A stretch of DNA of 64,000 bases from the NCBI RefSeq assembly GCF_003284895.1, contig NZ_QMDV01000004.1, forward strand, positions 2,501 to 66,500. The letters are read 5' to 3'. Made by a program: the position numbers and the translations under genes. Numbering within the stretch: position 1 is the stretch's first letter; every line of letters starts with the position of its first letter. The notes beneath the pieces were generated by a model. That model was not told the origin of the DNA, ran no database searches, and worked only from the letters and a program-made list of their open reading frames with translations. This stretch comes from Pontibacter arcticus (GTDB lineage: Bacteria; Bacteroidota; Bacteroidia; Cytophagales; Hymenobacteraceae). Positions 1-64,000 of the stretch are shown here, piece after piece.

Positions 1-1900
<1,900 letters not shown>

Positions 1901-2015
1901 TCTCTATAAGCTTCGGCTTGAAGAATCCGGTTTACAACCGGCCCGCCTCTTCTTGCTCTCTCCCAAAAGTCAAATAACTTATGCCATTATGTGCAACCAA
2001 GACTGCACAACGATA

Positions 2016-2124
2016 ATGGTGGCTATGGCTCCGGTGTTCACCTCTTCCCATCCCGAACAGAGAAGTTAAGCCCGGATGCGCCGATGGTACTGCCTTCACA
2101 GGTGGGAGAGTAGGTGGCCGCCAA
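2016..2124 (+). rRNA. rrf: 5S ribosomal RNA
   Basis: About 109 nt. It contains the typical 5S core CCCATCCCGAACAGAGAAG followed by TTAAGCCC, and complementary ends (GGTGGCTATGG at the start, TAGGTGGCCGCC at the end). It lies about 115 nt after the 23S 3' end, as in a standard 16S-23S-5S operon. The exact ends are estimated from the terminal helix. Confidence 0.95.
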
Positions 2125-2131
2125 CCCCTTC

Positions 2132-2172
2132 AAATCCTCCCCGTTTACGCCACGTAGACGGGGAGGATTTTG
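2132..2172 (+). terminator. rRNA operon terminator
   Basis: A GC-rich inverted repeat (AATCCTCCCCGT ... ACGGGGAGGATT, stem about 12 bp) directly follows 5S and runs into TTTTGCTTT. This is a classic intrinsic terminator for the rRNA operon. Confidence 0.9.
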
Positions 2173-2230
2173 CTTTATAACAAACCTGATTTTTTTACTA
2201 TCCTACAAGCTTAAACTAATAAGAACTGCG

Positions 2231-2238
2231 TATCTTGG
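2231..2238 (+). promoter_or_regulatory. possible -7 element for the BatA-like gene
   Basis: TATCTTGG resembles the Bacteroidota -7 element TAnnTTTG (one mismatch) but lies only 4 bp before the ATG at 2242. A transcript from it would be leaderless or nearly so. No clear -33 TTTG is seen. Confidence 0.3.
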
Positions 2239-2241
2239 TTT

Positions 2242-4239
2242 ATGGCTTTTCTTTATCCTGTATTCCTCTTTGCTTTAGCCGCTATCAGTGTACCGGTGGT
2301 ACTTCACCTGATCCAATTGCGGAAAACCAAAAAAATTGTTTTTAGCAATGTTAAGTTTATTCAGCAATCTAAGAATATTACAGCCAGCCAGCGAAATATT
2401 AAGGAATGGTTGATTCTTATTTGTAGAATATTATTTATCACATTCCTGGTATTGGCTTTCTCGCAGCCATTTATTCCGGCAAATACCGGCTTGAATGCTG
2501 ATACCCGAGATGTAAAGCTGGTTCTTGATACCAGTTATAGTATGCAGCAAACAAAGGCGGATAATGATCTGACTTTACTAGAAACCGGAAAAGAGTTAGC
2601 CAGTTCTATCATTAATTTGTTTCCGTCTCAAACATACTTTTCTGTTTTCCTTAACAATTCTGTTAAAGACCAACTACAGAAAGAAGAAGCTATTACGCAA
2701 ATTGAAGAGTTGTCTTTTGTAGGTAATACTTTCCCATCCTTTTTTAAAAATACAAAGCCTGATTCGCATCTTTTTTTTATATCTGATTTTCAGAAAAGCA
2801 GTTTCAAACTTTCTTCGTTGAATTCAGCAGATTCTAGTGCACAAATCCACTTGGTGCCTTTGGAAAGTGGGGCCAAACACAATATAGTGATTGACTCCGT
2901 TTTTCTGGAAGATGAGTTTTTAAGAGCTGAGGTAGAAAATAAGTTACATATTTTACTGCGAAATACAGGTAATAATGACGTGGAAGATATTCCTGTTAAG
3001 TTCTTTATAGGAAAAGAACAAGCGGCTGTTTTAAGCATAGACATTCCTGCTCAGCAAAAGAAAGAAGCAGTTATCAACTTTAGGTTCAGTAAAGCCAACT
3101 CGCAGCAAGCATCTATCAGTATAGAGGATTACCCGGTAACGTTTGATAATACTTACTTTTTCAATCTCTCGCCTTCCAATCCTATTTCCATAGTAAGTAT
3201 TGAGGATAGCAGATCTACTGCTTTAAGTGATTTATATAAAACCGAGCCGCTTTTTAGATTTACTACTTATACTTCTGAGCAGGTAGATTATAGCCAGGTT
3301 ATACTTGCCGATATCATTATATTAAAGGGTGTTAGTTCGCTTTCTACTGGCGTAGCTGCGATGGTTGCTAATTTTGTAAAGGAGGGCGGGACAGTAGTTG
3401 TTATTCCGCCGGCCGGTACGAAAGCAGAAGGATATACTTCCTTTTTCCAGAATTTGAATATTGCTGCTACGTTGCAAGCTGCTAATTCGCAAAGTATAAA
3501 AACGAATCTGCTGGCTCCGGATCCTGCTAACATTTTTTTTAAGAGCGTATTCTCTAATTTCGATCCTAAAATGCAAATGCCGGAAGCTGTCCGGTCCGCA
3601 TCTTGGTCCAGAGCTTCAGAAGATATTTTAAAGTATAGAGGTGGTTCGGCTTTTTTGTCTCGTTTTGATAGGGGAAATGGCCAGGTATACTTGATGGCTG
3701 CGCCTTTGGAGCAGGAACTGAACTCGCTCGTGAACCATGCTTTTTTTGTTCCGCTGTTTTACAAAATGGCTTTATCCAGTTACAAGCAGGAGCAACAGTT
3801 GGCTTATATGTTAGGCCTAAACACAATTTCGATTCCAGTTAATGTATCTGCTAAAAAAGAAGGGATCTTCAAAATCAAAAAAGATTCTGTCGAATTTATA
3901 CCGGAGCAACAGTTGCGCGGGGGCAAGTTATACTTCACTATTCCGGAGGCAATAGAACAGGCCGGGTTTTATACGTTGACACACCAGGATTCCGTGGTCT
4001 CAAATTTAGCTTTTAATTACGACAGAGCCGAATCAGAACTGGCACAATATACCCCTGATGAACTTCGTGCGATGCTGGGAGAAAAGTATAAAAACATACA
4101 GGTATATGATTACAGCGACAACTTCACAGTAAAAGGAGAATTTGAAAAACGATATTTTGGTGTTAAGCTTTGGAAATATTGCCTAATATTGTGTCTGTTC
4201 TTCCTGATGGCAGAAATAGCACTTATTAGAATCTTGTAA
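2242..4239 (+). CDS. BatA-domain membrane protein (aerotolerance-regulator N-terminal type)
   Basis: 665 residues. Residues 1-80 match the BatA/aerotolerance N-terminal domain: a membrane segment near residues 4-22 beginning FLYPVFLFALAAISVPVVLH, a basic stretch (QLRKTKKI), then a second membrane segment around 57-75 ending FSQPF. A von Willebrand-A-like region follows, with DTSYSMQ at about 97-103 (a D-x-S-x-S-type motif with Thr in place of the first Ser). The C-terminus has a further membrane segment. The family is large and Bacteroidota-specific and its precise role is not established. The middle region (about 330-460) may adopt a glutamine-amidotransferase-like fold, as in related proteins, but this is inference. 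The gene is followed after 1 nt by the dihydroorotase-like gene, so the two are probably co-transcribed, an arrangement familiar from Cytophagales. Confidence 0.85.
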   Translation: MAFLYPVFLFALAAISVPVVLHLIQLRKTKKIVFSNVKFIQQSKNITASQRNIKEWLILICRILFITFLVLAFSQPFIPANTGLNADTRDVKLVLDTSYSMQQTKADNDLTLLETGKELASSIINLFPSQTYFSVFLNNSVKDQLQKEEAITQIEELSFVGNTFPSFFKNTKPDSHLFFISDFQKSSFKLSSLNSADSSAQIHLVPLESGAKHNIVIDSVFLEDEFLRAEVENKLHILLRNTGNNDVEDIPVKFFIGKEQAAVLSIDIPAQQKKEAVINFRFSKANSQQASISIEDYPVTFDNTYFFNLSPSNPISIVSIEDSRSTALSDLYKTEPLFRFTTYTSEQVDYSQVILADIIILKGVSSLSTGVAAMVANFVKEGGTVVVIPPAGTKAEGYTSFFQNLNIAATLQAANSQSIKTNLLAPDPANIFFKSVFSNFDPKMQMPEAVRSASWSRASEDILKYRGGSAFLSRFDRGNGQVYLMAAPLEQELNSLVNHAFFVPLFYKMALSSYKQEQQLAYMLGLNTISIPVNVSAKKEGIFKIKKDSVEFIPEQQLRGGKLYFTIPEAIEQAGFYTLTHQDSVVSNLAFNYDRAESELAQYTPDELRAMLGEKYKNIQVYDYSDNFTVKGEFEKRYFGVKLWKYCLILCLFFLMAEIALIRIL

Positions 4240-4240
4240 T

Positions 4241-5512
4241 ATGAACCTACTCCTGCGGGCAGCCACCATCTACGACCCACAATCGGCTTACCATTTACAG
4301 AAACAAAACATCCTGATTGAAAAGGGAATCATCACGTATATTGGCCCTGATGACAAAGAGGCTGATAAAGTTGTTGAGTTGGAAGGGCTTTGTGTTTCGA
4401 CGGGTTGGGTAGATATGAATGCTTTTACAGGTGAGCCAGGCCTGGAGCATCGCGAAGACCTGCAATCATTAGCAGCTGCTGCAGCAAGAGGTGGCTTTAC
4501 AGAAGTGGTTTGTTTTCCGAATACGGCGCCAGTTGTTCAGAGTAAAGGGAGTATCCATTTTATAAAGCATGGCGCTTTAGGTTTGCCTGTAACATTACAC
4601 CCCACGGCAACTGTTACCACAGATGCGCAGGGCAAAGACCTCACCGAAATGATTGACCTGCACCATGCAGGCGCAGTTGCTTTTACAGATGGCACCAACC
4701 CCTTGCAAGGAGCAGATGTATTGATAAAAGCGTTGCAGTATTTGCAATTATTTAATGGCCTGTTGCTGAACAGGCCCGATCATAGCCGTTTAAGCGAACA
4801 CGGCCAAATGCACGAAGGCCAGGCAAGTACAAGACTCGGTATGAAAGGGATACCGGCCATTGCCGAAGAAGTTATGGTAACCCGCGATTTACAGATCTTA
4901 TCCTACACAGGAGGCAAGCTTCATTTCTCGCTTGTATCTACTGCGGCATCCATAGAAGCTATCCGGAAAGCCAAGCAAGCCGGGCTACAGGTAACCTGCG
5001 ATGTGGCCAGTTATCAGGCTGCCTTTACCGACGAAACCATACTTCCATTCGATACCAATTACAAAGTGCTACCACCTTTCAGAAGCGAAATCGATGTAGA
5101 GGCTATTAAGCAAGGGCTGTTGGATAATACGATCGATGCACTCGTATCAGCGCACCAGCCACACGATACCGAAGCTAAAAAGCTGGAATTTGATCTGGCT
5201 GATTTCGGTATTATCAACCTGGAAACGGCTTTTGCAGTCGCGATTACTAATTTAACCGATGCGCTGAGTTTAGAGCAGATCATTGAGAAATTTACATCCG
5301 GCCCGCGCCGCATACTTGGTTTAGCGCAACCAAAAATAGAAACCGGCCAGGTTGCCAATTTAACACTCTTCCATCCTAACCTTACCTGGACGCCTACGGA
5401 AGAAGAAACTGCTTCTAAATCAAGAAATTCGCCATTTTACGGTAAGCCCCTGACAGGCAAAGTAATCGGTACCTTTCATAAGCAACAATTAGTGCTCAGC
5501 CATACTTTTTAA
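4241..5512 (+). CDS. dihydroorotase-like protein, probable pseudoenzyme (PyrC')
   Basis: 423 residues, full length for class I dihydroorotase (the zinc amidohydrolase converting carbamoyl-aspartate to dihydroorotate). The fold-level landmarks are all present: G55-W-V-D-M, EPG at 65-67, GGFTEVVCFPNT at 84-95, VLPPFRSEID near 276-285 and the GIINLET segment. The metal and catalytic residues are not. The family H-x-H after the first beta strand reads N60-A61-F62. The 'DHCED' segment reads NRPDH. The 'QHVST' histidine is lost (FSLVST). The 'TDHAPH' motif is SAHQPH, with Ala304 replacing the catalytic Asp. Such inactive PyrC paralogues are known as non-catalytic partners of aspartate carbamoyltransferase in pseudomonads, so a structural or regulatory role is plausible. 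It overlaps no neighbour and lies 1 nt after the BatA-like gene. Confidence 0.85.
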   Translation: MNLLLRAATIYDPQSAYHLQKQNILIEKGIITYIGPDDKEADKVVELEGLCVSTGWVDMNAFTGEPGLEHREDLQSLAAAAARGGFTEVVCFPNTAPVVQSKGSIHFIKHGALGLPVTLHPTATVTTDAQGKDLTEMIDLHHAGAVAFTDGTNPLQGADVLIKALQYLQLFNGLLLNRPDHSRLSEHGQMHEGQASTRLGMKGIPAIAEEVMVTRDLQILSYTGGKLHFSLVSTAASIEAIRKAKQAGLQVTCDVASYQAAFTDETILPFDTNYKVLPPFRSEIDVEAIKQGLLDNTIDALVSAHQPHDTEAKKLEFDLADFGIINLETAFAVAITNLTDALSLEQIIEKFTSGPRRILGLAQPKIETGQVANLTLFHPNLTWTPTEEETASKSRNSPFYGKPLTGKVIGTFHKQQLVLSHTF

Positions 5513-5570
5513 TATATTTTATACTATATTAGCTGTATGTTGGCAGCAACACTTAAAAGTAAATTTCTTT

Positions 5571-6080
5571 ATGTTTAACCAAAGTATAGTGAGAGTAGGG
5601 GTGCGTTACGGCGTACTTGGTGGGTTGGCGTGTTTTGTCATTATGCTGCTGTTATACTTTCTGGGCGCTAATCCGTTTGGTGATCTGGGCCGCTGGAGTT
5701 ACGTGCCGCTGCCTGTTTTTATCTTTCTGGCGATCCGCTATTTTAAGAAGTTTGATGAAGCTGAATTAGGCTTTGGTAAAGGATTCCGGGTGGGCCTTTC
5801 GGTTGCATTTTACGCCGCATTGTGTGCCTCGTTGCTGGTTTTTCTGCTCATCTACATCGTTGGACCGGAAATATTACAAACGCACATTGCCGAAACCAAA
5901 GCTTTGTTAGCCGAAACAGAAGCTGAACAGATAAGATTATTAGGTGCCAAAGTATATAACGAGGCCGTGGCTGCACTGGAGTCTACTACACCCACCATGC
6001 AAGCCGCAGACGATTTTGTGAGAAGGATTTTTGTAGGAGGTGTATTTTCGTTAGTTGCTGCCGTTTTTTTTCGTAAATAG
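5571..6080 (+). CDS. DUF4199-type membrane protein
   Basis: 169 residues with four predicted membrane segments (about 11-30, 42-57, 76-99 and 147-166) and a charged extracytoplasmic loop between segments 3 and 4 rich in Ala, Glu and Thr. Layout and length fit the DUF4199 family of unknown function. The next gene is a second family member, and both precede a glycosyltransferase. The same neighbourhood (dihydroorotase-like, DUF4199, DUF4199, GT2) recurs in Cytophagales, from general knowledge. The function cannot be stated; a role in envelope assembly is only suggested by the neighbours. Confidence 0.75.
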   Translation: MFNQSIVRVGVRYGVLGGLACFVIMLLLYFLGANPFGDLGRWSYVPLPVFIFLAIRYFKKFDEAELGFGKGFRVGLSVAFYAALCASLLVFLLIYIVGPEILQTHIAETKALLAETEAEQIRLLGAKVYNEAVAALESTTPTMQAADDFVRRIFVGGVFSLVAAVFFRK

Positions 6081-6108
6081 TACAACTTAACCTTAAAACA
6101 TAAAAACT

Positions 6109-6633
6109 ATGAATGAAACCCAGACCCAGCCTTCTGTAATGTCTGTTGCCCTGAAGTATGGTGGCATTGCAGGCCTGATCATTATTGTCTACACCCTGAT
6201 TCTGTTAGTAGTTGATTTGTCTTCTAACCAATGGTTAATGAGCGTAGGGTATCTTATTCTGATTGCTCTGATCGTACTGGCTATGAAAGCTTATAAAGAA
6301 TCAAATTATGGCTATATGTCTTATGGGCAGGGATTGGGCATAGGCACAGTTGTTTCCGCAGTAGCCGGTTTATTAGGCGGAATTTTTATGTGGATTTATA
6401 CTTCGTTTATAGATACTGCTTACATGGCTAACATGATGGAAAAGCAGATCATGGAGTTAGAAAACCAAGGCATGAGTGATGAACAGATTGATGCTGCTAT
6501 GTCGATGGCTTCAAGTTTCCAGGGGCCGGGTATGATGGTTATCGGTTCTCTGATCGGATACATTATCGTTGGTTTCCTGCTTTCTCTTATCATTTCGGCT
6601 ATCATGAAAAACAGCCGCCCCCAGTTCGAATAA
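6109..6633 (+). CDS. DUF4199 domain-containing membrane protein
   Basis: 174 residues with four membrane segments (about 16-35, 42-58, 76-98 and 142-165). The Met-rich hydrophilic loop at about 105-135 (MEKQIMELENQGMSDEQIDA) is characteristic of DUF4199 proteins. It is a tandem paralogue of the preceding gene and lies 6 nt before the GT2 gene, so it is very probably in the same operon. The function is unknown. Confidence 0.8.
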   Translation: MNETQTQPSVMSVALKYGGIAGLIIIVYTLILLVVDLSSNQWLMSVGYLILIALIVLAMKAYKESNYGYMSYGQGLGIGTVVSAVAGLLGGIFMWIYTSFIDTAYMANMMEKQIMELENQGMSDEQIDAAMSMASSFQGPGMMVIGSLIGYIIVGFLLSLIISAIMKNSRPQFE

Positions 6634-6639
6634 CCTTAC

Positions 6640-7614
6640 ATGGAATACCCTTTTGATATATCGGTAGTTGTTCCGCTTTTTAACGAAGAAGAATCGCTGC
6701 CGGAACTCGTGCGCTGGATAAAGCGTGTTATGCACGCGCACGGGTTTTCTTATGAAATTATCCTGGTGGATGATGGTAGCACAGACCGCTCCTGGGAAGT
6801 AGTACATGATCTGAGCGCGGAAGACAACGCTGTAAAAGGCATCAGTTTTAACCGCAATTACGGCAAATCTGCCGCCCTGAACGAAGGCTTTAAGCGTTGC
6901 GCCGGCGAAGTGGTGATTACCATGGATGCCGACCTGCAGGACAGCCCCGACGAGATTCCGGCACTTTACGATATCATCAAAAATCAGAAGTATGATATGG
7001 TATCGGGCTGGAAGAAAAAACGCTTCGATCCGCTCAGCAAAACAATTCCTACCAAACTTTTTAATGCGGCCACGCGCAAATTATCAGGTATCCAACTCCA
7101 TGATTTTAATTGTGGCCTGAAAGCTTACCGCCAACTTGTAGTTAAAAGTATAGAAGTGCACGGCGAAATGCACCGCTACATACCTGTTATTGCAAAATGG
7201 CACGGCTTTACGCGCATTACCGAGCGTGTGGTACAGCATCAGGAACGAAAGTATGGCACCACCAAATTTGGCCTAGAGCGCTTCGTGTACGGTTTCCTTG
7301 ATCTGCTTTCGATTACGTTTGTTTCGAGGTTTAAAAAGCGACCGATGCACTTTTTCGGAAGTCTAGGCACGCTCATGTTCCTGGTTGGTTTGGGCATAAC
7401 TTTCTGGCTGATCATGCAAAAAATATTCAGGTTGTATTCGGATGGGCGCGTGCGCGATGTGGTAGACCAGCCTTTGTTTTACTTGTCATTGGTGGCGGTT
7501 ATACTTGGGGTGCAGCTGTTCCTGGCGGGTTTCCTTGCCGAAATGATTTCCATGTCATCAGCTAAACGAAACGAGTACCTGATCAAAGATAAAACTGGCG
7601 CTATCCGTAAATAA
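6640..7614 (+). CDS. family 2 glycosyltransferase (GtrB/dolichol-phosphate-sugar synthase-like)
   Basis: 324 residues. The N-terminal GT-A domain begins SVVVPLFNEEESLPELV and continues with LVDDGSTDRSW (nucleotide-binding Asp residues) and the metal-binding MDADLQD at about 98-104, followed by DFNCGLKAYR. Two C-terminal membrane segments (about 243-265 and 285-308) match the GtrB/undecaprenyl-phosphate glycosyltransferase subgroup. It probably transfers a sugar from a nucleotide donor to a polyprenyl phosphate at the inner membrane. The stop codon overlaps the next start by 1 nt (TAATG), indicating translational coupling with the following glycosyltransferase. Donor and acceptor are unknown. 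Confidence 0.88.
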   Translation: MEYPFDISVVVPLFNEEESLPELVRWIKRVMHAHGFSYEIILVDDGSTDRSWEVVHDLSAEDNAVKGISFNRNYGKSAALNEGFKRCAGEVVITMDADLQDSPDEIPALYDIIKNQKYDMVSGWKKKRFDPLSKTIPTKLFNAATRKLSGIQLHDFNCGLKAYRQLVVKSIEVHGEMHRYIPVIAKWHGFTRITERVVQHQERKYGTTKFGLERFVYGFLDLLSITFVSRFKKRPMHFFGSLGTLMFLVGLGITFWLIMQKIFRLYSDGRVRDVVDQPLFYLSLVAVILGVQLFLAGFLAEMISMSSAKRNEYLIKDKTGAIRK

Positions 7615-8765
7615 TGGCAGCAAAGCGCGTTATAATAGTAGGCCCGGCTTATCCGCTGCGAGGCGGTGGCATGGCTACGTTTAACGAGCGCCTGGCTTAT
7701 GCTTTACAGGAGGCAGGAAACGAAGTAGAAATCGTAACTTTCAGCCTGCAATACCCCGCTTTTCTTTTTCCAGGCAAAAGCCAGTATTCTGAGGAAGCCC
7801 CTCCGGAAGGATTAACCATTAAAGTGCTGATCAACTCCATCAACCCGATCAGCTGGTGGCGCGCCGGTAACTACATCCGGAAACAAAAACCTGATCTGGT
7901 CATTTTCCGGTATTGGCTTCCTTTTATGGCACCATGCCTGGGCACGATAGCCCGCATCATTCGCCGCAATAAGTATAGCCGTATTCTGGCCATCACGGAT
8001 AACGTAATTCCGCACGAAAAACGCCCCGGCGATACACCGCTTACCAGCTATTTCCTGCGCGCCTGCCACGGGTTTATAACAATGTCGCGGTCTGTGCAAC
8101 AGGATTTGTTACAGTTTGAACCCCGGAAGCCGAGTTTATACTTGCCACATCCGTTGTATGATAATTTCGGACAGCCCGAAACAAAAGCCGAAGCCTGCAC
8201 TGCTTTAGACCTGGATCCGAAGTATAACTACATCCTGTTTTTCGGGTTTATCCGGGCTTATAAAGGGTTGGACCTTTTACTCAGAGCGTTAGCTGAGCCT
8301 GTTTTAAAAGCCAACCCAAGTATAAAACTGATCATAGCCGGCGAATTTTACGAAGCTGCCGAGCCATATCTGGAGCTGATACAGGAACTTGACTTACAGG
8401 ATAAGCTTATACTGCGCACTAATTTTATTCCCAATTCCGAAGTCCGCCACTATTTTTGCGCCGGAGATTTGGTGGTACAGCCTTATAAACACGCTACCCA
8501 AAGCGGTGTAACCCAGATTGCCTATCATTTCGATAAGCCGATGGTCATAACCAACGTTGGTGGCTTAGCCGAACTTGTACCGGACGGTGAGGTAGGTTAT
8601 GTAGTTGCCCCGAACGCTGAAGCCATTGCAGGAGCTATAAACGATTTTTATACTTCAGGCCAGGCACAAGGTATGTCGCAGCACATCCAAAAGTATAAAG
8701 CGCGCTTTAGCTGGCCTGTTTTTGTGAAATCGGTTTGGGAGCTGGCGGCAAGTATAAAAGCATGA
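7614..8765 (+). CDS. glycosyltransferase family 4/1 (GT-B fold)
   Basis: 383 residues. The N-terminus VGPAYPLRGGGMATFNERLA has the glycine-rich loop of GT-B retaining glycosyltransferases. The C-terminal half contains a Rossmann segment (ILFFGFIRAYKGLDLLL) and the donor-site region VVQPYKHATQSGVTQIAYHF, where E-x7-E is replaced by a QPY...SGV version. The start overlaps the GT2 stop by 1 nt. Cytosolic, probably acting on a lipid-linked or surface glycan. The gene carries seven copies of AAGTATA/TATACTT (at 7971, 8137, 8220, 8318, 8649, 8691 and 8750), which is far more than chance. It ends the cluster; a strong terminator follows. Confidence 0.85.
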   Translation: MAAKRVIIVGPAYPLRGGGMATFNERLAYALQEAGNEVEIVTFSLQYPAFLFPGKSQYSEEAPPEGLTIKVLINSINPISWWRAGNYIRKQKPDLVIFRYWLPFMAPCLGTIARIIRRNKYSRILAITDNVIPHEKRPGDTPLTSYFLRACHGFITMSRSVQQDLLQFEPRKPSLYLPHPLYDNFGQPETKAEACTALDLDPKYNYILFFGFIRAYKGLDLLLRALAEPVLKANPSIKLIIAGEFYEAAEPYLELIQELDLQDKLILRTNFIPNSEVRHYFCAGDLVVQPYKHATQSGVTQIAYHFDKPMVITNVGGLAELVPDGEVGYVVAPNAEAIAGAINDFYTSGQAQGMSQHIQKYKARFSWPVFVKSVWELAASIKA

Positions 8766-8786
8766 GTTTAGGTAAGTGCCTTAACG

Positions 8787-8823
8787 AAAAAAGCCCGGCT
8801 GCTACTAACAACCGGGCTTTTTT
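8787..8823. terminator. bidirectional terminator between GT gene and purB
   Basis: AAAAAAGCCCGG and CCGGGCTTTTTT form a 12-bp stem with a 13-nt loop and T runs on both strands. It serves the convergent genes on either side. Confidence 0.9.
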
Positions 8824-8838
8824 ATAGTTTATACTTTG

Positions 8839-10191
8839 TTAGAGCAGATCTACGCCGGTATAGGTATAAGGCGTAATATTGGTTAACTCAGCCTTTACTG
8901 CATCCGAAACATCCAGAGTCTGAATAAAGTCGGCAATGGTTTTCGCTGTGATCTTATCGTTTTTGCGGGTAAGTGCTTTCAGGGCTTCGTAAGGTTGCGG
9001 ATAGCCTTCACGGCGCAGCACCGTCTGGATGCCTTCTGCCACTACAGCCCAGTTTTCTTCCAGATGATGGGTTAGAGCCGCCTCGTTCAGTTCAAGTTTT
9101 CCAATGCCTCGCTCCAACGATTTTAAAGCGATCAGGATATGCGCTAGCGGCACACCAACATTGCGTAGTACAGTCGAATCGGTCAGGTCGCGTTGCAGGC
9201 GCGAAATTGGCAGCTTGGCAGCAAGATGTTCTAATATGGCGTTGGCTATTCCTAAGTTACCTTCCGCGTTTTCAAAATCGATCGGATTCACTTTATGCGG
9301 CATCGCAGACGAGCCAACTTCGCCGGCTTTTATCTTTTGCTTGAAATAACCCATCGACACATACTGCCACACATCCCTCGAAAAGTCTATCAGAATAGTG
9401 TTCAGTCTCTTCAGGCCATCAAAGTAAGCAGCCAGGTTATCATAATGTTCAATTTGCGTAGTATACTGGCTGCGCTGCAAGCCAAGTGCGTTAGCTACAA
9501 ACTTATTCCCGAACTCAGGCCAGTTTATACTTGGATAGGCTACATGGTGCGCGTTAAAATTACCGGTAGCGCCACCAAACTTAGCCGAAAACGGAATTTG
9601 CTTTAAGAGCTCCAGTTGCACCTGTAAACGCTCCGCGAAAACCATGATCTCTTTGCCCAGGCGGGTTGGCGAAGCAGGCTGACCGTGCGTATGGGCCAGC
9701 ATCGGAATAGCTTTCCATTGCTGGGCAAGTTTCTCTAAAGTGGCGTGCAGGTTTCTGTAATTAGGCTGCAACACGCTTTCATCTGCCTCGCGTATCGAAA
9801 GCGGAATAGCCGTGTTATTCACATCCTGAGACGTAAGTCCGAAATGTATAAACTCTTTGTACTCACCTAAACCAAGCGCATCAAATCTTTCTTTCAGGAA
9901 ATACTCCACCGCTTTTACATCGTGGTTGGTCGTCTTTTCTGTTTCTTTGATTTCCAGGGCATCGGCTTCAGAAAAGTTCTGGTAAATGGCGCGCAGCTGC
10001 TGGAAAATATCCGTCGGAATGGCTTCTAATTGTGGCAACGGCTGCTCGCAAAGAGCGATAAAATATTCTACTTCTACCAATACACGGTAGCGTATCAGGC
10101 CAAACTCAGAAAAGTAACCCGCCAGTTCGGAAGTGTTGCGGCGGTAACGGCCATCAACTGGCGAAAGGGCAGTAAGTGTTGTCAGGTTCAT
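8839..10191 (-). CDS. purB: adenylosuccinate lyase
   Basis: 450 residues from the chosen start. It cleaves adenylosuccinate to AMP and SAICAR to AICAR in purine synthesis. The fumarase/lyase signature GSSAMPHKVNP is present, together with the catalytic region TSQDVNNTA and HTHGQPA. The start is taken at 10191 (MNLTTLTALSPVDGRY), which matches the usual beginning of the family. An in-frame ATG 66 nt further upstream would lie upstream of the promoter at 10214-10246 and is therefore rejected. It is a single gene with its own promoter and a shared bidirectional terminator. Confidence 0.96.
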   Translation of the reverse strand: MNLTTLTALSPVDGRYRRNTSELAGYFSEFGLIRYRVLVEVEYFIALCEQPLPQLEAIPTDIFQQLRAIYQNFSEADALEIKETEKTTNHDVKAVEYFLKERFDALGLGEYKEFIHFGLTSQDVNNTAIPLSIREADESVLQPNYRNLHATLEKLAQQWKAIPMLAHTHGQPASPTRLGKEIMVFAERLQVQLELLKQIPFSAKFGGATGNFNAHHVAYPSINWPEFGNKFVANALGLQRSQYTTQIEHYDNLAAYFDGLKRLNTILIDFSRDVWQYVSMGYFKQKIKAGEVGSSAMPHKVNPIDFENAEGNLGIANAILEHLAAKLPISRLQRDLTDSTVLRNVGVPLAHILIALKSLERGIGKLELNEAALTHHLEENWAVVAEGIQTVLRREGYPQPYEALKALTRKNDKITAKTIADFIQTLDVSDAVKAELTNITPYTYTGVDLL

Positions 10192-10213
10192 GCGGATGTA
10201 TCGTACGTAAGAC

Positions 10214-10246
10214 CAAAGATAAGCACGAAAGCATGAGTAAGCCAAA
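10214..10246 (-). promoter_or_regulatory. purB promoter (Bacteroidota -33/-7)
   Basis: On the minus strand TTTG (10246-10243) is separated by 21 bp from TATCTTTG (10221-10214), a perfect match to the Bacteroidota consensus TTTG / TAnnTTTG. The predicted transcript start is about 16 nt before the purB ATG at 10191. Confidence 0.8.
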
Positions 10247-10547
10247 AAGCAACGCATCAGGTTTACGGTTTCGGTTTAAATTTTTCCTTGTATTATACTT
10301 TGTAGATCTGGTGCTAACAGCGGCGTAAGTTGTTAGCCAATAGCCAGGTAACCGATTGTTTGGTATGATGGTTGAGGATAAGCTTCCTGAAAATAAATGT
10401 ATTATATCTTAAAAAAGCATTTAGCGTAGTAGGAAATTAATGTATCTAAAGATTTGGCGATGATTTACAGCTGTGTTTGTAACGATTATTAATACCATTC
10501 TTATTTTTTGATACTGAATCTTATTAGTTAATTCGCACCGGAATATT
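10247..10547. other. intergenic region between divergent purB and the GT51 fusion
   Basis: About 300 bp, becoming AT-rich towards the right. It holds an inverted repeat (GCTAAC ... GTTAGC, about 10312-10338) that could be an operator, and one TATACTT copy near 10295. I see no gene and no clear promoter for the plus-strand gene. Confidence 0.4.
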
Positions 10548-12539
10548 TTGGACCAGCGTTTGAAAAAAAGAATTATACTGTGGGTTGGCGGCGTGCTGGC
10601 CTTCCTCCTGATTGCCTTTATCTTACTTATCAGCTTCAGAGGCAGCCTCCTGGAATATACGATCCGGAAGGTCATCACGAAAGTAGAAAATAAATACCCC
10701 GTAGATTTTAACATTGCCAGCGCCCGGTTTATCGACCTGAACTCGGTGGCGCTAACTGGTATTACCCTGGTGCCGGATGGCCGCGATACGCTTTTCTCTA
10801 CTGATAGTGTACATGCTACGGTTAGTATCCGGTCTATTTTTAAGGGACGCATTGTGTTTAACCGCCTTGAGGTGGCCAATGGTTTTTTCACGGCTACCAA
10901 ATCCGGCGACAAGGATAACTTCTCGTTTCTGCTGAAAAAAGAAGATGGTGCGCCTGTTGATACAACGGCCATAAAATCGCGTAACTACGGCGAACTGCTC
11001 AACCGCCTCATCGAAACCGCTTTTGATAACGTACCCGATCAGGTCGATTTCAAGAACCTGAATGTTTCGTATGTTTCAGATAACCGTACCATCTCCGTTA
11101 AAATGCCTTTCCTGACGGTAGAGGAAGGTAACATCAATACAGAACTCGCCATCCGGACAGATTCCATTGTAAATAACATGCGGGTAAAAGGTACCATCGA
11201 TCCCGGCGATTACAATATTTCTGCCAGTTTGTATGCCACCGATAACAAAGGGATCGTACTGCCTTATGTAAAAGATAAATTCGACGCGGCCGTTGCGTTC
11301 GATACCCTGCACATCAGCTTAAATAACAAGCGGTTCCGGAACGATAAGTTAACCGTGAAAGGTACCGGCATGATCAATAACCTGGTGGTAAACCATGAGA
11401 AGATCGCGGATCAAGATGTGGTGGTAAAAGAAGCTGCCGTGGATTATGTGGTGACGCTCGGGCCAAACCTGTATGTGGTCGATAGCCTGACCGAAGTGCG
11501 GGTAAACAAAGCCAAAGCGAACATCTACGCAGCCTACCAGAATGCAACCTCCAAAATAATTGACCTGCAGGTAAAAACAGCCGAAATGCCCGGCGATAAT
11601 TTCTTCGATTCGCTGCCGACCGGCTTATTCGAAAACCTGGATGGTATAAAAACGCAGGGCAACCTGAAGTATAAAATGAGCTTCCACCTGAACATGGATA
11701 GCATCGATTATGTGCGTTTCAATTCGGACCTGGATGCTTCCAAAAACTTCAAGATCGTGAAGTGGGGAAAAACCAATCTGCAGAAAATTAATGGCTCATT
11801 CGAGCACACCGTGTATGAGTATGGCAAGCCGGTTCGTACGTTTACTGTCGGGCCTTCCAACCCATTCTTCAGCCACATCGGCTCTATTTCGCCGTACTTG
11901 CGCAATGCCATTTTAACTGCTGAAGATGCGTATTTCTATAGCCACAACGGTTTTCATGAAGAAGCGTTTCGGCAGGCAATTGCCAAAAACCTGGAAACCG
12001 GAGAGTTTGCACGGGGCGGTAGTACCATTTCGATGCAGCTGGTAAAAAACGTATTCCTGACGCGCCAGAAAACAGTTTCGCGAAAAGTGGAAGAAGCGAT
12101 TATTGTGTGGCTGATGGAAAATTTAGACCTGGTTTCTAAAAACCGTATGTTTGAAGTATACCTGAACATTATTGAGTGGGGCCCGAACGTGTATGGCGCA
12201 AAAGATGCTTCCAGGTTTTATTTTGGCAAACAGCCATCCGAACTCAACCTGGCCGAAGCCATCTTCCTGACAAGTATAATTCCGAGCCCGAAACGCTACC
12301 GTTCTTCTTTTGATAGTTACGGAAACCTGCGCAGCTATAAAAGTGGTTATTACCGCCTCATCGGGAGCCATATGCTGAAACGCGGCCTGATCTCGCGTGA
12401 AGTATACGATAACCTGTATCCGAATGTGCGCCTGTACGGCCGCGCCCGCGATTTGGTAGTTACTGCCATAGATACAACCCAACTAGAACCTGACTCAACC
12501 GAATTCGAGCTTCAGACCATAGACATGCTGGATTTTTAA
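10548..12539 (+). CDS. AsmA-like domain fused to GT51 peptidoglycan glycosyltransferase
   Basis: 663 residues with a TTG start (10548); the next in-frame Met is far inside, so this start is favoured. An N-terminal membrane anchor (about 8-30) is followed by about 400 residues of beta-rich periplasmic sequence resembling AsmA/TamB-type repeats (for example FIDLNSVALTGITLVPDGRD). A C-terminal GT51 domain runs from about 445 to 600. GT51 motifs are intact: AEDAYFYSHNG with catalytic Glu459, RGGSTISMQLVKN, the KVEEAI segment and EVYLNIIEWGPNVYGA. No transpeptidase domain follows, so this is a monofunctional glycan-strand polymerase on the periplasmic face. The large AsmA-like N-terminus is unlike the roughly 240-residue MtgA. 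The C-terminal 60 residues are a hydrophilic tail. Confidence 0.85.
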   Translation: MDQRLKKRIILWVGGVLAFLLIAFILLISFRGSLLEYTIRKVITKVENKYPVDFNIASARFIDLNSVALTGITLVPDGRDTLFSTDSVHATVSIRSIFKGRIVFNRLEVANGFFTATKSGDKDNFSFLLKKEDGAPVDTTAIKSRNYGELLNRLIETAFDNVPDQVDFKNLNVSYVSDNRTISVKMPFLTVEEGNINTELAIRTDSIVNNMRVKGTIDPGDYNISASLYATDNKGIVLPYVKDKFDAAVAFDTLHISLNNKRFRNDKLTVKGTGMINNLVVNHEKIADQDVVVKEAAVDYVVTLGPNLYVVDSLTEVRVNKAKANIYAAYQNATSKIIDLQVKTAEMPGDNFFDSLPTGLFENLDGIKTQGNLKYKMSFHLNMDSIDYVRFNSDLDASKNFKIVKWGKTNLQKINGSFEHTVYEYGKPVRTFTVGPSNPFFSHIGSISPYLRNAILTAEDAYFYSHNGFHEEAFRQAIAKNLETGEFARGGSTISMQLVKNVFLTRQKTVSRKVEEAIIVWLMENLDLVSKNRMFEVYLNIIEWGPNVYGAKDASRFYFGKQPSELNLAEAIFLTSIIPSPKRYRSSFDSYGNLRSYKSGYYRLIGSHMLKRGLISREVYDNLYPNVRLYGRARDLVVTAIDTTQLEPDSTEFELQTIDMLDF

Positions 12540-12558
12540 ACCGGTAGTACCCAAACAT

Positions 12559-12588
12559 AACAGCCTTGCACACGTTTGCAGGGCTGTT
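12559..12588 (+). terminator. hairpin after the GT51 fusion gene
   Basis: AACAGCC/TTGCA pairs with TGCA/GGCTGTT around a short loop, 20 nt after the stop codon. No clear T run follows on the plus strand, so termination may be weak. Confidence 0.45.
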
Positions 12589-12626
12589 GCATTTACAGCA
12601 ACCCTGTTTTTATACTTGCCTTTTAC

Positions 12627-13679
12627 ATGAAGAAAACCAATGATATAGAGAATGCCGTTGGATTAATTCCGAGGTTGGGCGCAACCGCCGCCAGGTTTGG
12701 GTTAGACTGGTTTATGCTGGCACTTGTAAGTATGATTTTGCTGGCTTACCTGTGGCCTAACGGTGGCATCGACCGGGAACCTGTTTCGTTAGGCGATGTA
12801 GCAACGTACGGCGTATCGGTTATCTTCTTTTTTTATGGTCTGCGGCTGAGCCCTGAGAAACTACGCGCCGGCCTCAGCACCTGGAAACTGCATCTTGTAG
12901 TGCAACTCAGTACGTTTATACTTTTTCCGTTGCTTATAATTCCGTTACGGTATTTTTTTGAAGGCACCAATGCAGAGTTTTTATGGCTGGGCACTTTTTA
13001 CCTGGCAGCGCTGCCTTCTACGGTTTCCTCGTCGGTGGTGATGGTGTCGATAGCAGGAGGAAACATGCCGGCAGCTATATTTAATGCCAGTATATCGAGT
13101 TTGCTAGGCGTATTTATAACGCCACTCTGGATGAGCCTGGTACTTACAACTACTTCTTCGGATTTTGATATGGCCCAGATCATGGGCAAACTGGTGGTAC
13201 AGGTTGTGTTGCCGGTCGCGCTCGGAATTATGCTGCATAAACGCTGGGGTGGCTTCGCTGAGAAACATAAAAAGAAACTCCGATACTTCGATCAGGTTAT
13301 TATTTTAACGATCGTTTATACTTCGTTCTGCGAGTCTTTTGCCCGCGATATGTTTAGTGGCTACAGTATTGCAAACCTGTTTATACTTGGGGCAGCGATG
13401 CTGGTACTTTTTTCCCTGGTGTATGGTCTGATCACCGGTATCAGTAGAATGCTTGACTTTAACCGCGAAGATAAAATTACGGCTGTGTTCTGCGGCTCTA
13501 AAAAATCATTGGTACACGGCACAATTATGTCTAAAGTGCTTTTCCCGGATGCGACTATGGTAGGCATTATCTTACTGCCGATCATGATCTATCATGCTTT
13601 GCAGTTGTTAATTGCCAGTATCATCGCACAAGCCTCAGCCAGAAAAGCAGGCCTGAAAACGGAAGCGAATAAAGTATAA
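12627..13679 (+). CDS. bile acid:sodium symporter family protein (SBF-like, YfeH type)
   Basis: 350 residues with about ten hydrophobic membrane segments. Characteristic segments are the polar GLRLSPEKLRAGL near the second segment, LPSTVSSSVVMVSIAGGN (the conserved crossover region with N and S residues) and FCGSKKSLVHGTIMSKVLF in the C-terminal crossover. These fit the SBF-like/YfeH branch of the BART superfamily. The substrate is unknown; sodium-coupled uptake of an organic anion is typical. The start at 12627 (MKKTNDIEN) is preferred to an upstream ATG at 12576, because that would place the terminator-like hairpin inside the coding region and add a non-conserved tail. Confidence 0.85.
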   Translation: MKKTNDIENAVGLIPRLGATAARFGLDWFMLALVSMILLAYLWPNGGIDREPVSLGDVATYGVSVIFFFYGLRLSPEKLRAGLSTWKLHLVVQLSTFILFPLLIIPLRYFFEGTNAEFLWLGTFYLAALPSTVSSSVVMVSIAGGNMPAAIFNASISSLLGVFITPLWMSLVLTTTSSDFDMAQIMGKLVVQVVLPVALGIMLHKRWGGFAEKHKKKLRYFDQVIILTIVYTSFCESFARDMFSGYSIANLFILGAAMLVLFSLVYGLITGISRMLDFNREDKITAVFCGSKKSLVHGTIMSKVLFPDATMVGIILLPIMIYHALQLLIASIIAQASARKAGLKTEANKV

Positions 13680-13680
13680 A

Positions 13681-13716
13681 CCAAAGCGGCCACCTTGTAG
13701 AAGGTGGCCGCTTTGG
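13681..13716. terminator. bidirectional terminator
   Basis: A perfect 16-bp stem (CCAAAGCGGCCACCTT / AAGGTGGCCGCTTTGG) with a GTAG loop lies between the convergent transporter and DUF3817 genes. TTTATACTT follows on the plus strand. Confidence 0.85.
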
Positions 13717-13739
13717 TTTATACTTAGTATCAGATTGAA

Positions 13740-14066
13740 TTAAGCCGTCTGCTTTTGCTTTACAGCTGCTTTTGGTTTTTCTTCTTCCTGCAATAACTTT
13801 TTATCCAATATAAATGGCCCGAACGGAAGGAGCGAAGCCACAAAGCCGGCCGCTGCTTTCATAAAAGACCACCGGTGCACAAGCACTACCTGCAGCAAGG
13901 CTACCATGTAAAGTACAAACAGCACACCGTGTGCCCAGCCGATATACTTTACAAACAGCGGCATATCAAACATATACTTGAGCGGCATAGCTATACCTAA
14001 CAAAAGCAGGTAAGAGATACCTTCATACATACCAATTGTGCGTAGCCTCGAAATAGGAGTTTTCAT
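13740..14066 (-). CDS. DUF3817 domain-containing integral membrane protein
   Basis: 108 residues. The start at 14066 (MKTPISRLRTIGMYEG) is preferred to an ATG 33 nt upstream because the DUF3817 family begins with this R-x-I-G-x-x-E-G-x-S segment. Three membrane segments follow (about 13-35, 42-62 and 70-88). The WAHG motif of the family is present. The C-terminus is charged. The function is unknown. It is the last gene before the terminator at 13681-13716. Confidence 0.85.
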   Translation of the reverse strand: MKTPISRLRTIGMYEGISYLLLLGIAMPLKYMFDMPLFVKYIGWAHGVLFVLYMVALLQVVLVHRWSFMKAAAGFVASLLPFGPFILDKKLLQEEEKPKAAVKQKQTA

Positions 14067-14149
14067 TACGTTTAAATTTGAGATGTTATTATACCGCAAC
14101 TTAACACTCTTATTCCAGAAAACGTGCCTGCCCGGTAATTTATACTTCT

Positions 14150-15220
14150 CTAGCAGGCTACTGCTGCGCTGTCATACACATCAGTTTCCGCAACAAAAGC
14201 CCCTGAAAGTATACTATTACCCTGGGCTAGCAGCCTGCTAATCTGTAATTGTTTTTCGCTGTTGTTCAGTTGGGTAGCTTTAGTATTGCCTAATCCATAG
14301 CTGCTTACCTGACCGGCCAGCGCGGCCCTTTGCAAGAGTAACTCCAGCAGTTCATCATCCAGCGTTTCAATTTTCTGGCGCAGGGTATCGAGCTGGTCCA
14401 CGAGCACGGTTGTTTCAGGGAGTTTTGCATTGGTTTGGAGCGCGTTCAGCAACAAATCCAGTTCCTGCAGCATCAGTTCTTGCCTGCTGTGCTGCCTGCC
14501 ATCGGTACTAAGGTTAACATCCAGCACTAAGCCGTTTATACCATAGGCAAGCGCACGCTGTGCTACCGGGTACAACAGGCTGCGTTTGCCCGCTATGGTG
14601 CTGGCATCGCAAAGTATAGGCATCTCAGGTAGTTCGTTTCGCAAACCAAGTATAAATTCCCACTTCGGGTGGTGGTGGTACAAGGCACGGTCTTCGGCAG
14701 CAAACCCATCGTGGATCGCGCCTAAGTCCTGCAGGCCGGCATTTCTTAACCTTTCAAAAGCGCCCAGCCACAAGCCCAGGTTCGGGTAAACGGGGTTGCT
14801 TACCAGTACTGGTGTAGTGGTACCACGCAGGGCATCAGCAATTTCCTGAACGGCAAATGGGTTAACGGTTGTGTGGCCGTTTATGCAAAGTATATCCACA
14901 TCGTACGCCAGAGCTTCTTCTGCTTGCAACGCATTCGAAACAGCGCAGGCAGTACGCAGGCCGGTTTTTTCTTTCACTTTACGGAGCCAGGTAAGCCGCA
15001 TCGATGCCATATCCTCTGTATTACCTGGACGTGCATTAGATTCCCAGATACATACTTTCAGGATGCCGTTTGCCTGTACATTTTTCAGGTGCTGTGCAGT
15101 TTCCAGTAGTTGGGTTTCGGTTTCGATGTGGCAGGGGCCAGCTAACAGCACGGGCTCACTGCGCTCGCTTCGGAAGGCAGAAGGCCATGCTTCAGGTCTG
15201 GTTTCTTTACTTGCTCTCAT
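14150..15220 (-). CDS. DAHP synthase/chorismate mutase-like protein, probable pseudoenzyme
   Basis: 356 residues with the domain order of the Bacteroidota bifunctional enzyme: DAHP synthase (about 20-262) then type II chorismate mutase (about 275-355). Alignable landmarks are AGPCHIE at 27-33, TTVNPFAVQEIADAL at 117-131, NPVYPNLGLWLGAFERL and AIHDGF at 168-173. Catalytic positions are changed throughout. K-P-R is E60-S-N62. The I-G-A-R segment is INGH (113-116). K-N-P is S141-N-P. A-I-H-R-G-F has D171. C-D-P-S-H is C204-D-A-S-T208, so a metal His is lost. The I-E-x-H motif is LDVN. In the mutase half the Y-K-K and I-H-x-x-S-I signatures are also lost. It is therefore unlikely to catalyse either step. 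A regulatory or scaffold role for the active paralogue is possible. It is preceded by an attenuator-like leader (15296-15476). Confidence 0.8.
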   Translation of the reverse strand: MRASKETRPEAWPSAFRSERSEPVLLAGPCHIETETQLLETAQHLKNVQANGILKVCIWESNARPGNTEDMASMRLTWLRKVKEKTGLRTACAVSNALQAEEALAYDVDILCINGHTTVNPFAVQEIADALRGTTTPVLVSNPVYPNLGLWLGAFERLRNAGLQDLGAIHDGFAAEDRALYHHHPKWEFILGLRNELPEMPILCDASTIAGKRSLLYPVAQRALAYGINGLVLDVNLSTDGRQHSRQELMLQELDLLLNALQTNAKLPETTVLVDQLDTLRQKIETLDDELLELLLQRAALAGQVSSYGLGNTKATQLNNSEKQLQISRLLAQGNSILSGAFVAETDVYDSAAVAC

Positions 15221-15295
15221 GGTTATTTTGGTCAGAATAGGCTTGTTTCGATAAGCTGATCGCCGTTAAAAGTTGATTTACAAAAAGGTAGAAAA

Positions 15296-15324
15296 ACAAA
15301 AAGCCCCGCTTTTGGGCGGGGCTC
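15296..15324 (-). terminator. intrinsic terminator, likely attenuator and terC terminator
   Basis: Minus strand AGCCCCGC / GCGGGGCT (8 bp, positions 15323-15316 and 15309-15302) is followed by TTTTTGTTTTT. It lies between a 27-codon leader ORF and the DAHP synthase-like gene. Its 5' arm can alternatively pair with the leader at 15377-15370. Confidence 0.8.
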
Positions 15325-15344
15325 TCTGGATAAGTATACTATTG

Positions 15345-15428
15345 CTACAGGCACAATATGTTATCACAGGAACCCCGGTAGAGGACCTTTGCTGTGTAAA
15401 TAAACATATTGTTGCAGAATAAAGTCAT
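15345..15428 (-). CDS. putative 27-residue leader peptide of the DAHP synthase-like gene
   Basis: ATG at 15428, TAG at 15347-15345. The peptide contains two Phe (positions 4 and 9) and two Tyr (11 and 17), arranged F-C-N-N-M-F-I-Y then V-L-Y. The codons right after the last Tyr contain CGGGGTTC (15377-15370). That segment can pair over 8 bp (one G-U) with GAGCCCCG in the 5' arm of the downstream terminator. The promoter lies about 16 nt upstream of the ATG. This is the layout of a leader sensing aromatic amino acid supply; the peptide itself has no other recognisable function. The aromatic content is modest, so chance is not excluded. Confidence 0.5.
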   Translation of the reverse strand: MTLFCNNMFIYTAKVLYRGSCDNILCL

Positions 15429-15443
15429 TGTTCTTGTTTTGAT

Positions 15444-15476
15444 GCAAGTTAGAATAATAATTTTCTGAAAAGCAAA
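15444..15476 (-). promoter_or_regulatory. promoter of the DAHP synthase-like leader transcript
   Basis: On the minus strand TTTG (15476-15473), a 21-bp spacer and TAACTTGC (15451-15444) approximate TTTG / TAnnTTTG. It lies between the terC stop and the leader ATG at 15428, implying a leader transcript independent of terC. Confidence 0.55.
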
Positions 15477-15521
15477 TTTATCCGCTTAAAAATTTCTGAC
15501 AGTAAAATAAAAAGTATGAAC

Positions 15522-16463
15522 TTACTCAGAAACCGGTGGTTTCGGAAGCTCGTCTTCGCTCTTCGGAAACAGCAACGAAAGTATAACCGAACCGGCCAGA
15601 ATACCGCCCACAACCAGCAGGGCAACGCGCATATCCAGGTGGTAAATATCGCTCAGCAGCAGCTTAGCCCCAATAAATACCAATATCAGCGACAGGCCGT
15701 AGTGCAGGTAATGGAACAGTTGCATAATGCCGGCCAGTGCAAAGTATAAAGCCCGCAAACCAAGCAAGGCAAACACATTAGAAGTATAAACTATAAAAGG
15801 ATCTTTGGAAATGGCGAGGATAGCCGGAATAGAGTCGGCAGCAAATACCACGTCCGTACTTTCGATCATAATCAGGACCAGGAACAACGGGGTTGCCAAC
15901 CATTTACCATTTTGCTTTACAAAAAACTTACCTCCAACAGCAGTCTTGGTCATGGGCAGGTGCTTGCTGACCCAGTTAACGAGTGGGTTATTATCCGGGT
16001 CGATGTCTTCGTTTGACGTGAAAGCCATTTTGATACCCGTGTACACCAGGAACGCCCCCAGGATATAGATAATAAAATGGAATTTAGCGATCAAGGCTAC
16101 ACCAACTAGTATAAAGATGGCCCGCAGCACCAGCGCTCCAATCACACCCCAGAAAAGCAGGTTATGCTGGTACTTGGTAGGTACTTTAAAGAAGTTGAAA
16201 ATAAGTATGAATACGAACAGGTTGTCTACACTCAACGATTTCTCGATGAGGTAAGCTGTTAGAAACTCAAGGGCTGGTTCCTGGCCTTTCCAGAAGTAGA
16301 TACCGACGTTAAAGCAAAGCGCCAGCACAATCCAGAACAAGCTGGTTAAAAGTGCCTCTTTAATTTTTACTTCGTGCTCTTTTCGGTGGAATACAAATAA
16401 ATCCAGGCCTAGCAGCAACAAAACAAAAGCATTGAATATAACCCAAAAATAAATGTCGTTCAT
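15522..16463 (-). CDS. TerC/Alx family membrane protein (probable manganese exporter)
   Basis: 313 residues with nine or so membrane segments. The TerC signatures with acidic residues in the membrane are present: YLIEKSLSVDNLFVFILIF (E-x4-DN motif) and VLIMIESTDVVFAADSIPAI (E-S-x-D-V-x-F-A-x-D-S-I-P-A). This family exports Mn2+ or related metal in bacteria such as E. coli Alx and B. subtilis YceF/YkoY. The 200 bp upstream (16464-16662) shows no recognisable yybP-ykoY manganese riboswitch. The gene is terminated by the hairpin at 15296-15324. Confidence 0.92.
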   Translation of the reverse strand: MNDIYFWVIFNAFVLLLLGLDLFVFHRKEHEVKIKEALLTSLFWIVLALCFNVGIYFWKGQEPALEFLTAYLIEKSLSVDNLFVFILIFNFFKVPTKYQHNLLFWGVIGALVLRAIFILVGVALIAKFHFIIYILGAFLVYTGIKMAFTSNEDIDPDNNPLVNWVSKHLPMTKTAVGGKFFVKQNGKWLATPLFLVLIMIESTDVVFAADSIPAILAISKDPFIVYTSNVFALLGLRALYFALAGIMQLFHYLHYGLSLILVFIGAKLLLSDIYHLDMRVALLVVGGILAGSVILSLLFPKSEDELPKPPVSE

Positions 16464-16662
16464 CAGTGGTGGCGCGTCAACGCGTTAAGTATAAACTTTA
16501 AAAATCCTGTACCGGAACTGGTAAATTTAACCCGAAAAGTCCTCAGTGCCAAGTCTAAATTAGAACGTATCAGGTTAGTGCCACTTAAACAAAGTATAAA
16601 GTGGGCAGCGTTTAATCCGGAACGAACTGATGGGAAGGAAAGTATACTTTCAGCAACACTGC

Positions 16663-17397
16663 TTAATACCGGTCGAAGTGCCGGAAAAAGCTGTTTACTT
16701 TCATTTTAAGCACACCTAGTACGGCCTCCTTAAAAATCCCCTTCGACATTTTGGAATAGCCTTTTGTGCGGTCGGTGAAAATGATGGGCACTTCTTTTAT
16801 CTTAAAGCCATACTTGTAGGCCATAAATTTCATCTCGATCTGGAAAGCATAACCCACAAACCGGATCTTATTTAGCTGTATGGTTTTAAGCACTTTGCGG
16901 CGGTAACATTTAAAGCCAGCTGTTGTATCCTGGATGGGCATGCCTGTAATAATGCGCACATACCAACTTGCAAAATAAGACATCAGAACGCGGCTCATGG
17001 GCCAGTTCACGACGTTTACACCTTGTATATACCTGCTGCCAATGGCCATATCGTAGCCCTCTACAGTGCAGGCGTGGTATAAACGGATAAGGTCGTCGGG
17101 GTTATGGGAGAAGTCGCAGTCCATCTCGAAAATGTACTCGTAGCCTTCGCGCAGCGCATATTTAAATCCGTGGATGTAAGCAGTGCCCAAGCCAAGTTTT
17201 CCGGTGCGGGTTTCCAGTTGTAAGCGCTCTCCGTATTCTGTTTGCAGCCTACGCACAATATCGGCTGTGCCATCCGGCGAGCCATCGTCAATGATCAGGA
17301 GGTCAAAGGGGTGCACCAGCGACATTACCTTCCGGACCATTGCCTCTATGTTTTCCCGTTCGTTGTAGGTCGGGATGATCACCAGCGCATCTTTCAT
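16663..17397 (-). CDS. polyprenol monophosphomannose synthase-like GT2
   Basis: 244 residues. The GT-A domain has VIIPTYNERENI at 5-16, LIIDDGSPDGTADIV at 34-48 and the metal-binding EMDCDFSHNPDDL at about 92-104, followed by VGSRY-like GSRYIQG and DTTAGFKCYRR. These match dolichol/polyprenol-phosphate mannosyltransferases of the soluble type, with no C-terminal membrane segments. It probably makes a polyprenyl-phosphate-linked mannose donor for surface glycosylation. It lies 16 nt after hemG on the same strand, so the two may be co-transcribed. Confidence 0.88.
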   Translation of the reverse strand: MKDALVIIPTYNERENIEAMVRKVMSLVHPFDLLIIDDGSPDGTADIVRRLQTEYGERLQLETRTGKLGLGTAYIHGFKYALREGYEYIFEMDCDFSHNPDDLIRLYHACTVEGYDMAIGSRYIQGVNVVNWPMSRVLMSYFASWYVRIITGMPIQDTTAGFKCYRRKVLKTIQLNKIRFVGYAFQIEMKFMAYKYGFKIKEVPIIFTDRTKGYSKMSKGIFKEAVLGVLKMKVNSFFRHFDRY

Positions 17398-17413
17398 ACC
17401 CCAAATATAGGTA

Positions 17414-18757
17414 TTATAGGTTATTGAGCTCGCCCGAGCGTTTTAATTTAATTTTATGAGCCAACTCTTTTGCATGCCGTATGCAGTCTGCAACCGATAC
17501 CCCGGCCTGCCAGTTAGCGGAGATAAATACCTGTTGCTGTTCTAATTCGGCAGCCATCTGATGGGCATCTTCAATAAAAAGGTCGAATTGCGGCATACCC
17601 TGTTTCCAAAGATACAGGTGCTCAAAAACCGGTTTTTCTGAACAGATCTGGTACCGGCTGCATAATTCCTGGTTCACTTTGGCAAGCAGTTCCTGCCGGT
17701 CTACTTTAACAGTGCCGTTCACCTCAAACTGATCGACAAAAGTGGTAAACAAAACTTCGTGCGGGCGGCACCTGCCATCGTAAAGCGAACTATTCCAGAT
17801 CGAGCCGGTAGTAAGCGTAGTTTCTGCTTTGGCGTGCCAGGCACCAAAGCCTTTTAAGGGATGGCGTACATCTTCGCGGTTATACACGCTGTGCACTACA
17901 GCAAGTGGCGGGTAGTTTACATTAAGCAGCGCTGCAGCAAGACCCGGAAATGTAAACTGTAACAAATCTGCTGCCTGATGCGCCGGCAAAGCCAACACCA
18001 GGAAATCATACTCCTGGGTATCGGTTTCGGAAGGAGTGGAGCAGCTTAAAATGTACTTGCCATGCCCTCTGGTAATCATTTCCACGCAGTGGTTCAGGTG
18101 CAGCGCAATCAGTTTGGCGGCAATGGCGTTTGGCAGCGTGCTCATACCGTTTACAAAAGAGAAGGAGTCGTGCCAGTTAATTTGCTTGCGGGCCAGGCCT
18201 TTTAACACAGAGCCATACTTTGTTTCGAGTTCTTTCAGCTTAGGCAGGGCTTTACTTACCAGCAGTTTTTCGGGGTCGCCGCCACAATAGTCGGTTGCAA
18301 ACGGGTTTAAGACATACGCCGTGATCTCTTTACCAAACCGGCGCCCAAAAAAATGGCTGACTGTTTCGTTCGGAACATCGGCGGCAGGTGTGTCTTTTTC
18401 CTGCAGAAAACGACGCTTGGCCTGCCAGGAAAAAGCAGTATTAGAAAGTAACGAAGCAGCCGAGTCGGGGAGCTTGTGCAGGTTGCCATCGCGCAGCACA
18501 AAACGGCTGTGCGCATTTGCTGCAACAGGCATTACCTGGTCCTGCAGTTTGAGTTCGTGCAGGAGTTGATGCAGTTCCGGAGATTTCTGAAGGGCGTTGG
18601 GGCCAAGCTCAAGTATAAAATCCTGTAGCGTAATAGTGCGGATGTTGCCGCCAGCATACTCGGATGCTTCGAGCAGGTCGTAGGGTACGCCCAGCTTCTG
18701 GAGGTAATAAGCCAACGCCAGTCCCGAAATTCCTGCACCTATAATAGCTACCCTCAT
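17414..18757 (-). CDS. hemG: protoporphyrinogen/coproporphyrinogen oxidase (HemY/HemG-type)
   Basis: 447 residues. An N-terminal FAD-binding motif VAIIGAGISGLALAYYL (3-19) and the EAS-x-x-x-GGNIRT segment begin the flavoprotein fold. The central NGMSTLPNAIA and C-terminal GVSVADCIRHAKELA segments fit oxygen-dependent porphyrinogen oxidases. It oxidises porphyrinogen late in heme synthesis. Whether the substrate is proto- or coproporphyrinogen cannot be told from the sequence. The downstream GT2 gene on the same strand is 16 nt away. Confidence 0.88.
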   Translation of the reverse strand: MRVAIIGAGISGLALAYYLQKLGVPYDLLEASEYAGGNIRTITLQDFILELGPNALQKSPELHQLLHELKLQDQVMPVAANAHSRFVLRDGNLHKLPDSAASLLSNTAFSWQAKRRFLQEKDTPAADVPNETVSHFFGRRFGKEITAYVLNPFATDYCGGDPEKLLVSKALPKLKELETKYGSVLKGLARKQINWHDSFSFVNGMSTLPNAIAAKLIALHLNHCVEMITRGHGKYILSCSTPSETDTQEYDFLVLALPAHQAADLLQFTFPGLAAALLNVNYPPLAVVHSVYNREDVRHPLKGFGAWHAKAETTLTTGSIWNSSLYDGRCRPHEVLFTTFVDQFEVNGTVKVDRQELLAKVNQELCSRYQICSEKPVFEHLYLWKQGMPQFDLFIEDAHQMAAELEQQQVFISANWQAGVSVADCIRHAKELAHKIKLKRSGELNNL

Positions 18758-18796
18758 AAACCGAAGCTAAAGTATACGTTTGTCTGTACTTACCTT

Positions 18797-18831
18797 ATCC
18801 TGAAACCATAAAGTGATGGGTTTTCAGGATC
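18797..18831. other. hairpin in the divergent hemG / HAD promoter region
   Basis: ATCCTGAAACCAT pairs with ATGGGTTTTCAGGAT apart from a 2-nt bulge. It may be an operator or a transcript-end structure; no T run follows. Confidence 0.3.
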
Positions 18832-18917
18832 CTATACTAACATAGTCTTCTGGAAAGCCCGCCTGATGCCAACGTAAAAAGTTTTAATTTAGCATCACAT
18901 TAATAAAAACATCAGTT

Positions 18918-19448
18918 ATGCAGAAACAAAAATGCGTTTTCCTGGACCGGGATGGTGTGCTTAACCGCGAGCGGGGCGACTATACCTATAAACTCGAAGA
19001 CTTTGAGGTAATGCCCGGCGTGCCCGAAGCGCTGGCATTGTTAAAAGAAAACGGCTATTTATTAATAGTGGTTACAAACCAGGGCGGCATAGCTAAAAAA
19101 TTGTACCGGAAAGCTGATGTTCTGGCTTGCCATGAGGTGTTGCAGCAGGCCTGCGGCGGTATTATCGATGCACTTTATTTTGCACCGAATCATCCGGATT
19201 TTTCAGCATCACTGGCACGCAAGCCGGATAGCCTTATGTTGGAAAAAGCCATTTCGAAGTATAACATAGACCCTTCACTGTCCTGGATGGTAGGTGATGC
19301 CGTACGTGACCTGGAGGCAGCCACAAAAGTAGGCATAAAGTCTGTTTTGGTGAGGGGCGGAAAGACCAGCCACCAGCACGAATTTATGGCAGACGACCTG
19401 TTGGATGCAACCTATCTTATACTTAAAAGCATAAAAAAACCGGCGTAA
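18918..19448 (+). CDS. HAD-IIIA family phosphatase (GmhB/HisB-N-like)
   Basis: 176 residues. HAD motif I FLDRDGVLN (9-17), motif II VTNQGGIA (52-59), motif III with ARKPDS (about 94-99) and motif IV MVGDAVRDLEAA (about 114-125) are all intact. Sequence and length match the heptose-bisphosphate/histidinol-phosphate phosphatase group. The zinc loop of GmhB (C-x-H ... C-x-C) is absent: here it reads FAPNHP ... SLARKP with no Cys. The substrate is therefore uncertain. It is a single gene whose terminator overlaps its stop codon. Confidence 0.85.
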   Translation: MQKQKCVFLDRDGVLNRERGDYTYKLEDFEVMPGVPEALALLKENGYLLIVVTNQGGIAKKLYRKADVLACHEVLQQACGGIIDALYFAPNHPDFSASLARKPDSLMLEKAISKYNIDPSLSWMVGDAVRDLEAATKVGIKSVLVRGGKTSHQHEFMADDLLDATYLILKSIKKPA

Positions 19449-19460
19449 AGCCGGTTTTTT
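19434..19460 (+). terminator. terminator overlapping the HAD gene stop codon
   Basis: AAAAAACCGGC / GCCGGTTTTTT with a GTAAA loop. The TAA stop of the HAD gene lies within the loop. Confidence 0.85.
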
Positions 19461-19487
19461 GCATATATGAGCTTATTGAGCCAAGTA

Positions 19488-19652
19488 TTAGATACGGGCG
19501 GTCTTAGTAGCAGTTTCAGTTTGCGCGTTAGGAGCAAGGTTCTCTTGTGCCTGGCTATCTAGCTTTGCGTAGTTGTACGCTGGGCAGTGAGTTTTGCAAG
19601 AGGATATGCCTACAACTAGACAAACAGCTCCCAAATAAAATACTTTTCTCAT
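19488..19652 (-). CDS. small secreted lipoprotein, 54 residues
   Basis: ATG at 19652, TAA at 19490-19488. It begins MRKVFYLGAVCLVVGISSC, a lysine/arginine start, a hydrophobic core and a lipobox (G-I-S-S-C19). The mature part starts CKTHCPAYNY and is otherwise rich in Ala, Thr and Gln. Small lipoproteins with C-x-x-x-C-P-A-Y after the lipobox are frequent in Bacteroidota. The function is unknown. A good promoter lies 30-60 nt upstream (19682-19711), which supports expression. It is separated from the arginine decarboxylase gene on the same strand by 93 nt. Confidence 0.7.
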   Translation of the reverse strand: MRKVFYLGAVCLVVGISSCKTHCPAYNYAKLDSQAQENLAPNAQTETATKTARI

Positions 19653-19681
19653 GAGGATGTAACAGTTAGGGGATTTTGCAC

Positions 19682-19711
19682 CAAAATTAGTTTAATTACT
19701 GAAAACGCAAA
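19682..19711 (-). promoter_or_regulatory. promoter of the small lipoprotein gene
   Basis: On the minus strand TTTG (19711-19708), an 18-bp spacer and TAATTTTG (19689-19682) match the Bacteroidota consensus, with a slightly short spacer. Confidence 0.6.
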
Positions 19712-19745
19712 ACTTCCTGCAGTTAAAATCTTAACATTCATTGAA

Positions 19746-21140
19746 TTATACCTCATAACCTAGAATTCTCAACATTGACTCGCTTGTCTGCTCCGGGGCA
19801 AACTGTCTGGATATGATGTTGCCATCCTCATCCTTGTCTACAAGTATATGTTGCGGTGCCGGTATCAAGCAATGTTTTATGCCACCATAACCACTCAACG
19901 ACTCCTGGTAAGCACCTGTATGGAAGAAACCGATGTACAAAGGTTCGTCTTTCGGGTACTTCGGTAAAAACACCTGGAACGAGTGCATTTCGGAGTTATA
20001 GTAGTCCTGGCTGTCGCAGGTCATTCCGCCTAATTGCGTTTTACGGTATTCCTTATCCCAATGGTTTACGGCAAGCAGCGGCCAGCGCTGGTTCAGGGCC
20101 CAGGCATCCGGTAAATTCGTGATGAATGAACCATCGATCATATACCATAACTCCTTGTCGTTCTGTAACTTCTCGTCTAAAATAGAGTAAATGGTGGCAC
20201 CACTTTCACCTACTGTAAATATTCCGAATTCAGTGAAAATATTTGGTTCCGGTACGCCTTCCTCGGTACAAATGCGCTTAATAGTACGCAAAATCTCCTC
20301 AGTCATGTACTGGTAATCATACTCTGTCTGGATGGACGTCTTGATCGGGAAGCCGCCGCCAATATCAATAGTATCCAGTTCCGGGCATACTTTCTTAACC
20401 TCGCAATACTTATGTACAAAGCGGCTCAGCTCAGACCAGTAATACGAAGTATCCTTAATACCTGTATTGATAAAGTAATGCAGCATCTTCAGTTCAAACT
20501 TCGGATCATCCTTTATCTGTTTTTCATACAGGTCGATCACATCGTTGTAGCGCACACCCAGGCGCGAAGTATAAAACTCAAATTTCGGCTCTTCGTCGGA
20601 AGCTAACCGGATACCAACTTTGGCCTTTACCTTGATGTGCTCCTTGTAATAATCTATTTCGCCCAAGTGGTCTAAGATGGGCGTACAGTTCTTAAAACCA
20701 TCGTTTATGAGTTCAGAAATCCACTCGCGGTAGCGTTCGCGTTTGTAACCATTACAAACAATGTAAGTATCTTTGGAAATCTTGCCTTTTTTGTAGAGTG
20801 CCTTGATGATCTGGATATCGTAACCCGAAGAAGTTTCGAGGTGGATATCGTTTTTAAGAGCCTCTTCCAGCACAAAAGAAAAGTGGCTCGATTTGGTGCA
20901 GTAGCAATAGGTATACGTACCATTATAATCTACCTTTTTCATGCCCTCGTTAAAAAGCTGTTTTGCCTTTTGTATCTGCGAGCTGATCTTGGGAAGGTAA
21001 GTTAACTTAAGTGGGGTGCCGTATTCTTTGATTATTTCCATTAGCGGAATGCCATTGAAAAATAATTCGTTATTTACCACCTTAAATTCGTCTGTAGGAA
21101 AGTCGAATGTTTGGTGGATGAGGTCAGTGTATTTATCCAT
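19746..21140 (-). CDS. arginine decarboxylase (short Bacteroidota form)
   Basis: 464 residues, a fold type III PLP decarboxylase. Landmarks are the PLP-lysine segment YTYCYCTKSSH (about 76-86), HLETSSGYDIQII, the IDIGGGFPI phosphate-binding glycine loop (about 249-257) and EFGIFTVGESGATIYSI. The C-terminal GFFHTGAYQESLSGYGG carries the active-site region. This is the form annotated as arginine decarboxylase in Bacteroidota, shorter than SpeA (about 630). It makes agmatine, feeding polyamine synthesis. A diaminopimelate- or carboxynorspermidine-decarboxylase-like activity is the main alternative. It is divergent from an arginase, so two fates of arginine are encoded side by side. Confidence 0.82.
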   Translation of the reverse strand: MDKYTDLIHQTFDFPTDEFKVVNNELFFNGIPLMEIIKEYGTPLKLTYLPKISSQIQKAKQLFNEGMKKVDYNGTYTYCYCTKSSHFSFVLEEALKNDIHLETSSGYDIQIIKALYKKGKISKDTYIVCNGYKRERYREWISELINDGFKNCTPILDHLGEIDYYKEHIKVKAKVGIRLASDEEPKFEFYTSRLGVRYNDVIDLYEKQIKDDPKFELKMLHYFINTGIKDTSYYWSELSRFVHKYCEVKKVCPELDTIDIGGGFPIKTSIQTEYDYQYMTEEILRTIKRICTEEGVPEPNIFTEFGIFTVGESGATIYSILDEKLQNDKELWYMIDGSFITNLPDAWALNQRWPLLAVNHWDKEYRKTQLGGMTCDSQDYYNSEMHSFQVFLPKYPKDEPLYIGFFHTGAYQESLSGYGGIKHCLIPAPQHILVDKDEDGNIISRQFAPEQTSESMLRILGYEV

Positions 21141-21217
21141 TCGGGTGTTTTGGAATTAAGAAAACATGCAATATTGTTTGATATTTACCACCTTTGCAAA
21201 AACTTTGTTCAAATTAT

Positions 21218-22189
21218 ATGAAAAAAGTAAAACTGATAGAAGTTCGTTCTGAGTTGGGGGCCGGCACACGTGGCGCAAGTATGGGCATTGATGCCCTGCG
21301 GGTAGCGTGCTGGGACAAAGGTTGCGATTATTTTAACCGTTTCAACTCAGTTTCTGTTCCGGACCTCAATTATACTTTATTTGACCAGGACCTCTTCCCG
21401 ACAGCTCACCGCATCGATAGTATACTTACCGTTCAGAAAAATATCAGCAAAGCGGTAGAACAGACCATCGAGATGGATATGTTTCCGTTGGTGCTTTCCG
21501 GCGACCACTCCAATGCACACGGTACCATAGCCGGTATAAAAGCCAGGTACCCGGATAAAACGCTTGGTGTTATCTGGATTGATGCGCACGCCGATATTCA
21601 TTCGCCTTATACTTCGCCATCCGGTAACGTACATGGGATGCCTCTGGCCATGGCCCTGAACCTGGATAACTTAGAGAGGCAGATAAATGAACCTGAACAG
21701 GAAACCGTTTTCTTCTGGAACTCCCTTAAAAAACTTGGTTACAACGGCCCGAAACTGAAGCCCGAACACTTGGTTTATATTGTAGTGCGCGATACCGAAG
21801 AACCGGAAGATTACTTAATTGAGAAACACGGCATCCGGAATATTACTTACGCTGAGTTTACGGAAAAAGGAGCTGAAGCTGTAGCGAAGGAAACACTGGA
21901 GCGCCTCAAGGATTGCGATATATTATATGTGTCGTTTGATGTGGACAGCCTGGATTCCAAGTTCTCGAAAGGCACTGGAACGCCCGTGGAAATAGGCCTG
22001 ACCGTAGAAGAAGCCAAAGAGCTGAATTACCACTTGTTGCAGGACCCGCGCGTTGTATGCTACGAAATGACAGAGATCAACCCGACGCTCGATACGGAAA
22101 ACACGATGGCCGAAAACGCTTTCGAAATACTGGAAACCGCTACCGACGCCATTTTACACAGAGAGTTTAATAGTACCACCATACATTAA
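21218..22189 (+). CDS. arginase/agmatinase family ureohydrolase
   Basis: 323 residues from the start at 21218 (MKKVKLIEVRSELGAGTRG); an ATG 24 nt upstream lies too close to the likely promoter region. Binuclear manganese ligands are intact: SGDHSNAHG, WIDAHADIHSP and SFDVDSLD. These fit the ureohydrolase family. The N-terminal GAGTRGASMGIDALR resembles the arginase substrate loop. It hydrolyses arginine to ornithine and urea (or agmatine to putrescine, since the divergent neighbour makes agmatine). argS starts 1 nt after its stop, an operon-like spacing. Confidence 0.88.
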   Translation: MKKVKLIEVRSELGAGTRGASMGIDALRVACWDKGCDYFNRFNSVSVPDLNYTLFDQDLFPTAHRIDSILTVQKNISKAVEQTIEMDMFPLVLSGDHSNAHGTIAGIKARYPDKTLGVIWIDAHADIHSPYTSPSGNVHGMPLAMALNLDNLERQINEPEQETVFFWNSLKKLGYNGPKLKPEHLVYIVVRDTEEPEDYLIEKHGIRNITYAEFTEKGAEAVAKETLERLKDCDILYVSFDVDSLDSKFSKGTGTPVEIGLTVEEAKELNYHLLQDPRVVCYEMTEINPTLDTENTMAENAFEILETATDAILHREFNSTTIH

Positions 22190-22190
22190 A

Positions 22191-23981
22191 ATGCACCTAC
22201 AACAAACCATCAGCCAGCGGATAAGCGAGGCGTTAACAGCTGTATATAACATTACGGTAGATGCCGGCCAGCTTGCGTTGCAACCCACCCGCAAAGAATT
22301 TAAAGGTTCTTTTACGTTCGTAACATTTCCGTATACCAAACAGGCCGGTAAAGGCCCCGAGCAGATCGGTCAGGAACTGGGCGATTATTTGAAAGCCAAT
22401 GCCCCGGAGGTGAATGACTACAACGTAGTGAAAGGATTCCTGAACCTGGTGATAGAAGAAGAAGTATGGTTGAACCTATTGCGCGAGATCATGCAGAACC
22501 CCGACCACGGGCAGGCAACGCCATCAGGCCATAATGTGCTGGTCGAATATTCATCGCCGAACACAAACAAGCCACTGCACCTGGGCCACCTGCGCAATAA
22601 TTTTCTGGGCTATTCTGTAGCCGAGATCATGAAAGCCAACGGCCATAACGTAACCAAAGCCAACCTGGTAAACGACCGCGGCATCCATATCTGCAAATCG
22701 ATGCTGGCGTACCAGAAAATGGGCAACAACGAAACACCGCAAAGCAGCGGCATCAAAGGCGACCACCTGGCGGGTAAATACTACGTGTTGTTCGATCGGG
22801 CTTATAAAGAAGAGATAGACGAGCTGGTAGCGCAGGGCATGGACAAAGAGGAAGCTAAGAAAAAAGCGCCGCTTATACTGGAAGCCCAAACAATGCTGAA
22901 AAAGTGGGAGGAAGGCGATACCGAAACCGTAGACCTGTGGCGCAAAATGAATGGCTGGGTATACGAAGGCTTCGACGAAACGTATCGCAACATTGGCGTT
23001 GATTTTGATAAATTTTACTACGAATCAGAAACCTATACGTTAGGGAAAGAGCGCGTAGAAGAAGGTCTGGAGAAGGGCGTTTTCACGAAGCGGCCGGATG
23101 GCTCTGTTTGGGTTGATCTGACGGAAGATGGCCTGGATGAAAAACTGCTGCTTCGCGCTGACGGCACATCGGTATACATTACCCAGGACCTGGGCACGGC
23201 CGAACTGAAGTATGAAGACTTCCAGTATAACGAGTCTATTTACGTGGTAGCCGATGAGCAGAATTACCATTTCCAGGTACTGAAGGCGGTGCTCAAAAAA
23301 CTGGGCAAACCTTATGCCGAGGGCATCAATCACCTTTCTTACGGCATGGTGGATCTGCCATCGGGCAAAATGAAATCGAGAGAAGGCACTGTTGTGGATG
23401 CCGATGAGCTGGTGCAGGAAATGATTGATACGGCGCGCCAGCAAACCGAAGAACTGGGCAAGATAGAAGGCTTTACTGCAGAGCAGGCACAGCAATTATA
23501 CTATACGTTGGCGATGGGTGCGCTTAAATATTTCCTGCTGAAAGTGGATCCTAAAAAGCGCATGCTCTTTAACCCACAGGAGTCTATTGATTTCCGGGGG
23601 AATACAGGGCCGTTTATCCAGTATACGCACGCACGTATCTCGGCTATACTTCGCAAGGCAACCGAAATGGGTATTCCGGTGGAGGCAACTTCCTTCGGAG
23701 ATTTCAAAAACCTGCACGAAACCGAACAGGAAGTGATCACGCTGCTCGTAAATTATCCGGCTGTAGTAAAAGAAGCAGGCAAACTATATGCGCCTTCCAT
23801 AATGGCAAGTTATGCATATGAGCTGGCAAAGGCTTACAATCGCTTTTACCAGGAAATCTCCATCTTCAACGAAACCGACGAGCAGGCCCGCAATTTCAGG
23901 ATTGCCCTGTCGGCTATGGTAGCCCGCTTTATACGCCAGAGCATGGGTCTGTTAGGTATCCAGGTACCGGAAAGAATGTAA
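22191..23981 (+). CDS. argS: arginyl-tRNA synthetase
   Basis: 596 residues, normal for class I ArgRS. The N-terminal Add-1 domain is followed by the HIGH-type motif NKPLHLGHLRN (about 125-135) and the KMSKS-equivalent GKMKSREGT (about 391-399). The C-terminal anticodon-binding helical domain ends ALSAMVARFIRQSMGLLGIQVPERM, typical of ArgRS. It charges tRNA-Arg. It directly follows the ureohydrolase gene (1-nt gap), so synthesis of Arg-tRNA and breakdown of arginine may be on one mRNA. A hairpin terminator follows. Confidence 0.97.
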   Translation: MHLQQTISQRISEALTAVYNITVDAGQLALQPTRKEFKGSFTFVTFPYTKQAGKGPEQIGQELGDYLKANAPEVNDYNVVKGFLNLVIEEEVWLNLLREIMQNPDHGQATPSGHNVLVEYSSPNTNKPLHLGHLRNNFLGYSVAEIMKANGHNVTKANLVNDRGIHICKSMLAYQKMGNNETPQSSGIKGDHLAGKYYVLFDRAYKEEIDELVAQGMDKEEAKKKAPLILEAQTMLKKWEEGDTETVDLWRKMNGWVYEGFDETYRNIGVDFDKFYYESETYTLGKERVEEGLEKGVFTKRPDGSVWVDLTEDGLDEKLLLRADGTSVYITQDLGTAELKYEDFQYNESIYVVADEQNYHFQVLKAVLKKLGKPYAEGINHLSYGMVDLPSGKMKSREGTVVDADELVQEMIDTARQQTEELGKIEGFTAEQAQQLYYTLAMGALKYFLLKVDPKKRMLFNPQESIDFRGNTGPFIQYTHARISAILRKATEMGIPVEATSFGDFKNLHETEQEVITLLVNYPAVVKEAGKLYAPSIMASYAYELAKAYNRFYQEISIFNETDEQARNFRIALSAMVARFIRQSMGLLGIQVPERM

Positions 23982-23989
23982 ATGAACTG

Positions 23990-24044
23990 TTCACAGCCCT
24001 GCGATTATATTTTTAAAGTATAACCGCAGGGCCGTGAATTTCTT
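23990..24044 (+). terminator. terminator after argS
   Basis: TTCACAGCCCTGCG pairs with CGCAGGGCCGTGAA (one mismatch, loop about 20 nt), followed by TTTCTTT. Confidence 0.6.
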
Positions 24045-24074
24045 TCAGTTGCTATCTGTTTAGCAAAAAAGCAA

Positions 24075-24109
24075 TTTATAAAGCAGTTCATCAATTATAC
24101 CTATCTTTG
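24075..24109 (+). promoter_or_regulatory. promoter of the glutathione peroxidase gene
   Basis: TATCTTTG (24102-24109) is a perfect TAnnTTTG element. A -33-like TTTA (24075-24078) lies 23 bp upstream. The ATG follows within 5 bp, so the mRNA would be nearly leaderless. Confidence 0.5.
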
Positions 24110-24113
24110 CACC

Positions 24114-24716
24114 ATGACGAAGACATCTACTTTCCTTTCACAAACGTTAATCCTGATGGCACTTGTGCTGAGCGGTACATTTGTATTGCCTGCTGCAGGG
24201 CTTAAAACGAAAAAAACTATGGAAACAGACGTACAGGCAACTACAGCAACTTCTGGCTTTTACAGCTTTAAAATGAAGACGCTGGATAACAAGACAATTG
24301 ATTTTTCGAAGTATAAAGGCAAGAAAGTGCTGCTGGTAAATACGGCTTCGGAATGTGGCTACACGCCGCAGTACGCCGAGTTACAAAAGCTCCACGAAAC
24401 GCATGGCAAAGATGTGTTTATACTTGGCTTCCCGGCTAACAATTTTGGCGAACAGGAGTCCGGCACAGACGAGCAGATTGCCAGCTTCTGCCAGAAAAAC
24501 TTTGGCGTAACGTTCCAGATGTTCTCTAAAGTTTCTGTGATAGGCGCTGATCGTACGCCACTTTATACCTGGCTCGAAAAGAATGCGCCAAACCACGACA
24601 AACCAAGCTGGAATTTCTGCAAATACCTGGTTGATGAAAAAGGTAAAGTAGTCGGTTTTTATCCTTCCAAAGTAAAGCCAATGAGCGAAGAATTGCTGGC
24701 GGCCATTAAGAAATAA
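24114..24716 (+). CDS. glutathione peroxidase-family thiol peroxidase, exported
   Basis: 200 residues. Residues 1-26 look like a signal sequence or membrane anchor (QTLILMALVLSGTFVLPAAG). The peroxidase domain follows from about 45: NTASECGYTPQY carries the peroxidatic Cys, GFPANNFGEQE replaces the usual GFPCNQFG, and WNFCKYLVD supplies the Trp and Asn of the active site. The resolving Cys of the FPCNQFG loop is Ala here. A further Cys lies in ASFCQKNF and may act as the resolving residue of thioredoxin-dependent Cys-GPx enzymes. It probably reduces hydroperoxides outside the cytoplasm. Confidence 0.9.
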   Translation: MTKTSTFLSQTLILMALVLSGTFVLPAAGLKTKKTMETDVQATTATSGFYSFKMKTLDNKTIDFSKYKGKKVLLVNTASECGYTPQYAELQKLHETHGKDVFILGFPANNFGEQESGTDEQIASFCQKNFGVTFQMFSKVSVIGADRTPLYTWLEKNAPNHDKPSWNFCKYLVDEKGKVVGFYPSKVKPMSEELLAAIKK

Positions 24717-24761
24717 AAAGTATAACTTCGCTGATTTATAGCATCTTATAAGTATAAAAAA

Positions 24762-25700
24762 TTGAGTCATACACCTCAATCAACTATTCCTCAAAATCTA
24801 GGTCTGATCAAGGCCTGGATTTCGGCTTTTAGGCCCCGCACTTTACCGCTGGCTTTAGCCTGTATCAGTATGGGCGGCTTTATGGCGGCGGCTAACAATA
24901 CATTTAATGGTACGGTAGTAGGTTTATGCGTGCTCACTACGCTTTTTCTGCAGATACTATCTAACCTTGCCAACGATTACGGCGACTCAAAACACGGAGC
25001 AGACAGCGTGCACCGCGAGGGCCCGAAAAGAGCTGTGCAGGCAGGTTACATCCAGGCCGATCATATGAAAAAGGGTATGCTCGTTTTTAGTATCCTTTCG
25101 CTTTTATCGGGGTTGGTTTTGCTGTGGGTTGCTTTTGGTACGGAAGGCATGTTGCTAGCCTTGCTGTTTCTGGGTTTAGGGCTGGCCTCCATTTGGGCTG
25201 CTATCAATTACACAGCCGGCGATAAACCGTATGGCTACGCGGGTTTAGGCGATATTTTCGTCTTTGTGTTTTTTGGTTTGATTGGGGTGTTAGGCACTTA
25301 CTTTCTGCAGACACAGGAGTTTAATTACCTGGTTATACTTCCGGCGCTTGTTTGCGGCTTTTTCTCAACGGCTGTGCTAAACGTGAACAACATCCGCGAT
25401 ATAAATTCCGATAAACTGGCCGGTAAAAATTCAATACCGGTGCGTATAGGGCCCAAAGCAGCGCGCGTATACCATCTGATACTTTTAAGCGGCGGCGTGC
25501 TGAGTGCTATACTTTACGTTACACTGAATTTTTATAGCTGGTGGCAATGGCTGTTTATACTTGCGGTTCCGTTACTTCTTATAAACGGTGTTAACGTATG
25601 GCGAAAGCAAACCTCCCAGGAGCTTGATCCATACTTAAAGCAAATGGCAATCAGTACATTGCTGTTTGTGCTGCTTTTCGGAATCGGGCAGGTAGTCTAA
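24762..25700 (+). CDS. menA: 1,4-dihydroxy-2-naphthoate polyprenyltransferase
   Basis: 312 residues with a TTG start at 24762; the first internal Met is at residue 37, inside the first membrane segment, so the TTG start is favoured. The UbiA-type prenyl-diphosphate motif LANDYGDSKHGAD (N-D-x-x-D, about 68-80) and the second motif NNIRDINSDKLAGKNS (about 207-222) are intact, with about eight membrane segments. It attaches the polyprenyl tail to DHNA in menaquinone synthesis, the quinone used by the Complex I encoded further along. A bidirectional terminator follows. Confidence 0.93.
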   Translation: MSHTPQSTIPQNLGLIKAWISAFRPRTLPLALACISMGGFMAAANNTFNGTVVGLCVLTTLFLQILSNLANDYGDSKHGADSVHREGPKRAVQAGYIQADHMKKGMLVFSILSLLSGLVLLWVAFGTEGMLLALLFLGLGLASIWAAINYTAGDKPYGYAGLGDIFVFVFFGLIGVLGTYFLQTQEFNYLVILPALVCGFFSTAVLNVNNIRDINSDKLAGKNSIPVRIGPKAARVYHLILLSGGVLSAILYVTLNFYSWWQWLFILAVPLLLINGVNVWRKQTSQELDPYLKQMAISTLLFVLLFGIGQVV

Positions 25701-25722
25701 TCCATATCAATCTACAGTATAA

Positions 25723-25763
25723 AATAAAAGCAGCAGGAGCTTTACGCTCCTGCTGCTTTTATT
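25723..25763. terminator. bidirectional terminator after menA
   Basis: An 18-bp stem (AATAAAAGCAGCAGGAGC / GCTCCTGCTGCTTTTATT) with loop TTTAC lies between the convergent menA and GDPD genes. Confidence 0.9.
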
Positions 25764-25784
25764 TTGGCAATAACATTTAAATAA

Positions 25785-26888
25785 CTATTTAAGCGCTGCC
25801 TTTGCTGTGGCCGGATAATCTGTGAAAACGCCATCCAGGCCCAGCTTGTAAAAATTTTTATATTCTGCCTTCGGGTCGTTTTGATAATCTTTCAGCAGGT
25901 AACGGGCTTCATCCCTGAAAGTAAAGGCATGAACTAGTAAGCCTTTATCATGCGCGCGTTCTATCAGGTTAGTAGCTGGCAGCTTCTGCATTGTTTTGCC
26001 GTTATAAGGCTGTATGTACGGTTTCCAGGGGCCAATGCCGTTTGCATAGGTTTTTATAAACGCCAGTCCTTCTTCTGTAACCAGATCATTATAGGTTCTG
26101 CTATCGCCTGCTACCACAAAATCGTAGGGCTGTGCAGATGGCGCTTCCATAATCATTTTTCCAGACTCATCCACACCGCCTGCATCGAGCAGTTGTACCA
26201 ACTTTACACTCGATCTGGCACGGATATAACGGAGATTTGAAACCTCAAAAGACTGTATAAAAACCGGTGCGCTTTCATTGTTCCAGCCTGCTTTATCGAG
26301 TGCAGCCAGTAGCTTGGCAGTGATGGGCAAGTTCAGGTTTTCGTGAAAAGTGGGGTGCTTTGTTTCTGGATAAATGCCAATGGTACGGCCTTTTTGTTTG
26401 CAGGCTTTTTTAGCGAGTGCAATTACCTCCTCAAAAGTCGGAATTTTATAAAGGCCGTTAAATTGTTGCGGACGGTCAGCCATAGGCTGGACAGCACGCA
26501 GTTTTTTTATTTCAGCCAATGTAAAGTCACTTGCAAACCAATCATCGTAGGTAACGCCATCAATAACTTTTGTTGTTCTCCTGGAAGCAAACTCAGGCAG
26601 TGATGCTACATTCGTTGTGCCCAATAGCATGGGTTCATGGCGGCAGATCAGGACTCCGTCTTTTGTCATCACCAGGTCCGATTCTATGTAGTCAGCGCCT
26701 TGTTCTATAGCCAACGTATAAGCTTCCAGGGTATGATCCGGGCGCATGCCCGATGAGCCCCGGTGCCCGATTATGAGCGGAGCCTTCCCGTTCAGGGTTT
26801 TAGAAGGTAATTGTATCACGCCATCTTCCTCTTTACAGGATGTAAACGTTAAAAGCGCGCAGGCTGCTAACAAGAATAAGTTTTTCAT
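25785..26888 (-). CDS. glycerophosphodiester phosphodiesterase, lipoprotein
   Basis: 367 residues from the start at 26888 (MKNLFLLAACALLTFTSC), which gives a proper lipoprotein signal with lipobox F-T-S-C18; an ATG 24 nt upstream would spoil it. The GDPD domain begins LIIGHRGSSGMRPDHTLEAY (HRG with catalytic His) and continues with DYIESDLVMTKDGVLICRHEP (E-x-D metal ligands and second His). It matches GlpQ-type periplasmic enzymes that release glycerol-3-phosphate from glycerophosphodiesters. It is predicted to be anchored in an outer or inner membrane leaflet. Monocistronic, between two terminators. Confidence 0.92.
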   Translation of the reverse strand: MKNLFLLAACALLTFTSCKEEDGVIQLPSKTLNGKAPLIIGHRGSSGMRPDHTLEAYTLAIEQGADYIESDLVMTKDGVLICRHEPMLLGTTNVASLPEFASRRTTKVIDGVTYDDWFASDFTLAEIKKLRAVQPMADRPQQFNGLYKIPTFEEVIALAKKACKQKGRTIGIYPETKHPTFHENLNLPITAKLLAALDKAGWNNESAPVFIQSFEVSNLRYIRARSSVKLVQLLDAGGVDESGKMIMEAPSAQPYDFVVAGDSRTYNDLVTEEGLAFIKTYANGIGPWKPYIQPYNGKTMQKLPATNLIERAHDKGLLVHAFTFRDEARYLLKDYQNDPKAEYKNFYKLGLDGVFTDYPATAKAALK

Positions 26889-26991
26889 AGTGGTTGAGAT
26901 TAGTGTGCCCAAAAGTGCGCATCTACTATCAACCTGAAGTTAAACCAGCGTTATAAGTTTGTTATGAATTGATGCAGGAAGTATAACTAAC

Positions 26992-27023
26992 AAAAAGAGC
27001 CGCTAAGTGTAGCGGCTCTTTTT
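26992..27023. terminator. terminator after the DEAD-box helicase
   Basis: AAAAAGAGCCGCT / AGCGGCTCTTTTT, a 13-bp stem with a 6-nt loop and T runs on both strands. It lies 2 bp from the helicase stop. Confidence 0.9.
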
Positions 27024-27025
27024 GT

Positions 27026-28429
27026 TTATTCGGCGGTTGGTGCTGCGCCCGAAGACGGACTGTTGTCTCTCTTTTTGGTTTTGCTATGGTCGTATGCTTT
27101 GATCGGGCGTTTGTTTCCGCCATCGGCCTTTGGTGTTTCTTCCGCTTTTTGTGTTGGCTTTCTGGGGCCACGCGGTTTATCGCCTTTTGCGTGGTGCTTG
27201 CTGCGGTGGTCACGGTTGCGGTCTCCGCTGCCGCCTGCTGATCTGCCACGGTTTCCGCCGCCGCGTGGTGCATCGCGGCGTGTTGGGTCGTAAGCAGGGC
27301 CAGGGCCAAAGTCTTCCGGTAAAGGCAACTTAGGCAATTCACGTTCTATCAGGCGCTCTACGCGTTGCACGCGGTGCATGTCATTTTCATTTACAAACGT
27401 AATGGCCATTCCCGTAGAAGCGGCACGGGCAGTACGGCCTACACGGTGTACATAATCTTCAGCGTCCTGTGGCATATCGAAGTTCAGTACATGGCTCAGG
27501 CTGTCGATGTCTATTCCTCTGGAAAGGATATCGGTGGCAACCAGGATGCGGTATTGTTTGTTCTTGAAGCCCTGCAGTGCTTTTTCGCGTTCGTCCTGGG
27601 TCATGTCAGATTGAATACCTTCGGCATCAAAACCCATTTTCTTAAGCGAGCGCACAATCTGCGGCACATTCGACTTACGCGAGGTAAAGATGATCATGCT
27701 GAGTACATCCAACTCCCGAAGGATATGCTCCAGTAAAGGCAGCTTCTGGTTATCGAAGGTTAAGTATAAACGCTGATCGATACCGGCGGCTGGCTTCGAA
27801 ATGGCAAGGTTAATTTCAGCAGGGTCTTTCAGGATTTGTTTCGCGAAATCGCGGATCTTTTTGGGCATGGTAGCCGAGAAAAGTAAGGTCTGTCGCTTTT
27901 CGGGCAACGACCGCACAATTTTCAGGATATCGTCCATAAAGCCCATATCCAGCATTTTGTCTGCTTCATCCAGTACCAGATACTGCAGTTGGTCGAGCTT
28001 TACATAGCCCATGGCCATGTGCGCCATCAGGCGGCCCGGCGTGGCGATAATCACATCAGCGCCAGTAGTTAATGCTTTCTTTTGCTGGTCCCAGTCGCCG
28101 CCTTTGCTGCCACCGTAAATAGCGATCGAGCTAACAGAAGCAAAATAACCGAAGCCTTCCATCTGCTCATCGATCTGCTTGGCAAGTTCGCGGGTTGGCA
28201 CCAGTACAAGGGTGCTGGTATAAGTAAATTCTCCGTGAGAAATGCGGTCGATGAGGGGCAGCAGGTAAGCAGCTGTTTTGCCTGTACCGGTCTGAGCGCA
28301 CGCAATAAGGTCTTTATTAGAAAGTATGATCGGAATTGCCTGCTCTTGCACAGGTGTAGGGTTATTGTACCCCATCGATTCAATACCGGTCAGTACGTTG
28401 TCGTGTAAATTAAAGGAGCGAAAATCCAA
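27026..28429 (-). CDS. DEAD-box RNA helicase (RhlE-like)
   Basis: 467 residues. All core motifs are visible: Q motif PTPVQEQAIP, motif I AQTGTGKT, Ib TPGRL, II LVLDEADKMLDMGF, III SAT, IV IIFTSRKS, V ATDILSRGIDID and VI HRVGRTARA. The C-terminal about 90 residues are basic, rich in Arg, Gly and Lys (GGGNRGRSAGGSGDRN), as in RhlE-type helicases that bind structured RNA. A role in ribosome assembly or RNA decay is likely. It is monocistronic with its own terminator. The long AT-rich region upstream may be its 5' regulatory region, as is common for cold-induced helicases (inference). Confidence 0.93.
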   Translation of the reverse strand: MDFRSFNLHDNVLTGIESMGYNNPTPVQEQAIPIILSNKDLIACAQTGTGKTAAYLLPLIDRISHGEFTYTSTLVLVPTRELAKQIDEQMEGFGYFASVSSIAIYGGSKGGDWDQQKKALTTGADVIIATPGRLMAHMAMGYVKLDQLQYLVLDEADKMLDMGFMDDILKIVRSLPEKRQTLLFSATMPKKIRDFAKQILKDPAEINLAISKPAAGIDQRLYLTFDNQKLPLLEHILRELDVLSMIIFTSRKSNVPQIVRSLKKMGFDAEGIQSDMTQDEREKALQGFKNKQYRILVATDILSRGIDIDSLSHVLNFDMPQDAEDYVHRVGRTARAASTGMAITFVNENDMHRVQRVERLIERELPKLPLPEDFGPGPAYDPTRRDAPRGGGNRGRSAGGSGDRNRDHRSKHHAKGDKPRGPRKPTQKAEETPKADGGNKRPIKAYDHSKTKKRDNSPSSGAAPTAE

Positions 28430-28439
28430 TGGTCAAATA

Positions 28440-28820
28440 AGTTTAATTAAAATAATTGCGCCCGCTTCATCTTTAAACCGGGCACATATATACAGTAAAG
28501 ATACAACAAAAAAAGCTGTTATGTACATCCGCTTTAAAGGGTTAAAAAAACAATTAATTCAATAAATGATGCTATAATAAAAATTATTTACTTACTTGTA
28601 GATAATTAGGATAATCAGAATAAATTTTATTTCTAAATAAAGGATTTTTGGCTTTTGATGAGGTATATGTCTTACCTTTAAGTTGTATCTGAATATTATG
28701 ATATTTATATATTATAATTCTAAATATAAAATGTTATAATATACTTAAACCTTTAGGTTAGAGTGGCGTAAATACCCCTAAATCAGCAGATTTTTTACAC
28801 TTACTTAGTTTAAGATTATT
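28440..28820. other. AT-rich gene-free region
   Basis: About 380 bp of markedly AT-rich DNA (especially 28560-28760) separates the helicase from a small ORF. No ORF of note on either strand. It contains a CCTTTAGG palindrome (about 28750) and a TACCCCTAAATC stretch near 28776. It may hold the long 5' leader of the helicase mRNA on the minus strand or a nucleoid-protein binding region. Confidence 0.4.
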
Positions 28821-28907
28821 ATGAAAAAAGTTATACAAGAGTCGCCTAACTTTTTTATGCTGTTAGGCCTTAACATCGTAAATGCAGTCTTCATGTTGCT
28901 TATCTAA
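28821..28907 (+). CDS. putative 28-residue single-span membrane micropeptide
   Basis: ATG at 28821, TAA at 28905-28907. It begins MKKVIQESPNFF, then a continuous hydrophobic stretch (MLLGLNIVNAVFMLLI) to the end. It is bordered upstream by an AT-rich region and followed after 15 nt by a very strong 22-bp terminator. An independent short transcript is therefore likely. It could be a micropeptide, a type I toxin-like peptide, or the whole transcript could act as a small RNA; homology cannot be judged here. The downstream CoA-transferase has a possible promoter of its own, so a leader role is less likely. Confidence 0.4.
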   Translation: MKKVIQESPNFFMLLGLNIVNAVFMLLI

Positions 28908-28921
28908 GCATACAGATACAT

Positions 28922-28970
28922 TAAAACAAAAGAGCAGCTTCGTTAAAAACGAAGCTGCTCTTTTGTTTTA
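28922..28970 (+). terminator. long perfect terminator hairpin
   Basis: A 22-bp perfect stem: AAAACAAAAGAGCAGCTTCG plus TT, pairing with AACGAAGCTGCTCTTTTGTT plus TT, with a 3-nt loop. No other plus-strand gene ends nearby, so it implies that the small ORF region is transcribed. Confidence 0.85.
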
Positions 28971-29032
28971 AGCAAATCGTATTTTTATACTTTGAGCAAG
29001 CCTTTTTTATACATGTAATTTAAGAGTACCCC

Positions 29033-30148
29033 ATGAGCCAACCGATTTTGAAAGATATGCTGGTACTGGAACTGGCAAGCGTACTGGCCGGGCCCAGCGT
29101 AGGGCAGTTTTTTGCTGAACTGGGCGCAACCGTTATCAAAATAGAGAATGCTGCTACTAATGGTGATGTTACCCGCACCTGGAAACTGACCGCTGAAGAC
29201 CCTACTACTAATACACCAGCTTATTTCTGCGCTGCCAATTGGGGCAAACAATCGCTTACACTTGATCTTACCCGGCAAACCGACCTGGAGCGGCTTTATA
29301 CCTTGGTGCCGAAAGCAGACATCGTACTAACAAGTTATAAACCAGGTGATGCTGAAAAGCTTCAGGTAGATTATACTACTTTGCAAGGCATAAATCCAAA
29401 GCTGATTTACGGGCATATTACAGGCTATGGTCCTGAAGATGAACGGGCAGGCTATGATGCGGTTGTGCAGGCCGAAGCCGGTTTCATGTACCTGAATGGC
29501 GAGGCGAACGGCGACCCAACCAAAATGCCTGTCGCTCTGATGGATATCCTGACAGCGCACCAGTTAAAAGAAGGTTTATTGCTTGCGCTGTTTCAACGCG
29601 AACGAACCGGGCAGGGGCAGTTAGTCGAAGTCTCATTGGTACACTCGGCCATTTCGGCGTTAGCGAACCAGGCTACCAACTACCTGGTGGCCGGCCACAA
29701 CCCAACGCGCATGGGCTCCGAGCATCCTAATATTGTACCGTACGGCAGCTTATTTACATCCAGGGATAACAAGCAGCTTGTGCTGGCCATCGGAAACGAC
29801 AGGCAGTTTGCCAAACTGTGCGCCCTACTTGGGCAACCAGAATTTGCCCGGCATCCGAAGTATAACACCAACTATAACCGCGTACAAAACAGAAAAGAAG
29901 TAAACAGCATGTTGCAGGCAAGTATAGCCATGCAGGACCGAGACACACTTCTGGAGAAACTGCACCAGCAGCATGTACCGGCCGGAGCAGTAAACACCAT
30001 AGCCGATGTTTTTGATTTGCCGCAAGCCCGGCAAATGCTGCTAACGTACCCTGGTGCAAAGCCAGGCGTAAAACAGGTTGCTTTTACAATGGCCGGGCAC
30101 GGGCAGGCACGTATAACGCCACCGCCGGTTTACAAACAAAAAGTTTAG
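29033..30148 (+). CDS. CaiB/BaiF family (class III) CoA-transferase
   Basis: 371 residues. The N-terminal LKDMLVLELASVLAGPSVGQFFAELGATVIKIE is the family hallmark. The catalytic Asp-containing region is seen as VALMDILTAHQL (the family has D-x-x-T/A-G-x-x). EVSLVHSAISALANQA and GSEHPNIVPYGSLF match the substrate loop. Members transfer CoA between carboxylic acids. The substrate pair cannot be assigned. A possible promoter with TTTG and TACTTTG sits in the tail of the preceding terminator (about 28961-28999). It is monocistronic. Confidence 0.88.
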   Translation: MSQPILKDMLVLELASVLAGPSVGQFFAELGATVIKIENAATNGDVTRTWKLTAEDPTTNTPAYFCAANWGKQSLTLDLTRQTDLERLYTLVPKADIVLTSYKPGDAEKLQVDYTTLQGINPKLIYGHITGYGPEDERAGYDAVVQAEAGFMYLNGEANGDPTKMPVALMDILTAHQLKEGLLLALFQRERTGQGQLVEVSLVHSAISALANQATNYLVAGHNPTRMGSEHPNIVPYGSLFTSRDNKQLVLAIGNDRQFAKLCALLGQPEFARHPKYNTNYNRVQNRKEVNSMLQASIAMQDRDTLLEKLHQQHVPAGAVNTIADVFDLPQARQMLLTYPGAKPGVKQVAFTMAGHGQARITPPPVYKQKV

Positions 30149-30153
30149 TAGGT

Positions 30154-30224
30154 TTATACTTTGTTATGCCTTTAAAATGAAGTATTTACAACCATTGGGT
30201 GTCTGCTTTTAAAACAAAGTATAA
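30154..30224. repeat. inverted repeat built on the TATACTT/AAGTATA motif
   Basis: TTATACTTTGTT (30154-30165) is exactly complementary to AACAAAGTATAA (30213-30224), 47 bp apart. It lies in the short gap between the CoA-transferase and the 226-residue gene. It may be a terminator-like hairpin or a protein site; no T run follows. Confidence 0.5.
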
Positions 30225-30265
30225 GCGAATGGGGTAAATAATCAATCGGAGATACTTTAAAAAAT

Positions 30266-30946
30266 ATGGAAGACAGATTAGACGATATCATAAACGGATT
30301 GCACCAGAAGTCACGTACCAAGCAAGCGATCTACCGCAATACACTTCAGACTTTCAATAAAATGAAAGAAATCTCGAAGGAACTGGTAGCTGAATTAACC
30401 GAACGGATAACCAAACAGGATGCAGACGTCATTATCGAGTATAAAAATGTAAGCGAACACGAGTTTCATATAAAATTTTCCGGCGACCTGCTGATCTTTG
30501 TGATGCACTCCAACATCGTTACGTTTCCGGATGATTATGAAATTATGCGCAGCGAGTATGTGGAAGAAGACTTTAGGAGACGCTTTTTTGGGCATATCAT
30601 GGCGTACAACTTTATGGCCGATACCATTAAGTATAACCGCACCGACGACCCGGGCTACCTGGTGGGCCGCATGCTCATCAACATCGAAAATCACTTTTGC
30701 ATTGAAGGCGTAAAGCAACTCGACCTGCCACAGGACAAAGTATCGGAAATAGCTAAAAATGAAATTAATGATCAAGGCTTGCGCATTATTGTGGAAAGTG
30801 CCATGATCGCTGCTGTTAATAATGATCTGATGGGCCAGAATGTAACCGATTTAGAGCGAATCACACTTAAACAGAAACTGGAAAATTCACACCTGTCCAC
30901 CCCGCGCAAACTCGGCTTCCAGATAAGCCAGGAACTTACCGTTTAG
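30266..30946 (+). CDS. conserved hypothetical cytosolic protein, 226 residues
   Basis: No signal peptide, no membrane segment and no motif I recognise. The N-terminus (about 1-55) is charged and helical, possibly coiled coil (KQAIYRNTLQTFNKMKEISKELVAELTERI). A mixed alpha/beta middle (VIIEYKNVSEHEFHIKFSGDLLIFVMH) and a helical C-terminus follow. It looks like a well-conserved Bacteroidota protein by composition, but no function is assigned. It is monocistronic with its own terminator. Codon use matches its neighbours. Confidence 0.75.
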   Translation: MEDRLDDIINGLHQKSRTKQAIYRNTLQTFNKMKEISKELVAELTERITKQDADVIIEYKNVSEHEFHIKFSGDLLIFVMHSNIVTFPDDYEIMRSEYVEEDFRRRFFGHIMAYNFMADTIKYNRTDDPGYLVGRMLINIENHFCIEGVKQLDLPQDKVSEIAKNEINDQGLRIIVESAMIAAVNNDLMGQNVTDLERITLKQKLENSHLSTPRKLGFQISQELTV

Positions 30947-30964
30947 CACAGCATTATTAAGTAT

Positions 30965-30994
30965 AAAGCCCGGACTATTTATAGTCCGGGCTTT
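30965..30994. terminator. bidirectional terminator
   Basis: AAAGCCCGGACTA / TAGTCCGGGCTTT with a TTTA loop, T run on the plus strand and A run preceding. It is shared with the convergent phhA. Confidence 0.9.
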
Positions 30995-31000
30995 TGTTTT

Positions 31001-31741
31001 TTAAGATGCTTCTACTTCCTGGCGCAGCTGCGCGAGGGCAGTACGGAGTTCGGGAAGACTGTTTTTTAACTGCTCGTAGCTATTGATACAGAAGTACTGG
31101 CTTTGGTAGGTCTCCTTAATGTAGGCGGTATCCAGGATTTGGGTGATATCGAAATCATACTTTATACTTTCTTCTGATACCGATAACTTGCTTTCGCCGA
31201 CAGATGAAAGTATCCCTGCCCCGTAAATTCTGGCCTCTCCTTCGCTGTTTCTGAAAAGCCCGAACTCAATGGTGTACCAGTAAATACGTGTAAGTTTATC
31301 TACAATATCAGGCCGGTCGATGTGCTCCAGGGCAAGCTGAGAAAGTTCCGATAAAAACTCGCAGTAAACCGGAATGGTAAGCAGCGGTACGTGCCCGAAC
31401 ACATCATGAAACATATCCGGTTCTTCCAGGTAATCCAGCTGGTCCTTGCGGCGAATCCAGACGGTAGCCGGAAACTGCCTATTGGCAATCAGCTGAAAAA
31501 ACAGGGCATCGTCTACAATGCCGGGCGCAGCCACTACCTCAAAACCAGTCAGGGGCTTCAGGCGGGCATTTACTTCGTAGAAGTTAGGAATGCGATTCGG
31601 TTTAAAACCGACCTTCTCCAGGCCTTCAAAAAACTCGGGTACGGCTTTGCCGGGCAGGTTTTGCATCTGGCGCTCAAAAAGGATGGCCCATACTTCGTGG
31701 TTTTCGGGCGTGTAGCTGTTATAAAGTTGTGTCAGACTCAT
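31001..31741 (-). CDS. phhA: phenylalanine 4-monooxygenase
   Basis: 246 residues, normal for the bacterial enzyme. The iron-binding His pair is in MFHDVFGHVPLL (about 113-124), and the iron Glu lies in WYTIEFGLFRNSEGEARIYGAG, which has the conserved Y-G-A-G-I-L-S-S-x-G-E sequence downstream. It hydroxylates phenylalanine to tyrosine using a pterin cofactor and oxygen, in the cytosol. The gene is preceded on the minus strand by a promoter, a tyrosine-rich leader ORF and an intrinsic terminator, which together suggest control by tyrosine supply. Confidence 0.95.
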   Translation of the reverse strand: MSLTQLYNSYTPENHEVWAILFERQMQNLPGKAVPEFFEGLEKVGFKPNRIPNFYEVNARLKPLTGFEVVAAPGIVDDALFFQLIANRQFPATVWIRRKDQLDYLEEPDMFHDVFGHVPLLTIPVYCEFLSELSQLALEHIDRPDIVDKLTRIYWYTIEFGLFRNSEGEARIYGAGILSSVGESKLSVSEESIKYDFDITQILDTAYIKETYQSQYFCINSYEQLKNSLPELRTALAQLRQEVEAS

Positions 31742-31786
31742 GTTACTAAGCTTTATAAAATGTATGATTTGATAATGACAGGAAAC

Positions 31787-31813
31787 AAAAAAGCAGTGAC
31801 TTGCGCCACTGCC
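31787..31813 (-). terminator. intrinsic terminator (attenuator) in the phhA leader
   Basis: On the minus strand GCAGTGGC (31812-31805), a GCAA tetraloop and GTCACTGC (31800-31793) form an 8-bp stem (one G-U) followed by TTTTTTG. It sits 46 nt before the phhA start codon and no other minus-strand gene ends here. It can therefore only limit read-through into phhA. Confidence 0.8.
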
Positions 31814-31894
31814 TGAATATCTTTACTAAGATGAGAGCTGGATTAATAGGTGCTCTCTAGTAGTTTTTATAAGTGATAGGGGCCTGGCAGTAGC
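31805..31894 (-). promoter_or_regulatory. putative antiterminator pairing in the phhA leader
   Basis: The leader-ORF segment GCTACTGCC (31894-31886, covering codons 44-47) is complementary over 9 bp (one G-U) to GGCAGTGGC (31813-31805), the 5' arm of the terminator. The two structures are mutually exclusive. A ribosome stalled in the tyrosine run (codons 33-43) would leave the segment free to pair. A ribosome reaching the stop codon would cover or disrupt it. A further small hairpin, GAGAGC/GCTCTC (31857-31852 and 31838-31833), lies between the two arms. Confidence 0.6.
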
Positions 31895-32024
31895 GATACA
31901 TGCAATAGTAATAGCAATAATAGCTATACAGGTTCAGGCAATAAGTAGAAAGGGAATGCAGCAGCTCCCGGCCAAAGAAATTTGGCTGTACAGGTAAAGA
32001 TGCAAATGAAGCTGCGTGTTGCAT
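31857..32024 (-). CDS. tyrosine-rich leader peptide of phhA (55 residues)
   Basis: ATG at 32024 and TAG at 31859-31857. The peptide has 11 Tyr in 55 residues. Eight of them fall between residues 33 and 45, arranged Y-S-Y-Y-C-Y-Y-Y-C-M-Y-R-Y-C; four Cys are interspersed. Codons are mostly TAT. The N-terminal half is ordinary. It stands between a promoter (32042-32072) and an intrinsic terminator (31787-31813), upstream of the gene for the tyrosine-forming enzyme phenylalanine hydroxylase. Its most economical reading is a leader peptide whose translation senses charged tRNA-Tyr. A free-standing Cys/Tyr-rich peptide is the alternative. Confidence 0.65.
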   Translation of the reverse strand: MQHAASFASLPVQPNFFGRELLHSLSTYCLNLYSYYCYYYCMYRYCQAPITYKNY

Positions 32025-32041
32025 AAAGTATGAATGTACTG

Positions 32042-32072
32042 CAAGTATACTGATTTTTGTTTTGAACGCAAT
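32042..32072 (-). promoter_or_regulatory. promoter of the phhA leader
   Basis: On the minus strand ATTG (32072-32069), a 19-bp spacer and TATACTTG (32049-32042) each match TTTG / TAnnTTTG with one mismatch. The leader ATG follows 18 nt after the -7 element. Confidence 0.5.
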
Positions 32073-32155
32073 ACTTAAAAAAGTGTTATCTGTTTTCTAA
32101 TAAAGCTGTAATACAAACCATTATCAAATTGGAATCGATTTCCAGCAGCTTTTAA

Positions 32156-32191
32156 AAGTATAAAGGCAGCCATTTGGCTGCCTTTATACTT
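32156..32191. terminator. terminator of the ABC-F gene, stem includes AAGTATA
   Basis: AAGTATAAAGGCAGCC / GGCTGCCTTTATACTT, a perfect 16-bp stem with an ATTT loop. The outer 7 bp of the stem are exactly the AAGTATA/TATACTT motif abundant in this genome. It lies just after the ABC-F stop. Confidence 0.85.
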
Positions 32192-32202
32192 TAATTTTAT
32201 AC

Positions 32203-34077
32203 TTACATCAGCTCAGCTAATTCGAGCCAGCGCATTTCCTTTTCTTCCAGGTCGTTATTTATACTTTCTATTTCGGAGGCCCAGGCACGAAGCTGGTTAT
32301 GGTCGGTGGTGGTGCCGGCGTTCAGCAGCTCGGTTACTTCTGTTTTGCGAGCCTCCAGTTTAGCCATATCTTTTTCGAGCTGCTCGTACTCTTTTTTCTC
32401 GTTGTGAGTAGGCTTGCGCTTGGCTGTAGTTACAGGCTCAGGCTTTTTCTCTACAACAGCTACCGGTTTCGGCTTTTCCTGTTCTACTTTTTCCTGCTCC
32501 TTCAGCCACTCGCGGTAATCGGTGTAGTTGCCCGGGAAGTTGCGGATCTGGCCATCGCCTTCAAACACAAATAAATGCTCTACCAGCCTGTCCATAAAGT
32601 AACGGTCGTGGCTTACAATCAGCAGGCAGCCGCCAAAGTTCAGCAGGAAATCTTCCAGAATGTTCAGGGTAATAATATCCAGGTCGTTGGTAGGCTCATC
32701 CAGAATCAGGAAGTTCGGGTTTTTGATGAGTACCCGCAGCAACTGCAGCCGGCGCTTTTCGCCACCGCTCAGCTTGCTTACAAACGTATACTGTTGGGCC
32801 GGCGCAAACTGGAAATGCTGTAAAAACTGGCTGGCGGTGATTACCTCGCCGTTCGCCATTTCCACTACTTCGGCAATATCCTTAGCAATGTCAATTACGC
32901 GCTGGTCGTCCCGGAACGTAAGTTCATCCTGGGTATAATAACCAAACACGGTTGTCTGGCCGGCATCAATTGTCCCCGAATCCGGCGTAATCTTACCGGT
33001 CAGCATGTTAAGCAGTGTTGATTTTCCGGCACCGTTCGGGCCTACAATACCAATGCGGTCTTTTTTCTTGAACACATACGTAAAGTCATCCACAATCTTT
33101 TTATCAGCATAAGACTTTTTAAGATGCTCTACTTCTATGATTTTTCCGCCCTGGCGTGTCGTTTTTACGGATAGCTCGAGTTGCGGACCGGTAATTTTTT
33201 TGGCTGCCTTCTCTTTCAGTTCTTCAAACGCATCTACTCTATACTTGGCTTTGGTACCACGTGCTTTCGGCTGTCGGCGAATCCAATCCAGCTCTTTGCG
33301 CATCAGGTTGCGAGCTTTCTCGGTTTCGGCAGAAGAGGCCGCTTCGCGCTCGGCTTTTTTCTCGATAAAGTAGCTGTAATTGCCTTTGTAAGTATAAATT
33401 TCGCCGCCATCCAGCTCGGCTACTTCGTTGGCCACTTTATCCAGGAAATACCTGTCGTGGGTCACCATCAGCAGGGTCGTGTTCTGGGTCGATAACAGGT
33501 TCTCGAGCCACTCGATCGTATCCAGGTCCAGGTGGTTGGTAGGCTCATCCAGAATCAGCATATCCGGCTCATCAATTAAAACGCGCGCCATGGCTACACG
33601 TTTGCGCTGCCCGCCCGACAGGTGCTTTATCTGCTTATCGAGGTTGTTGATGCCCAGTTTGGAGAGTACCTGCTTTACCTTTACTTCAAAATCCCAGGCC
33701 TGCAATTCGTCCATGCGCTCCATCAGGTGCTGCATTTTTTCGGAACTGGTGTTGGGGTCTTCGATGGCAAGTTCGTACTGCTCTATTACCTGTATGGCTT
33801 CGTTCTGGCCGGAAAAAATAGTCTGGTGAACGGTAAATTCTTCGTTAAACTCCGGGTTCTGGCCCAGAAATCCGATGGAGATCTCTTTGCGAACGCTGAC
33901 GCTGCCGGTATCCGGCGGAAGTTTGCCGGCCAGTACGTTAAGCAAAGTTGTTTTGCCGGAACCGTTTACGCCCACCAATGCAATGCGCTGGCCCTGGCTG
34001 ATTCCGAAATTCAGGTTTCTGAAAAGCCAACGGTCTGCAAAGTTTTTGGCTATATTTTCTGCTGATAGATAATTCAT
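32203..34077 (-). CDS. ABC-F family ATPase (Uup-like)
   Basis: 624 residues with two ABC domains and no membrane segments. Walker A GVNGSGKTT (about 36-44) and GPNGAGKST; signatures HLSGGQRKR and KLSGGEKRR; Walker B MLILDEPTNHLDLDT and FLILDEPTNDLDIIT. The linker (about 240-300) carries the P-site tRNA-interaction helices typical of ABC-F. The C-terminal about 90 residues are charged with a coiled coil (EYEQLEKDMAKLEARKTEV), as in Uup. Such proteins act on the ribosome to relieve stalls. It is monocistronic. Confidence 0.93.
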   Translation of the reverse strand: MNYLSAENIAKNFADRWLFRNLNFGISQGQRIALVGVNGSGKTTLLNVLAGKLPPDTGSVSVRKEISIGFLGQNPEFNEEFTVHQTIFSGQNEAIQVIEQYELAIEDPNTSSEKMQHLMERMDELQAWDFEVKVKQVLSKLGINNLDKQIKHLSGGQRKRVAMARVLIDEPDMLILDEPTNHLDLDTIEWLENLLSTQNTTLLMVTHDRYFLDKVANEVAELDGGEIYTYKGNYSYFIEKKAEREAASSAETEKARNLMRKELDWIRRQPKARGTKAKYRVDAFEELKEKAAKKITGPQLELSVKTTRQGGKIIEVEHLKKSYADKKIVDDFTYVFKKKDRIGIVGPNGAGKSTLLNMLTGKITPDSGTIDAGQTTVFGYYTQDELTFRDDQRVIDIAKDIAEVVEMANGEVITASQFLQHFQFAPAQQYTFVSKLSGGEKRRLQLLRVLIKNPNFLILDEPTNDLDIITLNILEDFLLNFGGCLLIVSHDRYFMDRLVEHLFVFEGDGQIRNFPGNYTDYREWLKEQEKVEQEKPKPVAVVEKKPEPVTTAKRKPTHNEKKEYEQLEKDMAKLEARKTEVTELLNAGTTTDHNQLRAWASEIESINNDLEEKEMRWLELAELM

Positions 34078-34118
34078 AAAACAAATTTAACGATTTCTGC
34101 CGTAGGTAGGGGTAAAAT

Positions 34119-34150
34119 AAAACAGGCCGGCTAAATAGCCAGCCTGTTTT
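34119..34150 (-). terminator. terminator after the SPW-repeat gene
   Basis: AAAACAGGC-x-GGCT / AGCC-x-GCCTGTTTT with an AAAT loop, symmetric with T runs on both sides. It separates the SPW-repeat gene from the ABC-F gene downstream on the same strand. Confidence 0.85.
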
Positions 34151-34172
34151 GCTGTATAAAGTCAGAATTAAA

Positions 34173-34562
34173 TTAATCTACCCGTTCGTGGCTCGGATGC
34201 GCTTTCACATAGCTTTGGCTTGGTACACGGTGTGTGGTAAGCGAGGCTAGTATAGAAAATACGCCGATAATTAAATGTGGTAGGTATACCTGTTCGTTAA
34301 AACCAAAAAGCCATGGCGAAAGAGCCAGGATTACGCCTAAACCGAAATCCATCATCAGGTGAGACTGCATTGGTATTTTACGGATAATGCCCACTTCAAA
34401 ATCGGTCATAATGGTTTGCAGCAGTACCACAACACCAGCAATAATAGCTACCCATTTAGCGGCTTCAACTTCTGCAAAATCGAATAGCCAGGGGGCTGCG
34501 ATAAGTAAAATGCCCACTACATAATCTAATATGCCATGGAAGCGTGTAGGTATAAATCTCAT
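34173..34562 (-). CDS. SPW-repeat membrane protein
   Basis: 129 residues with four membrane segments arranged as two repeats. Each repeat has a helix and then a P-W-L-F motif: HGILDYVVGILLIAAPWLFDF and MDFGLGVILALSPWLFGF. This matches the SPW repeat family of small integral membrane proteins of unknown function. The hydrophilic C-terminal tail (THRVPSQSYVKAHPSHERVD) is cytoplasmic or periplasmic. It is monocistronic with its own terminator. The start follows an AGGAGG-like sequence on the minus strand, unusually strong for this phylum. Confidence 0.82.
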   Translation of the reverse strand: MRFIPTRFHGILDYVVGILLIAAPWLFDFAEVEAAKWVAIIAGVVVLLQTIMTDFEVGIIRKIPMQSHLMMDFGLGVILALSPWLFGFNEQVYLPHLIIGVFSILASLTTHRVPSQSYVKAHPSHERVD

Positions 34563-34654
34563 AGTTGTTCCTCCTTTTAAGTTTGTTTTTATACTTGAGG
34601 TATACGTTGGCTTAAATTTTAAGGAGATGCAGAATGTGATTTTTTCGCGAAATG

Positions 34655-35158
34655 CTAATTTGTAACGACAATAGTTCGTGCCAGGTAATCATGCAGCGAC
34701 TGCTTGCGGCGAGTAGAGAGTAGTAACAGGAAACCCAGGAAAACAGGAAGCGCCGAGATGATCTTGCTGAAATAACGCAGGTTTGCCTGCGCAAAACTGA
34801 TGCGCTTGCCCCGCAGGTCTGTCACTTTCAGGCCCAAAGTATACTTGCCAATGGTAGCCTGCTTACCTGAAGATTCGCAAATAGTATAATACAGCCAGTG
34901 CAGCACCGGAAAGTATAAATACAGCAATAGCGTTTTACCCATCAAAAGCGGTTCCTGCAAACTTAGCGGCTCGTGCGCAAAAATTACTTTCCAGGAGTCC
35001 AGCTGGTCTGGATTATCGGAAGCAGCGTACAAAAACAACGTATAGCAGAACATAAGAAGCGTGGTATCAACCAGAAAAGAAACAAAACGCGCTGAAACAC
35101 CTCCGTATAAAGTTGAACGTTTAAGCGTTGCCTGAGAAGAGTTGATTGCTGTTTGCAT
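34655..35158 (-). CDS. RDD family membrane protein
   Basis: 167 residues. The N-terminal RFVSFLVDTTLLMF carries the R ... D pattern in the first membrane segment that names the family. A second hydrophobic hairpin (TLLLYLYFPVLHWLYYTIC), the GKQATIGKYTLGLKVTDLRG segment typical of RDD proteins, and a last membrane segment (ISALPVFLGFLLLLS) follow. The function is unknown; some members transport ions or compatible solutes. It is isolated between the SPW-repeat gene and murI. Confidence 0.85.
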   Translation of the reverse strand: MQTAINSSQATLKRSTLYGGVSARFVSFLVDTTLLMFCYTLFLYAASDNPDQLDSWKVIFAHEPLSLQEPLLMGKTLLLYLYFPVLHWLYYTICESSGKQATIGKYTLGLKVTDLRGKRISFAQANLRYFSKIISALPVFLGFLLLLSTRRKQSLHDYLARTIVVTN

Positions 35159-35467
35159 GTGGCCAAAATTAGGTTGATAAGTGCTTTAAGCTTTCAGTGG
35201 ATGTTCGGAATCCTGCAAGGGCAGGCTGGCTGAACGGACAGTAGCCAGGTGTAGGGCGGTAGGTAGTATAAAGTTAATGTATAAATCTAAATTAACAAAT
35301 ATTTAGGTATAAATCATATTTAAAAAGCCATAATGTAATTATACTTTTTCGGCTTTGTAACTTTTTTATGCCAGCAATAATTCACTGGGTTTTCGTACTT
35401 TAAAGTGAACATACCTTTTTACCCCGTGAACATCGCTTTTAAAGCTTTTTGTATAACTTCGCTGCTT
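35159..35467. other. divergent intergenic region before murI
   Basis: About 310 bp between the divergent RDD and murI genes. It is AT-rich in the middle (35265-35350) with several TATAAA/TATACTT-type stretches, and no ORF. A murI promoter must lie here but no clean TTTG/TAnnTTTG pair was found. Confidence 0.4.
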
Positions 35468-36283
35468 ATGGAAACAGACGTAAAAGCAAGACCGATCGGG
35501 ATATTTGACAGTGGCATTGGCGGACTAACCGTTGCGCAGGCACTTACGCAGGTGTTGCCTCACGAGCGGCTCATCTATTTCGGCGATACAGCGCACCTGC
35601 CTTACGGCGATAAATCCACAGCTGCCATACAGGCCTATGCCGTTAAGATCTGCGACCTGCTGATTAAGCAACAATGCAAGGTGATACTTATTGCCTGCAA
35701 TTCGGCTTCTGCAGCGGCTTACGAACTGGTAAAAGAGTATGTGGGCAGCAAGGCCAAAGTACTGAACGTGATCGATCCGATCGTAGCACATATCGGGCAG
35801 TCGTACTCGGGCAAAACCATCGGTCTGATCGGCACCAAGCAAACCGTGAACTCGAATGTATACCGTAAAAAAGTAGATGCCCTTAACCTGAACATCAACC
35901 TCCGGTCGCATGCGACGCCTTTGCTGGCTGCCATGATCGAAGAAGGTTTTTTTAACGATTCTATCTCCGAAAACGTGATCCATACCTACTTATCCGACCC
36001 GGAACTGAAAGGAATAGAGGCGCTTATACTGGGTTGTACGCATTATCCGCTCATCAAAAAGCAGATCGAAAACTATTACCAGGGCCAGGTGGATGTGCTG
36101 GATGCAAGCCAGTTGGTAGCCCTGCACGTTAAGCTGTTTCTGGAGCAACATAACCTGGCATCCGAAAACCTGCAGAACGATCACAAATTTTATGTTTCGG
36201 ATTTTACCCAATCATTCGAGGAAAGTACCCGTATTTTCTTTAAGCGCGAAGTACACCTGGAGCATTACCCGCTTTGGGAGTAA
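35468..36283 (+). CDS. murI: glutamate racemase
   Basis: 271 residues from the start at 35468 (METDVKARPIGIFDSGIGGLTV), which gives the standard length; an in-frame GTG/ATG extension of 21 residues upstream is not family-like. Both catalytic cysteines are present in IACNSASAAA and LGCTHYPL, with the opening IFDSGIGGLTV and the FGDTAHLPYGDK segment. It converts L- to D-glutamate for peptidoglycan synthesis in the cytosol. It is a single gene. Confidence 0.95.
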   Translation: METDVKARPIGIFDSGIGGLTVAQALTQVLPHERLIYFGDTAHLPYGDKSTAAIQAYAVKICDLLIKQQCKVILIACNSASAAAYELVKEYVGSKAKVLNVIDPIVAHIGQSYSGKTIGLIGTKQTVNSNVYRKKVDALNLNINLRSHATPLLAAMIEEGFFNDSISENVIHTYLSDPELKGIEALILGCTHYPLIKKQIENYYQGQVDVLDASQLVALHVKLFLEQHNLASENLQNDHKFYVSDFTQSFEESTRIFFKREVHLEHYPLWE

Positions 36284-36423
36284 GTATAAACCGCGGTTGA
36301 AAATAGTATAATCCGAAGTATAAACCCATTTCATTTTAATGTAAAGCCTAAGAGAGTATCTACTTTACGGGGCAGATTTGCGTAAAAATGTTATCTTTAT
36401 ACTTCTTCTGACGCAATTTTATT

Positions 36424-36966
36424 ATGAAAAAAAGATATCTCACCATCGGTAACCTGAAGCGCAATGCATTTATAGTTGCCGCTGCCGCTTGCATGGGCCT
36501 TACAACAAGCTGCGATAACAATTCAACCTCAGGCAACACTGAAGAAGTGGCCGTGCCCGATGGCATGATTACCGAACTAACCGAAGAAGGGCCTGATGAG
36601 TGGAAAATAACAGACGAGCGTACGACCGTGCCTGGCCAAAGTATGGCGGTGCTGAAGTACAGCGATGGCCGCGTAGATACTCTGAAAGGACTTGAACTGG
36701 AAAACCGCATGAAAGATGTGGCAGCTAACCAGTCTACTTATCAACAGGGTGGTTTTGGGTTGGGCAGCGTGCTTTGGTGGAGCGGCATGGGTTATATGGC
36801 TGGCCGTATGATGGCTCCGAGAGCAGGTTATTATGCAAACCCGGGTGTTATGCAGCGCACGCAGGCTTGGGGCCAGAATGTGCAGTCGTATCGCCAGCGG
36901 GCTACAGCGCCAAGTTCCGGTAAAAGCGGTTTCTTCCGGGGCCGCAGCGGTGGCGCAGGAGCTTAA
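36424..36966 (+). CDS. lipoprotein, YgiB-like partner of the downstream ATP-grasp gene
   Basis: 180 residues. The N-terminus KRNAFIVAAAACMGLTTSC ends in a lipobox (L-T-T-S-C), so the protein is predicted to be lipid-anchored. An acidic region follows (about 35-75). The C-terminus is rich in Gly, Met, Gln, Arg and Tyr, with GLGSVLWWSGMGYMAGRMMAPR. The position 26 nt before a glutathionylspermidine-synthase-like gene mirrors the ygiB-ygiC pair of enterobacteria, where YgiB is a similar Gly/Gln-rich lipoprotein. The function is unknown. Confidence 0.7.
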   Translation: MKKRYLTIGNLKRNAFIVAAAACMGLTTSCDNNSTSGNTEEVAVPDGMITELTEEGPDEWKITDERTTVPGQSMAVLKYSDGRVDTLKGLELENRMKDVAANQSTYQQGGFGLGSVLWWSGMGYMAGRMMAPRAGYYANPGVMQRTQAWGQNVQSYRQRATAPSSGKSGFFRGRSGGAGA

Positions 36967-36992
36967 TTTATACTTATTTATACTTCATCTGG

Positions 36993-38180
36993 ATGCTCAA
37001 TAACGGAAATGCCACTGTTCGCCTGGCTACACACGGCGGCGATGTGGAAACGGCTGTTCGTGGCCTCGGCTGGGACTGGTGTGTGGAAGATGGCTGCGCC
37101 AATTACGTGCCCGGCGAAGCAGTGATTATCTCAGAAAACGAAGCAGATAAGTTACTCGAAGCTGCTGATACGATCTATGACATGATGGTAAACGCGGTGC
37201 CCGATACGCTGCCTGATGAATTTCTGAAGATACTCGCCATTCCTGAAAACCTGTGGCAACTGGTACGGCAATCCTGGAACGACGACCGCCAATGGCATTT
37301 ATATGGCCGTTTTGATCTGGTGCAAACTTCCGAAGGACCAAAGTTACTCGAGTTTAATGCCGATACGGCTACTTCTATTCCAGAAACGGCGGTGGTACAA
37401 TGGGCTAGCTTAGCGGCGGCCGGTAAAAAAGATGCAAACCAATACTCGGGTTTATACGAAGCGCTGGTAGAGCAATTCAAAGCCTGGCGCATGCTGAATG
37501 AGGACCTTGCACCAGCATTGTTGTTAACTTACATTGGAGCGAGTGCCGAAGACGAAACAAACTGTTCCGTGTTGGCTCAGGCTGCCCGCGAGGCTGGTTT
37601 TGATGCGCATGTGTGCCCGGTAGAAGAGATAAGTATTTCTACGGAAGGCGCTGAGAAAGGCGTTTGGGCGCAGATAGAAGCAGAGCAGTGGCAGCAGTTT
37701 CCGTTTTTGTTTAAGCTGTTGCCCTGGGAGCAGATTGCCTGGGAAGAACCCGAATTGCTGGAAAGCCTGACCCTGCTTGCCCGTACCCGCACGGTAACGA
37801 TTGCTAATCCGGCTTATACGTTATTATTCCAGAGCAAAGGCATGCTGGCCTGGCTCTGGAAAGCGTATCCTTACCACCCTTTACTTCTCGAAACCGACCT
37901 GGAGCCTATCTCAGGCAAGTATATCAAAAAACCATACTATGGCCGCGAAGGACAAAGTGTGCAGGTGGTAGACAAAATTCAGGTGGCTAAAACCGAAGGA
38001 GAGTACGATGCGCAGCCACAAGTATACCAACGCTGGTGCGACCTACCCGAAGATAAAAACGGTTATACCTACCAGGCAGGTGTTTTCTGGGCAGGCGAAG
38101 GGTGTGCCATCGGTTTCCGGAGGGAGAAAGGCATTATTACTAATTTATCGCAGTTCGTACCGCATGTGGTAGAGGGGTAA
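36993..38180 (+). CDS. glutathionylspermidine synthase-family ATP-grasp protein (YgiC-like)
   Basis: 395 residues. Matches the C-terminal synthetase domain of Gsp synthase: GRFDLVQTSEGPKLLEFNADTATSIPE (metal/ATP-binding E-F-N-A-D) near 105-131, a lysine-rich loop KYIKKPYYGREGQSV (about 311-325) and the terminal GVFWAGEGCAIGFRREKG. There is no N-terminal amidase domain, as in YgiC/YjfC, which are related to but distinct from true glutathionylspermidine synthases. It probably forms an amide bond with an unknown amine or peptide substrate. It is co-transcribed with the upstream lipoprotein. Confidence 0.82.
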   Translation: MLNNGNATVRLATHGGDVETAVRGLGWDWCVEDGCANYVPGEAVIISENEADKLLEAADTIYDMMVNAVPDTLPDEFLKILAIPENLWQLVRQSWNDDRQWHLYGRFDLVQTSEGPKLLEFNADTATSIPETAVVQWASLAAAGKKDANQYSGLYEALVEQFKAWRMLNEDLAPALLLTYIGASAEDETNCSVLAQAAREAGFDAHVCPVEEISISTEGAEKGVWAQIEAEQWQQFPFLFKLLPWEQIAWEEPELLESLTLLARTRTVTIANPAYTLLFQSKGMLAWLWKAYPYHPLLLETDLEPISGKYIKKPYYGREGQSVQVVDKIQVAKTEGEYDAQPQVYQRWCDLPEDKNGYTYQAGVFWAGEGCAIGFRREKGIITNLSQFVPHVVEG

Positions 38181-38279
38181 AGTTTGAAAAAGTATATCGG
38201 GAAATGAGGTTTATACTTTAAATATAAGTGTGCCGTTTATACTTGCAAACCCGGAAATCTGCACCCTCATCTCCATCGA

Positions 38280-38894
38280 ATGCTAATTTATACTTCTGCC
38301 CAAGCTTCAGGTAAATTTAGATGGCTGGTGTTTGCGCTGCTCTTGTTTTGCGCTTACCAAAGTATGGCGCAGCAGCAGAAGCGTATCGTGCAGTTATCCG
38401 GATTTATACTTGCCTCAGAAAGCAAAATGCCAAAGGCAGGTGTAGCTGTTTATGTGCCTGGCACCATGCGCAGCACACAAACAAACGAAAAAGGCTTCTT
38501 CTCTCTGGCCGTTGCTGCTGGCGATAGTATCGTTTTCAGCGCGTTGGGTTACAGAGGTCAATCACTTGTGGTACCTGCAGATTATAACCAGATCAGTTAT
38601 ACTATTACTGTTTCCCTCAGCGAAAATACGACCCTGCCAACTGTTGATGTAATGCCCTGGGCCACCGAACGCGATCTGAAAGAGGCGATTTCCAAACTAA
38701 AAGTTCCTGAAGAAAAGCAACAGATCGTTATACCGGAGCCAGTCGAAATAAAATCTGTGCTGGATGCTCCTGCATTGGGCGCAGAAGGAAATTTCCGGTA
38801 CTTTAACCAGCAGCAGACACAGCAGCGCGAAAGCCGTTACCGTGTGCCAGACATCATTCGTGGATTAGGTATCCCTATCCGCTATAAGAAGTGA
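38280..38894 (+). CDS. secreted protein with carboxypeptidase-regulatory-like domain
   Basis: 204 residues. A signal peptide (about 14-30, WLVFALLLFCAYQSMAQ) precedes a beta-sandwich domain of the CarboxypepD-reg type (about 38-115): VQLSGFILASESKMPKAGVAVYVPGTMRSTQTNEKGFFSL. The FSALGY element is typical of TonB-linked outer-membrane proteins. The C-terminal 85 residues are Gln-rich and unassigned. There is no TonB-dependent barrel, so this is a stand-alone periplasmic or surface protein. It is preceded by intergenic copies of TTTATACTT. Confidence 0.75.
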   Translation: MLIYTSAQASGKFRWLVFALLLFCAYQSMAQQQKRIVQLSGFILASESKMPKAGVAVYVPGTMRSTQTNEKGFFSLAVAAGDSIVFSALGYRGQSLVVPADYNQISYTITVSLSENTTLPTVDVMPWATERDLKEAISKLKVPEEKQQIVIPEPVEIKSVLDAPALGAEGNFRYFNQQQTQQRESRYRVPDIIRGLGIPIRYKK

Positions 38895-38922
38895 AATCTT
38901 AAAGTTTCAACTTTACACTTGA

Positions 38923-39636
38923 TTATAAGCTGGGATCTAATTTTAAATTCTTGTTTATTAATTTAATTTGACCATTTGGTCCGCCCGGGCCTTCAAATTT
39001 GCCCATATTGCCTGGCTTTCCGCCCTTTCCGCCTTGGGTTACAATTATAATCGCATGTTGTTTTCTGTATTGGTTAAACCTTGGGATAAAACCATTCGAG
39101 CTATAGGCAAAAGAAACATTGCCACCTTGGCCGCCCTTGCCACCTTTACCTCCTGCAACAGCAGCCTTGGCAGGAGCAAGGCTTTTAAAACTTCCATCTG
39201 CGTCAGTCTTTTTAGTGGATTGCACCTCATAGTTCCCGTCTACGCCTTTAGCTCCATTACCGCCTCTGGTATCTACAAATAAACTACCTAACTTTTCGAA
39301 ATGGATATCAATCTCTATTGAACTGCCATCCTTGCCTTCTAAGCTTTCCGGATCATTTTCTTTTAGTAAGCCATTCTTCCCTTTTAGCATAAATTTACAG
39401 TCTCTACTTACAAAAGCAGTATTAACTCCCACAAAAGCGGGAGTGCCGGCATTAAATTGTATAACGGCTTTATCGTGCATAATTAAAGTATCGACAAGCA
39501 AAATGTTATCGGGGTTTACCGTATAGACTTCTTTCGCTTTTATTTCAAGTTTAGAGAGAACTTGCTGTGCCTGTGAATTTGAGACGAAGCCAACACAAAG
39601 AAGCAGCAAAAAAATACTTACATAATTTTTCAACAT
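38923..39636 (-). CDS. secreted glycine-rich (collagen-like) protein
   Basis: 237 residues. The N-terminal signal peptide is YVSIFLLLLCVGFVSNSQAQ. The middle contains DTRGGNGAKGVDGN and the run GGKGGKGGQGGN (about 165-176). The C-terminal QGGKGGKPGNMGKFEGPGGP continues in G-x-x/G-G-x repeats. It looks like a surface or matrix protein. There is no sorting domain at the C-terminus. The function is unknown. No neighbour is obviously linked to it. The C-terminal end is abrupt after the repeats. Confidence 0.65.
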   Translation of the reverse strand: MLKNYVSIFLLLLCVGFVSNSQAQQVLSKLEIKAKEVYTVNPDNILLVDTLIMHDKAVIQFNAGTPAFVGVNTAFVSRDCKFMLKGKNGLLKENDPESLEGKDGSSIEIDIHFEKLGSLFVDTRGGNGAKGVDGNYEVQSTKKTDADGSFKSLAPAKAAVAGGKGGKGGQGGNVSFAYSSNGFIPRFNQYRKQHAIIIVTQGGKGGKPGNMGKFEGPGGPNGQIKLINKNLKLDPSL

Positions 39637-39764
39637 AACTTTTATAAGCGAAGTAGGAAGTTTGGGGTTTTGTTCTGAAATATAAGAAAATGTTTATATA
39701 TGGCAAAATCATTTACTGGTAGCCGGGGTAGGGCTTAATTCCTGTATTTTTCCAAATTTAAAAC

Positions 39765-39772
39765 TACCTTTG
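39765..39772 (+). promoter_or_regulatory. -7 element of the nuoH promoter
   Basis: TACCTTTG matches TAnnTTTG exactly, 23 bp before the nuoH ATG. The -33 region is not clear. If used, nuoH-N has its own promoter separate from nuoA-G, which are not in the window. Confidence 0.5.
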
Positions 39773-39795
39773 CCCGATACTAACCATTACAACCT

Positions 39796-40902
39796 ATGCT
39801 TGCTTTTCTGCTGACTTTAGGGCTGATGCTGCTTATCGTAATTGCGGTAGTGTATGCCGAGCGTAAAGTAGCCGCTTTTATGCAGGATAGGATGGGACCA
39901 ACCGAAGCTGGTCCGCACGGCATTATGCAGCCGCTGCTCGATGTGCTCAAACTCCTCCAGAAAGAAGATATTATACCAACTGCAGCTGATAAAAAGCTTT
40001 TTTCAATAGCACCTATACTTGTGTTTGTAGCCGTTTTTGCTGGTTTTGCGGTTATTCCGTTAGCGCCTGCGGTGGTAGCATCTGGCATCGGGATTGGTGT
40101 ATTTTACATGCTGGCCATTATTTCGCTGGATGTGGTGGGTTTGCTGATGGCAGGCTGGGGCTCGAATAACAAGTATGCCATGCTGGGTGCAATGCGCTCG
40201 GTGGCGCAAATTGTATCGTATGAAATTCCGGCGGGGTTGGCTATACTTGCTGTCGTGATGGTTTGCCAGTCACTGGATTTCCAGGAGATCAGTTTCCAAC
40301 AGGGCGCCCTGATGAACCAGTTTCCGGGGCTGGAGTATGAAATGAACTGGCTTTTCGGAATTGAGGCTTTAGGCATCAACACAACTACTATTGGTGGCAT
40401 CACCACCTGGAACATCTTTCGGGTGCCGTTGCTCTTCGTCGCGTTCATTATCTATTTTATTGCGTCGCTGGCCGAGTGCAACCGCGCGCCTTTCGATATT
40501 CCGGAAGCGGAATCGGAGCTGGTGGCGGGTTTCCATGTGGAGTATTCGGGGTTTCGGTTTGCCGTATTTTTTCTGGCGGAATATGCCATGATGGTGCTGG
40601 TTTGCCTGGTGGCCGTTGTCCTTTTTCTGGGAAGCTGGAATACGCCTTTGCCTAACATTGGCCCGTTTAGTTTAGCGTACTGGACCTCCGGAACCGTAGG
40701 AGAATTATCGGGTATACTCTGGGGAGCTTTCTGGCTGATCTCGAAAACGCTGATACTGCTGTTTGTGCAACTCTGGGCCCGCTGGACTTACCCACGCCTG
40801 CGCGTAGACCAACTCATGCACCTTTGCTGGAAAGTTTTAACGCCCATTGCTTTAGCTGTAGTGCTGGGTGCTGGTATCTGGCGGTTGTTGATGGTGGGTT
40901 AA
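39796..40902 (+). CDS. nuoH: NADH-quinone oxidoreductase subunit H
   Basis: 368 residues with eight or more membrane segments. Family motifs: AERKVAAFMQDRMGPTEAGPHGIMQP (about 22-47), the quinone-site loop QIVSYEIPAG, LAECNRAPFDIPEAESELVAGFHVEYSG (about 228-255) and LWARWTYPRLRVDQLM near the C-terminus. It is the membrane subunit adjoining the quinone-binding site of Complex I, reducing menaquinone here. It heads the H-I-J-K-L-M-N block. A REP-like element lies between it and nuoI. Confidence 0.97.
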   Translation: MLAFLLTLGLMLLIVIAVVYAERKVAAFMQDRMGPTEAGPHGIMQPLLDVLKLLQKEDIIPTAADKKLFSIAPILVFVAVFAGFAVIPLAPAVVASGIGIGVFYMLAIISLDVVGLLMAGWGSNNKYAMLGAMRSVAQIVSYEIPAGLAILAVVMVCQSLDFQEISFQQGALMNQFPGLEYEMNWLFGIEALGINTTTIGGITTWNIFRVPLLFVAFIIYFIASLAECNRAPFDIPEAESELVAGFHVEYSGFRFAVFFLAEYAMMVLVCLVAVVLFLGSWNTPLPNIGPFSLAYWTSGTVGELSGILWGAFWLISKTLILLFVQLWARWTYPRLRVDQLMHLCWKVLTPIALAVVLGAGIWRLLMVG

Positions 40903-40947
40903 TTGTTGATTGTTGAATTGCTGATTGTTAAAATCAAAAAGATCACT

Positions 40948-41086
40948 GCCGCAAGTTTAGCGATAGCGTAACTTGTGGTTAACCTTGGAGCCAGTTTGTA
41001 ACTGGCGTGAACAACAAAGTAAAGTCTTGCAAGTTACAAACTTGCGTTATGTACCGTCACAAGTTGCGCTTCGCTAAACTTGCGAC
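40948..41086. repeat. REP/MITE-like palindromic element between nuoH and nuoI
   Basis: The ends form a long imperfect inverted repeat: GCAAGTTTAGCGA-x-AGCG-x-AACTTGTG at 40948-40979, complementary to 41053-41086. Inside are two further perfect palindromes, GCCAGTTTGTAACTGGC (40990-41006) and GCAAGTTACAAACTTGC (41029-41045). The structure is that of a dispersed non-autonomous repeat. It runs into the spurious N-terminal extension of nuoI. No transposase is nearby. Confidence 0.75.
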
Positions 41087-41102
41087 ATCAGTTAAAGAGA
41101 GC

Positions 41103-41714
41103 TTGAAATTGGGAACGACCATCAAATATAAAACAGGTTTCTGGAGCGTGGTAAAATCGTTGTGGCAGGGCGCAGCGCTTACGATACGCCACTTCCGGAA
41201 TGCCAAAAACCGCCGCACACCTGCGTATGTGAGCGACGAAAATTACTTTAAGCAACCCGACGGGCTGGTTACACTGACTTACCCGTATGAGGCACTTCCG
41301 ATACCAGATAACGGCCGCTACCGCCTGCACAACGAGATCGATGATTGCATTGTATGCGACCTCTGTGCTAAAGTATGTCCGGTTAACTGCATCATCATCG
41401 AATCTGTTAAAGCAACCGAAGACATCGGCACTACATCAGATGGTACCAAAAAGCGCTTGCATGCCCCGGTATTCGATATTGATTTAGCTAAATGCTGTTA
41501 CTGCGGCCTCTGCACCACCGTTTGCCCAACCGACTGCCTCACCATGACACCTGTTTATGATTTCGTGGAAGTAGATATCAAAAATATGGTATACCACTTT
41601 ACGGACCTGTCGCCGGAGGAAGCCGAAGAGAAAAAGCAACTATTGGCAAAGCAACAGGAAGAGATGGCCGCCGCCAAAGCAGCTGCACTGGCTGCGAAGA
41701 AGCAACAAGGGTAA
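41103..41714 (+). CDS. nuoI: NADH-quinone oxidoreductase subunit I (two [4Fe-4S])
   Basis: 203 residues from the proposed TTG start at 41103, preceded by an AAAGAGAG ribosome-binding-like sequence. An ATG at 41007 in the same frame would add 32 residues, most of them encoded by the repeat element at 40948-41086, so it is rejected. Two ferredoxin motifs are intact: CIVCDLCAKVCPVNC and CCYCGLCTTVCPTDC (C-x2-C-x2-C-x3-C-P). The protein carries electrons towards the quinone in the peripheral arm of Complex I. The C-terminal about 40 residues are an Ala/Lys/Gln-rich helix, longer than in E. coli. Confidence 0.93.
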   Translation: MKLGTTIKYKTGFWSVVKSLWQGAALTIRHFRNAKNRRTPAYVSDENYFKQPDGLVTLTYPYEALPIPDNGRYRLHNEIDDCIVCDLCAKVCPVNCIIIESVKATEDIGTTSDGTKKRLHAPVFDIDLAKCCYCGLCTTVCPTDCLTMTPVYDFVEVDIKNMVYHFTDLSPEEAEEKKQLLAKQQEEMAAAKAAALAAKKQQG

Positions 41715-41857
41715 GTATGATGAAGGGTAGTTACTTTATTTACCTATTTTAATATTACTGATAGCTCTATAATTGGTTTGGAACGACTGAATCAACTTCA
41801 TATATAGTGCAAATAAGCGTATGTTGTCATATATCCAGTAGTTGTGGTGCATTTATA

Positions 41858-42439
41858 ATGATTGATACATCAAGTAAACTTTACAATCTCTCGAAAATAT
41901 TAGGGATAATATTTATCATTTGCTATTGGCTATCAGATAGTTTATTCGATGCTTTTTGGGTATTAGGACTTATACCTTTTGCCTTTATAGGAACACCATT
42001 AATCATAATACTTTTAATAGCCATCTTCAAGAAGGACAATGCTGCCTTACTTGTTGGCTTATCTATTGTTGTCACAATATTAATAACTGAAGTATTTCGC
42101 TCTGAGCTACTTAAAAGTGAAAAAGTATTAGTGGCTACTCTAGATGGTGATGGGTCCAGGATATTTCTAACACTCAGAGAAAACCGTAAATTCGAGCTTG
42201 TGGCAGACCATATGTTTGGAAGCAAGACTTTTAAAGGTAATTATGATATAGTTGGGAATAAGGTGATTTTTTTAACACGACCTTATGACAATGATTTTAT
42301 CCCAGATACCATAAGCATAATTAATGATAAGTTAGTTTTAGATTTTGATAGTAGTGGAAAGCCAATTTTAGGCTTTGCCAATTATTTTACTATCGAAGAT
42401 AATAAAATTAAACGTACCATAACCACGCCTATAAGGTAG
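41858..42439 (+). CDS. AT-rich hypothetical membrane protein inserted in the nuo operon
   Basis: 193 residues from the start at 41858 (MIDTSSKLYNLSKILG). Three hydrophobic segments (about 12-27, 33-53 and 61-80) are followed by a soluble beta-rich domain (about 85-193) rich in Asp, Lys and Ile. No family is recognised. The gene and its flanks (about 41725-42490) are visibly richer in A and T than nuoI and nuoJ on either side, with ATA, AAT and TTA codons frequent. It is not part of Complex I in any organism I know. It is probably horizontally acquired cargo. No transposase or target-site repeat was identified. Confidence 0.7.
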   Translation: MIDTSSKLYNLSKILGIIFIICYWLSDSLFDAFWVLGLIPFAFIGTPLIIILLIAIFKKDNAALLVGLSIVVTILITEVFRSELLKSEKVLVATLDGDGSRIFLTLRENRKFELVADHMFGSKTFKGNYDIVGNKVIFLTRPYDNDFIPDTISIINDKLVLDFDSSGKPILGFANYFTIEDNKIKRTITTPIR

Positions 42440-42492
42440 CTCCGCCACCTCATAGCCTAGAACGTTATAACCAAATCCTCAATTAAATAAAA

Positions 42493-43005
42493 ATGCTATT
42501 CTACATCTTCGCCGCGCTGGCTATACTTTCGGGAGGGTACATGGTACTGACGCGCAACTTGCTTTATGCAGGTTTTTCGTTACTGGTAACGCTGCTGAGT
42601 ATAGCCGGAATTTACGTGCTGCTGTTCGCTGATTTTATAGCCGTTACGCAACTGATGGTATACGTGGGCGGGGTGCTGGTACTTATACTTTTCGGGATCA
42701 TGCTGAGCAGCCGGGTGCACAACCAGTCGGTATTGTCGGAAAGCGTGAACAAAGGCTGGGGTGTTTTGATTTCGCTTTTAACCCTGTGCGGTTTAGGTTA
42801 TACTATTCTGAAAGCAAATTTCGCAGGGTTAAGCTGGTTACAGAACGCAGATACCGAAATACTGGGCGCTCAGAAAAGTACGGTACAAAGTATCGGTATA
42901 AAACTGATGACGGATTTTGTGCTGCCCTTCGAGATTGCATCGCTGCTGCTACTGATCGCTTTGATGGGAGCTGCTTACATTGCCACCGATAACCAGAAAG
43001 TATAA
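42493..43005 (+). CDS. nuoJ: NADH-quinone oxidoreductase subunit J
   Basis: 170 residues with five membrane segments. It begins MLFYIFAALAILSGGYMVLTRNLLYA and has the family segment AVTQLMVYVGGVLVLILFGIMLSS (about 51-74) containing the pi-bulge helix, ending with the last segment FEIASLLLLIALMGAAYIA. It is part of the proton-pumping membrane arm. It is 2 nt from nuoK, a tightly coupled pair. The gap before it holds the AT-rich inserted gene. Confidence 0.95.
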   Translation: MLFYIFAALAILSGGYMVLTRNLLYAGFSLLVTLLSIAGIYVLLFADFIAVTQLMVYVGGVLVLILFGIMLSSRVHNQSVLSESVNKGWGVLISLLTLCGLGYTILKANFAGLSWLQNADTEILGAQKSTVQSIGIKLMTDFVLPFEIASLLLLIALMGAAYIATDNQKV

Positions 43006-43007
43006 CT

Positions 43008-43319
43008 ATGTCACAGATTCCGTTAGAACATATCCTGCTTTTGAGTGCGGTGCTTTTCTGCCTTGGTTTGCTGGCTGTTATTACCAAACGCCATGCGGTG
43101 GTGGTGCTGATGGGCGTCGAGCTGATATTTAATGCGGCCAACCTGAATCTGGTCGCGTTCAGCCGTTACGATCCGTCGCTTTTGCAAGGGCAGTTATTCT
43201 CGCTTTTCGTGATTGTGGTGGCTGCCGCCGAAGCTGCCGTAGCGCTGGCCATTGTGCTGCGCGTGTACCAGCATTTCAAGACGGCTAACCTGAACGAGAT
43301 CGCAACGATTGATAAGTAG
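43008..43319 (+). CDS. nuoK: NADH-quinone oxidoreductase subunit K
   Basis: 103 residues, normal length, with three membrane segments. The acidic residues essential in the membrane are visible in VVLMGVELIFNAANLNLVAFS (Glu in segment 2) and VVAAAEAAVALAIVLRVYQ (Glu in segment 3). It begins IPLEHILLLSAVLFCLGLLAV, standard for NuoK. It belongs to the proton-translocating arm. After it the operon is separated from nuoL by a 289-bp gap containing a long inverted repeat. Confidence 0.96.
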   Translation: MSQIPLEHILLLSAVLFCLGLLAVITKRHAVVVLMGVELIFNAANLNLVAFSRYDPSLLQGQLFSLFVIVVAAAEAAVALAIVLRVYQHFKTANLNEIATIDK

Positions 43320-43332
43320 CAGTTTTACGTTA

Positions 43333-43513
43333 TCCAACCACCCGCAGCCCCTCCTTGTCTAAGGCGGGGAGTCTGCTATCCTTTAGTGAAGTATAAATTT
43401 CATAGTTACTGTCTGTTCTATTTATGAAGAAAAGCCTGAGCTATACTTAATAAAGTATAAAACAGTAAGTACAACTCCCCGCCTTAGGCAAGGAGGGGCC
43501 GGGGGTGGTTGGA
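43333..43513. repeat. BIME/MITE-like inverted repeat between nuoK and nuoL
   Basis: 40-bp arms at 43333-43372 and 43474-43513 are inverted copies with 37 of 40 positions matching. Each arm contains TCCAACCACCC, CCCCTCCTTG and AAGGCGGGGAGT, and can itself fold (CCTT/AAGG, CCCC/GGGG). The 101-bp centre is AT-rich and contains three AAGTATA/TATACTT copies. It resembles the dispersed palindromes linked to RAYT transposases; no transposase is in the window. Confidence 0.8.
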
Positions 43514-43569
43514 CTTGGAAGGATGCAATCAAAGCATAAACAATACTTACTATATTAACGCATTATACT

Positions 43570-43577
43570 TACCTTTG
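43570..43577 (+). promoter_or_regulatory. possible -7 element upstream of nuoL
   Basis: TACCTTTG is an exact TAnnTTTG, 31 bp before the nuoL start. It may give nuoL-N separate transcription after the repeat. Confidence 0.4.
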
Positions 43578-43608
43578 CCCGCTGTAAACCGAACTTTAAA
43601 GTATAAAC

Positions 43609-45786
43609 TTGGAGCTTTCCGCACTTTTAAAGCCATTGGCCGCTACACCCCAAACCACGACCGCTCTGGTTGTGTTGCTGTTGCCGCTGCTGGCTTTTTT
43701 AGTTTTGTTTTTCTTCGGTAAACGCCTGCCCCGCCGTGGCGACTGGCTCGGGATTAGCTTTACTACACTTGCTTTTATACTTTCGGTTTACCTGTTCCTG
43801 CAAACCTGGGACACGGCCACTTTCCATACCCGCACTACCTGGTTTAATTTGCCAGGCATTGTTACCGCTGATTTTACTGCTGGCATCCTGATCGATAACC
43901 TGACGGTGCTGATGCTCGTGATCGTAACATTCATCTCTACGTTGGTGCAGCTTTTCTCGGTAGGCTACATGCACGGCGACTCCGGTTACAGCCGTTATTT
44001 TGCTTACCTGGGCTTGTTTACGTTCAGTATGCTGGGTATTGTGCTGGTTGATAACCTGTTGCTGCTTTTCATGTTCTGGGAACTGGTGGGCTTTTCCTCT
44101 TACCTGCTCATCGGGTTCTGGTACGAGCGGCCGGCGGCTATTGAAGCAAACAAAAAAGCTTTTCTGGTAAACAGGGTGGGGGATATTGGTCTGCTGCTTG
44201 GCCTGTTCGCATTTTACACCTATTTCCGCACCTTCGATCTGGAGGCCCTGCGCGCGCTCATCAGTTCCGGCACCTGGACTGATACCGAATTTATACTTCG
44301 CTATACTTTGCAGAATCAGGAATGGCAGGTTGCTATTACGCCGTTATTCCTCACGCTGGCTGGTTTGGGTTTGTTTATGGGCTGTGTTGGCAAATCGGCG
44401 CAGTTTCCGTTGCAAGTATGGTTACCAGATGCCATGCAGGGCCCAACGCCGGTTTCCTCGTTGATACATGCCGCTACCATGGTGGCCGCCGGTGTTTATT
44501 TACTGGCCCGTTGCTACGCTTTTTTTACGGTAGATGCCCTCACCGTGATGGCGATTGTAGGCGCGGTCACAGCTTTACTTGGTGCCATTGCTGCGTTCAC
44601 GCAGTATGATATTAAAGCGGTGCTGGCTTTCTCTACCATCTCGCAATTAGGCTATATGGTGATGGGGATGGGCACAGGCGCACACGATGCATCGCTTTTT
44701 CACCTTACGACGCACGCCTTTTTTAAAGCAGCTCTTTTCCTGAACGCCGGTATCATCATACATGCCATGCACCGCGGGCAGCATTTTGCACACCAGCACA
44801 ACGCCGACCCCCAGGACATCCGGAACATGGGTGGTTTGCGCAAAGTATTGCCCGTTACGTTTTATACTTACTTATTGGCTGCGGCCGCGCTGGTTGGGTT
44901 GCCCTTGTTTTCGGGTTTTCTTTCCAAGGATGCCATACTTTCTGGGAGCTGGGCCTGGGCACAAACCATGAGCGTTGGCGGTAACAAGTTATACTTTGTC
45001 GTGCCGATGATCGGGTTTACGGTGGTGTTACTCACAGCCTATTACATGGGCCGCCATATGTGGTTTATGTTCTTTGGCGGTTTCCGGTTACCGTTTAAGG
45101 TGCAGGAAGTACGTTTGTCGGTTCAGAAAGAAGTTGAAAACGTGATGCTGCTTCCGGTGGTGTTGCTGGCCATACTTTCCTTAGGAATTTTCTTTTCACT
45201 GAATCCACTGAGCTTTGGCAGCAGCTGGCTGATGCAGGGCATCAGCTTAGAGACACTTTCCGCAAAAAGCATCTTATTGGCCCATTCCTTTTTAGAGGCA
45301 CTTATACTTCAAAACCAGGCTAACCAAACAGCGCATCTAATTATCGGTATTTTATCGGCGGTTTTGGGAGTTGCCGGAGTCGGTTTTGCCATCAACAAGT
45401 ATAAAAACCGAACCTCAGAAGCGCTGCAACTTGATGCCCCCACCAGTGCACTGGCCCGCTTGTCTTACAACCATTTTTACCTCGATACTTTCTTCCGGAA
45501 CGTGTTTGTAGCACCCGTGCACCAGGCGGCTAAAGCTTTGTACCGCGTCGATAAACGCGTGATAGATTATACGTTAAATTACGGCAGCAAATGGCTGGTG
45601 GTACTCTCCAAAATGGTTTCGTGGTTCGATAGGTTGTTTGTGGATGGGGCGGTTTGGTTGGTAGCGGCGCTGTCTAAATTTGTTGGCAGATTTGGTCGGC
45701 GCTTACAAAACGGAAAGGTGCAAAGTTATTATGCCTATTCGTTGCTCGGTTTTATTTTGATCATCCTATACATTACCTTGTTTTGA
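43609..45786 (+). CDS. nuoL: NADH-quinone oxidoreductase subunit L
   Basis: 725 residues, longer than E. coli NuoL (613), with a TTG start at 43609. The antiporter-like core includes the lysine/glutamate channel segments FMFWELVGFSSYLLIGFWYERP (about 150-171), GKSAQFPLQVWLPDAMQGPTPVSSLIHAATMVAAGVYLL cut by the usual motifs, and the helix-breaking His/Lys region DIKAVLAFSTISQLGYM. The C-terminal long amphipathic helix that braces the membrane arm is represented by residues about 590-690. It is a proton-pumping subunit of Complex I. Confidence 0.96.
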   Translation: MELSALLKPLAATPQTTTALVVLLLPLLAFLVLFFFGKRLPRRGDWLGISFTTLAFILSVYLFLQTWDTATFHTRTTWFNLPGIVTADFTAGILIDNLTVLMLVIVTFISTLVQLFSVGYMHGDSGYSRYFAYLGLFTFSMLGIVLVDNLLLLFMFWELVGFSSYLLIGFWYERPAAIEANKKAFLVNRVGDIGLLLGLFAFYTYFRTFDLEALRALISSGTWTDTEFILRYTLQNQEWQVAITPLFLTLAGLGLFMGCVGKSAQFPLQVWLPDAMQGPTPVSSLIHAATMVAAGVYLLARCYAFFTVDALTVMAIVGAVTALLGAIAAFTQYDIKAVLAFSTISQLGYMVMGMGTGAHDASLFHLTTHAFFKAALFLNAGIIIHAMHRGQHFAHQHNADPQDIRNMGGLRKVLPVTFYTYLLAAAALVGLPLFSGFLSKDAILSGSWAWAQTMSVGGNKLYFVVPMIGFTVVLLTAYYMGRHMWFMFFGGFRLPFKVQEVRLSVQKEVENVMLLPVVLLAILSLGIFFSLNPLSFGSSWLMQGISLETLSAKSILLAHSFLEALILQNQANQTAHLIIGILSAVLGVAGVGFAINKYKNRTSEALQLDAPTSALARLSYNHFYLDTFFRNVFVAPVHQAAKALYRVDKRVIDYTLNYGSKWLVVLSKMVSWFDRLFVDGAVWLVAALSKFVGRFGRRLQNGKVQSYYAYSLLGFILIILYITLF

Positions 45787-45889
45787 TTGGTAACTTTGGA
45801 TTGAAATGGAGAATAAAAAGATCATCCTTCTCTTATTGATCCGAGACCTGAAGAAGCTTAAGTAATTCAGAATTCATAATTCGTAACTC

Positions 45890-47635
45890 TTGAACGATTT
45901 TATACTTTCCAGCCTGATCTTTTCCCCGTTGCTGGCAGCGCTCGTGGTGCTGCTGTTACCTCTCCGCCTGCAAAAGCTGATAAAAACGATTACGCTGCTG
46001 GGTACGCTGGGGCAAATGGTGCTGGCAATCTGGCTATACATTCAGTTCAATGGGGCAGCTGCTTCGAACGGGCAACAGGGCTACCAGTTTGTTGAAAAGC
46101 TGAACTGGATCGGTTTTTCGCTGGGCACGCTGGGCCGTTTTCAGATCGATTATTTCCTGGGAGTAGATGGTATCAGCGTTAGTATGGTGCTGCTAACGGG
46201 CATTATCGGCGTTATCGGCGTTATCTCTTCCTGGACGATCAAGAAAAATATCAAAGGCTATTTCCTGTTATACCTGTTGCTGCTTACCAGCGTGATGGGC
46301 TGTTTCCTAGCGCTGGATTTTTTCCTGTTCTACCTCTTCTTCGAGTTCATGCTGCTGCCAATGTACTTTCTGATCGGTATCTGGGGGGGGCCGAAACGCG
46401 AATACGCAGCCATCAAGTTCTTTATCTATACATTAGTCGGCTCACTTTTTATCCTGATCGTGATGATCGGGCTGTATACTTCCGTGATTGATCCGCTGGC
46501 TACGGCTACGCAATTAGGCTTGTTAGAAAAAGGCATTCCGCAACCAGATGCTATCCGGCAGGTACAGCAGTTGCTGCAACAAAACATGATCAGCAGCGCC
46601 GACCTGGTACGCACGTTCAGCATCCCGGCCATGATGGAGCCTGCCAATTTTATACCGGGTAGTTTGCTGCATGTGTTGTCGGGTGTGGTGCTCTGGAGTT
46701 TGCCTATCCGTTTTATCGCGTTCCTGTTGCTTTTTGCCGGTTTTGCTATTAAAGTGCCCGTGGTTCCGGTGCATACTTGGTTACCCGATGCGCACGTAGA
46801 AGCGCCAACGCCTATTTCGGTTTTGCTGGCAGCCATACTTCTGAAAGTGGGTGGTTATGGCCTTATCCGTATTGTATATCCTGTTTTCCCGGATGCGGCT
46901 GCTTACTTTGCCGTATTGGTGGGCGGTTTAGGCGTGCTTTCGATTATTTATGGTGCTTTGTGCGCTCTCGCCATGAACGACCTAAAAAAGCTGATCGCCT
47001 ATTCGTCGGTGTCGCATATGGGTTTTGTGCTGCTGGGACTGGCGTCGCTTACCGTAGAAGGCGTGAATGGGGCCGTGTATATGATGTTCAGCCACGGTAT
47101 TATTTCCGCGATGCTGTTCCTGGTGGTTGGTGTTATTTACGACCGTGCCCACGACCGCATGATATTGAATTTCCGGGGATTAGCGAAACGCATGCCAGCT
47201 TATACTACGTTTGTCGTGATTGCATTTTTTGCTTCGCTGGGCTTGCCGGGGTTCTCTGGTTTTATAGCTGAGTTACTGGTATTAGTTGGTGGGTTCAGTG
47301 CACCGGAAATGTCGGGTTTATTGCCACGCTGGCTTACAGTAGTAGCGGTTTTTGGCTTGTTGCTGGCTGCTGCTTATTACCTGTGGGCACTGCAACGCAT
47401 GTTTTTCGGCAAGTACTGGATATTCCCGGAGCTGCGTGAAAAAGCCGTTTTAACAGACCTGAACGCCAGGGAATATCTGATGCTGGTGCCGTTGGCCATA
47501 CTTGCATTGCTGTTCGGAATCTTCCCGCATTTGCTTTTAAACAAGATCGGCACCACCATTACAGGCTTTACCCAAACGGTTCTCCAAAGCGGGCAGGAAC
47601 AGTTGCACATGGTACTATCCACCTGGGTACAATAA
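45890..47635 (+). CDS. nuoM: NADH-quinone oxidoreductase subunit M
   Basis: 581 residues with a TTG start at 45890. Core antiporter motifs: FFLFYLFFEFMLLPMYFLIGIWGG (membrane Glu), KVPVVPVHTWLPDAHVEAPTPISVLLAAILLK and DLKKLIAYSSVSHMGFVLLGL. An extra hydrophilic loop of about 50 residues (around 195-250, GIPQPDAIRQVQQLLQQNMI) makes it longer than E. coli NuoM (509). Such insertions occur in Bacteroidota. It is a proton-pumping subunit. The 100-bp gap from nuoL contains an AATTCAGAATTCATAATTCG repeat-like stretch. Confidence 0.96.
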   Translation: MNDFILSSLIFSPLLAALVVLLLPLRLQKLIKTITLLGTLGQMVLAIWLYIQFNGAAASNGQQGYQFVEKLNWIGFSLGTLGRFQIDYFLGVDGISVSMVLLTGIIGVIGVISSWTIKKNIKGYFLLYLLLLTSVMGCFLALDFFLFYLFFEFMLLPMYFLIGIWGGPKREYAAIKFFIYTLVGSLFILIVMIGLYTSVIDPLATATQLGLLEKGIPQPDAIRQVQQLLQQNMISSADLVRTFSIPAMMEPANFIPGSLLHVLSGVVLWSLPIRFIAFLLLFAGFAIKVPVVPVHTWLPDAHVEAPTPISVLLAAILLKVGGYGLIRIVYPVFPDAAAYFAVLVGGLGVLSIIYGALCALAMNDLKKLIAYSSVSHMGFVLLGLASLTVEGVNGAVYMMFSHGIISAMLFLVVGVIYDRAHDRMILNFRGLAKRMPAYTTFVVIAFFASLGLPGFSGFIAELLVLVGGFSAPEMSGLLPRWLTVVAVFGLLLAAAYYLWALQRMFFGKYWIFPELREKAVLTDLNAREYLMLVPLAILALLFGIFPHLLLNKIGTTITGFTQTVLQSGQEQLHMVLSTWVQ

Positions 47636-47671
47636 AGAAAGCCGGATTTATACTTTAGAATTTAATTATAC

Positions 47672-49186
47672 GTGAACGAACAGGCAGCTTACCTAACCGA
47701 TACAATCAACCGCATTTTTGCCGGTGCCGGTTCGCTGCTGCCCGAGTTGGTGCTGGTATTCTTTTTCCTGTTGCTCGTTACGCTTGATCTGTTCAGGTCT
47801 CAGGCTATCAAAAAGTTATTGCCCTGGATTGCGCTGACCGGATTTTTCGCTACGCTGCTTATTCAGATTTTAGGTGGTTATACTTCCGAAGGTGTGCAGT
47901 TTCTGAACTTGCTGCGTTCCGATGGGCTGGCGCGATATGCGGGTATACTTTTCAGCGCAGCCGGTATTTTTACCGTTTTCCTGTCGTTGCACAACAAACC
48001 GCTCGAGAACCTGAGACAGGGCCGTGGTGAATATTATGCCTTGATCCTGATGCTGGTATTGGGCCTTAACCTGATGGCAAAATCAGTAAACCTGCTCATG
48101 GTTTTTGTAGCCATCGAACTGGTTTCTATTGCCTCCTATATCCTGACTCTCATCATTAAAGAAGATAAACGTGCGGTAGAAGCTGGCCTGAAGTATATTT
48201 TGTACGGAACCCTGGCGGCAGGCGTAATGCTGTACGGCATGTCTTTTTTCTACGGCCTTACCGGTTCACTGGATTATACACTTTCTTCGTTTTGGCAAAG
48301 TTTGCTGGCCGCCGATACGCTGATGGTAACAGTGGCCGCCGTACTTGTTTTTGCCGGTTTTTTCTTCAAAATATCAGCTGCTCCGTTCCATTTCTGGGTA
48401 CCGGATGTATACAGAGGCGCTCCTATGCCAATTGTAGCGCTGTTTTCTACTGGCCCAAAAATAGCTGGCATTATCGTCATACTTCGTTTTGTAGCCGCTT
48501 TCGAAGATCCGGCTCTGGCAACTTCGTTTTTAGATGTGCAGCTTTTTATCGGGATAGCCGCTTTACTAACGTTGGCTGTGGGTAACTTTACGGCTTTGTG
48601 GCAGCAAACGCCGCGCAAGCTGCTGGCTTATTCATCGGTGTCGCATGCGGGGTTTCTGCTGGCAGCCATACTTGCTTTTGGCACCGGTTATACATCCAGC
48701 ATCCTCTTTTACCTGACGGTGCTGCTCTTTATGAACTTCGGTATTTTCCTGTTTTTACAGATAGCCGAAGATAAATTGGATGTGCGCACGCTTTCAGATT
48801 TTGCCGGACTGGGCTGGCTTTACCCGGGCCTGGGTGTGGTGGCTATTTTATACTTATTATCTCTAACAGGTTTGCCTCCTTTGGCAGGCTTTACGGCTAA
48901 GTTGTTTATCTTTAGTAAAATATGGGAAGCTTATAGTGTAAGTAGCCAGCCAATATTGCTTGTCTTATTAATTGCAGGCGTTTTAGTAACAGGCATTGCT
49001 TTGTTTTACTACATCCGAATCCCATACTTCCTTTTCTTTAAAAGGAATCAAACAGAAGAAAAAAAGGTTATTTCACTGTCTAATACACTGCTGCTTGGTA
49101 TGTTTGCATTGCCGTTGCTGGTGCTGTTCTTTAAGCCGGACCTGCTGCTGCAATTTATCCAAAACATACTGGCACAAACACTTTAA
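47672..49186 (+). CDS. nuoN: NADH-quinone oxidoreductase subunit N
   Basis: 504 residues with a GTG start at 47672. Landmarks are the membrane Glu in LLMVFVAIELVSIASYIL, EAGLKYILYGTLAAGVMLYG, KISAAPFHFWVPDVYRGAPMPIVALFS cut at the usual motif, and KLLAYSSVSHAGFLLAAI. It completes the membrane arm of Complex I. It is the last nuo gene; purF starts 8 nt after its stop, so the two may share an mRNA although their functions are unrelated. Confidence 0.95.
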   Translation: MNEQAAYLTDTINRIFAGAGSLLPELVLVFFFLLLVTLDLFRSQAIKKLLPWIALTGFFATLLIQILGGYTSEGVQFLNLLRSDGLARYAGILFSAAGIFTVFLSLHNKPLENLRQGRGEYYALILMLVLGLNLMAKSVNLLMVFVAIELVSIASYILTLIIKEDKRAVEAGLKYILYGTLAAGVMLYGMSFFYGLTGSLDYTLSSFWQSLLAADTLMVTVAAVLVFAGFFFKISAAPFHFWVPDVYRGAPMPIVALFSTGPKIAGIIVILRFVAAFEDPALATSFLDVQLFIGIAALLTLAVGNFTALWQQTPRKLLAYSSVSHAGFLLAAILAFGTGYTSSILFYLTVLLFMNFGIFLFLQIAEDKLDVRTLSDFAGLGWLYPGLGVVAILYLLSLTGLPPLAGFTAKLFIFSKIWEAYSVSSQPILLVLLIAGVLVTGIALFYYIRIPYFLFFKRNQTEEKKVISLSNTLLLGMFALPLLVLFFKPDLLLQFIQNILAQTL

Positions 49187-49194
49187 CTAAGCGA

Positions 49195-51081
49195 ATGAGC
49201 GATTCAATCAAGCACGAGTGCGGCATTGCCCTGATCAGGCTCCGGAAACCAATCGAATATTACGTAGAAAAGTATGGCACCCCCATGTATGGCGTAAACA
49301 AGTTGTACCTGCTGATGCAAAAGCAGCACAACCGTGGTCAGGATGGGGCAGGAGTTGCAAGTATAAAAATAAATGCCGGCCCTGGCATGGAGTATATCAG
49401 CCGTTTCCGTTCTGTTAAAACCCGCGCCATCGACAGCATTTTCGGGAAGATCGGGAAAGAATTTAAAAAGCTGAAAGAAGAGAATCCGGCAAAAGACACT
49501 AGCTGGGTATGGGAAAACATGCCTTTTTTAGGAGATGTGTACTTAGGCCACCTGCGTTACGGTACGCACGGCGTCAATAGCGTAGATAACTGCCACCCGA
49601 TGGTGCGCGAAAACAACTGGCGTAGCCGAAGCCTAGCTGTGGCCGGTAACTTTAACATGACCAACGTAGATGAGCAGTTCCATAAGCTCGTTGCGCTGGG
49701 CCAGCACCCAAAGCATAAAACAGATACCATTACCGTACTGGAAAAGATAGGCCACTTCCTCGATGAAGAAAACCAGGCGCTTTTCGGCTATTATAAAAAC
49801 GACCACTCAAACGTTGAAATAACCAACCTGATTGAGGAGACACTTGATTTACAGCGCGTTTTAAAGCGGGCCTGTAAAGACTTTGACGGTGGTTATGCGA
49901 TGGCGGGCCTTACGGGTTACGGTGCTTCGTTTGTAGTGCGTGATCCGAACGGAATTCGCCCGGCATATTATTATATGGATGATGAAGTGGTGGTGATCGC
50001 TTCTGAAAAACCTGCCATTAAAACCGCTTTTGATGTAGAGTATAGTGCCATCAAAGAAATTACGCCGGGCCATGCCCTGATCGTGGATAAAGCCGGTAAT
50101 CCGGAACTGAAGCAGATCATGGAGCCAGGCGAGCGTACATCGTGCAGTTTTGAGCGCATTTACTTCTCCAGAGGCAACGATCCTGAAATTTACGAAGAGC
50201 GCAAGAACATGGGCAAGCTGCTGTGCAAGCAGATTTTGCAAGCTGTAGATTACGATCTGAAAAACACGGTATTCTCTTATATCCCGAACACTGCCGAAAC
50301 ATCTTGGTTGGGTATGATGAAAGGCATAGAAGATTACCTGCGTGCCTATCGTAAGAAAACTATATTGAACCAGGAGTTATCGGAAGAGCAACTGGACGAA
50401 ATTCTGCAGTTTAAGCCACGCGCCGAAAAACTGGTGATCAAAGATGTAAAGCTTCGCACATTTATCACAGATAACGACAGCCGCGACGACTTGGTGACAC
50501 ACGTGTACGATACGACTTATGAAGTAGTAAAGAAAGGTATTGATACGCTGGTGGTACTGGATGACTCGATCGTGCGTGGCACAACGCTGGAGAAATCTAT
50601 CATTAAGATGTTGGACAAACTGGAGCCGAAGAAGATCATCATCGTTTCTTGTGCGCCGCAGATCCGCTACCCCGATTGCTATGGTATTGATATGTCGAGG
50701 TTAAAGGAGTTTGTTGCTTTCCGTGCGATGCTGGGCCTACTGAAAGATCATAACAGAGAGCATATGCTGCAGGAGGTTTATCAGAAATGTTCGGATGCAG
50801 TTGGCACACCCGCTTTTACAGAAACGAACTATCTGAAAGAAATATACGATCAGTTTACGGCTGATGAAATTTCTGCTAAAGTATCTCAGATCGTGAAAGC
50901 AGCGGATATCAATGCTGAGGTAGAAGTGATTTACCAGCGCATCGAAGACCTGCACCAGGCTTGCCCTAACCACCAAGGCGATTGGTATTTTACAGGTAAC
51001 TATCCAACACCGGGTGGTACAGGTGTGGTGAACAGAGCTTTTATGAATTACATGGAAAACAAAGGCGGAAGAGCTTATTAA
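49195..51081 (+). CDS. purF: amidophosphoribosyltransferase (long Bacteroidota form)
   Basis: 628 residues, about 130 more than typical PurF. The N-terminal nucleophile glutaminase is seen with Cys9 (KHECGIALIRL; the first eight residues would have to be processed for an N-terminal Cys), NRGQDGAGV and LGHLRYGTHG. The phosphoribosyltransferase PRPP loop TLVVLDDSIVRGTT (about 455-468) is intact. It commits PRPP to purine synthesis using glutamine. The extra length lies in the linker (about 160-200) and the C-terminal 100 residues. Bacteroidota often carry this long form beside a shorter PurF, so it may be a paralogue. Confidence 0.9.
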   Translation: MSDSIKHECGIALIRLRKPIEYYVEKYGTPMYGVNKLYLLMQKQHNRGQDGAGVASIKINAGPGMEYISRFRSVKTRAIDSIFGKIGKEFKKLKEENPAKDTSWVWENMPFLGDVYLGHLRYGTHGVNSVDNCHPMVRENNWRSRSLAVAGNFNMTNVDEQFHKLVALGQHPKHKTDTITVLEKIGHFLDEENQALFGYYKNDHSNVEITNLIEETLDLQRVLKRACKDFDGGYAMAGLTGYGASFVVRDPNGIRPAYYYMDDEVVVIASEKPAIKTAFDVEYSAIKEITPGHALIVDKAGNPELKQIMEPGERTSCSFERIYFSRGNDPEIYEERKNMGKLLCKQILQAVDYDLKNTVFSYIPNTAETSWLGMMKGIEDYLRAYRKKTILNQELSEEQLDEILQFKPRAEKLVIKDVKLRTFITDNDSRDDLVTHVYDTTYEVVKKGIDTLVVLDDSIVRGTTLEKSIIKMLDKLEPKKIIIVSCAPQIRYPDCYGIDMSRLKEFVAFRAMLGLLKDHNREHMLQEVYQKCSDAVGTPAFTETNYLKEIYDQFTADEISAKVSQIVKAADINAEVEVIYQRIEDLHQACPNHQGDWYFTGNYPTPGGTGVVNRAFMNYMENKGGRAY

Positions 51082-51104
51082 GTTTCCTTTTTTATAAAAA
51101 TTAT

Positions 51105-51140
51105 AAGACCTGCTTCTTTACCGGAGGCAGGTCTTTTTTT
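51105..51140 (+). terminator. terminator after purF
   Basis: AAGACCTGC ... GCAGGTCTT with a TTTTTTT tail, 24 nt after the stop codon. Confidence 0.9.
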
Positions 51141-51330
51141 ACGCCTATACTTTAACATTCTCATCCTCACATCTACTGTTTCATCCTTTCCAAGCTAAGG
51201 GTAATTAGGATTGAATAACCGTTAGAATATACTGCATCAAAGTATGAACATGAATTGAAAGTATAGCTGTTGATTTGTACTTATTTTATTATCTGAGTTC
51301 TTTTGTTTCTGCTGATTAAATCTGTAATCG

Positions 51331-51365
51331 CTTGAACTTTAAGTTATAGTCTTTAGTTAGCTTGG
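51331..51365 (+). promoter_or_regulatory. possible promoter of the T9SS cargo gene
   Basis: CTTG (51331-51334), a 23-bp spacer and TAGCTTGG (51358-51365) loosely fit TTTG / TAnnTTTG. The remainder of the 51141-51400 gap holds two AAGTATA-type motifs and no ORF. Confidence 0.35.
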
Positions 51366-51400
51366 TATTCAAAATTTTAAATAATTTTAGAAGTATAACT

Positions 51401-52693
51401 ATGGAGCTATTGCAGGTGGGTCGGAGGTTAGTTGGGTTGGTGATTTTAGTAGGGAGTCTTATGCAAACACAAACGGTAAAAGCTCAAATTGCAATGACTA
51501 AATACCTGACTACTTATAGTCAAAATTTTGATGCATTGCCTGCTTCGGGTACTGCAGTGTGGGAAAATGGCACCAGCACGTTAATCCCGGGCTGGACCGT
51601 ACAGCGTACGAAGTCTATAAATACAATTACAGCTAATAACGGCTCTAACAATACAGGAGGCCTTATGAGCTACGGTGCCACTAGCTCAACGGAAAGAGCG
51701 CTTGGCTCTATCGGTTCAGCAACTGCCGGTGAGTTTGCCTGGGGTGTAACGCTTCAGAATAAAACCGGCACCGCCATTACTTCCATAGATGTAAACTTTT
51801 GGGGAGAGCAGTGGCGTGTTTCCAATAAAACCGCTCCTCAACACAAAATTACCTTTTGGTATGCTATCAGTAGCGACAATGCAAGCTTTAACCTTTCTCC
51901 TGCTTCCGATCAAAACTGGATTGAAGTACCTGGTTTAACATTTAGATCGCCTCACTTTTTAATAACAGGAACAATCCTGGATGGGAACGCAACTGCTAAC
52001 AAGCAACAGTTGTCAGGTAATTTAGCTATAACCGTACCCGATGGACATTATGTGATGCTACGCTGGAAAGATGCTGATGAAGTTGAAGCAGACCACGCGC
52101 TAGCGATAGATGACTTCACTGTTTCCTGGAATACGGCCTATGAGCCTGCGCCAATGCCTGTAGAGCTTGCTTCTTTTAAAGCCATAAAGGCGAAAGCCGG
52201 GGTAGAATTAACCTGGCAAACAGCTTCTGAACACCAGAACGATTATTTTCTGGTTGAGCGAAGTACAGATGGTCTAGCTTTTAAAAGTATAGGAAGTATA
52301 AAAGGGCAGGGAACAACGAAAAACAGGCAGGTTTATACTTTCACAGATAAAACACCCGATGTCGGAACGCTGTATTACCGGTTAAAGCAGGTTGATGAAG
52401 ACGAAAGTTTTACCTATTCTAATGTGGTGCAGGTATACAGCCAGCTGCTAAGTAAGCCACTGGTTTACCCAACTATTGTATCGCAGGAAGTATACATTGC
52501 AATTGAACAACCCCAACATATAAATCAGTTAACTATACTTAATAAAGCCGGCAAAACAGTTCTGACGCAGCATTCAAAAGTAGGAGAGCAGACTTATACT
52601 ATAAATGTAGCTGATCTGAAGGCTGGCAGTTACTTTCTGGTAATTATGAATGGGAGTGGCAAAAAGCAGGTAAGGCGCTTTGTAAAAAACTGA
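51401..52693 (+). CDS. secreted protein with type IX sorting domain
   Basis: 430 residues from the start at 51401 (MELLQVGRRLVGLVILV), which restores a normal signal peptide ending near VKAQ. An in-frame ATG 39 nt upstream adds a hydrophilic tail in front of the signal. The body is a beta-sandwich-like region (about 35-245) typical of Bacteroidota cell-surface proteins (YSQNFDALPASGTAVWENGT). A fibronectin-like stretch (VELASFKAIKAKAGVELTWQTASEHQNDYFLVERS) and a C-terminal sorting domain (about 350-430: VYPTIVSQEVYIAIE ... GKTVLTQ ... LKAGSYFLVIMNGSGKKQVRRFVKN cut in motif) follow. It is a predicted T9SS substrate. Ligand and activity are unknown. Confidence 0.82.
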   Translation: MELLQVGRRLVGLVILVGSLMQTQTVKAQIAMTKYLTTYSQNFDALPASGTAVWENGTSTLIPGWTVQRTKSINTITANNGSNNTGGLMSYGATSSTERALGSIGSATAGEFAWGVTLQNKTGTAITSIDVNFWGEQWRVSNKTAPQHKITFWYAISSDNASFNLSPASDQNWIEVPGLTFRSPHFLITGTILDGNATANKQQLSGNLAITVPDGHYVMLRWKDADEVEADHALAIDDFTVSWNTAYEPAPMPVELASFKAIKAKAGVELTWQTASEHQNDYFLVERSTDGLAFKSIGSIKGQGTTKNRQVYTFTDKTPDVGTLYYRLKQVDEDESFTYSNVVQVYSQLLSKPLVYPTIVSQEVYIAIEQPQHINQLTILNKAGKTVLTQHSKVGEQTYTINVADLKAGSYFLVIMNGSGKKQVRRFVKN

Positions 52694-52701
52694 TAAGACC
52701 C

Positions 52702-52747
52702 ATAAAAGCGAAGGGCTACCAACTTGTTGGTAGCCCTTCGCTTTTAT
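52702..52747. terminator. bidirectional terminator
   Basis: A 21-bp perfect stem containing AAAAGCGAAGGGCTACCAA and its complement, with a 4-nt loop. It lies between the convergent cargo gene and iscA. Confidence 0.9.
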
Positions 52748-52760
52748 AAAGTATAAATTT

Positions 52761-53087
52761 TTAAACAGAGAAGCTATCGCCGCAGCCGCAGGTACGGGAA
52801 GCGTTCGGGTTGTTGAAGTAAAAACCTTTCCCATTCAGGCCATCCGAAAAATCAAGTTCGGTACCGGCTAAGTATAAAAAGCTTTTCATATCAACTACCA
52901 CTTTTACGCCTTTGTCTTCAAACTCCTGGTCCATCGGTTTTACCTCGTCATCAAAGTCAAGGTTATAGGATAAACCGGAGCAACCGCCACCTGCAACAGA
53001 TGCACGCAGGCGAAAGGTATCATCTAACTGCGCATCCTGCTTCAGTTTGACTACTTTTTCTTTTGCTTTATCTGAAACTGTGATCAT
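52761..53087 (-). CDS. iscA: HesB/IscA-type iron-sulfur cluster assembly protein
   Basis: 108 residues. The three conserved Cys are in place: AGGGCSGLSY (about 33-42) and the C-terminal CGCGDSFSV. It is an A-type carrier delivering Fe-S clusters to target proteins such as the Complex I subunits encoded nearby. It is the last gene of the minus-strand isc cluster (iscS, iscU, a hypothetical gene, iscA), 12 nt after the hypothetical gene. Confidence 0.94.
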   Translation of the reverse strand: MITVSDKAKEKVVKLKQDAQLDDTFRLRASVAGGGCSGLSYNLDFDDEVKPMDQEFEDKGVKVVVDMKSFLYLAGTELDFSDGLNGKGFYFNNPNASRTCGCGDSFSV

Positions 53088-53099
53088 AATAAGTATAAA

Positions 53100-53507
53100 T
53101 TAAGAGACAGGATTTAACACTACACTAAAAACGGTAATGGTGTTCATGTCTCGGCCAAAGTATAATTTATCCAGTGCTTCGTATACATTGCGTGCCCTGA
53201 AGTAGGAAGTTTGTAACTCCTTGTCTTCGCGGGCCATCCACTGTACGGTATACGAGCTTTCCTTATCACGGTAACTTTGTACATAGGTCAGCATTTTGCG
53301 CAATACATCCATCCGGTCGTAACCGATTTCGGTGTGCAGCAAAAACGACTGACTATGCCTGGGGTTTACCGTGATCAGGTCGAGCCTGGTTTTGTTGTCC
53401 AGTTCCCTGAACTCAAAAAGCAGACTGTTACCGCCTATTCCTAAGTGGTTTTCAATCTGCTTCTGGAGGCGTGCACTTTCAACGTGCACCTCAGTGTTTG
53501 ACTCCAT
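53100..53507 (-). CDS. hypothetical protein between iscU and iscA
   Basis: 135 residues, soluble, without Cys and without a motif I recognise. Contains NPRHSQSFLLHTEIGYDRMDVLRKMLTYVQSYRDKE cut in a mixed alpha/beta region and ends SVVLNPVS. It lies 16 nt after iscU and 12 nt before iscA on the same strand, so it is certainly co-transcribed with them. An accessory role in Fe-S assembly is a guess from position alone. It does not resemble HscA/HscB, Fdx or IscX. Confidence 0.7.
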   Translation of the reverse strand: MESNTEVHVESARLQKQIENHLGIGGNSLLFEFRELDNKTRLDLITVNPRHSQSFLLHTEIGYDRMDVLRKMLTYVQSYRDKESSYTVQWMAREDKELQTSYFRARNVYEALDKLYFGRDMNTITVFSVVLNPVS

Positions 53508-53523
53508 TTTATGAGTCTTTGGC

Positions 53524-53937
53524 TTAGTGGTGAGACTTCGACAGCTCTAACTCAGGCATGCCGTTCTTTACTCTATAATCGTTGATAGCAGATTTGATAG
53601 CATCTTCGGCCAATACAGAACAGTGAATTTTAACCGGAGGTAATGCCAGTTCTTCCACAATGTCCATGTTGTCGATAGCCAATGCTTCATCAACTGATTT
53701 GCCTTTCAGCCACTCTGTCGCAAGCGAAGAAGAAGCGATTGCAGAACCACAACCAAACGTTTTGAACTTCGCGTCGGTAATAATCTGGTTTTCATCAACT
53801 TCAATCTGAAGGCGCATTACGTCGCCGCACTCAGGAGCACCTACTAAACCTGTTCCCACATTAGATTTTGCTTTATCAAGCGTACCTACGTTACGTGGGT
53901 TGCTATAATGATCAATTACTTTATCTGAATAAGCCAT
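53524..53937 (-). CDS. iscU: Fe-S cluster scaffold protein
   Basis: 137 residues. The three cluster-ligand cysteines lie in GAPECGDVMRLQI (about 34-46), KTFGCGSAIASSS and VKIHCSVLAEDAI, with the LPPVKIHC element recognised by partner chaperones in the family. It begins YSDKVIDHYSNPRNVG, standard for IscU. It receives sulfur from IscS and assembles [2Fe-2S]/[4Fe-4S] clusters. It is second in the isc cluster, separated from iscS by an AT-rich repeat of about 115 bp. Confidence 0.95.
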   Translation of the reverse strand: MAYSDKVIDHYSNPRNVGTLDKAKSNVGTGLVGAPECGDVMRLQIEVDENQIITDAKFKTFGCGSAIASSSLATEWLKGKSVDEALAIDNMDIVEELALPPVKIHCSVLAEDAIKSAINDYRVKNGMPELELSKSHH

Positions 53938-53940
53938 AGC

Positions 53941-54052
53941 TATATTTAATTACGAATTATTAATTAAGAATTATGAATTGAATCAGACTTTACGAAGTAC
54001 GAAATTGGTTTTGCCTCATTCGTAATTCGTAATTTCTAATTCTTAATTGATT
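53941..54052. repeat. AT-rich AATTACGAATTA-type repeat between iscS and iscU
   Basis: AATTACGAATTATTAATTAA (about 53949-53968) and GAATTATGAATTG are mirrored by ATTCGTAATTCGTAATTTCT and AATTCTTAATTG at 54019-54050, giving an imperfect inverted repeat. A related stretch lies between nuoL and nuoM (45866-45886). This looks like a dispersed intergenic repeat of the genome. Confidence 0.6.
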
Positions 54053-55267
54053 TTAATGTTCTGCCCACTCAATAGAGTTGAGGTCGATTCCTTCTTTGAA
54101 CATTTCCCAAAGCGGAGACATTTCACGAAGTTTGGTTACTGCTTCTTTTACGTGGTTGATCGCATAATCAACTTCTTCATCCGTCGTAAAGCGGCTCAGA
54201 CCGAAACGTAGCGAAGAGTGTGCCAGATCATCACTTAAGCCTAACGCTTTTAGTACATAAGAAGGTTCTAAAGAAGCTGATGTACAAGCTGAACCGGAAG
54301 AAACAGCCAGGTCTTTCACACCCATCATCAAACCTTCGCCTTCTACATACTTAAACGAGATGTTGGCAACATGTGGCAAGCGGTGCTCACGCGAGCCGTT
54401 CACATACGATTCTTCCATTGTTAACAACTCTCTTTCCAGGCGGTCGCGCATCGCAGAAATACGGGCTGTATCAGCTTCCATATCCTGTTTTGCAATTTCG
54501 CAGGCTTTACCTAAACCGACAATGCCAGGTACGTTCAGCGTACCGGAACGCATGCCACGCTCGTGTCCGCCACCGTCCATCTGGGCAGTAACTTTAACAC
54601 GTGGGTTCTTGCGGCGCACATACAACGCACCAACTCCTTTAGGGCCGTACATTTTATGAGCCGAGAAGGCCATCAGGTCAATACCATCCGCCATCACATC
54701 TACCGGAATTTTTCCAACTGCCTGCGTACCATCCGTAAAGAAAAGAATACCATGCTTTTTAGCAATTGCAGAAATCTCTCTGATTGGCTGGATTACACCA
54801 ACTTCGTTATTTCCATACATGATAGAGATAAGGATTGTCTGAGGTGTAATGGCTGCTTCCAGTTCTTCCAGGTTAATAAAACCTTCGGCGTTAACAGGCA
54901 GGTAAGTAACTTTACCACCTATTTTCTCGATATGCTTACAAGTATCCAGCACAGCTTTGTGCTCAGTAGTAGCTGTAATGATGTGGTTACCTTTTGAAGC
55001 GTACATTTCATAAACACCCTTAATAGCCAGGTTGTCTGCTTCGGTAGCACCAGAGGTAAAGATGATCTCTTTCGGAGAGCAATTGATCAGGGCAGCGATC
55101 TGCTCGCGAGCATAATCTACTGCTTCTTCTGCCTGCCAGCCAAAAGGGTGGTTACGGGATGCCGCATTACCGTACATGTTTGTAAAGTAGGGCATCATCG
55201 CATCCAGCACGCGCGGGTCAAGCGGTGTAGTAGCGTTATTATCTAAATATATAGGTAGTGTCAGCAT
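54053..55267 (-). CDS. iscS: cysteine desulfurase
   Basis: 404 residues. PLP-lysine segment [18 protein letters not shown] (about 202-219), [14 protein letters not shown] at the N-terminus, and the mobile loop [21 protein letters not shown] carrying the catalytic Cys (group I IscS). It strips sulfur from cysteine and passes it to IscU, and also serves tRNA thiolation. It heads the minus-strand isc cluster. No IscR-like regulator gene is nearby. Confidence 0.96.
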
Positions 55268-55383
55268 ATTACGTGTATAAACTATTTTTTTCCTGTTTTA
55301 ATAACAGACTCGATAAATGATTAGTTTTGAATTCGGTACAAAATTACAAAAAAAACCTTACTTAGACTAAGTACAAATACAAA

Positions 55384-55785
55384 ATGCTGAACGTAGAACA
55401 TATAGGAATCGCTGTAAAGGATTTTAGCCAGGCAAATGGCTTATATTTCAGGTTGTTAGGCGTTGAGCCATACAAGACCGAGCACGTAGAATCAGAAGGA
55501 GTAAATACCTCGTTTTTCAGGGTAGGCGGTACAAAAATTGAGCTTCTGGAAGGCACAACGCCTGATAGTGCCATCAGTAAATTTATTGAGAAACGCGGCG
55601 AAGGAATCCACCACATCGCTTTTGAGGTAGAAGATATCCTGAAAGAAATGGAGCGACTGAAAAGTGAAGGATTTATACTTTTAAACGACGCCCCTAAGAA
55701 AGGAGCAGACAATAAACTGGTTTGTTTCGTACATCCTAAAAGTGCCAACGGTGTTCTAATTGAACTGACGCAGGAGATCAGGTAA
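55384..55785 (+). CDS. mce: methylmalonyl-CoA epimerase
   Basis: 133 residues, one glyoxalase/VOC module pair. Metal ligands are seen in NVEHIGIAV (His), HHIAFEVED (His) and GVLIELTQ (Glu). It interconverts (2R)- and (2S)-methylmalonyl-CoA, part of the propionyl-CoA/succinyl-CoA route that many Bacteroidota possess. It is divergent from iscS with a 116-bp gap. The mutase genes are not in the window. Confidence 0.93.
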   Translation: MLNVEHIGIAVKDFSQANGLYFRLLGVEPYKTEHVESEGVNTSFFRVGGTKIELLEGTTPDSAISKFIEKRGEGIHHIAFEVEDILKEMERLKSEGFILLNDAPKKGADNKLVCFVHPKSANGVLIELTQEIR

Positions 55786-55794
55786 CTGTCGCTT

Positions 55795-55863
55795 GTTAAA
55801 TTGTTAATTGTTTTTAAAAAAGTATAACGCCCTCTGCCTACCCAACTGTAATTTAACAATTTA
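55795..55863. repeat. AT-rich inverted repeat after mce
   Basis: TTGTTAAATTGTTAATTG (about 55794-55811) is partly mirrored by GTAATTTAACAATTTAC (55848-55864). A similar TTGTTGATTGTTGAATTG tract occurs after nuoH (40902-40930). Probably a dispersed intergenic repeat. Confidence 0.5.
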
Positions 55864-55907
55864 CCCAGATACCAATTTAACCATCAATAACTTAACAGTT
55901 TAGACAC

Positions 55908-56480
55908 ATGAACCAGTTAGTAAAAGAGATACAGGCCGCCGAAGAGGAAATCATACTTGGTAACGTGATTCTTTACCCGACTGATACGGTATGGGGAATT
56001 GGCTGCGACGCCGAAAACAGCAGAGCTGCACAAAAGATATTTAAGATCAAGCAGCGCGACGAAGCCAAGACGATGATTGTGCTGATGGCTGACGTGGAAA
56101 TGCTGAAACGCTATGTGAAAAATGTGCCTGATAACATAGAGGATATGATTGCTGCACAGGAAAGGCCAACTACGTACGTGCTTTCTGGTGTTCAGAATTT
56201 AGCCAAAGAGGTAATTGCCGAAGACGGAACAGTAGCCGTTCGCATACCAGACGATGAGTTTTGCCGCCGCCTGATCCGCCAGTCTGGTCGCCCGATTGTG
56301 TCTACATCTGCTAATGTAAGCGGAGAAAGTACTGCTTCGTCTTTTGATGAGATTTCAGAAAGTATAAAATCCAAGGTGGATTATGTGGTAAACTGGCGGC
56401 AGGACGAAAAATCGGAAGCAAAACCATCCCGCATCGTAAAATTAGAAGCCGACGGTAGCCAGACAGTGCTACGGGATTAA
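55908..56480 (+). CDS. tsaC: L-threonylcarbamoyladenylate synthase (Sua5/YciO/YrdC)
   Basis: 190 residues, single YrdC domain. Motifs: LYPTDTVWGIGCDA (about 22-35), KIFKIKQRDEAKTMIVL, the AQERPTTYVLSG segment and VAVRIPDDEFCRRLIRQSGRPIVSTSANVSGE cut at the usual positions. It makes threonylcarbamoyl-AMP, the precursor of the t6A modification at tRNA position 37. There is no C-terminal Sua5 domain, so TsaC-type. It is followed by another tRNA-maturation gene (cca). Confidence 0.94.
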   Translation: MNQLVKEIQAAEEEIILGNVILYPTDTVWGIGCDAENSRAAQKIFKIKQRDEAKTMIVLMADVEMLKRYVKNVPDNIEDMIAAQERPTTYVLSGVQNLAKEVIAEDGTVAVRIPDDEFCRRLIRQSGRPIVSTSANVSGESTASSFDEISESIKSKVDYVVNWRQDEKSEAKPSRIVKLEADGSQTVLRD

Positions 56481-56499
56481 TCCTTTCAGTAAAAAAAAC

Positions 56500-56545
56500 T
56501 AAATTTGTACCTCAGGCTGTGTTTCATGGTCTGAGGTTTTATTTT
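56500..56545 (+). promoter_or_regulatory. cca promoter element and leader hairpin
   Basis: TAAATTTG (56500-56507) exactly fits TAnnTTTG. It is followed by ACCTCAG ... CTGAGGT (56509-56537) and TTTATTTTTT, a hairpin with a T run that may terminate tsaC transcripts. The cca ATG is at 56548, only 11 nt beyond the hairpin. Confidence 0.5.
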
Positions 56546-56547
56546 TT

Positions 56548-57963
56548 ATGATGGAGAAGATACAGTTACCCAACCACCCTGTTTTTGAAGTAATAGCCGA
56601 AGCAGCCGCAGAATTAAACGTTGATGCCCACGTAATCGGCGGTTTTGTTCGGGATCTGGTGCTTAAAAGGCCTTCTAAAGATATTGATGTGGTGTGCGTG
56701 GGGAACGGTATTGCGCTGGCCGAACTGGTCGCGCAGAAATTGCCGCACAAACCAAAAGTAACGGTATTCAAAAATTTTGGGACGGCCATGCTGAAAACCG
56801 ATGGCTGGGAAGTAGAGTTTGTAGGTGCCCGCAAAGAGTCCTACCTAGAGCATTCACGCAAGCCCGAAGTAGAACAGGGCACTTTGGAAGATGACCTGAA
56901 GCGACGCGATTTTACGATTAACGCCCTCGGTATCAGTTTGAATAAAGAAGATTACGGGCAGTTGCTCGATGAATTTGGCGGTATAAAAGATATCAAACGC
57001 AAAATAATCCGGACGCCTTTAGAGCCCGGCATCACGTTTTCCGATGACCCGCTGCGCATGATGCGCGCCATCCGTTTTGCTTCTCAGCTCAGCTTTGATA
57101 TCGACCCGGATACTTTTGATGCCATCGTGGATTATAAGGAGCGGATCAAAATTGTATCGCAGGAAAGAATTACCGACGAGCTGAACAAGATCATACTTTC
57201 CCCGAAGCCGTCTTACGGCTTTAAGCTGCTGTTTACTTCTGGTTTGCTGCAGCTTATTTTCCCTAAAATGGTGGAGCTGCATGGTGTGGAAACGATAAAC
57301 GGCAACACGCACAAAGATAATTTCTACCATACGTTGCAGGTGCTGGATAATGTAGCCGAGGTATCGGATGATTTGTGGCTGCGCTGGTCGGCTATACTTC
57401 ACGACATTGCCAAACCGGATACCAAGCGTTACCATCCCAAAATTGGCTGGACGTTTCATGGGCACGAAGACCGTGGTGCCCGCATGGTGCCCAACCTGTT
57501 TAAAAACCTGAAGTTGCCGCTGAACGACCACATGAAATTTGTGCAGAAACTGGTAAAATTACACCTGCGCCCTATTGCACTGGTAAAAGATACCGTAACC
57601 GATTCGGCTATAAGAAGATTGCTGTTTGAGGCCGGCGATGATATTGATGCGCTGATGAAACTGTGCCGGGCTGATATCACTTCTAAAAACGACACCAAAG
57701 TAAAACGCTATCTTCAGAATTTTGATAAAGTAGAAAAGCGGTTAGTAGAGGTGGAGGAGAGCGACCAGTTGCGCAACTTTCAGCCTGTTATTACCGGCGA
57801 AATCATCATGGAAACGTTTGGCCTGTCGCCATCTAAAACGGTGGGCGAACTGAAGGAGGTTTTAACAGAAGCTATACTGGAAGGAAAAGTAAAGAATGAG
57901 TACGAAGCTGCCTTTGCTTTTTTACTTGAGCGCGGTAAAGAAAAAGGCTTGCAGCAGGTTTAG
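56548..57963 (+). CDS. cca: CCA-adding/poly(A)-polymerase-family tRNA nucleotidyltransferase with HD domain
   Basis: 471 residues. The nucleotidyltransferase motif IGGFVRDLVLKRPSKDIDVVCVG carries D-x-D; RRDFTINALG and DDPLRMMRAIRFASQLSF are classical class II tRNA nucleotidyltransferase motifs. An HD domain follows (FYHTLQVLDNV ... LRWSAILHDIAKP ... FHGHEDRGARM), and a helical C-terminus. It adds or repairs the CCA end of tRNAs; the HD part may remove phosphates. The start MMEK is just after a leader hairpin. Confidence 0.94.
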   Translation: MMEKIQLPNHPVFEVIAEAAAELNVDAHVIGGFVRDLVLKRPSKDIDVVCVGNGIALAELVAQKLPHKPKVTVFKNFGTAMLKTDGWEVEFVGARKESYLEHSRKPEVEQGTLEDDLKRRDFTINALGISLNKEDYGQLLDEFGGIKDIKRKIIRTPLEPGITFSDDPLRMMRAIRFASQLSFDIDPDTFDAIVDYKERIKIVSQERITDELNKIILSPKPSYGFKLLFTSGLLQLIFPKMVELHGVETINGNTHKDNFYHTLQVLDNVAEVSDDLWLRWSAILHDIAKPDTKRYHPKIGWTFHGHEDRGARMVPNLFKNLKLPLNDHMKFVQKLVKLHLRPIALVKDTVTDSAIRRLLFEAGDDIDALMKLCRADITSKNDTKVKRYLQNFDKVEKRLVEVEESDQLRNFQPVITGEIIMETFGLSPSKTVGELKEVLTEAILEGKVKNEYEAAFAFLLERGKEKGLQQV

Positions 57964-57970
57964 GCTTAAA

Positions 57971-58009
57971 CCAAAGTATAAATCAGGTATACTGTAAAGT
58001 ATACTTTGG
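57971..58009. repeat. inverted repeat built on AAGTATA
   Basis: CCAAAGTATA (57971-57980) and TATACTTTGG (58000-58009) form a 10-bp inverted repeat with an inner GTATAC/GTATAC pair. It lies at the 3' ends of cca and a tiny minus-strand ORF. Confidence 0.5.
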
Positions 58010-58072
58010 CTACTTATCTGATTTAAGAACAAAAACCGGGATAAGCAGCAAAAACAGGTATAGATTTTTCAT
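58010..58072 (-). CDS. tiny ORF, signal-peptide-like (20 codons)
   Basis: ATG at 58072, TAG at 58010-58012. It reads MKNLYLFLLLIPVFVL followed by four polar residues, so it resembles a signal sequence with nothing behind it. It lies between the pspC terminator and the AAGTATA inverted repeat. It may be a micropeptide, a decayed gene start, or chance. Confidence 0.25.
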   Translation of the reverse strand: MKNLYLFLLLIPVFVLKSDK

Positions 58073-58132
58073 AGTTGGAAAGGCAGTGAAGTATAAATCA
58101 ATTCATTGGTTTTATTTTGTACCAAGGGCGGG

Positions 58133-58170
58133 TAAAAAATCAGCCTGAACGGTACATGGCTCAGGCTGAT
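58133..58170 (-). terminator. terminator of the padR-pspC operon
   Basis: On the minus strand ATCAGCCTGA (58170-58161) pairs with TCAGGCTGAT (58148-58139), followed by TTTTTTACC. It lies just after the pspC-like stop codon. Confidence 0.85.
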
Positions 58171-58185
58171 CAGAAAGTATAAATT

Positions 58186-60696
58186 TTATTTCCGGTTAAT
58201 TTTACTTGCTCCGGAAGCATCAATTGTAGTGTTTCCAGGGTTGCCGCGGTAACTGATGTCGCTGGCACCTGAAGCATCGGCCCGTAGCGTAGAAACAGCA
58301 TAAACATCGGCTTTTGTTACCCCACTGGTCTCGATGGTTACTTCATCAGCCTTTAGTTGGTTTGCATCTATCTTGCAGGCACCGGAAGCATCCAGTTTCA
58401 GCACCTCGGTAGTGCCTCTGAAGGATGTAGTAGAAGCACCGGCAATATCCACCTTCAGGTTTTGGGTGCGTACATTCACAGCCGCTTTGGTTGCGCCATA
58501 AAAACCAAGCTCCAGGTTGTTTCCTGATATGTTTCCGATGTCAGCTTTGATAGCTCCGCTTAAATCTATTTTGCTGAACTCAGGCGCTGTAATCAAAATC
58601 AGGATAGGGTCCCGGTCATCAAACAGTTCGATGGTTTTATCTTCGAACTCGATGTTCAGTTCGCTGCCACGCTTGCTGATCTCCATTCTGTTGATATCGC
58701 GTCCTTTGCCTTGTACTTTTACGCTATATGTGTTTCCTTGTCTGATCTGCACATGGTACGGGCCGCCTATACTTACCTCGTCGAAATCCTTGTAGTCAAA
58801 CGTTTGTGTGTTGCTGCTGTACTGGCCTTTATCCAGCAAGGCACTTGTGCCTACATTCAGGCCATCCATATCAATGTCTACATTTACATTGGCATCCTCG
58901 TAGCTATTATCGGTTTCTGTGTCAAGCGTGTCTGCAGCGCAGGTTAAGCACTCCAGCTGGTCGCCTTTTACCTGCCAGGTATTGCGGGCAATTTTGGCGT
59001 TGCTGTATTCCTGCATAAACGTGGCAATTGGCAACATGTAAATAAAGTCTTCTGTCAGTCTGATTTTTTTGTTCTTCGGAAGCATCAGCTTTATTTCCAG
59101 GTCCTGATCGCGGAAAGCGGCACCTTTTTTAAACTGGTACGCATCATCGAAACGGATAACAGAGTCTTGCTGCACCACGCGGTACGTTACCATACGGGCA
59201 TGTTGTTTTGCTTCTTCTTCGGTTCTGCCTTTGGCTTCTATCGTCTGGATAATCTCGATATTATCGCCGTTGTGTTCGCGTACATCCACATAGATATGAT
59301 CGAAGCTATCGCCGGTATCATACGCATCCAGGGTTACGGTTTGGTAGGCTGTTACAGGTATTACCTTGGTTGTGGTTATCTCGCCGGAGCGTTTAAAGTT
59401 AGTGGCATAAGCGGCAATGCTGGCAATCATAATAATAAGTGCTACCAACCACAATCCGAACATCGACCAGCCTACAATCGGGCGTAGGAAAAAGCGTTTG
59501 GCCAGTAACCCGATCGCTAGAAAAATCAGAAAGATAAGCGGGATCAAGCCTACCAGAAAACCTGTAACCAGTCCGAGCCGGGGGAAGCCCTCCAGAAACA
59601 CGGAGGCCGGAAAATCACCGAAAGACATGTATTCAGAATTTTCAATAGCCCCTATACTTATAAAGAAGGTTGTAAACAGCGCGATAAGCAGACCGATAGA
59701 CGTAGCCAGTAAAAATACGCCAGCCCCGATACGGATGAGTGTAACCAGGAACGCAAGTACAGGTCCAAGGGCTGTGCCCATCCAATTAAAGATCTGCGCA
59801 ATAAGACGGATTGGCAGTAATATTATTTTTGCCAGTGTGTTTTCCTCGCCATTATGATCTTTCATGTTGAGGTTATCCTTCAGCGTTCTTTCAATACCAG
59901 CCAGTGTAACCGGGTCGCCCTGCATCTGCATACGTTCTGTAAGCGTGGTAGCGAGCGGTACAGCTATCCAGAGCACAATGTAAAGGATCAGGCCAAACCC
60001 ACCGAGGAAAAACGAAACAAGGAACAGGATACGGATCACGGCTACATCGGTGCCAAAATACTTGGCAACACCACTTGCCACACCGGCCAGTTTCTTATCG
60101 TCAGGGTCGCGGTACAGTTTCTTAACAGTAGTTTCGGGTAGCTGGTCGTTTTGCGGCATGGCTATCCAGAGTATGATGTAGATAAAGATGCCCAGGGCTG
60201 CAGAAATGCCTGCAGAAAGGATGCCCAGCACCACAAACAGAACAAAAAACAGTCTGATCCAAACCACATCAATGTTCAGGTAATTGGCAATACCGGAGCA
60301 CACACCTGCCACTACTTTGCGGTTAATGTCGCGGTATAGTTTCTTAGGACCAGTGTTGTAAGTCTGATTTTCTGAGTACACCGTAGTAGTTGAATCAGCA
60401 CCGGTATAGGGTATTTCCTCATCCATCGGCTCCAGAATTTCGAAATCGGTAACACCGCCCATCTGTGCAATCAGAGCCTGTACATCTTCCTGTGTAATGA
60501 CCTCTTTGCCAGGTGCCAGGCGCATCGAGAAGATCTCCGCAATGCGACCTTCTATATCAGCTATTATCTCTTCATGCCCTTCGTAGTTCGAGAAGTATGT
60601 TCTGATGGAGGTTAAATAAGCTCTTAACTGTTCGTATCCGTCCTCCTCAATATGAAAGATAATGCCTTGCAGATTTATACTTATGTTCTTTTTCAT
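58186..60696 (-). CDS. tandem PspC-domain membrane protein with C-terminal head-GIN (DUF2807) domain
   Basis: 836 residues. An N-terminal cytosolic region (1-95) is followed by two PspC domains (about 117-178 and 188-250: YRDINRKVVAGVCSGIANYL and YRDPDDKKLAGVASGVAKYF), each with a membrane segment. Further membrane segments lie at about 290-350 and 370-440. A long extracytoplasmic part ends in a putative auto-transporter adhesin head-GIN/DUF2807 beta-helix (about 630-836) with repeated S-G-A/D-A-S-G-A elements, ending DASGASKINRK. PspC proteins sense envelope stress in proteobacteria. This Bacteroidota combination, 2 nt after padR, is probably repressed by it. Confidence 0.85.
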   Translation of the reverse strand: MKKNISINLQGIIFHIEEDGYEQLRAYLTSIRTYFSNYEGHEEIIADIEGRIAEIFSMRLAPGKEVITQEDVQALIAQMGGVTDFEILEPMDEEIPYTGADSTTTVYSENQTYNTGPKKLYRDINRKVVAGVCSGIANYLNIDVVWIRLFFVLFVVLGILSAGISAALGIFIYIILWIAMPQNDQLPETTVKKLYRDPDDKKLAGVASGVAKYFGTDVAVIRILFLVSFFLGGFGLILYIVLWIAVPLATTLTERMQMQGDPVTLAGIERTLKDNLNMKDHNGEENTLAKIILLPIRLIAQIFNWMGTALGPVLAFLVTLIRIGAGVFLLATSIGLLIALFTTFFISIGAIENSEYMSFGDFPASVFLEGFPRLGLVTGFLVGLIPLIFLIFLAIGLLAKRFFLRPIVGWSMFGLWLVALIIMIASIAAYATNFKRSGEITTTKVIPVTAYQTVTLDAYDTGDSFDHIYVDVREHNGDNIEIIQTIEAKGRTEEEAKQHARMVTYRVVQQDSVIRFDDAYQFKKGAAFRDQDLEIKLMLPKNKKIRLTEDFIYMLPIATFMQEYSNAKIARNTWQVKGDQLECLTCAADTLDTETDNSYEDANVNVDIDMDGLNVGTSALLDKGQYSSNTQTFDYKDFDEVSIGGPYHVQIRQGNTYSVKVQGKGRDINRMEISKRGSELNIEFEDKTIELFDDRDPILILITAPEFSKIDLSGAIKADIGNISGNNLELGFYGATKAAVNVRTQNLKVDIAGASTTSFRGTTEVLKLDASGACKIDANQLKADEVTIETSGVTKADVYAVSTLRADASGASDISYRGNPGNTTIDASGASKINRK

Positions 60697-60698
60697 GG

Positions 60699-61037
60699 TT
60701 AAAGCGCTTTCTTGTTTTGGATGATGAATTCAGTGGAGTCTACCAGTTCCCGCCATGTTTCCCGGAGTTGCATCAGAAAAGCAGTGCCTGTCTCGGTGAG
60801 CGTATAATATTTTCGTGGTGGCCCTGAGGTAGATTCTACCCAGCTATAGTCGAGAAGCGATGCGTTTTTGAGGCGGGTAAGCAGGGGGTAGAGTGTACCC
60901 TCCACAACAATCATTTTGGCTGCTGTAAGCTCTTCCAACATATCAGACGCGTAGGCTTCACCACGAGAGATAATCTCAAGAATGCAGAATTCCAGAATTC
61001 CCTTCCGCATCTGCACTTGTGTGTTTTCTACTTTCAT
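60699..61037 (-). CDS. PadR family transcriptional regulator
   Basis: 112 residues from the start at 61037 (MKVENTQVQMRKGILEFCIL); an ATG 54 nt upstream lies across the promoter region and is rejected. Winged-helix motif: GILEFCILEIISRGEAYASDMLEEL and VVEGTLYPLLTRLKNASLLDYSW, then GPPRKYYTLTETG (the beta-hairpin wing). It is a PadR-s1 type repressor (short, without the long C-terminal domain). It is co-transcribed with the pspC-like gene and probably autoregulates. Direct repeats GGTACT overlap its promoter. Confidence 0.92.
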   Translation of the reverse strand: MKVENTQVQMRKGILEFCILEIISRGEAYASDMLEELTAAKMIVVEGTLYPLLTRLKNASLLDYSWVESTSGPPRKYYTLTETGTAFLMQLRETWRELVDSTEFIIQNKKAL

Positions 61038-61060
61038 GATGGTTCCGTTTATTGTTAAGG

Positions 61061-61097
61061 CAAATGTAATATAAGGTACTATGTAAAACAAGGTACT
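61061..61097 (-). promoter_or_regulatory. padR promoter with GGTACT direct repeats
   Basis: On the minus strand CTTG (61092-61089), a 20-bp spacer and TACATTTG (61068-61061) fit the consensus (the -7 is exact). On the plus strand GGTACT occurs at 61075-61080 and 61092-61097, overlapping this promoter. These could be PadR operator half-sites. Confidence 0.5.
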
Positions 61098-61287
61098 GTT
61101 TAAAATTATTTACGATACATTTTTAAAAGGGTTTATACTTCTGCGGTTTATCGCTAATAATCAGTAATTTTGGTACAAAATATACTTTCTGAAAACTCAA
61201 CTAAATTAGCTTATAAGGTGTTAGGGGGTGAAAACTGCCAAACCATACTATATAGTTAGTTAGGCTCTCTGTGCTGATAATTTCAAA

Positions 61288-62409
61288 ATGAATAAAACTC
61301 TACTTTCTAGTATGCATATTTTTTCTCTCCGTTTGATACTGCTGGCTGCGCTTTGCATAAGTTCGCTGGCAGTGCATGCACAGGTATCTACTCCAAAGTA
61401 TAGCAATGAATTCCTGAACATCGGGGTGGGAGGCAGAGCGCTGGGTATGGGTAATGTGCAGTCTGCCATTGCCAGCGACGCCACGGCCGGCTACTGGAAC
61501 CCGGCGGGGCTGCTGACTTTAAAAGATAAGTATAATGTAGCCCTGATGCACTCGGAGCTCTTTGCCGGTATCGCAAAAAACGACTTCGGGAGCTTTGCCA
61601 TGCCTTTAGATGAGAAGAGTGCTTTAGGAATTTCCGTTATCAGGTTAGGTGTGGATGATATTGCCGATACCAGAAGGCTGCAGAACGAGTATGGCTACAT
61701 TCAATATGACAGTATCAAGTTTTTCTCGGTAGCAGATTATGCGCTTATACTTTCGTATGCCCGCAAAAGCAACCTGATAGAAGGCCTGAGCCTGGGAGCA
61801 AACGCGAAACTTATTTACCGTAACGTAGGAGATTTTGCCAATGCGTATGGGTTTGGGATTGATGTCGGTGCCCAATTGCAGCGCGGCACCTGGCAGTTTG
61901 GCGTAATGGCAAAAGATGTTACAACCACCTTTACCGCCTGGACGCATAATGTAGAAGAGCTGGAAAAAGCCTACCTGCAAACCGGCAACGACCTTCCCGA
62001 AAACAATGCTGAACTTACCCTTCCCCGCTTAGTACTTGGTGTGGGCAAATCCTTTAAAATAACAGATCAATTCTCGGCACTGCTCGCAACTGACATCGAC
62101 TTTACGTTTGACGGAAGGCGAAATGTGCTCCTGAAATCTGATGTCGTTTCCGTTGACCCGCATATTGGGCTGGAGCTGGCGTACGCGAATACCGTTTTTG
62201 TGCGCGGCGGCCTTAATAACTACCAGGAAACCCGAAATTTTAATGGCGGAACCGATAAGCGTGTGCAACCCAATTTCGGGATCGGCTTTAAAACCAATGG
62301 CCTTAACCTCGATCTTGCCCTTTCCCGCATTAACGATAAAGAAAGCAATTCCATATCCAGCGCCAGCACCTCTTCTGTTATAGTTTCGCTTGGATATTCC
62401 TTTAATTAA
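61288..62409 (+). CDS. PorV/PorQ-family type IX secretion outer-membrane protein
   Basis: 373 residues. A signal peptide ends at about 31 (LAVHAQ). The mature protein begins PKYSNEFLNIGVGGRALGMGNVQSAIASDATAGYWNPAGL, a recognisable PorV/PorQ N-terminus, and continues as alternating beta strands to a C-terminal ...SVIVSLGYSFN, consistent with a barrel ending in an aromatic residue (here Phe-Asn). PorV shuttles cargo from the SprA translocon to the PorU sortase. It is 28 nt before a PorU2-like gene, which supports the assignment. A T9SS cargo protein is encoded at 51401-52693. Confidence 0.82.
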   Translation: MNKTLLSSMHIFSLRLILLAALCISSLAVHAQVSTPKYSNEFLNIGVGGRALGMGNVQSAIASDATAGYWNPAGLLTLKDKYNVALMHSELFAGIAKNDFGSFAMPLDEKSALGISVIRLGVDDIADTRRLQNEYGYIQYDSIKFFSVADYALILSYARKSNLIEGLSLGANAKLIYRNVGDFANAYGFGIDVGAQLQRGTWQFGVMAKDVTTTFTAWTHNVEELEKAYLQTGNDLPENNAELTLPRLVLGVGKSFKITDQFSALLATDIDFTFDGRRNVLLKSDVVSVDPHIGLELAYANTVFVRGGLNNYQETRNFNGGTDKRVQPNFGIGFKTNGLNLDLALSRINDKESNSISSASTSSVIVSLGYSFN

Positions 62410-62437
62410 GCATCAACATTGTTTAGCTGAAAAGCCG

Positions 62438-64000
62438 ATGATAAATTTTACTCCCAAAAAGCAAATCTGCTTTGCCCTTTTTTTTATTCTTTTCGGCTTG
62501 TTGTCCGGTGCAGCCCAGGCCCAGACAAATTTCGGAAACGAATGGATCAGGTTTGACCAGCCCTACTATAAGATCAAAGTTATTAATACTGGCCTGCACC
62601 GCCTTAGCTATGGTTATTTAGATAGCCTTGGTTTGGCAAGTGTTAATCCTAAGCATCTCCAGCTTTTCAGAAGGGGGCAGGAGGTAGCCATTTATGTTGC
62701 TGGCCAAGCCGACGACCGCCTGGATCAGCAGGATTATGTGGAGTTTTTCGGAGAACGGAATAACGGCGCACTCGACGCTGAACTATATAAGAATCCAGCT
62801 CATCAGGTGCACCAGCTTTATAGTTTATATACCGATACGGCTTCTTACTTTTTAACAGTAAGCCCGCAGGGTGGCAAGCGTATGCGCGAAATCAATCCTG
62901 CAATCGAAGGTCGCACGCCGGAACCTTATCATCTACAGAAAATTGTGCAGGCTGATGCACCAGGGGGTAATTTAACAACCTACTATCCTGGTAAAAAGTA
63001 TGGCGAAAACACCTTGCCTTGGATGGATGCGGGCGAAGGAAATATTCCTAATACATCAAGATTTGAGAAAACCTACAATATAAATTCAATTACGGATATT
63101 GAGCCATCCGGACCTAAGCCATACTTAAAATATGTAGCCTATGCCCGAGGAAATATTACTCATAATTTTGCTATTAGGGTAACTAATACAACAAATATTA
63201 CACGTGAAATAGCCCGGCATGTACTTGTTGGCGATGGACATGTAAGTGCTGGTTCAGTTTTGGAATTCTCTGATATTTCAGGAGGCCGAGTAGCTGTAAA
63301 ATCTTTGCCTGATGCGCATGAAACAATAGAAAACCAAATAAGCGTTGCCTTATCAGTACTAACCTTTCCGCAGAAAAGTATTTACAAGGCCACTCCTATT
63401 TTTGTTTATACTGATTCAACAAAATCAACTAACCCGTATTATGAGTTTTCTGGCTTATCTGGTGCTGCAGTTCCTGCAAGCGTGGTAGCTTATGATGTAA
63501 CTGATCCGGCAAATATCATCCGTATAGCTGGGTATAATGTAAATGGTAAAAGAGGGTTCGCAGTAGATGCAGAAGATCGGAGAAGCCATAAATTGTTACT
63601 GACCGACATATCCAGAACTTTTAAGCCTGCCGGCAAAAAGAGCAAAGTAGAATTTAAGCAGATAGACCCGACAGCTTACGACTATCTTATTGTTTCAAAC
63701 AAAAGATTTTTAACCGCGCCCGAGCAATATGTTGCTTATAGAGCTTCTGCTGCAGGTGGTGGTTACAAGCCTTTAGTTGTCATGATAGACGATCTGATCG
63801 ACCAGTTTCATTACGGGGAATATTCCGCTGTAGCAATACGGAAATTTTCGGAATTTATGCTTACCTCAGGAGCGCCAAAGCACTTGCTGCTCATGGGCAA
63901 AGGTATAACAGTAAATAAAGGTAACTTCAGAAGCGCAACTGTTAGAGCCTTGGATTTTGTTCCGGCGGGAGGGGTGCCGGCGTCTGACATTCTATTCACA
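62438..64000 (+). CDS. PorU2-like C25 (gingipain-type) sortase, 3' truncated by window
   Basis: ATG at 62438; the frame stays open to the window end (521 codons seen). A signal peptide is evident (FALFFILFGLLSGAAQAQ). The N-terminal about 300 residues are beta-rich (NEWIRFDQPYYKIKV ... RLSYGYLDSLGL). From about 400 the C25 peptidase domain begins: YDYLIVSNKRF, DDLIDQFHYGEYSAVAIRKF and HLLLMGKG are the characteristic blocks. The catalytic His-Cys segments lie beyond the window. PorU2 proteins are T9SS-associated sortase paralogues of Cytophagales. It directly follows the PorV/PorQ-like gene. Confidence 0.8.
   Translation, partial: MINFTPKKQICFALFFILFGLLSGAAQAQTNFGNEWIRFDQPYYKIKVINTGLHRLSYGYLDSLGLASVNPKHLQLFRRGQEVAIYVAGQADDRLDQQDYVEFFGERNNGALDAELYKNPAHQVHQLYSLYTDTASYFLTVSPQGGKRMREINPAIEGRTPEPYHLQKIVQADAPGGNLTTYYPGKKYGENTLPWMDAGEGNIPNTSRFEKTYNINSITDIEPSGPKPYLKYVAYARGNITHNFAIRVTNTTNITREIARHVLVGDGHVSAGSVLEFSDISGGRVAVKSLPDAHETIENQISVALSVLTFPQKSIYKATPIFVYTDSTKSTNPYYEFSGLSGAAVPASVVAYDVTDPANIIRIAGYNVNGKRGFAVDAEDRRSHKLLLTDISRTFKPAGKKSKVEFKQIDPTAYDYLIVSNKRFLTAPEQYVAYRASAAGGGYKPLVVMIDDLIDQFHYGEYSAVAIRKFSEFMLTSGAPKHLLLMGKGITVNKGNFRSATVRALDFVPAGGVPASDILFT

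Follow-up and report, generated by a model that had tools for sequence, protein, structure and literature searches.

What does a short reading frame crowded with tyrosine codons do directly ahead of a phenylalanine hydroxylase gene? The window, a stretch of 64,000 nucleotides of Pontibacter arcticus DNA, carries phhA on its minus strand, and the order along this strand is a likely promoter, a leader ORF (32024-31857), a terminator (31814-31787) and phhA (31741-31001). We read this arrangement as a classical ribosome-mediated transcription attenuator that would sense tyrosine supply and control phhA, and from the sequence we give this reading a probability of roughly 0.88. The kind of attenuator is known; tyrosine as the sensed amino acid, phhA as the target and the breadth of the system in many Bacteroidota appear new. 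The features of the locus are as follows.

30266-30946, plus strand: convergent ORF after phhA
31001-31741, minus strand: phhA, phenylalanine 4-monooxygenase, 246 aa (Pfam Biopterin_H PF00351, E 4.5e-43; NCBIfam NF008877 above cut-off)
31787-31814, minus strand: intrinsic terminator found by the terminator scan, stem-loop 31814-31791 and T run 31792-31787
31805-31813, minus strand: segment 3, GGCAGTGGC, 3' strand of the antiterminator and 5' arm of the terminator
31833-31857, minus strand: linker hairpin GAGAGC/GCTCTC between segments 2 and 3, from the leader fold
31857-32024, minus strand: leader ORF, 55 codons, 11 Tyr, sequence MQHAASFASLPVQPNFFGRELLHSLSTYCLNLYSYYCYYYCMYRYCQAPITYKNY
31882-31894, minus strand: segment 2, 5' strand of the antiterminator, GCTACTGCC (31894-31886) with the adjoining protector partner CAGGC (31886-31882)
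31935-31939, minus strand: segment 1, likely 5' strand of the protector, GCCTG, at codons 29-30 directly ahead of the Tyr run
32042-32071, minus strand: likely leader promoter, TTG (32071-32069), 19 nt, TATACTTG (32049-32042)
32155-32192: palindromic 17-bp stem-loop after the ABC-F gene, called a plus-strand terminator by the scan
32203-34077, minus strand: gene of an ABC-F protein upstream of the leader (NCBIfam ribo_prot_ABC_F above cut-off)

PhhA converts phenylalanine to tyrosine. The first-pass annotation had pointed out that the sensed amino acid would be the product of the controlled enzyme, and Pfam and NCBIfam together support the identity of phhA on which this depends, the NF008877 match being equivalog-level. 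No phhABC-type operon is found at the locus, which is flanked by the convergent ORF and the ABC-F gene. The ABC-F gene was considered as a part of the switch and dropped, as only 3 of the 80 named loci described below have it in the upstream sequence covered, which is 2 kb or less. The stem-loop at 32155-32192 could also terminate the ABC-F transcript, and the leader therefore probably has its own promoter. A promoter had indeed been proposed at 32042-32072. A sigma-70 scan yields no minus-strand promoter (and one on the plus strand, where 1.6 are expected), and the site stands as a predicted one through its resemblance to what we take to be the -33/-7 promoter type of Bacteroidota. A perfect TANNTTTG is found within 40 nt upstream of 30 of 106 leaders, compared with 1.5% of mononucleotide shuffles, and five or six of its six fixed bases are found in 80 of 106, compared with 25%. 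In 37 of these 80 leaders the TANNTTTG-like box ends only 4-6 nt before the leader ATG (L052, L065, L076 and L088 are examples), which suggests nearly leaderless transcripts.

Rereading of the sequence agrees with the earlier description of the leader ORF, which has 8 of its Tyr codons within codons 33-45; the full set is codons 28, 33, 35, 36, 38, 39, 40, 43, 45, 52 and 55. Of the four matches to the pattern YYxYYY in the P. arcticus genome, one is the leader itself, two overlap within low-complexity sequence and one falls in a long gene. The 8-bp terminator with a GCAA loop and six T's ahead of phhA is recovered by the terminator scan, with its core GCAGTGGC-GCAA-GTCACTGC at 31812-31793 followed by the T's. 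Only its distance to phhA needs a small correction, from 46 nt to 45 nt as counted from the last T. Three terminator-like sites are found on both strands of 31700-32250, where 0.2 are expected.

The proposed 9-bp pairing of GCTACTGCC with GGCAGTGGC (31894-31886 with 31813-31805) is present as well and includes one G-U pair. Shuffling the leader segment gives an equally good contiguous helix 2 times in 300, and the duplex of segments 2 and 3 is matched in 1 of 200 shuffles (z -4.4). The fold of the leader RNA, which beats 200 of 200 shuffles (z -3.4), contains a further helix that is absent from the first-pass annotation. This is the putative protector, formed by 31939-31935 with 31886-31882, and the duplex of segments 1 and 2 is matched in 0 of 200 shuffles (z -3.4). 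This third helix, which joins the antiterminator strand to the stretch preceding the Tyr run, likely belongs to the switch; it would explain why phhA is off when nothing stalls. Segment 3 is the 5' arm of the terminator, therefore the 2:3 pairing excludes the terminator, and the 1:2 pairing competes with 2:3. A linker hairpin of other sequence is found at the same place in some relatives, while it is weak or different in some of the eight loci folded.

RNA-level sensing of tyrosine could also be arranged through another device. In a T-box the tRNA binds the RNA directly, and there is no leader peptide. Tyr T-boxes exist in other bacteria, where the charging of tRNA-Tyr controls expression at the RNA level as it would here (PMC1262725, in the part consulted), but no T-box is among the 24 Rfam matches listed for 31600-32250, all of which are below the gathering score. 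That such a device operates here, with the ORF incidental, is thus scarcely believable.

The sequence data establish which parts are present, that their pairings exclude one another and that they are conserved. From this attenuator anatomy we infer a course of events that runs from the transcription start and the translation of the ORF to the stalling and the response to tyrosine. Transcription would begin just upstream of the leader ORF, with a ribosome following. When charged tRNA-Tyr is plentiful, the ribosome would pass the Tyr run and reach or leave the stop codon. Then 1:2 would re-pair, or the ribosome would cover segment 2; segment 3 would be free for the terminator, and its formation would end transcription about 45 nt before phhA. 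Segment 2 of the window sits some 27-35 nt ahead of the stop codon, so that a ribosome at the stop would cover it poorly and re-pairing of 1:2 behind the ribosome is the likely off route. Type A loci of Pontibacter follow the textbook trp attenuator in that their segment 2 includes the stop codon, whereas that of the window does not. When charged tRNA-Tyr is scarce, the geometry would place the stalled ribosome at about codons 33-41, covering segment 1. Segment 2 would then be free to pair with segment 3, no terminator would form and phhA would be made, providing tyrosine from phenylalanine under tyrosine scarcity. The helix scheme is like that of pheL-pheA and pheST of Escherichia coli.

A comparative alignment of phhA upstream regions had been proposed as a check. 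In relatives the Tyr ORF is conserved, and the arms of antiterminator and terminator pair with differing sequences. The 80 named loci together with those of further genomes make 150 loci including that of the window, and 128 are distinct by their last 350 nt; among these L122 repeats L053, L128 repeats L054, and 40 are of Pontibacter type. At least six Tyr in 10 codons are found in 40 of 40 Pontibacter-type leaders and in 0 of 320 control windows taken from the flanks of 20 Pontibacter loci; judged by these counts, the Tyr run is not due to chance. Tyr is the residue most enriched over the control windows, and five leader columns are Tyr in 37-40 of the 40, with TAT and TAC both present. An excess of Ile and Leu over the controls was considered too; it most likely comes from other frames of the TAT repeats, while the Tyr columns survive TAT/TAC swaps. 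Over the whole leader, synonymous to non-synonymous changes number 4775:6207 in the true frame, a slight edge over 3848:6455 and 2642:6515 in the others. The ORF has 46 to 61 codons in 38 of the 40 loci, and 70 and 86 from an upstream ATG in the other two. The strict terminator pattern is correctly placed in 27 of 40, with a mismatch in the others, and the terminator stem appears in the consensus of the longer 40-sequence alignment (A2).

The leader peptide is also tied to phhA across the genus. Used as a query against 50 genus genomes, it finds a relative in 38, once each, at E ≤0.0014 and just upstream of phhA, and no other match is better than E 0.02. The phhA genomes that the query missed are G089 and G099 (L031, L112) and the divergent G028 and G115 (L122, L125), in which a leader is found by direct reading. 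The eight genomes without phhA (no match at 1e-20) give no leader-peptide match at E ≤0.0014; four of them have weak matches at E 0.39-0.74.

How well is the pairing itself supported within the Pontibacter-type loci? RNAalifold on all 40 sequences (alignment A1) gives 0 pairs and no antiterminator, and on A2 it gives the protector and the terminator only, without two-sided changes. In our view the antiterminator is missed because MAFFT mixes the subtypes; pairs were therefore counted on 21 cleanly aligning sequences of types B and C, and the other 19 (16 of type A, two of type D and the window) were set aside. In these 21 sequences 97.8% of cells agree with the 16-pair antiterminator, compared with 21.6 to 41.9% when the partner is slid by 1-3 columns and 90.8% when the partners are shuffled. 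Covariation scores 0.170, whereas the shuffles average 0.063 and 0 of 500 reach the observed score. Two-sided changes fill 23 cells, compared with a mean of 9.2 after shuffling. They involve three pairs, a number not above that of the shuffles (2.8), and they separate type B from type C, so that they may be few events. The protector consensus in A2 is UUGCC/GGCA; three of its four pairs are present in 39 of 40 sequences, the remaining one in all 40. Two of these four pairs fail in the window, whose own shifted register is GCCTG/CAGGC.

Taken one locus at a time, the Pontibacter-type contiguous helix has a mean z of -0.29, with 1 of 40 loci at or below 15/300. For the 2:3 duplex the mean z is -2.2 (14 of 40 at or below 2/200), and for the 1:2 duplex it is -0.66 (5 of 40 at or below 10/200). 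Segment 3 prefers its own segment 2 over all other-type ones in only 7 of 40. Because the Pontibacter antiterminator consists of several short stems, it is poorly tested by looking for one contiguous helix. The single-locus shuffles are modest or weak in Pontibacter and give no locus-by-locus statistical proof. This weakness, and the shortness of each part, would suit an ordinary terminator that happens to follow a fortuitously Tyr-rich frame. Such a coincidence has next to no probability in our estimate, in view of the 40/40 against 0/320 count, the fixed position with one leader per genome and the recurrence in distant families.

The putative tyrosine attenuator is found well beyond the genus. 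Tyr leaders precede phhA in Marivirga (MNFTHNTYYYYYQSPKGIGNGSVMHIL), Fulvivirga (MNSKYYYYYYYRITPFGVGVVCS), Roseivirga (MNNAYYYHYYHATQVRNGRHMF), Echinicola, Aureispira and further families of the class; by this sequence evidence, the system extends outside Hymenobacteraceae. Leaders were scored as Tyr plus 0.6 His in 8 codons, with a threshold of 3. Terminator and some upstream ORF are found together in 77 of the other 88 loci (86 distinct), and 66 of these 77 ORFs score at least 3. At class level 46 genomes have a phhA match, and 40 were taken (omitted were the P. arcticus genome, two family members and three others); 21 of these 40 loci have a terminator and an ORF, and 18 of the 21 score at least 3, one of which (L158) repeats L101. 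A plainer score, at least four Tyr or at least five Tyr+His in 10 codons, is passed by 44 of 60 other named, 17 of 28 family and 15 of 40 class loci, compared with 31 of 1226 controls, counts that include repeats. By this score no Tyr/His run is found in 16 of the 60, 11 of the 28 and 25 of the 40.

Beyond the 40 Pontibacter-type loci, 81 distinct loci have a Tyr or Tyr/His leader and a terminator. Pairing between leader end and terminator reaches p≤0.05 in 58 of them and p≤0.01 in 33; among loci without such a leader, 3 of 14 reach p≤0.05 (200 dinucleotide shuffles of the leader end, with the repeats L053/L122, L054/L128 and L101/L158 removed). The antiterminator outside the Pontibacter type is often a clean helix of 7 to 11 bp, its letters differing by lineage, for example GUUUCGGAAU/GUUCCGAAAC in L130 and AGUGGAC/GUCCACU in Aureispira (L109). 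Among 66 loci outside the Pontibacter type, 15 have a contiguous helix at 3/300 or better, and in 20 it outdoes 95% of swaps. The GC-rich Hymenobacter loci L052, L054 and L065 are poor in the simple helix test, and reading them suggests that their pairing reaches into the terminator loop. These loci form a large natural set of attenuators of different sequence with the same job, in a phylum where such control is little studied.

The leader ORFs beyond the 40 have 13 to 35 codons, with a median of 23. This bears on whether the ORF encodes a functional small Tyr-rich protein, with the terminator separate or constitutive. The conserved length within the genus would fit a protein, but the much shorter ORFs elsewhere, the lack of a Pfam match for the leader ORF and the double use of its end as an antiterminator strand make this very improbable.

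For an attenuator, the remaining matter is what the Tyr codons report. The TAT:TAC ratio is 281:85 in the Pontibacter leaders, compared with 40:166 in phhA of 20 of these loci and 328:322 in 46 ORFs of the window; expressed as codon use, the leaders have 77% UAU for Tyr and their phhA genes 19%. The TAT-biased leaders are L003-L031, L045-L049 and L112-L121. Elsewhere the bias is slight (102:62 against 386:356), and it is not significant in the window leader alone (8:3, p 0.22). Slower ribosome movement and an unstructured run are two possible effects of the bias, which may otherwise point to tRNA modification. Some leaders carry other codons in the run: those of Algoriphagus and Litoribacter mix His with Tyr. 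Mixed leaders such as MNPTPRTYVHHSYHLLH are seen in L062, L067, L072, L084, L097, L101 and other Algoriphagus/Litoribacter loci, and many loci of this type have clean GGAAUAGG/CCUAUUCC antiterminators.

The signal could then be something other than tRNA-Tyr charging. Two examples are the decoding state of UAY/CAY tRNAs and a free metabolite sensed through arrest by the nascent peptide. The TAT bias and the mixed His/Tyr leaders would fit such a signal, as would the conservation of non-Tyr residues in the Pontibacter-type leaders (Gly in all 40, Ile and Ala each in 38). Seen by eye, however, the peptide outside the Tyr run varies by lineage while the run stays, and the bias, slight elsewhere, could serve RNA structure or slower decoding. 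We regard this as unlikely. One special form of it starts from queuosine, which in many bacteria is present in the tRNAs for both Tyr and His. Pterin and queuosine both start from GTP, and it is for this reason conceivable that the leaders read UAY and CAY decoding beyond tyrosine supply and could couple the pterin-dependent hydroxylase to queuosine status, a proposal that we consider decidedly speculative.

Sensing of tyrosine supply agrees with what the P. arcticus genome offers for making tyrosine. It has no match to PF02153 (prephenate dehydrogenase) or PF00800 (prephenate dehydratase) and is 99.94% complete by the tool's figure; both searches are positive in 14 of 14 control genomes, the family-wide PF02153 search in 13 of 14. 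Chorismate synthase is present. With no TyrA or PheA domain match, PhhA looks like the only tyrosine source of this genome, and judging from its gene content the organism probably imports phenylalanine and converts it to tyrosine by means of PhhA. HPPD is present too, so tyrosine is probably also degraded, which does not decide the role of PhhA. Across the 50 genus genomes, 19 have phhA and a strong TyrA, 23 have phhA without a strong TyrA (five of these with weak TyrA matches, E 3e-5 to 6e-4), eight have a strong TyrA only and none has neither (Fisher p 0.005, kinship ignored). A published result agrees with this: in Echinicola vietnamensis, PAH is important in some defined media and is proposed to make tyrosine beside a second route (PMC7311316, in the part consulted). 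The leader is carried by two other species of Echinicola (L105, L108). With the leader in hand, the question of the role of PAH becomes directly testable.

The known leader-peptide attenuators respond to Trp, Phe, His, Leu, Ile/Val, Thr and Cys (in part after PMC1262725 and PMC11802643). No Tyr-responsive one, nor any ahead of phhA, was found in the literature searched; an earlier mention is possible in the surveys by Merino and Yanofsky and by Lopatovskaya and colleagues. The pheL-pheA and pheST attenuators of E. coli, described with their regulatory codons in the consulted part of PMC11802643, likewise join a leader peptide to a regulatory amino acid linked to the enzyme. They sense Phe and control Phe synthesis or Phe-tRNA synthetase, whereas at phhA Tyr would be sensed and Phe is the substrate. 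The same portion of PMC11802643 describes the aroR leader ahead of the aroF operon of Corynebacterium glutamicum, which resembles the phhA leader in having a leader peptide with a Tyr codon (Phe-Tyr-Phe) at an aromatic operon; it is reported to respond to Phe, with Tyr availability having no effect. Another regulator of phhA is PhhR, a protein activator of the catabolic phhABC operon in some gamma-proteobacteria (PMC1173090, in part); the phhA leader would be an RNA switch that fits a biosynthetic role. Among Bacteroidota aromatic genes, a putative attenuator is given for another operon, pheA-hisHb-aroA-aroQ-tyrA of Bacteroides thetaiotaomicron, in table 7 of PMC1173090, the consulted part of which does not state a leader peptide or amino acid. 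For Flavobacterium, the consulted part of PMC9723704 gives clues, in general terms, for leader-peptide attenuation of amino-acid operons.

Group g5 of the family contains a more distant type of phhA. In L144-L151 the region some 100-200 nt upstream of phhA holds a different leader without a Tyr run, approximately AK..CLTNIRP..DGVGL.CRYGS, together with a terminator GCCCGACTCC...GGAGCCGGGC; the leader ORF contains a GGAGTCGGGC-like antiterminator. This is perhaps another attenuator. Many genomes of the group have two tandem phhA genes about 1 kb apart, and in L135-L137 and L139-L143 a leader of the YYAYAYY or YYYAATYY type is found ahead of one phhA copy.
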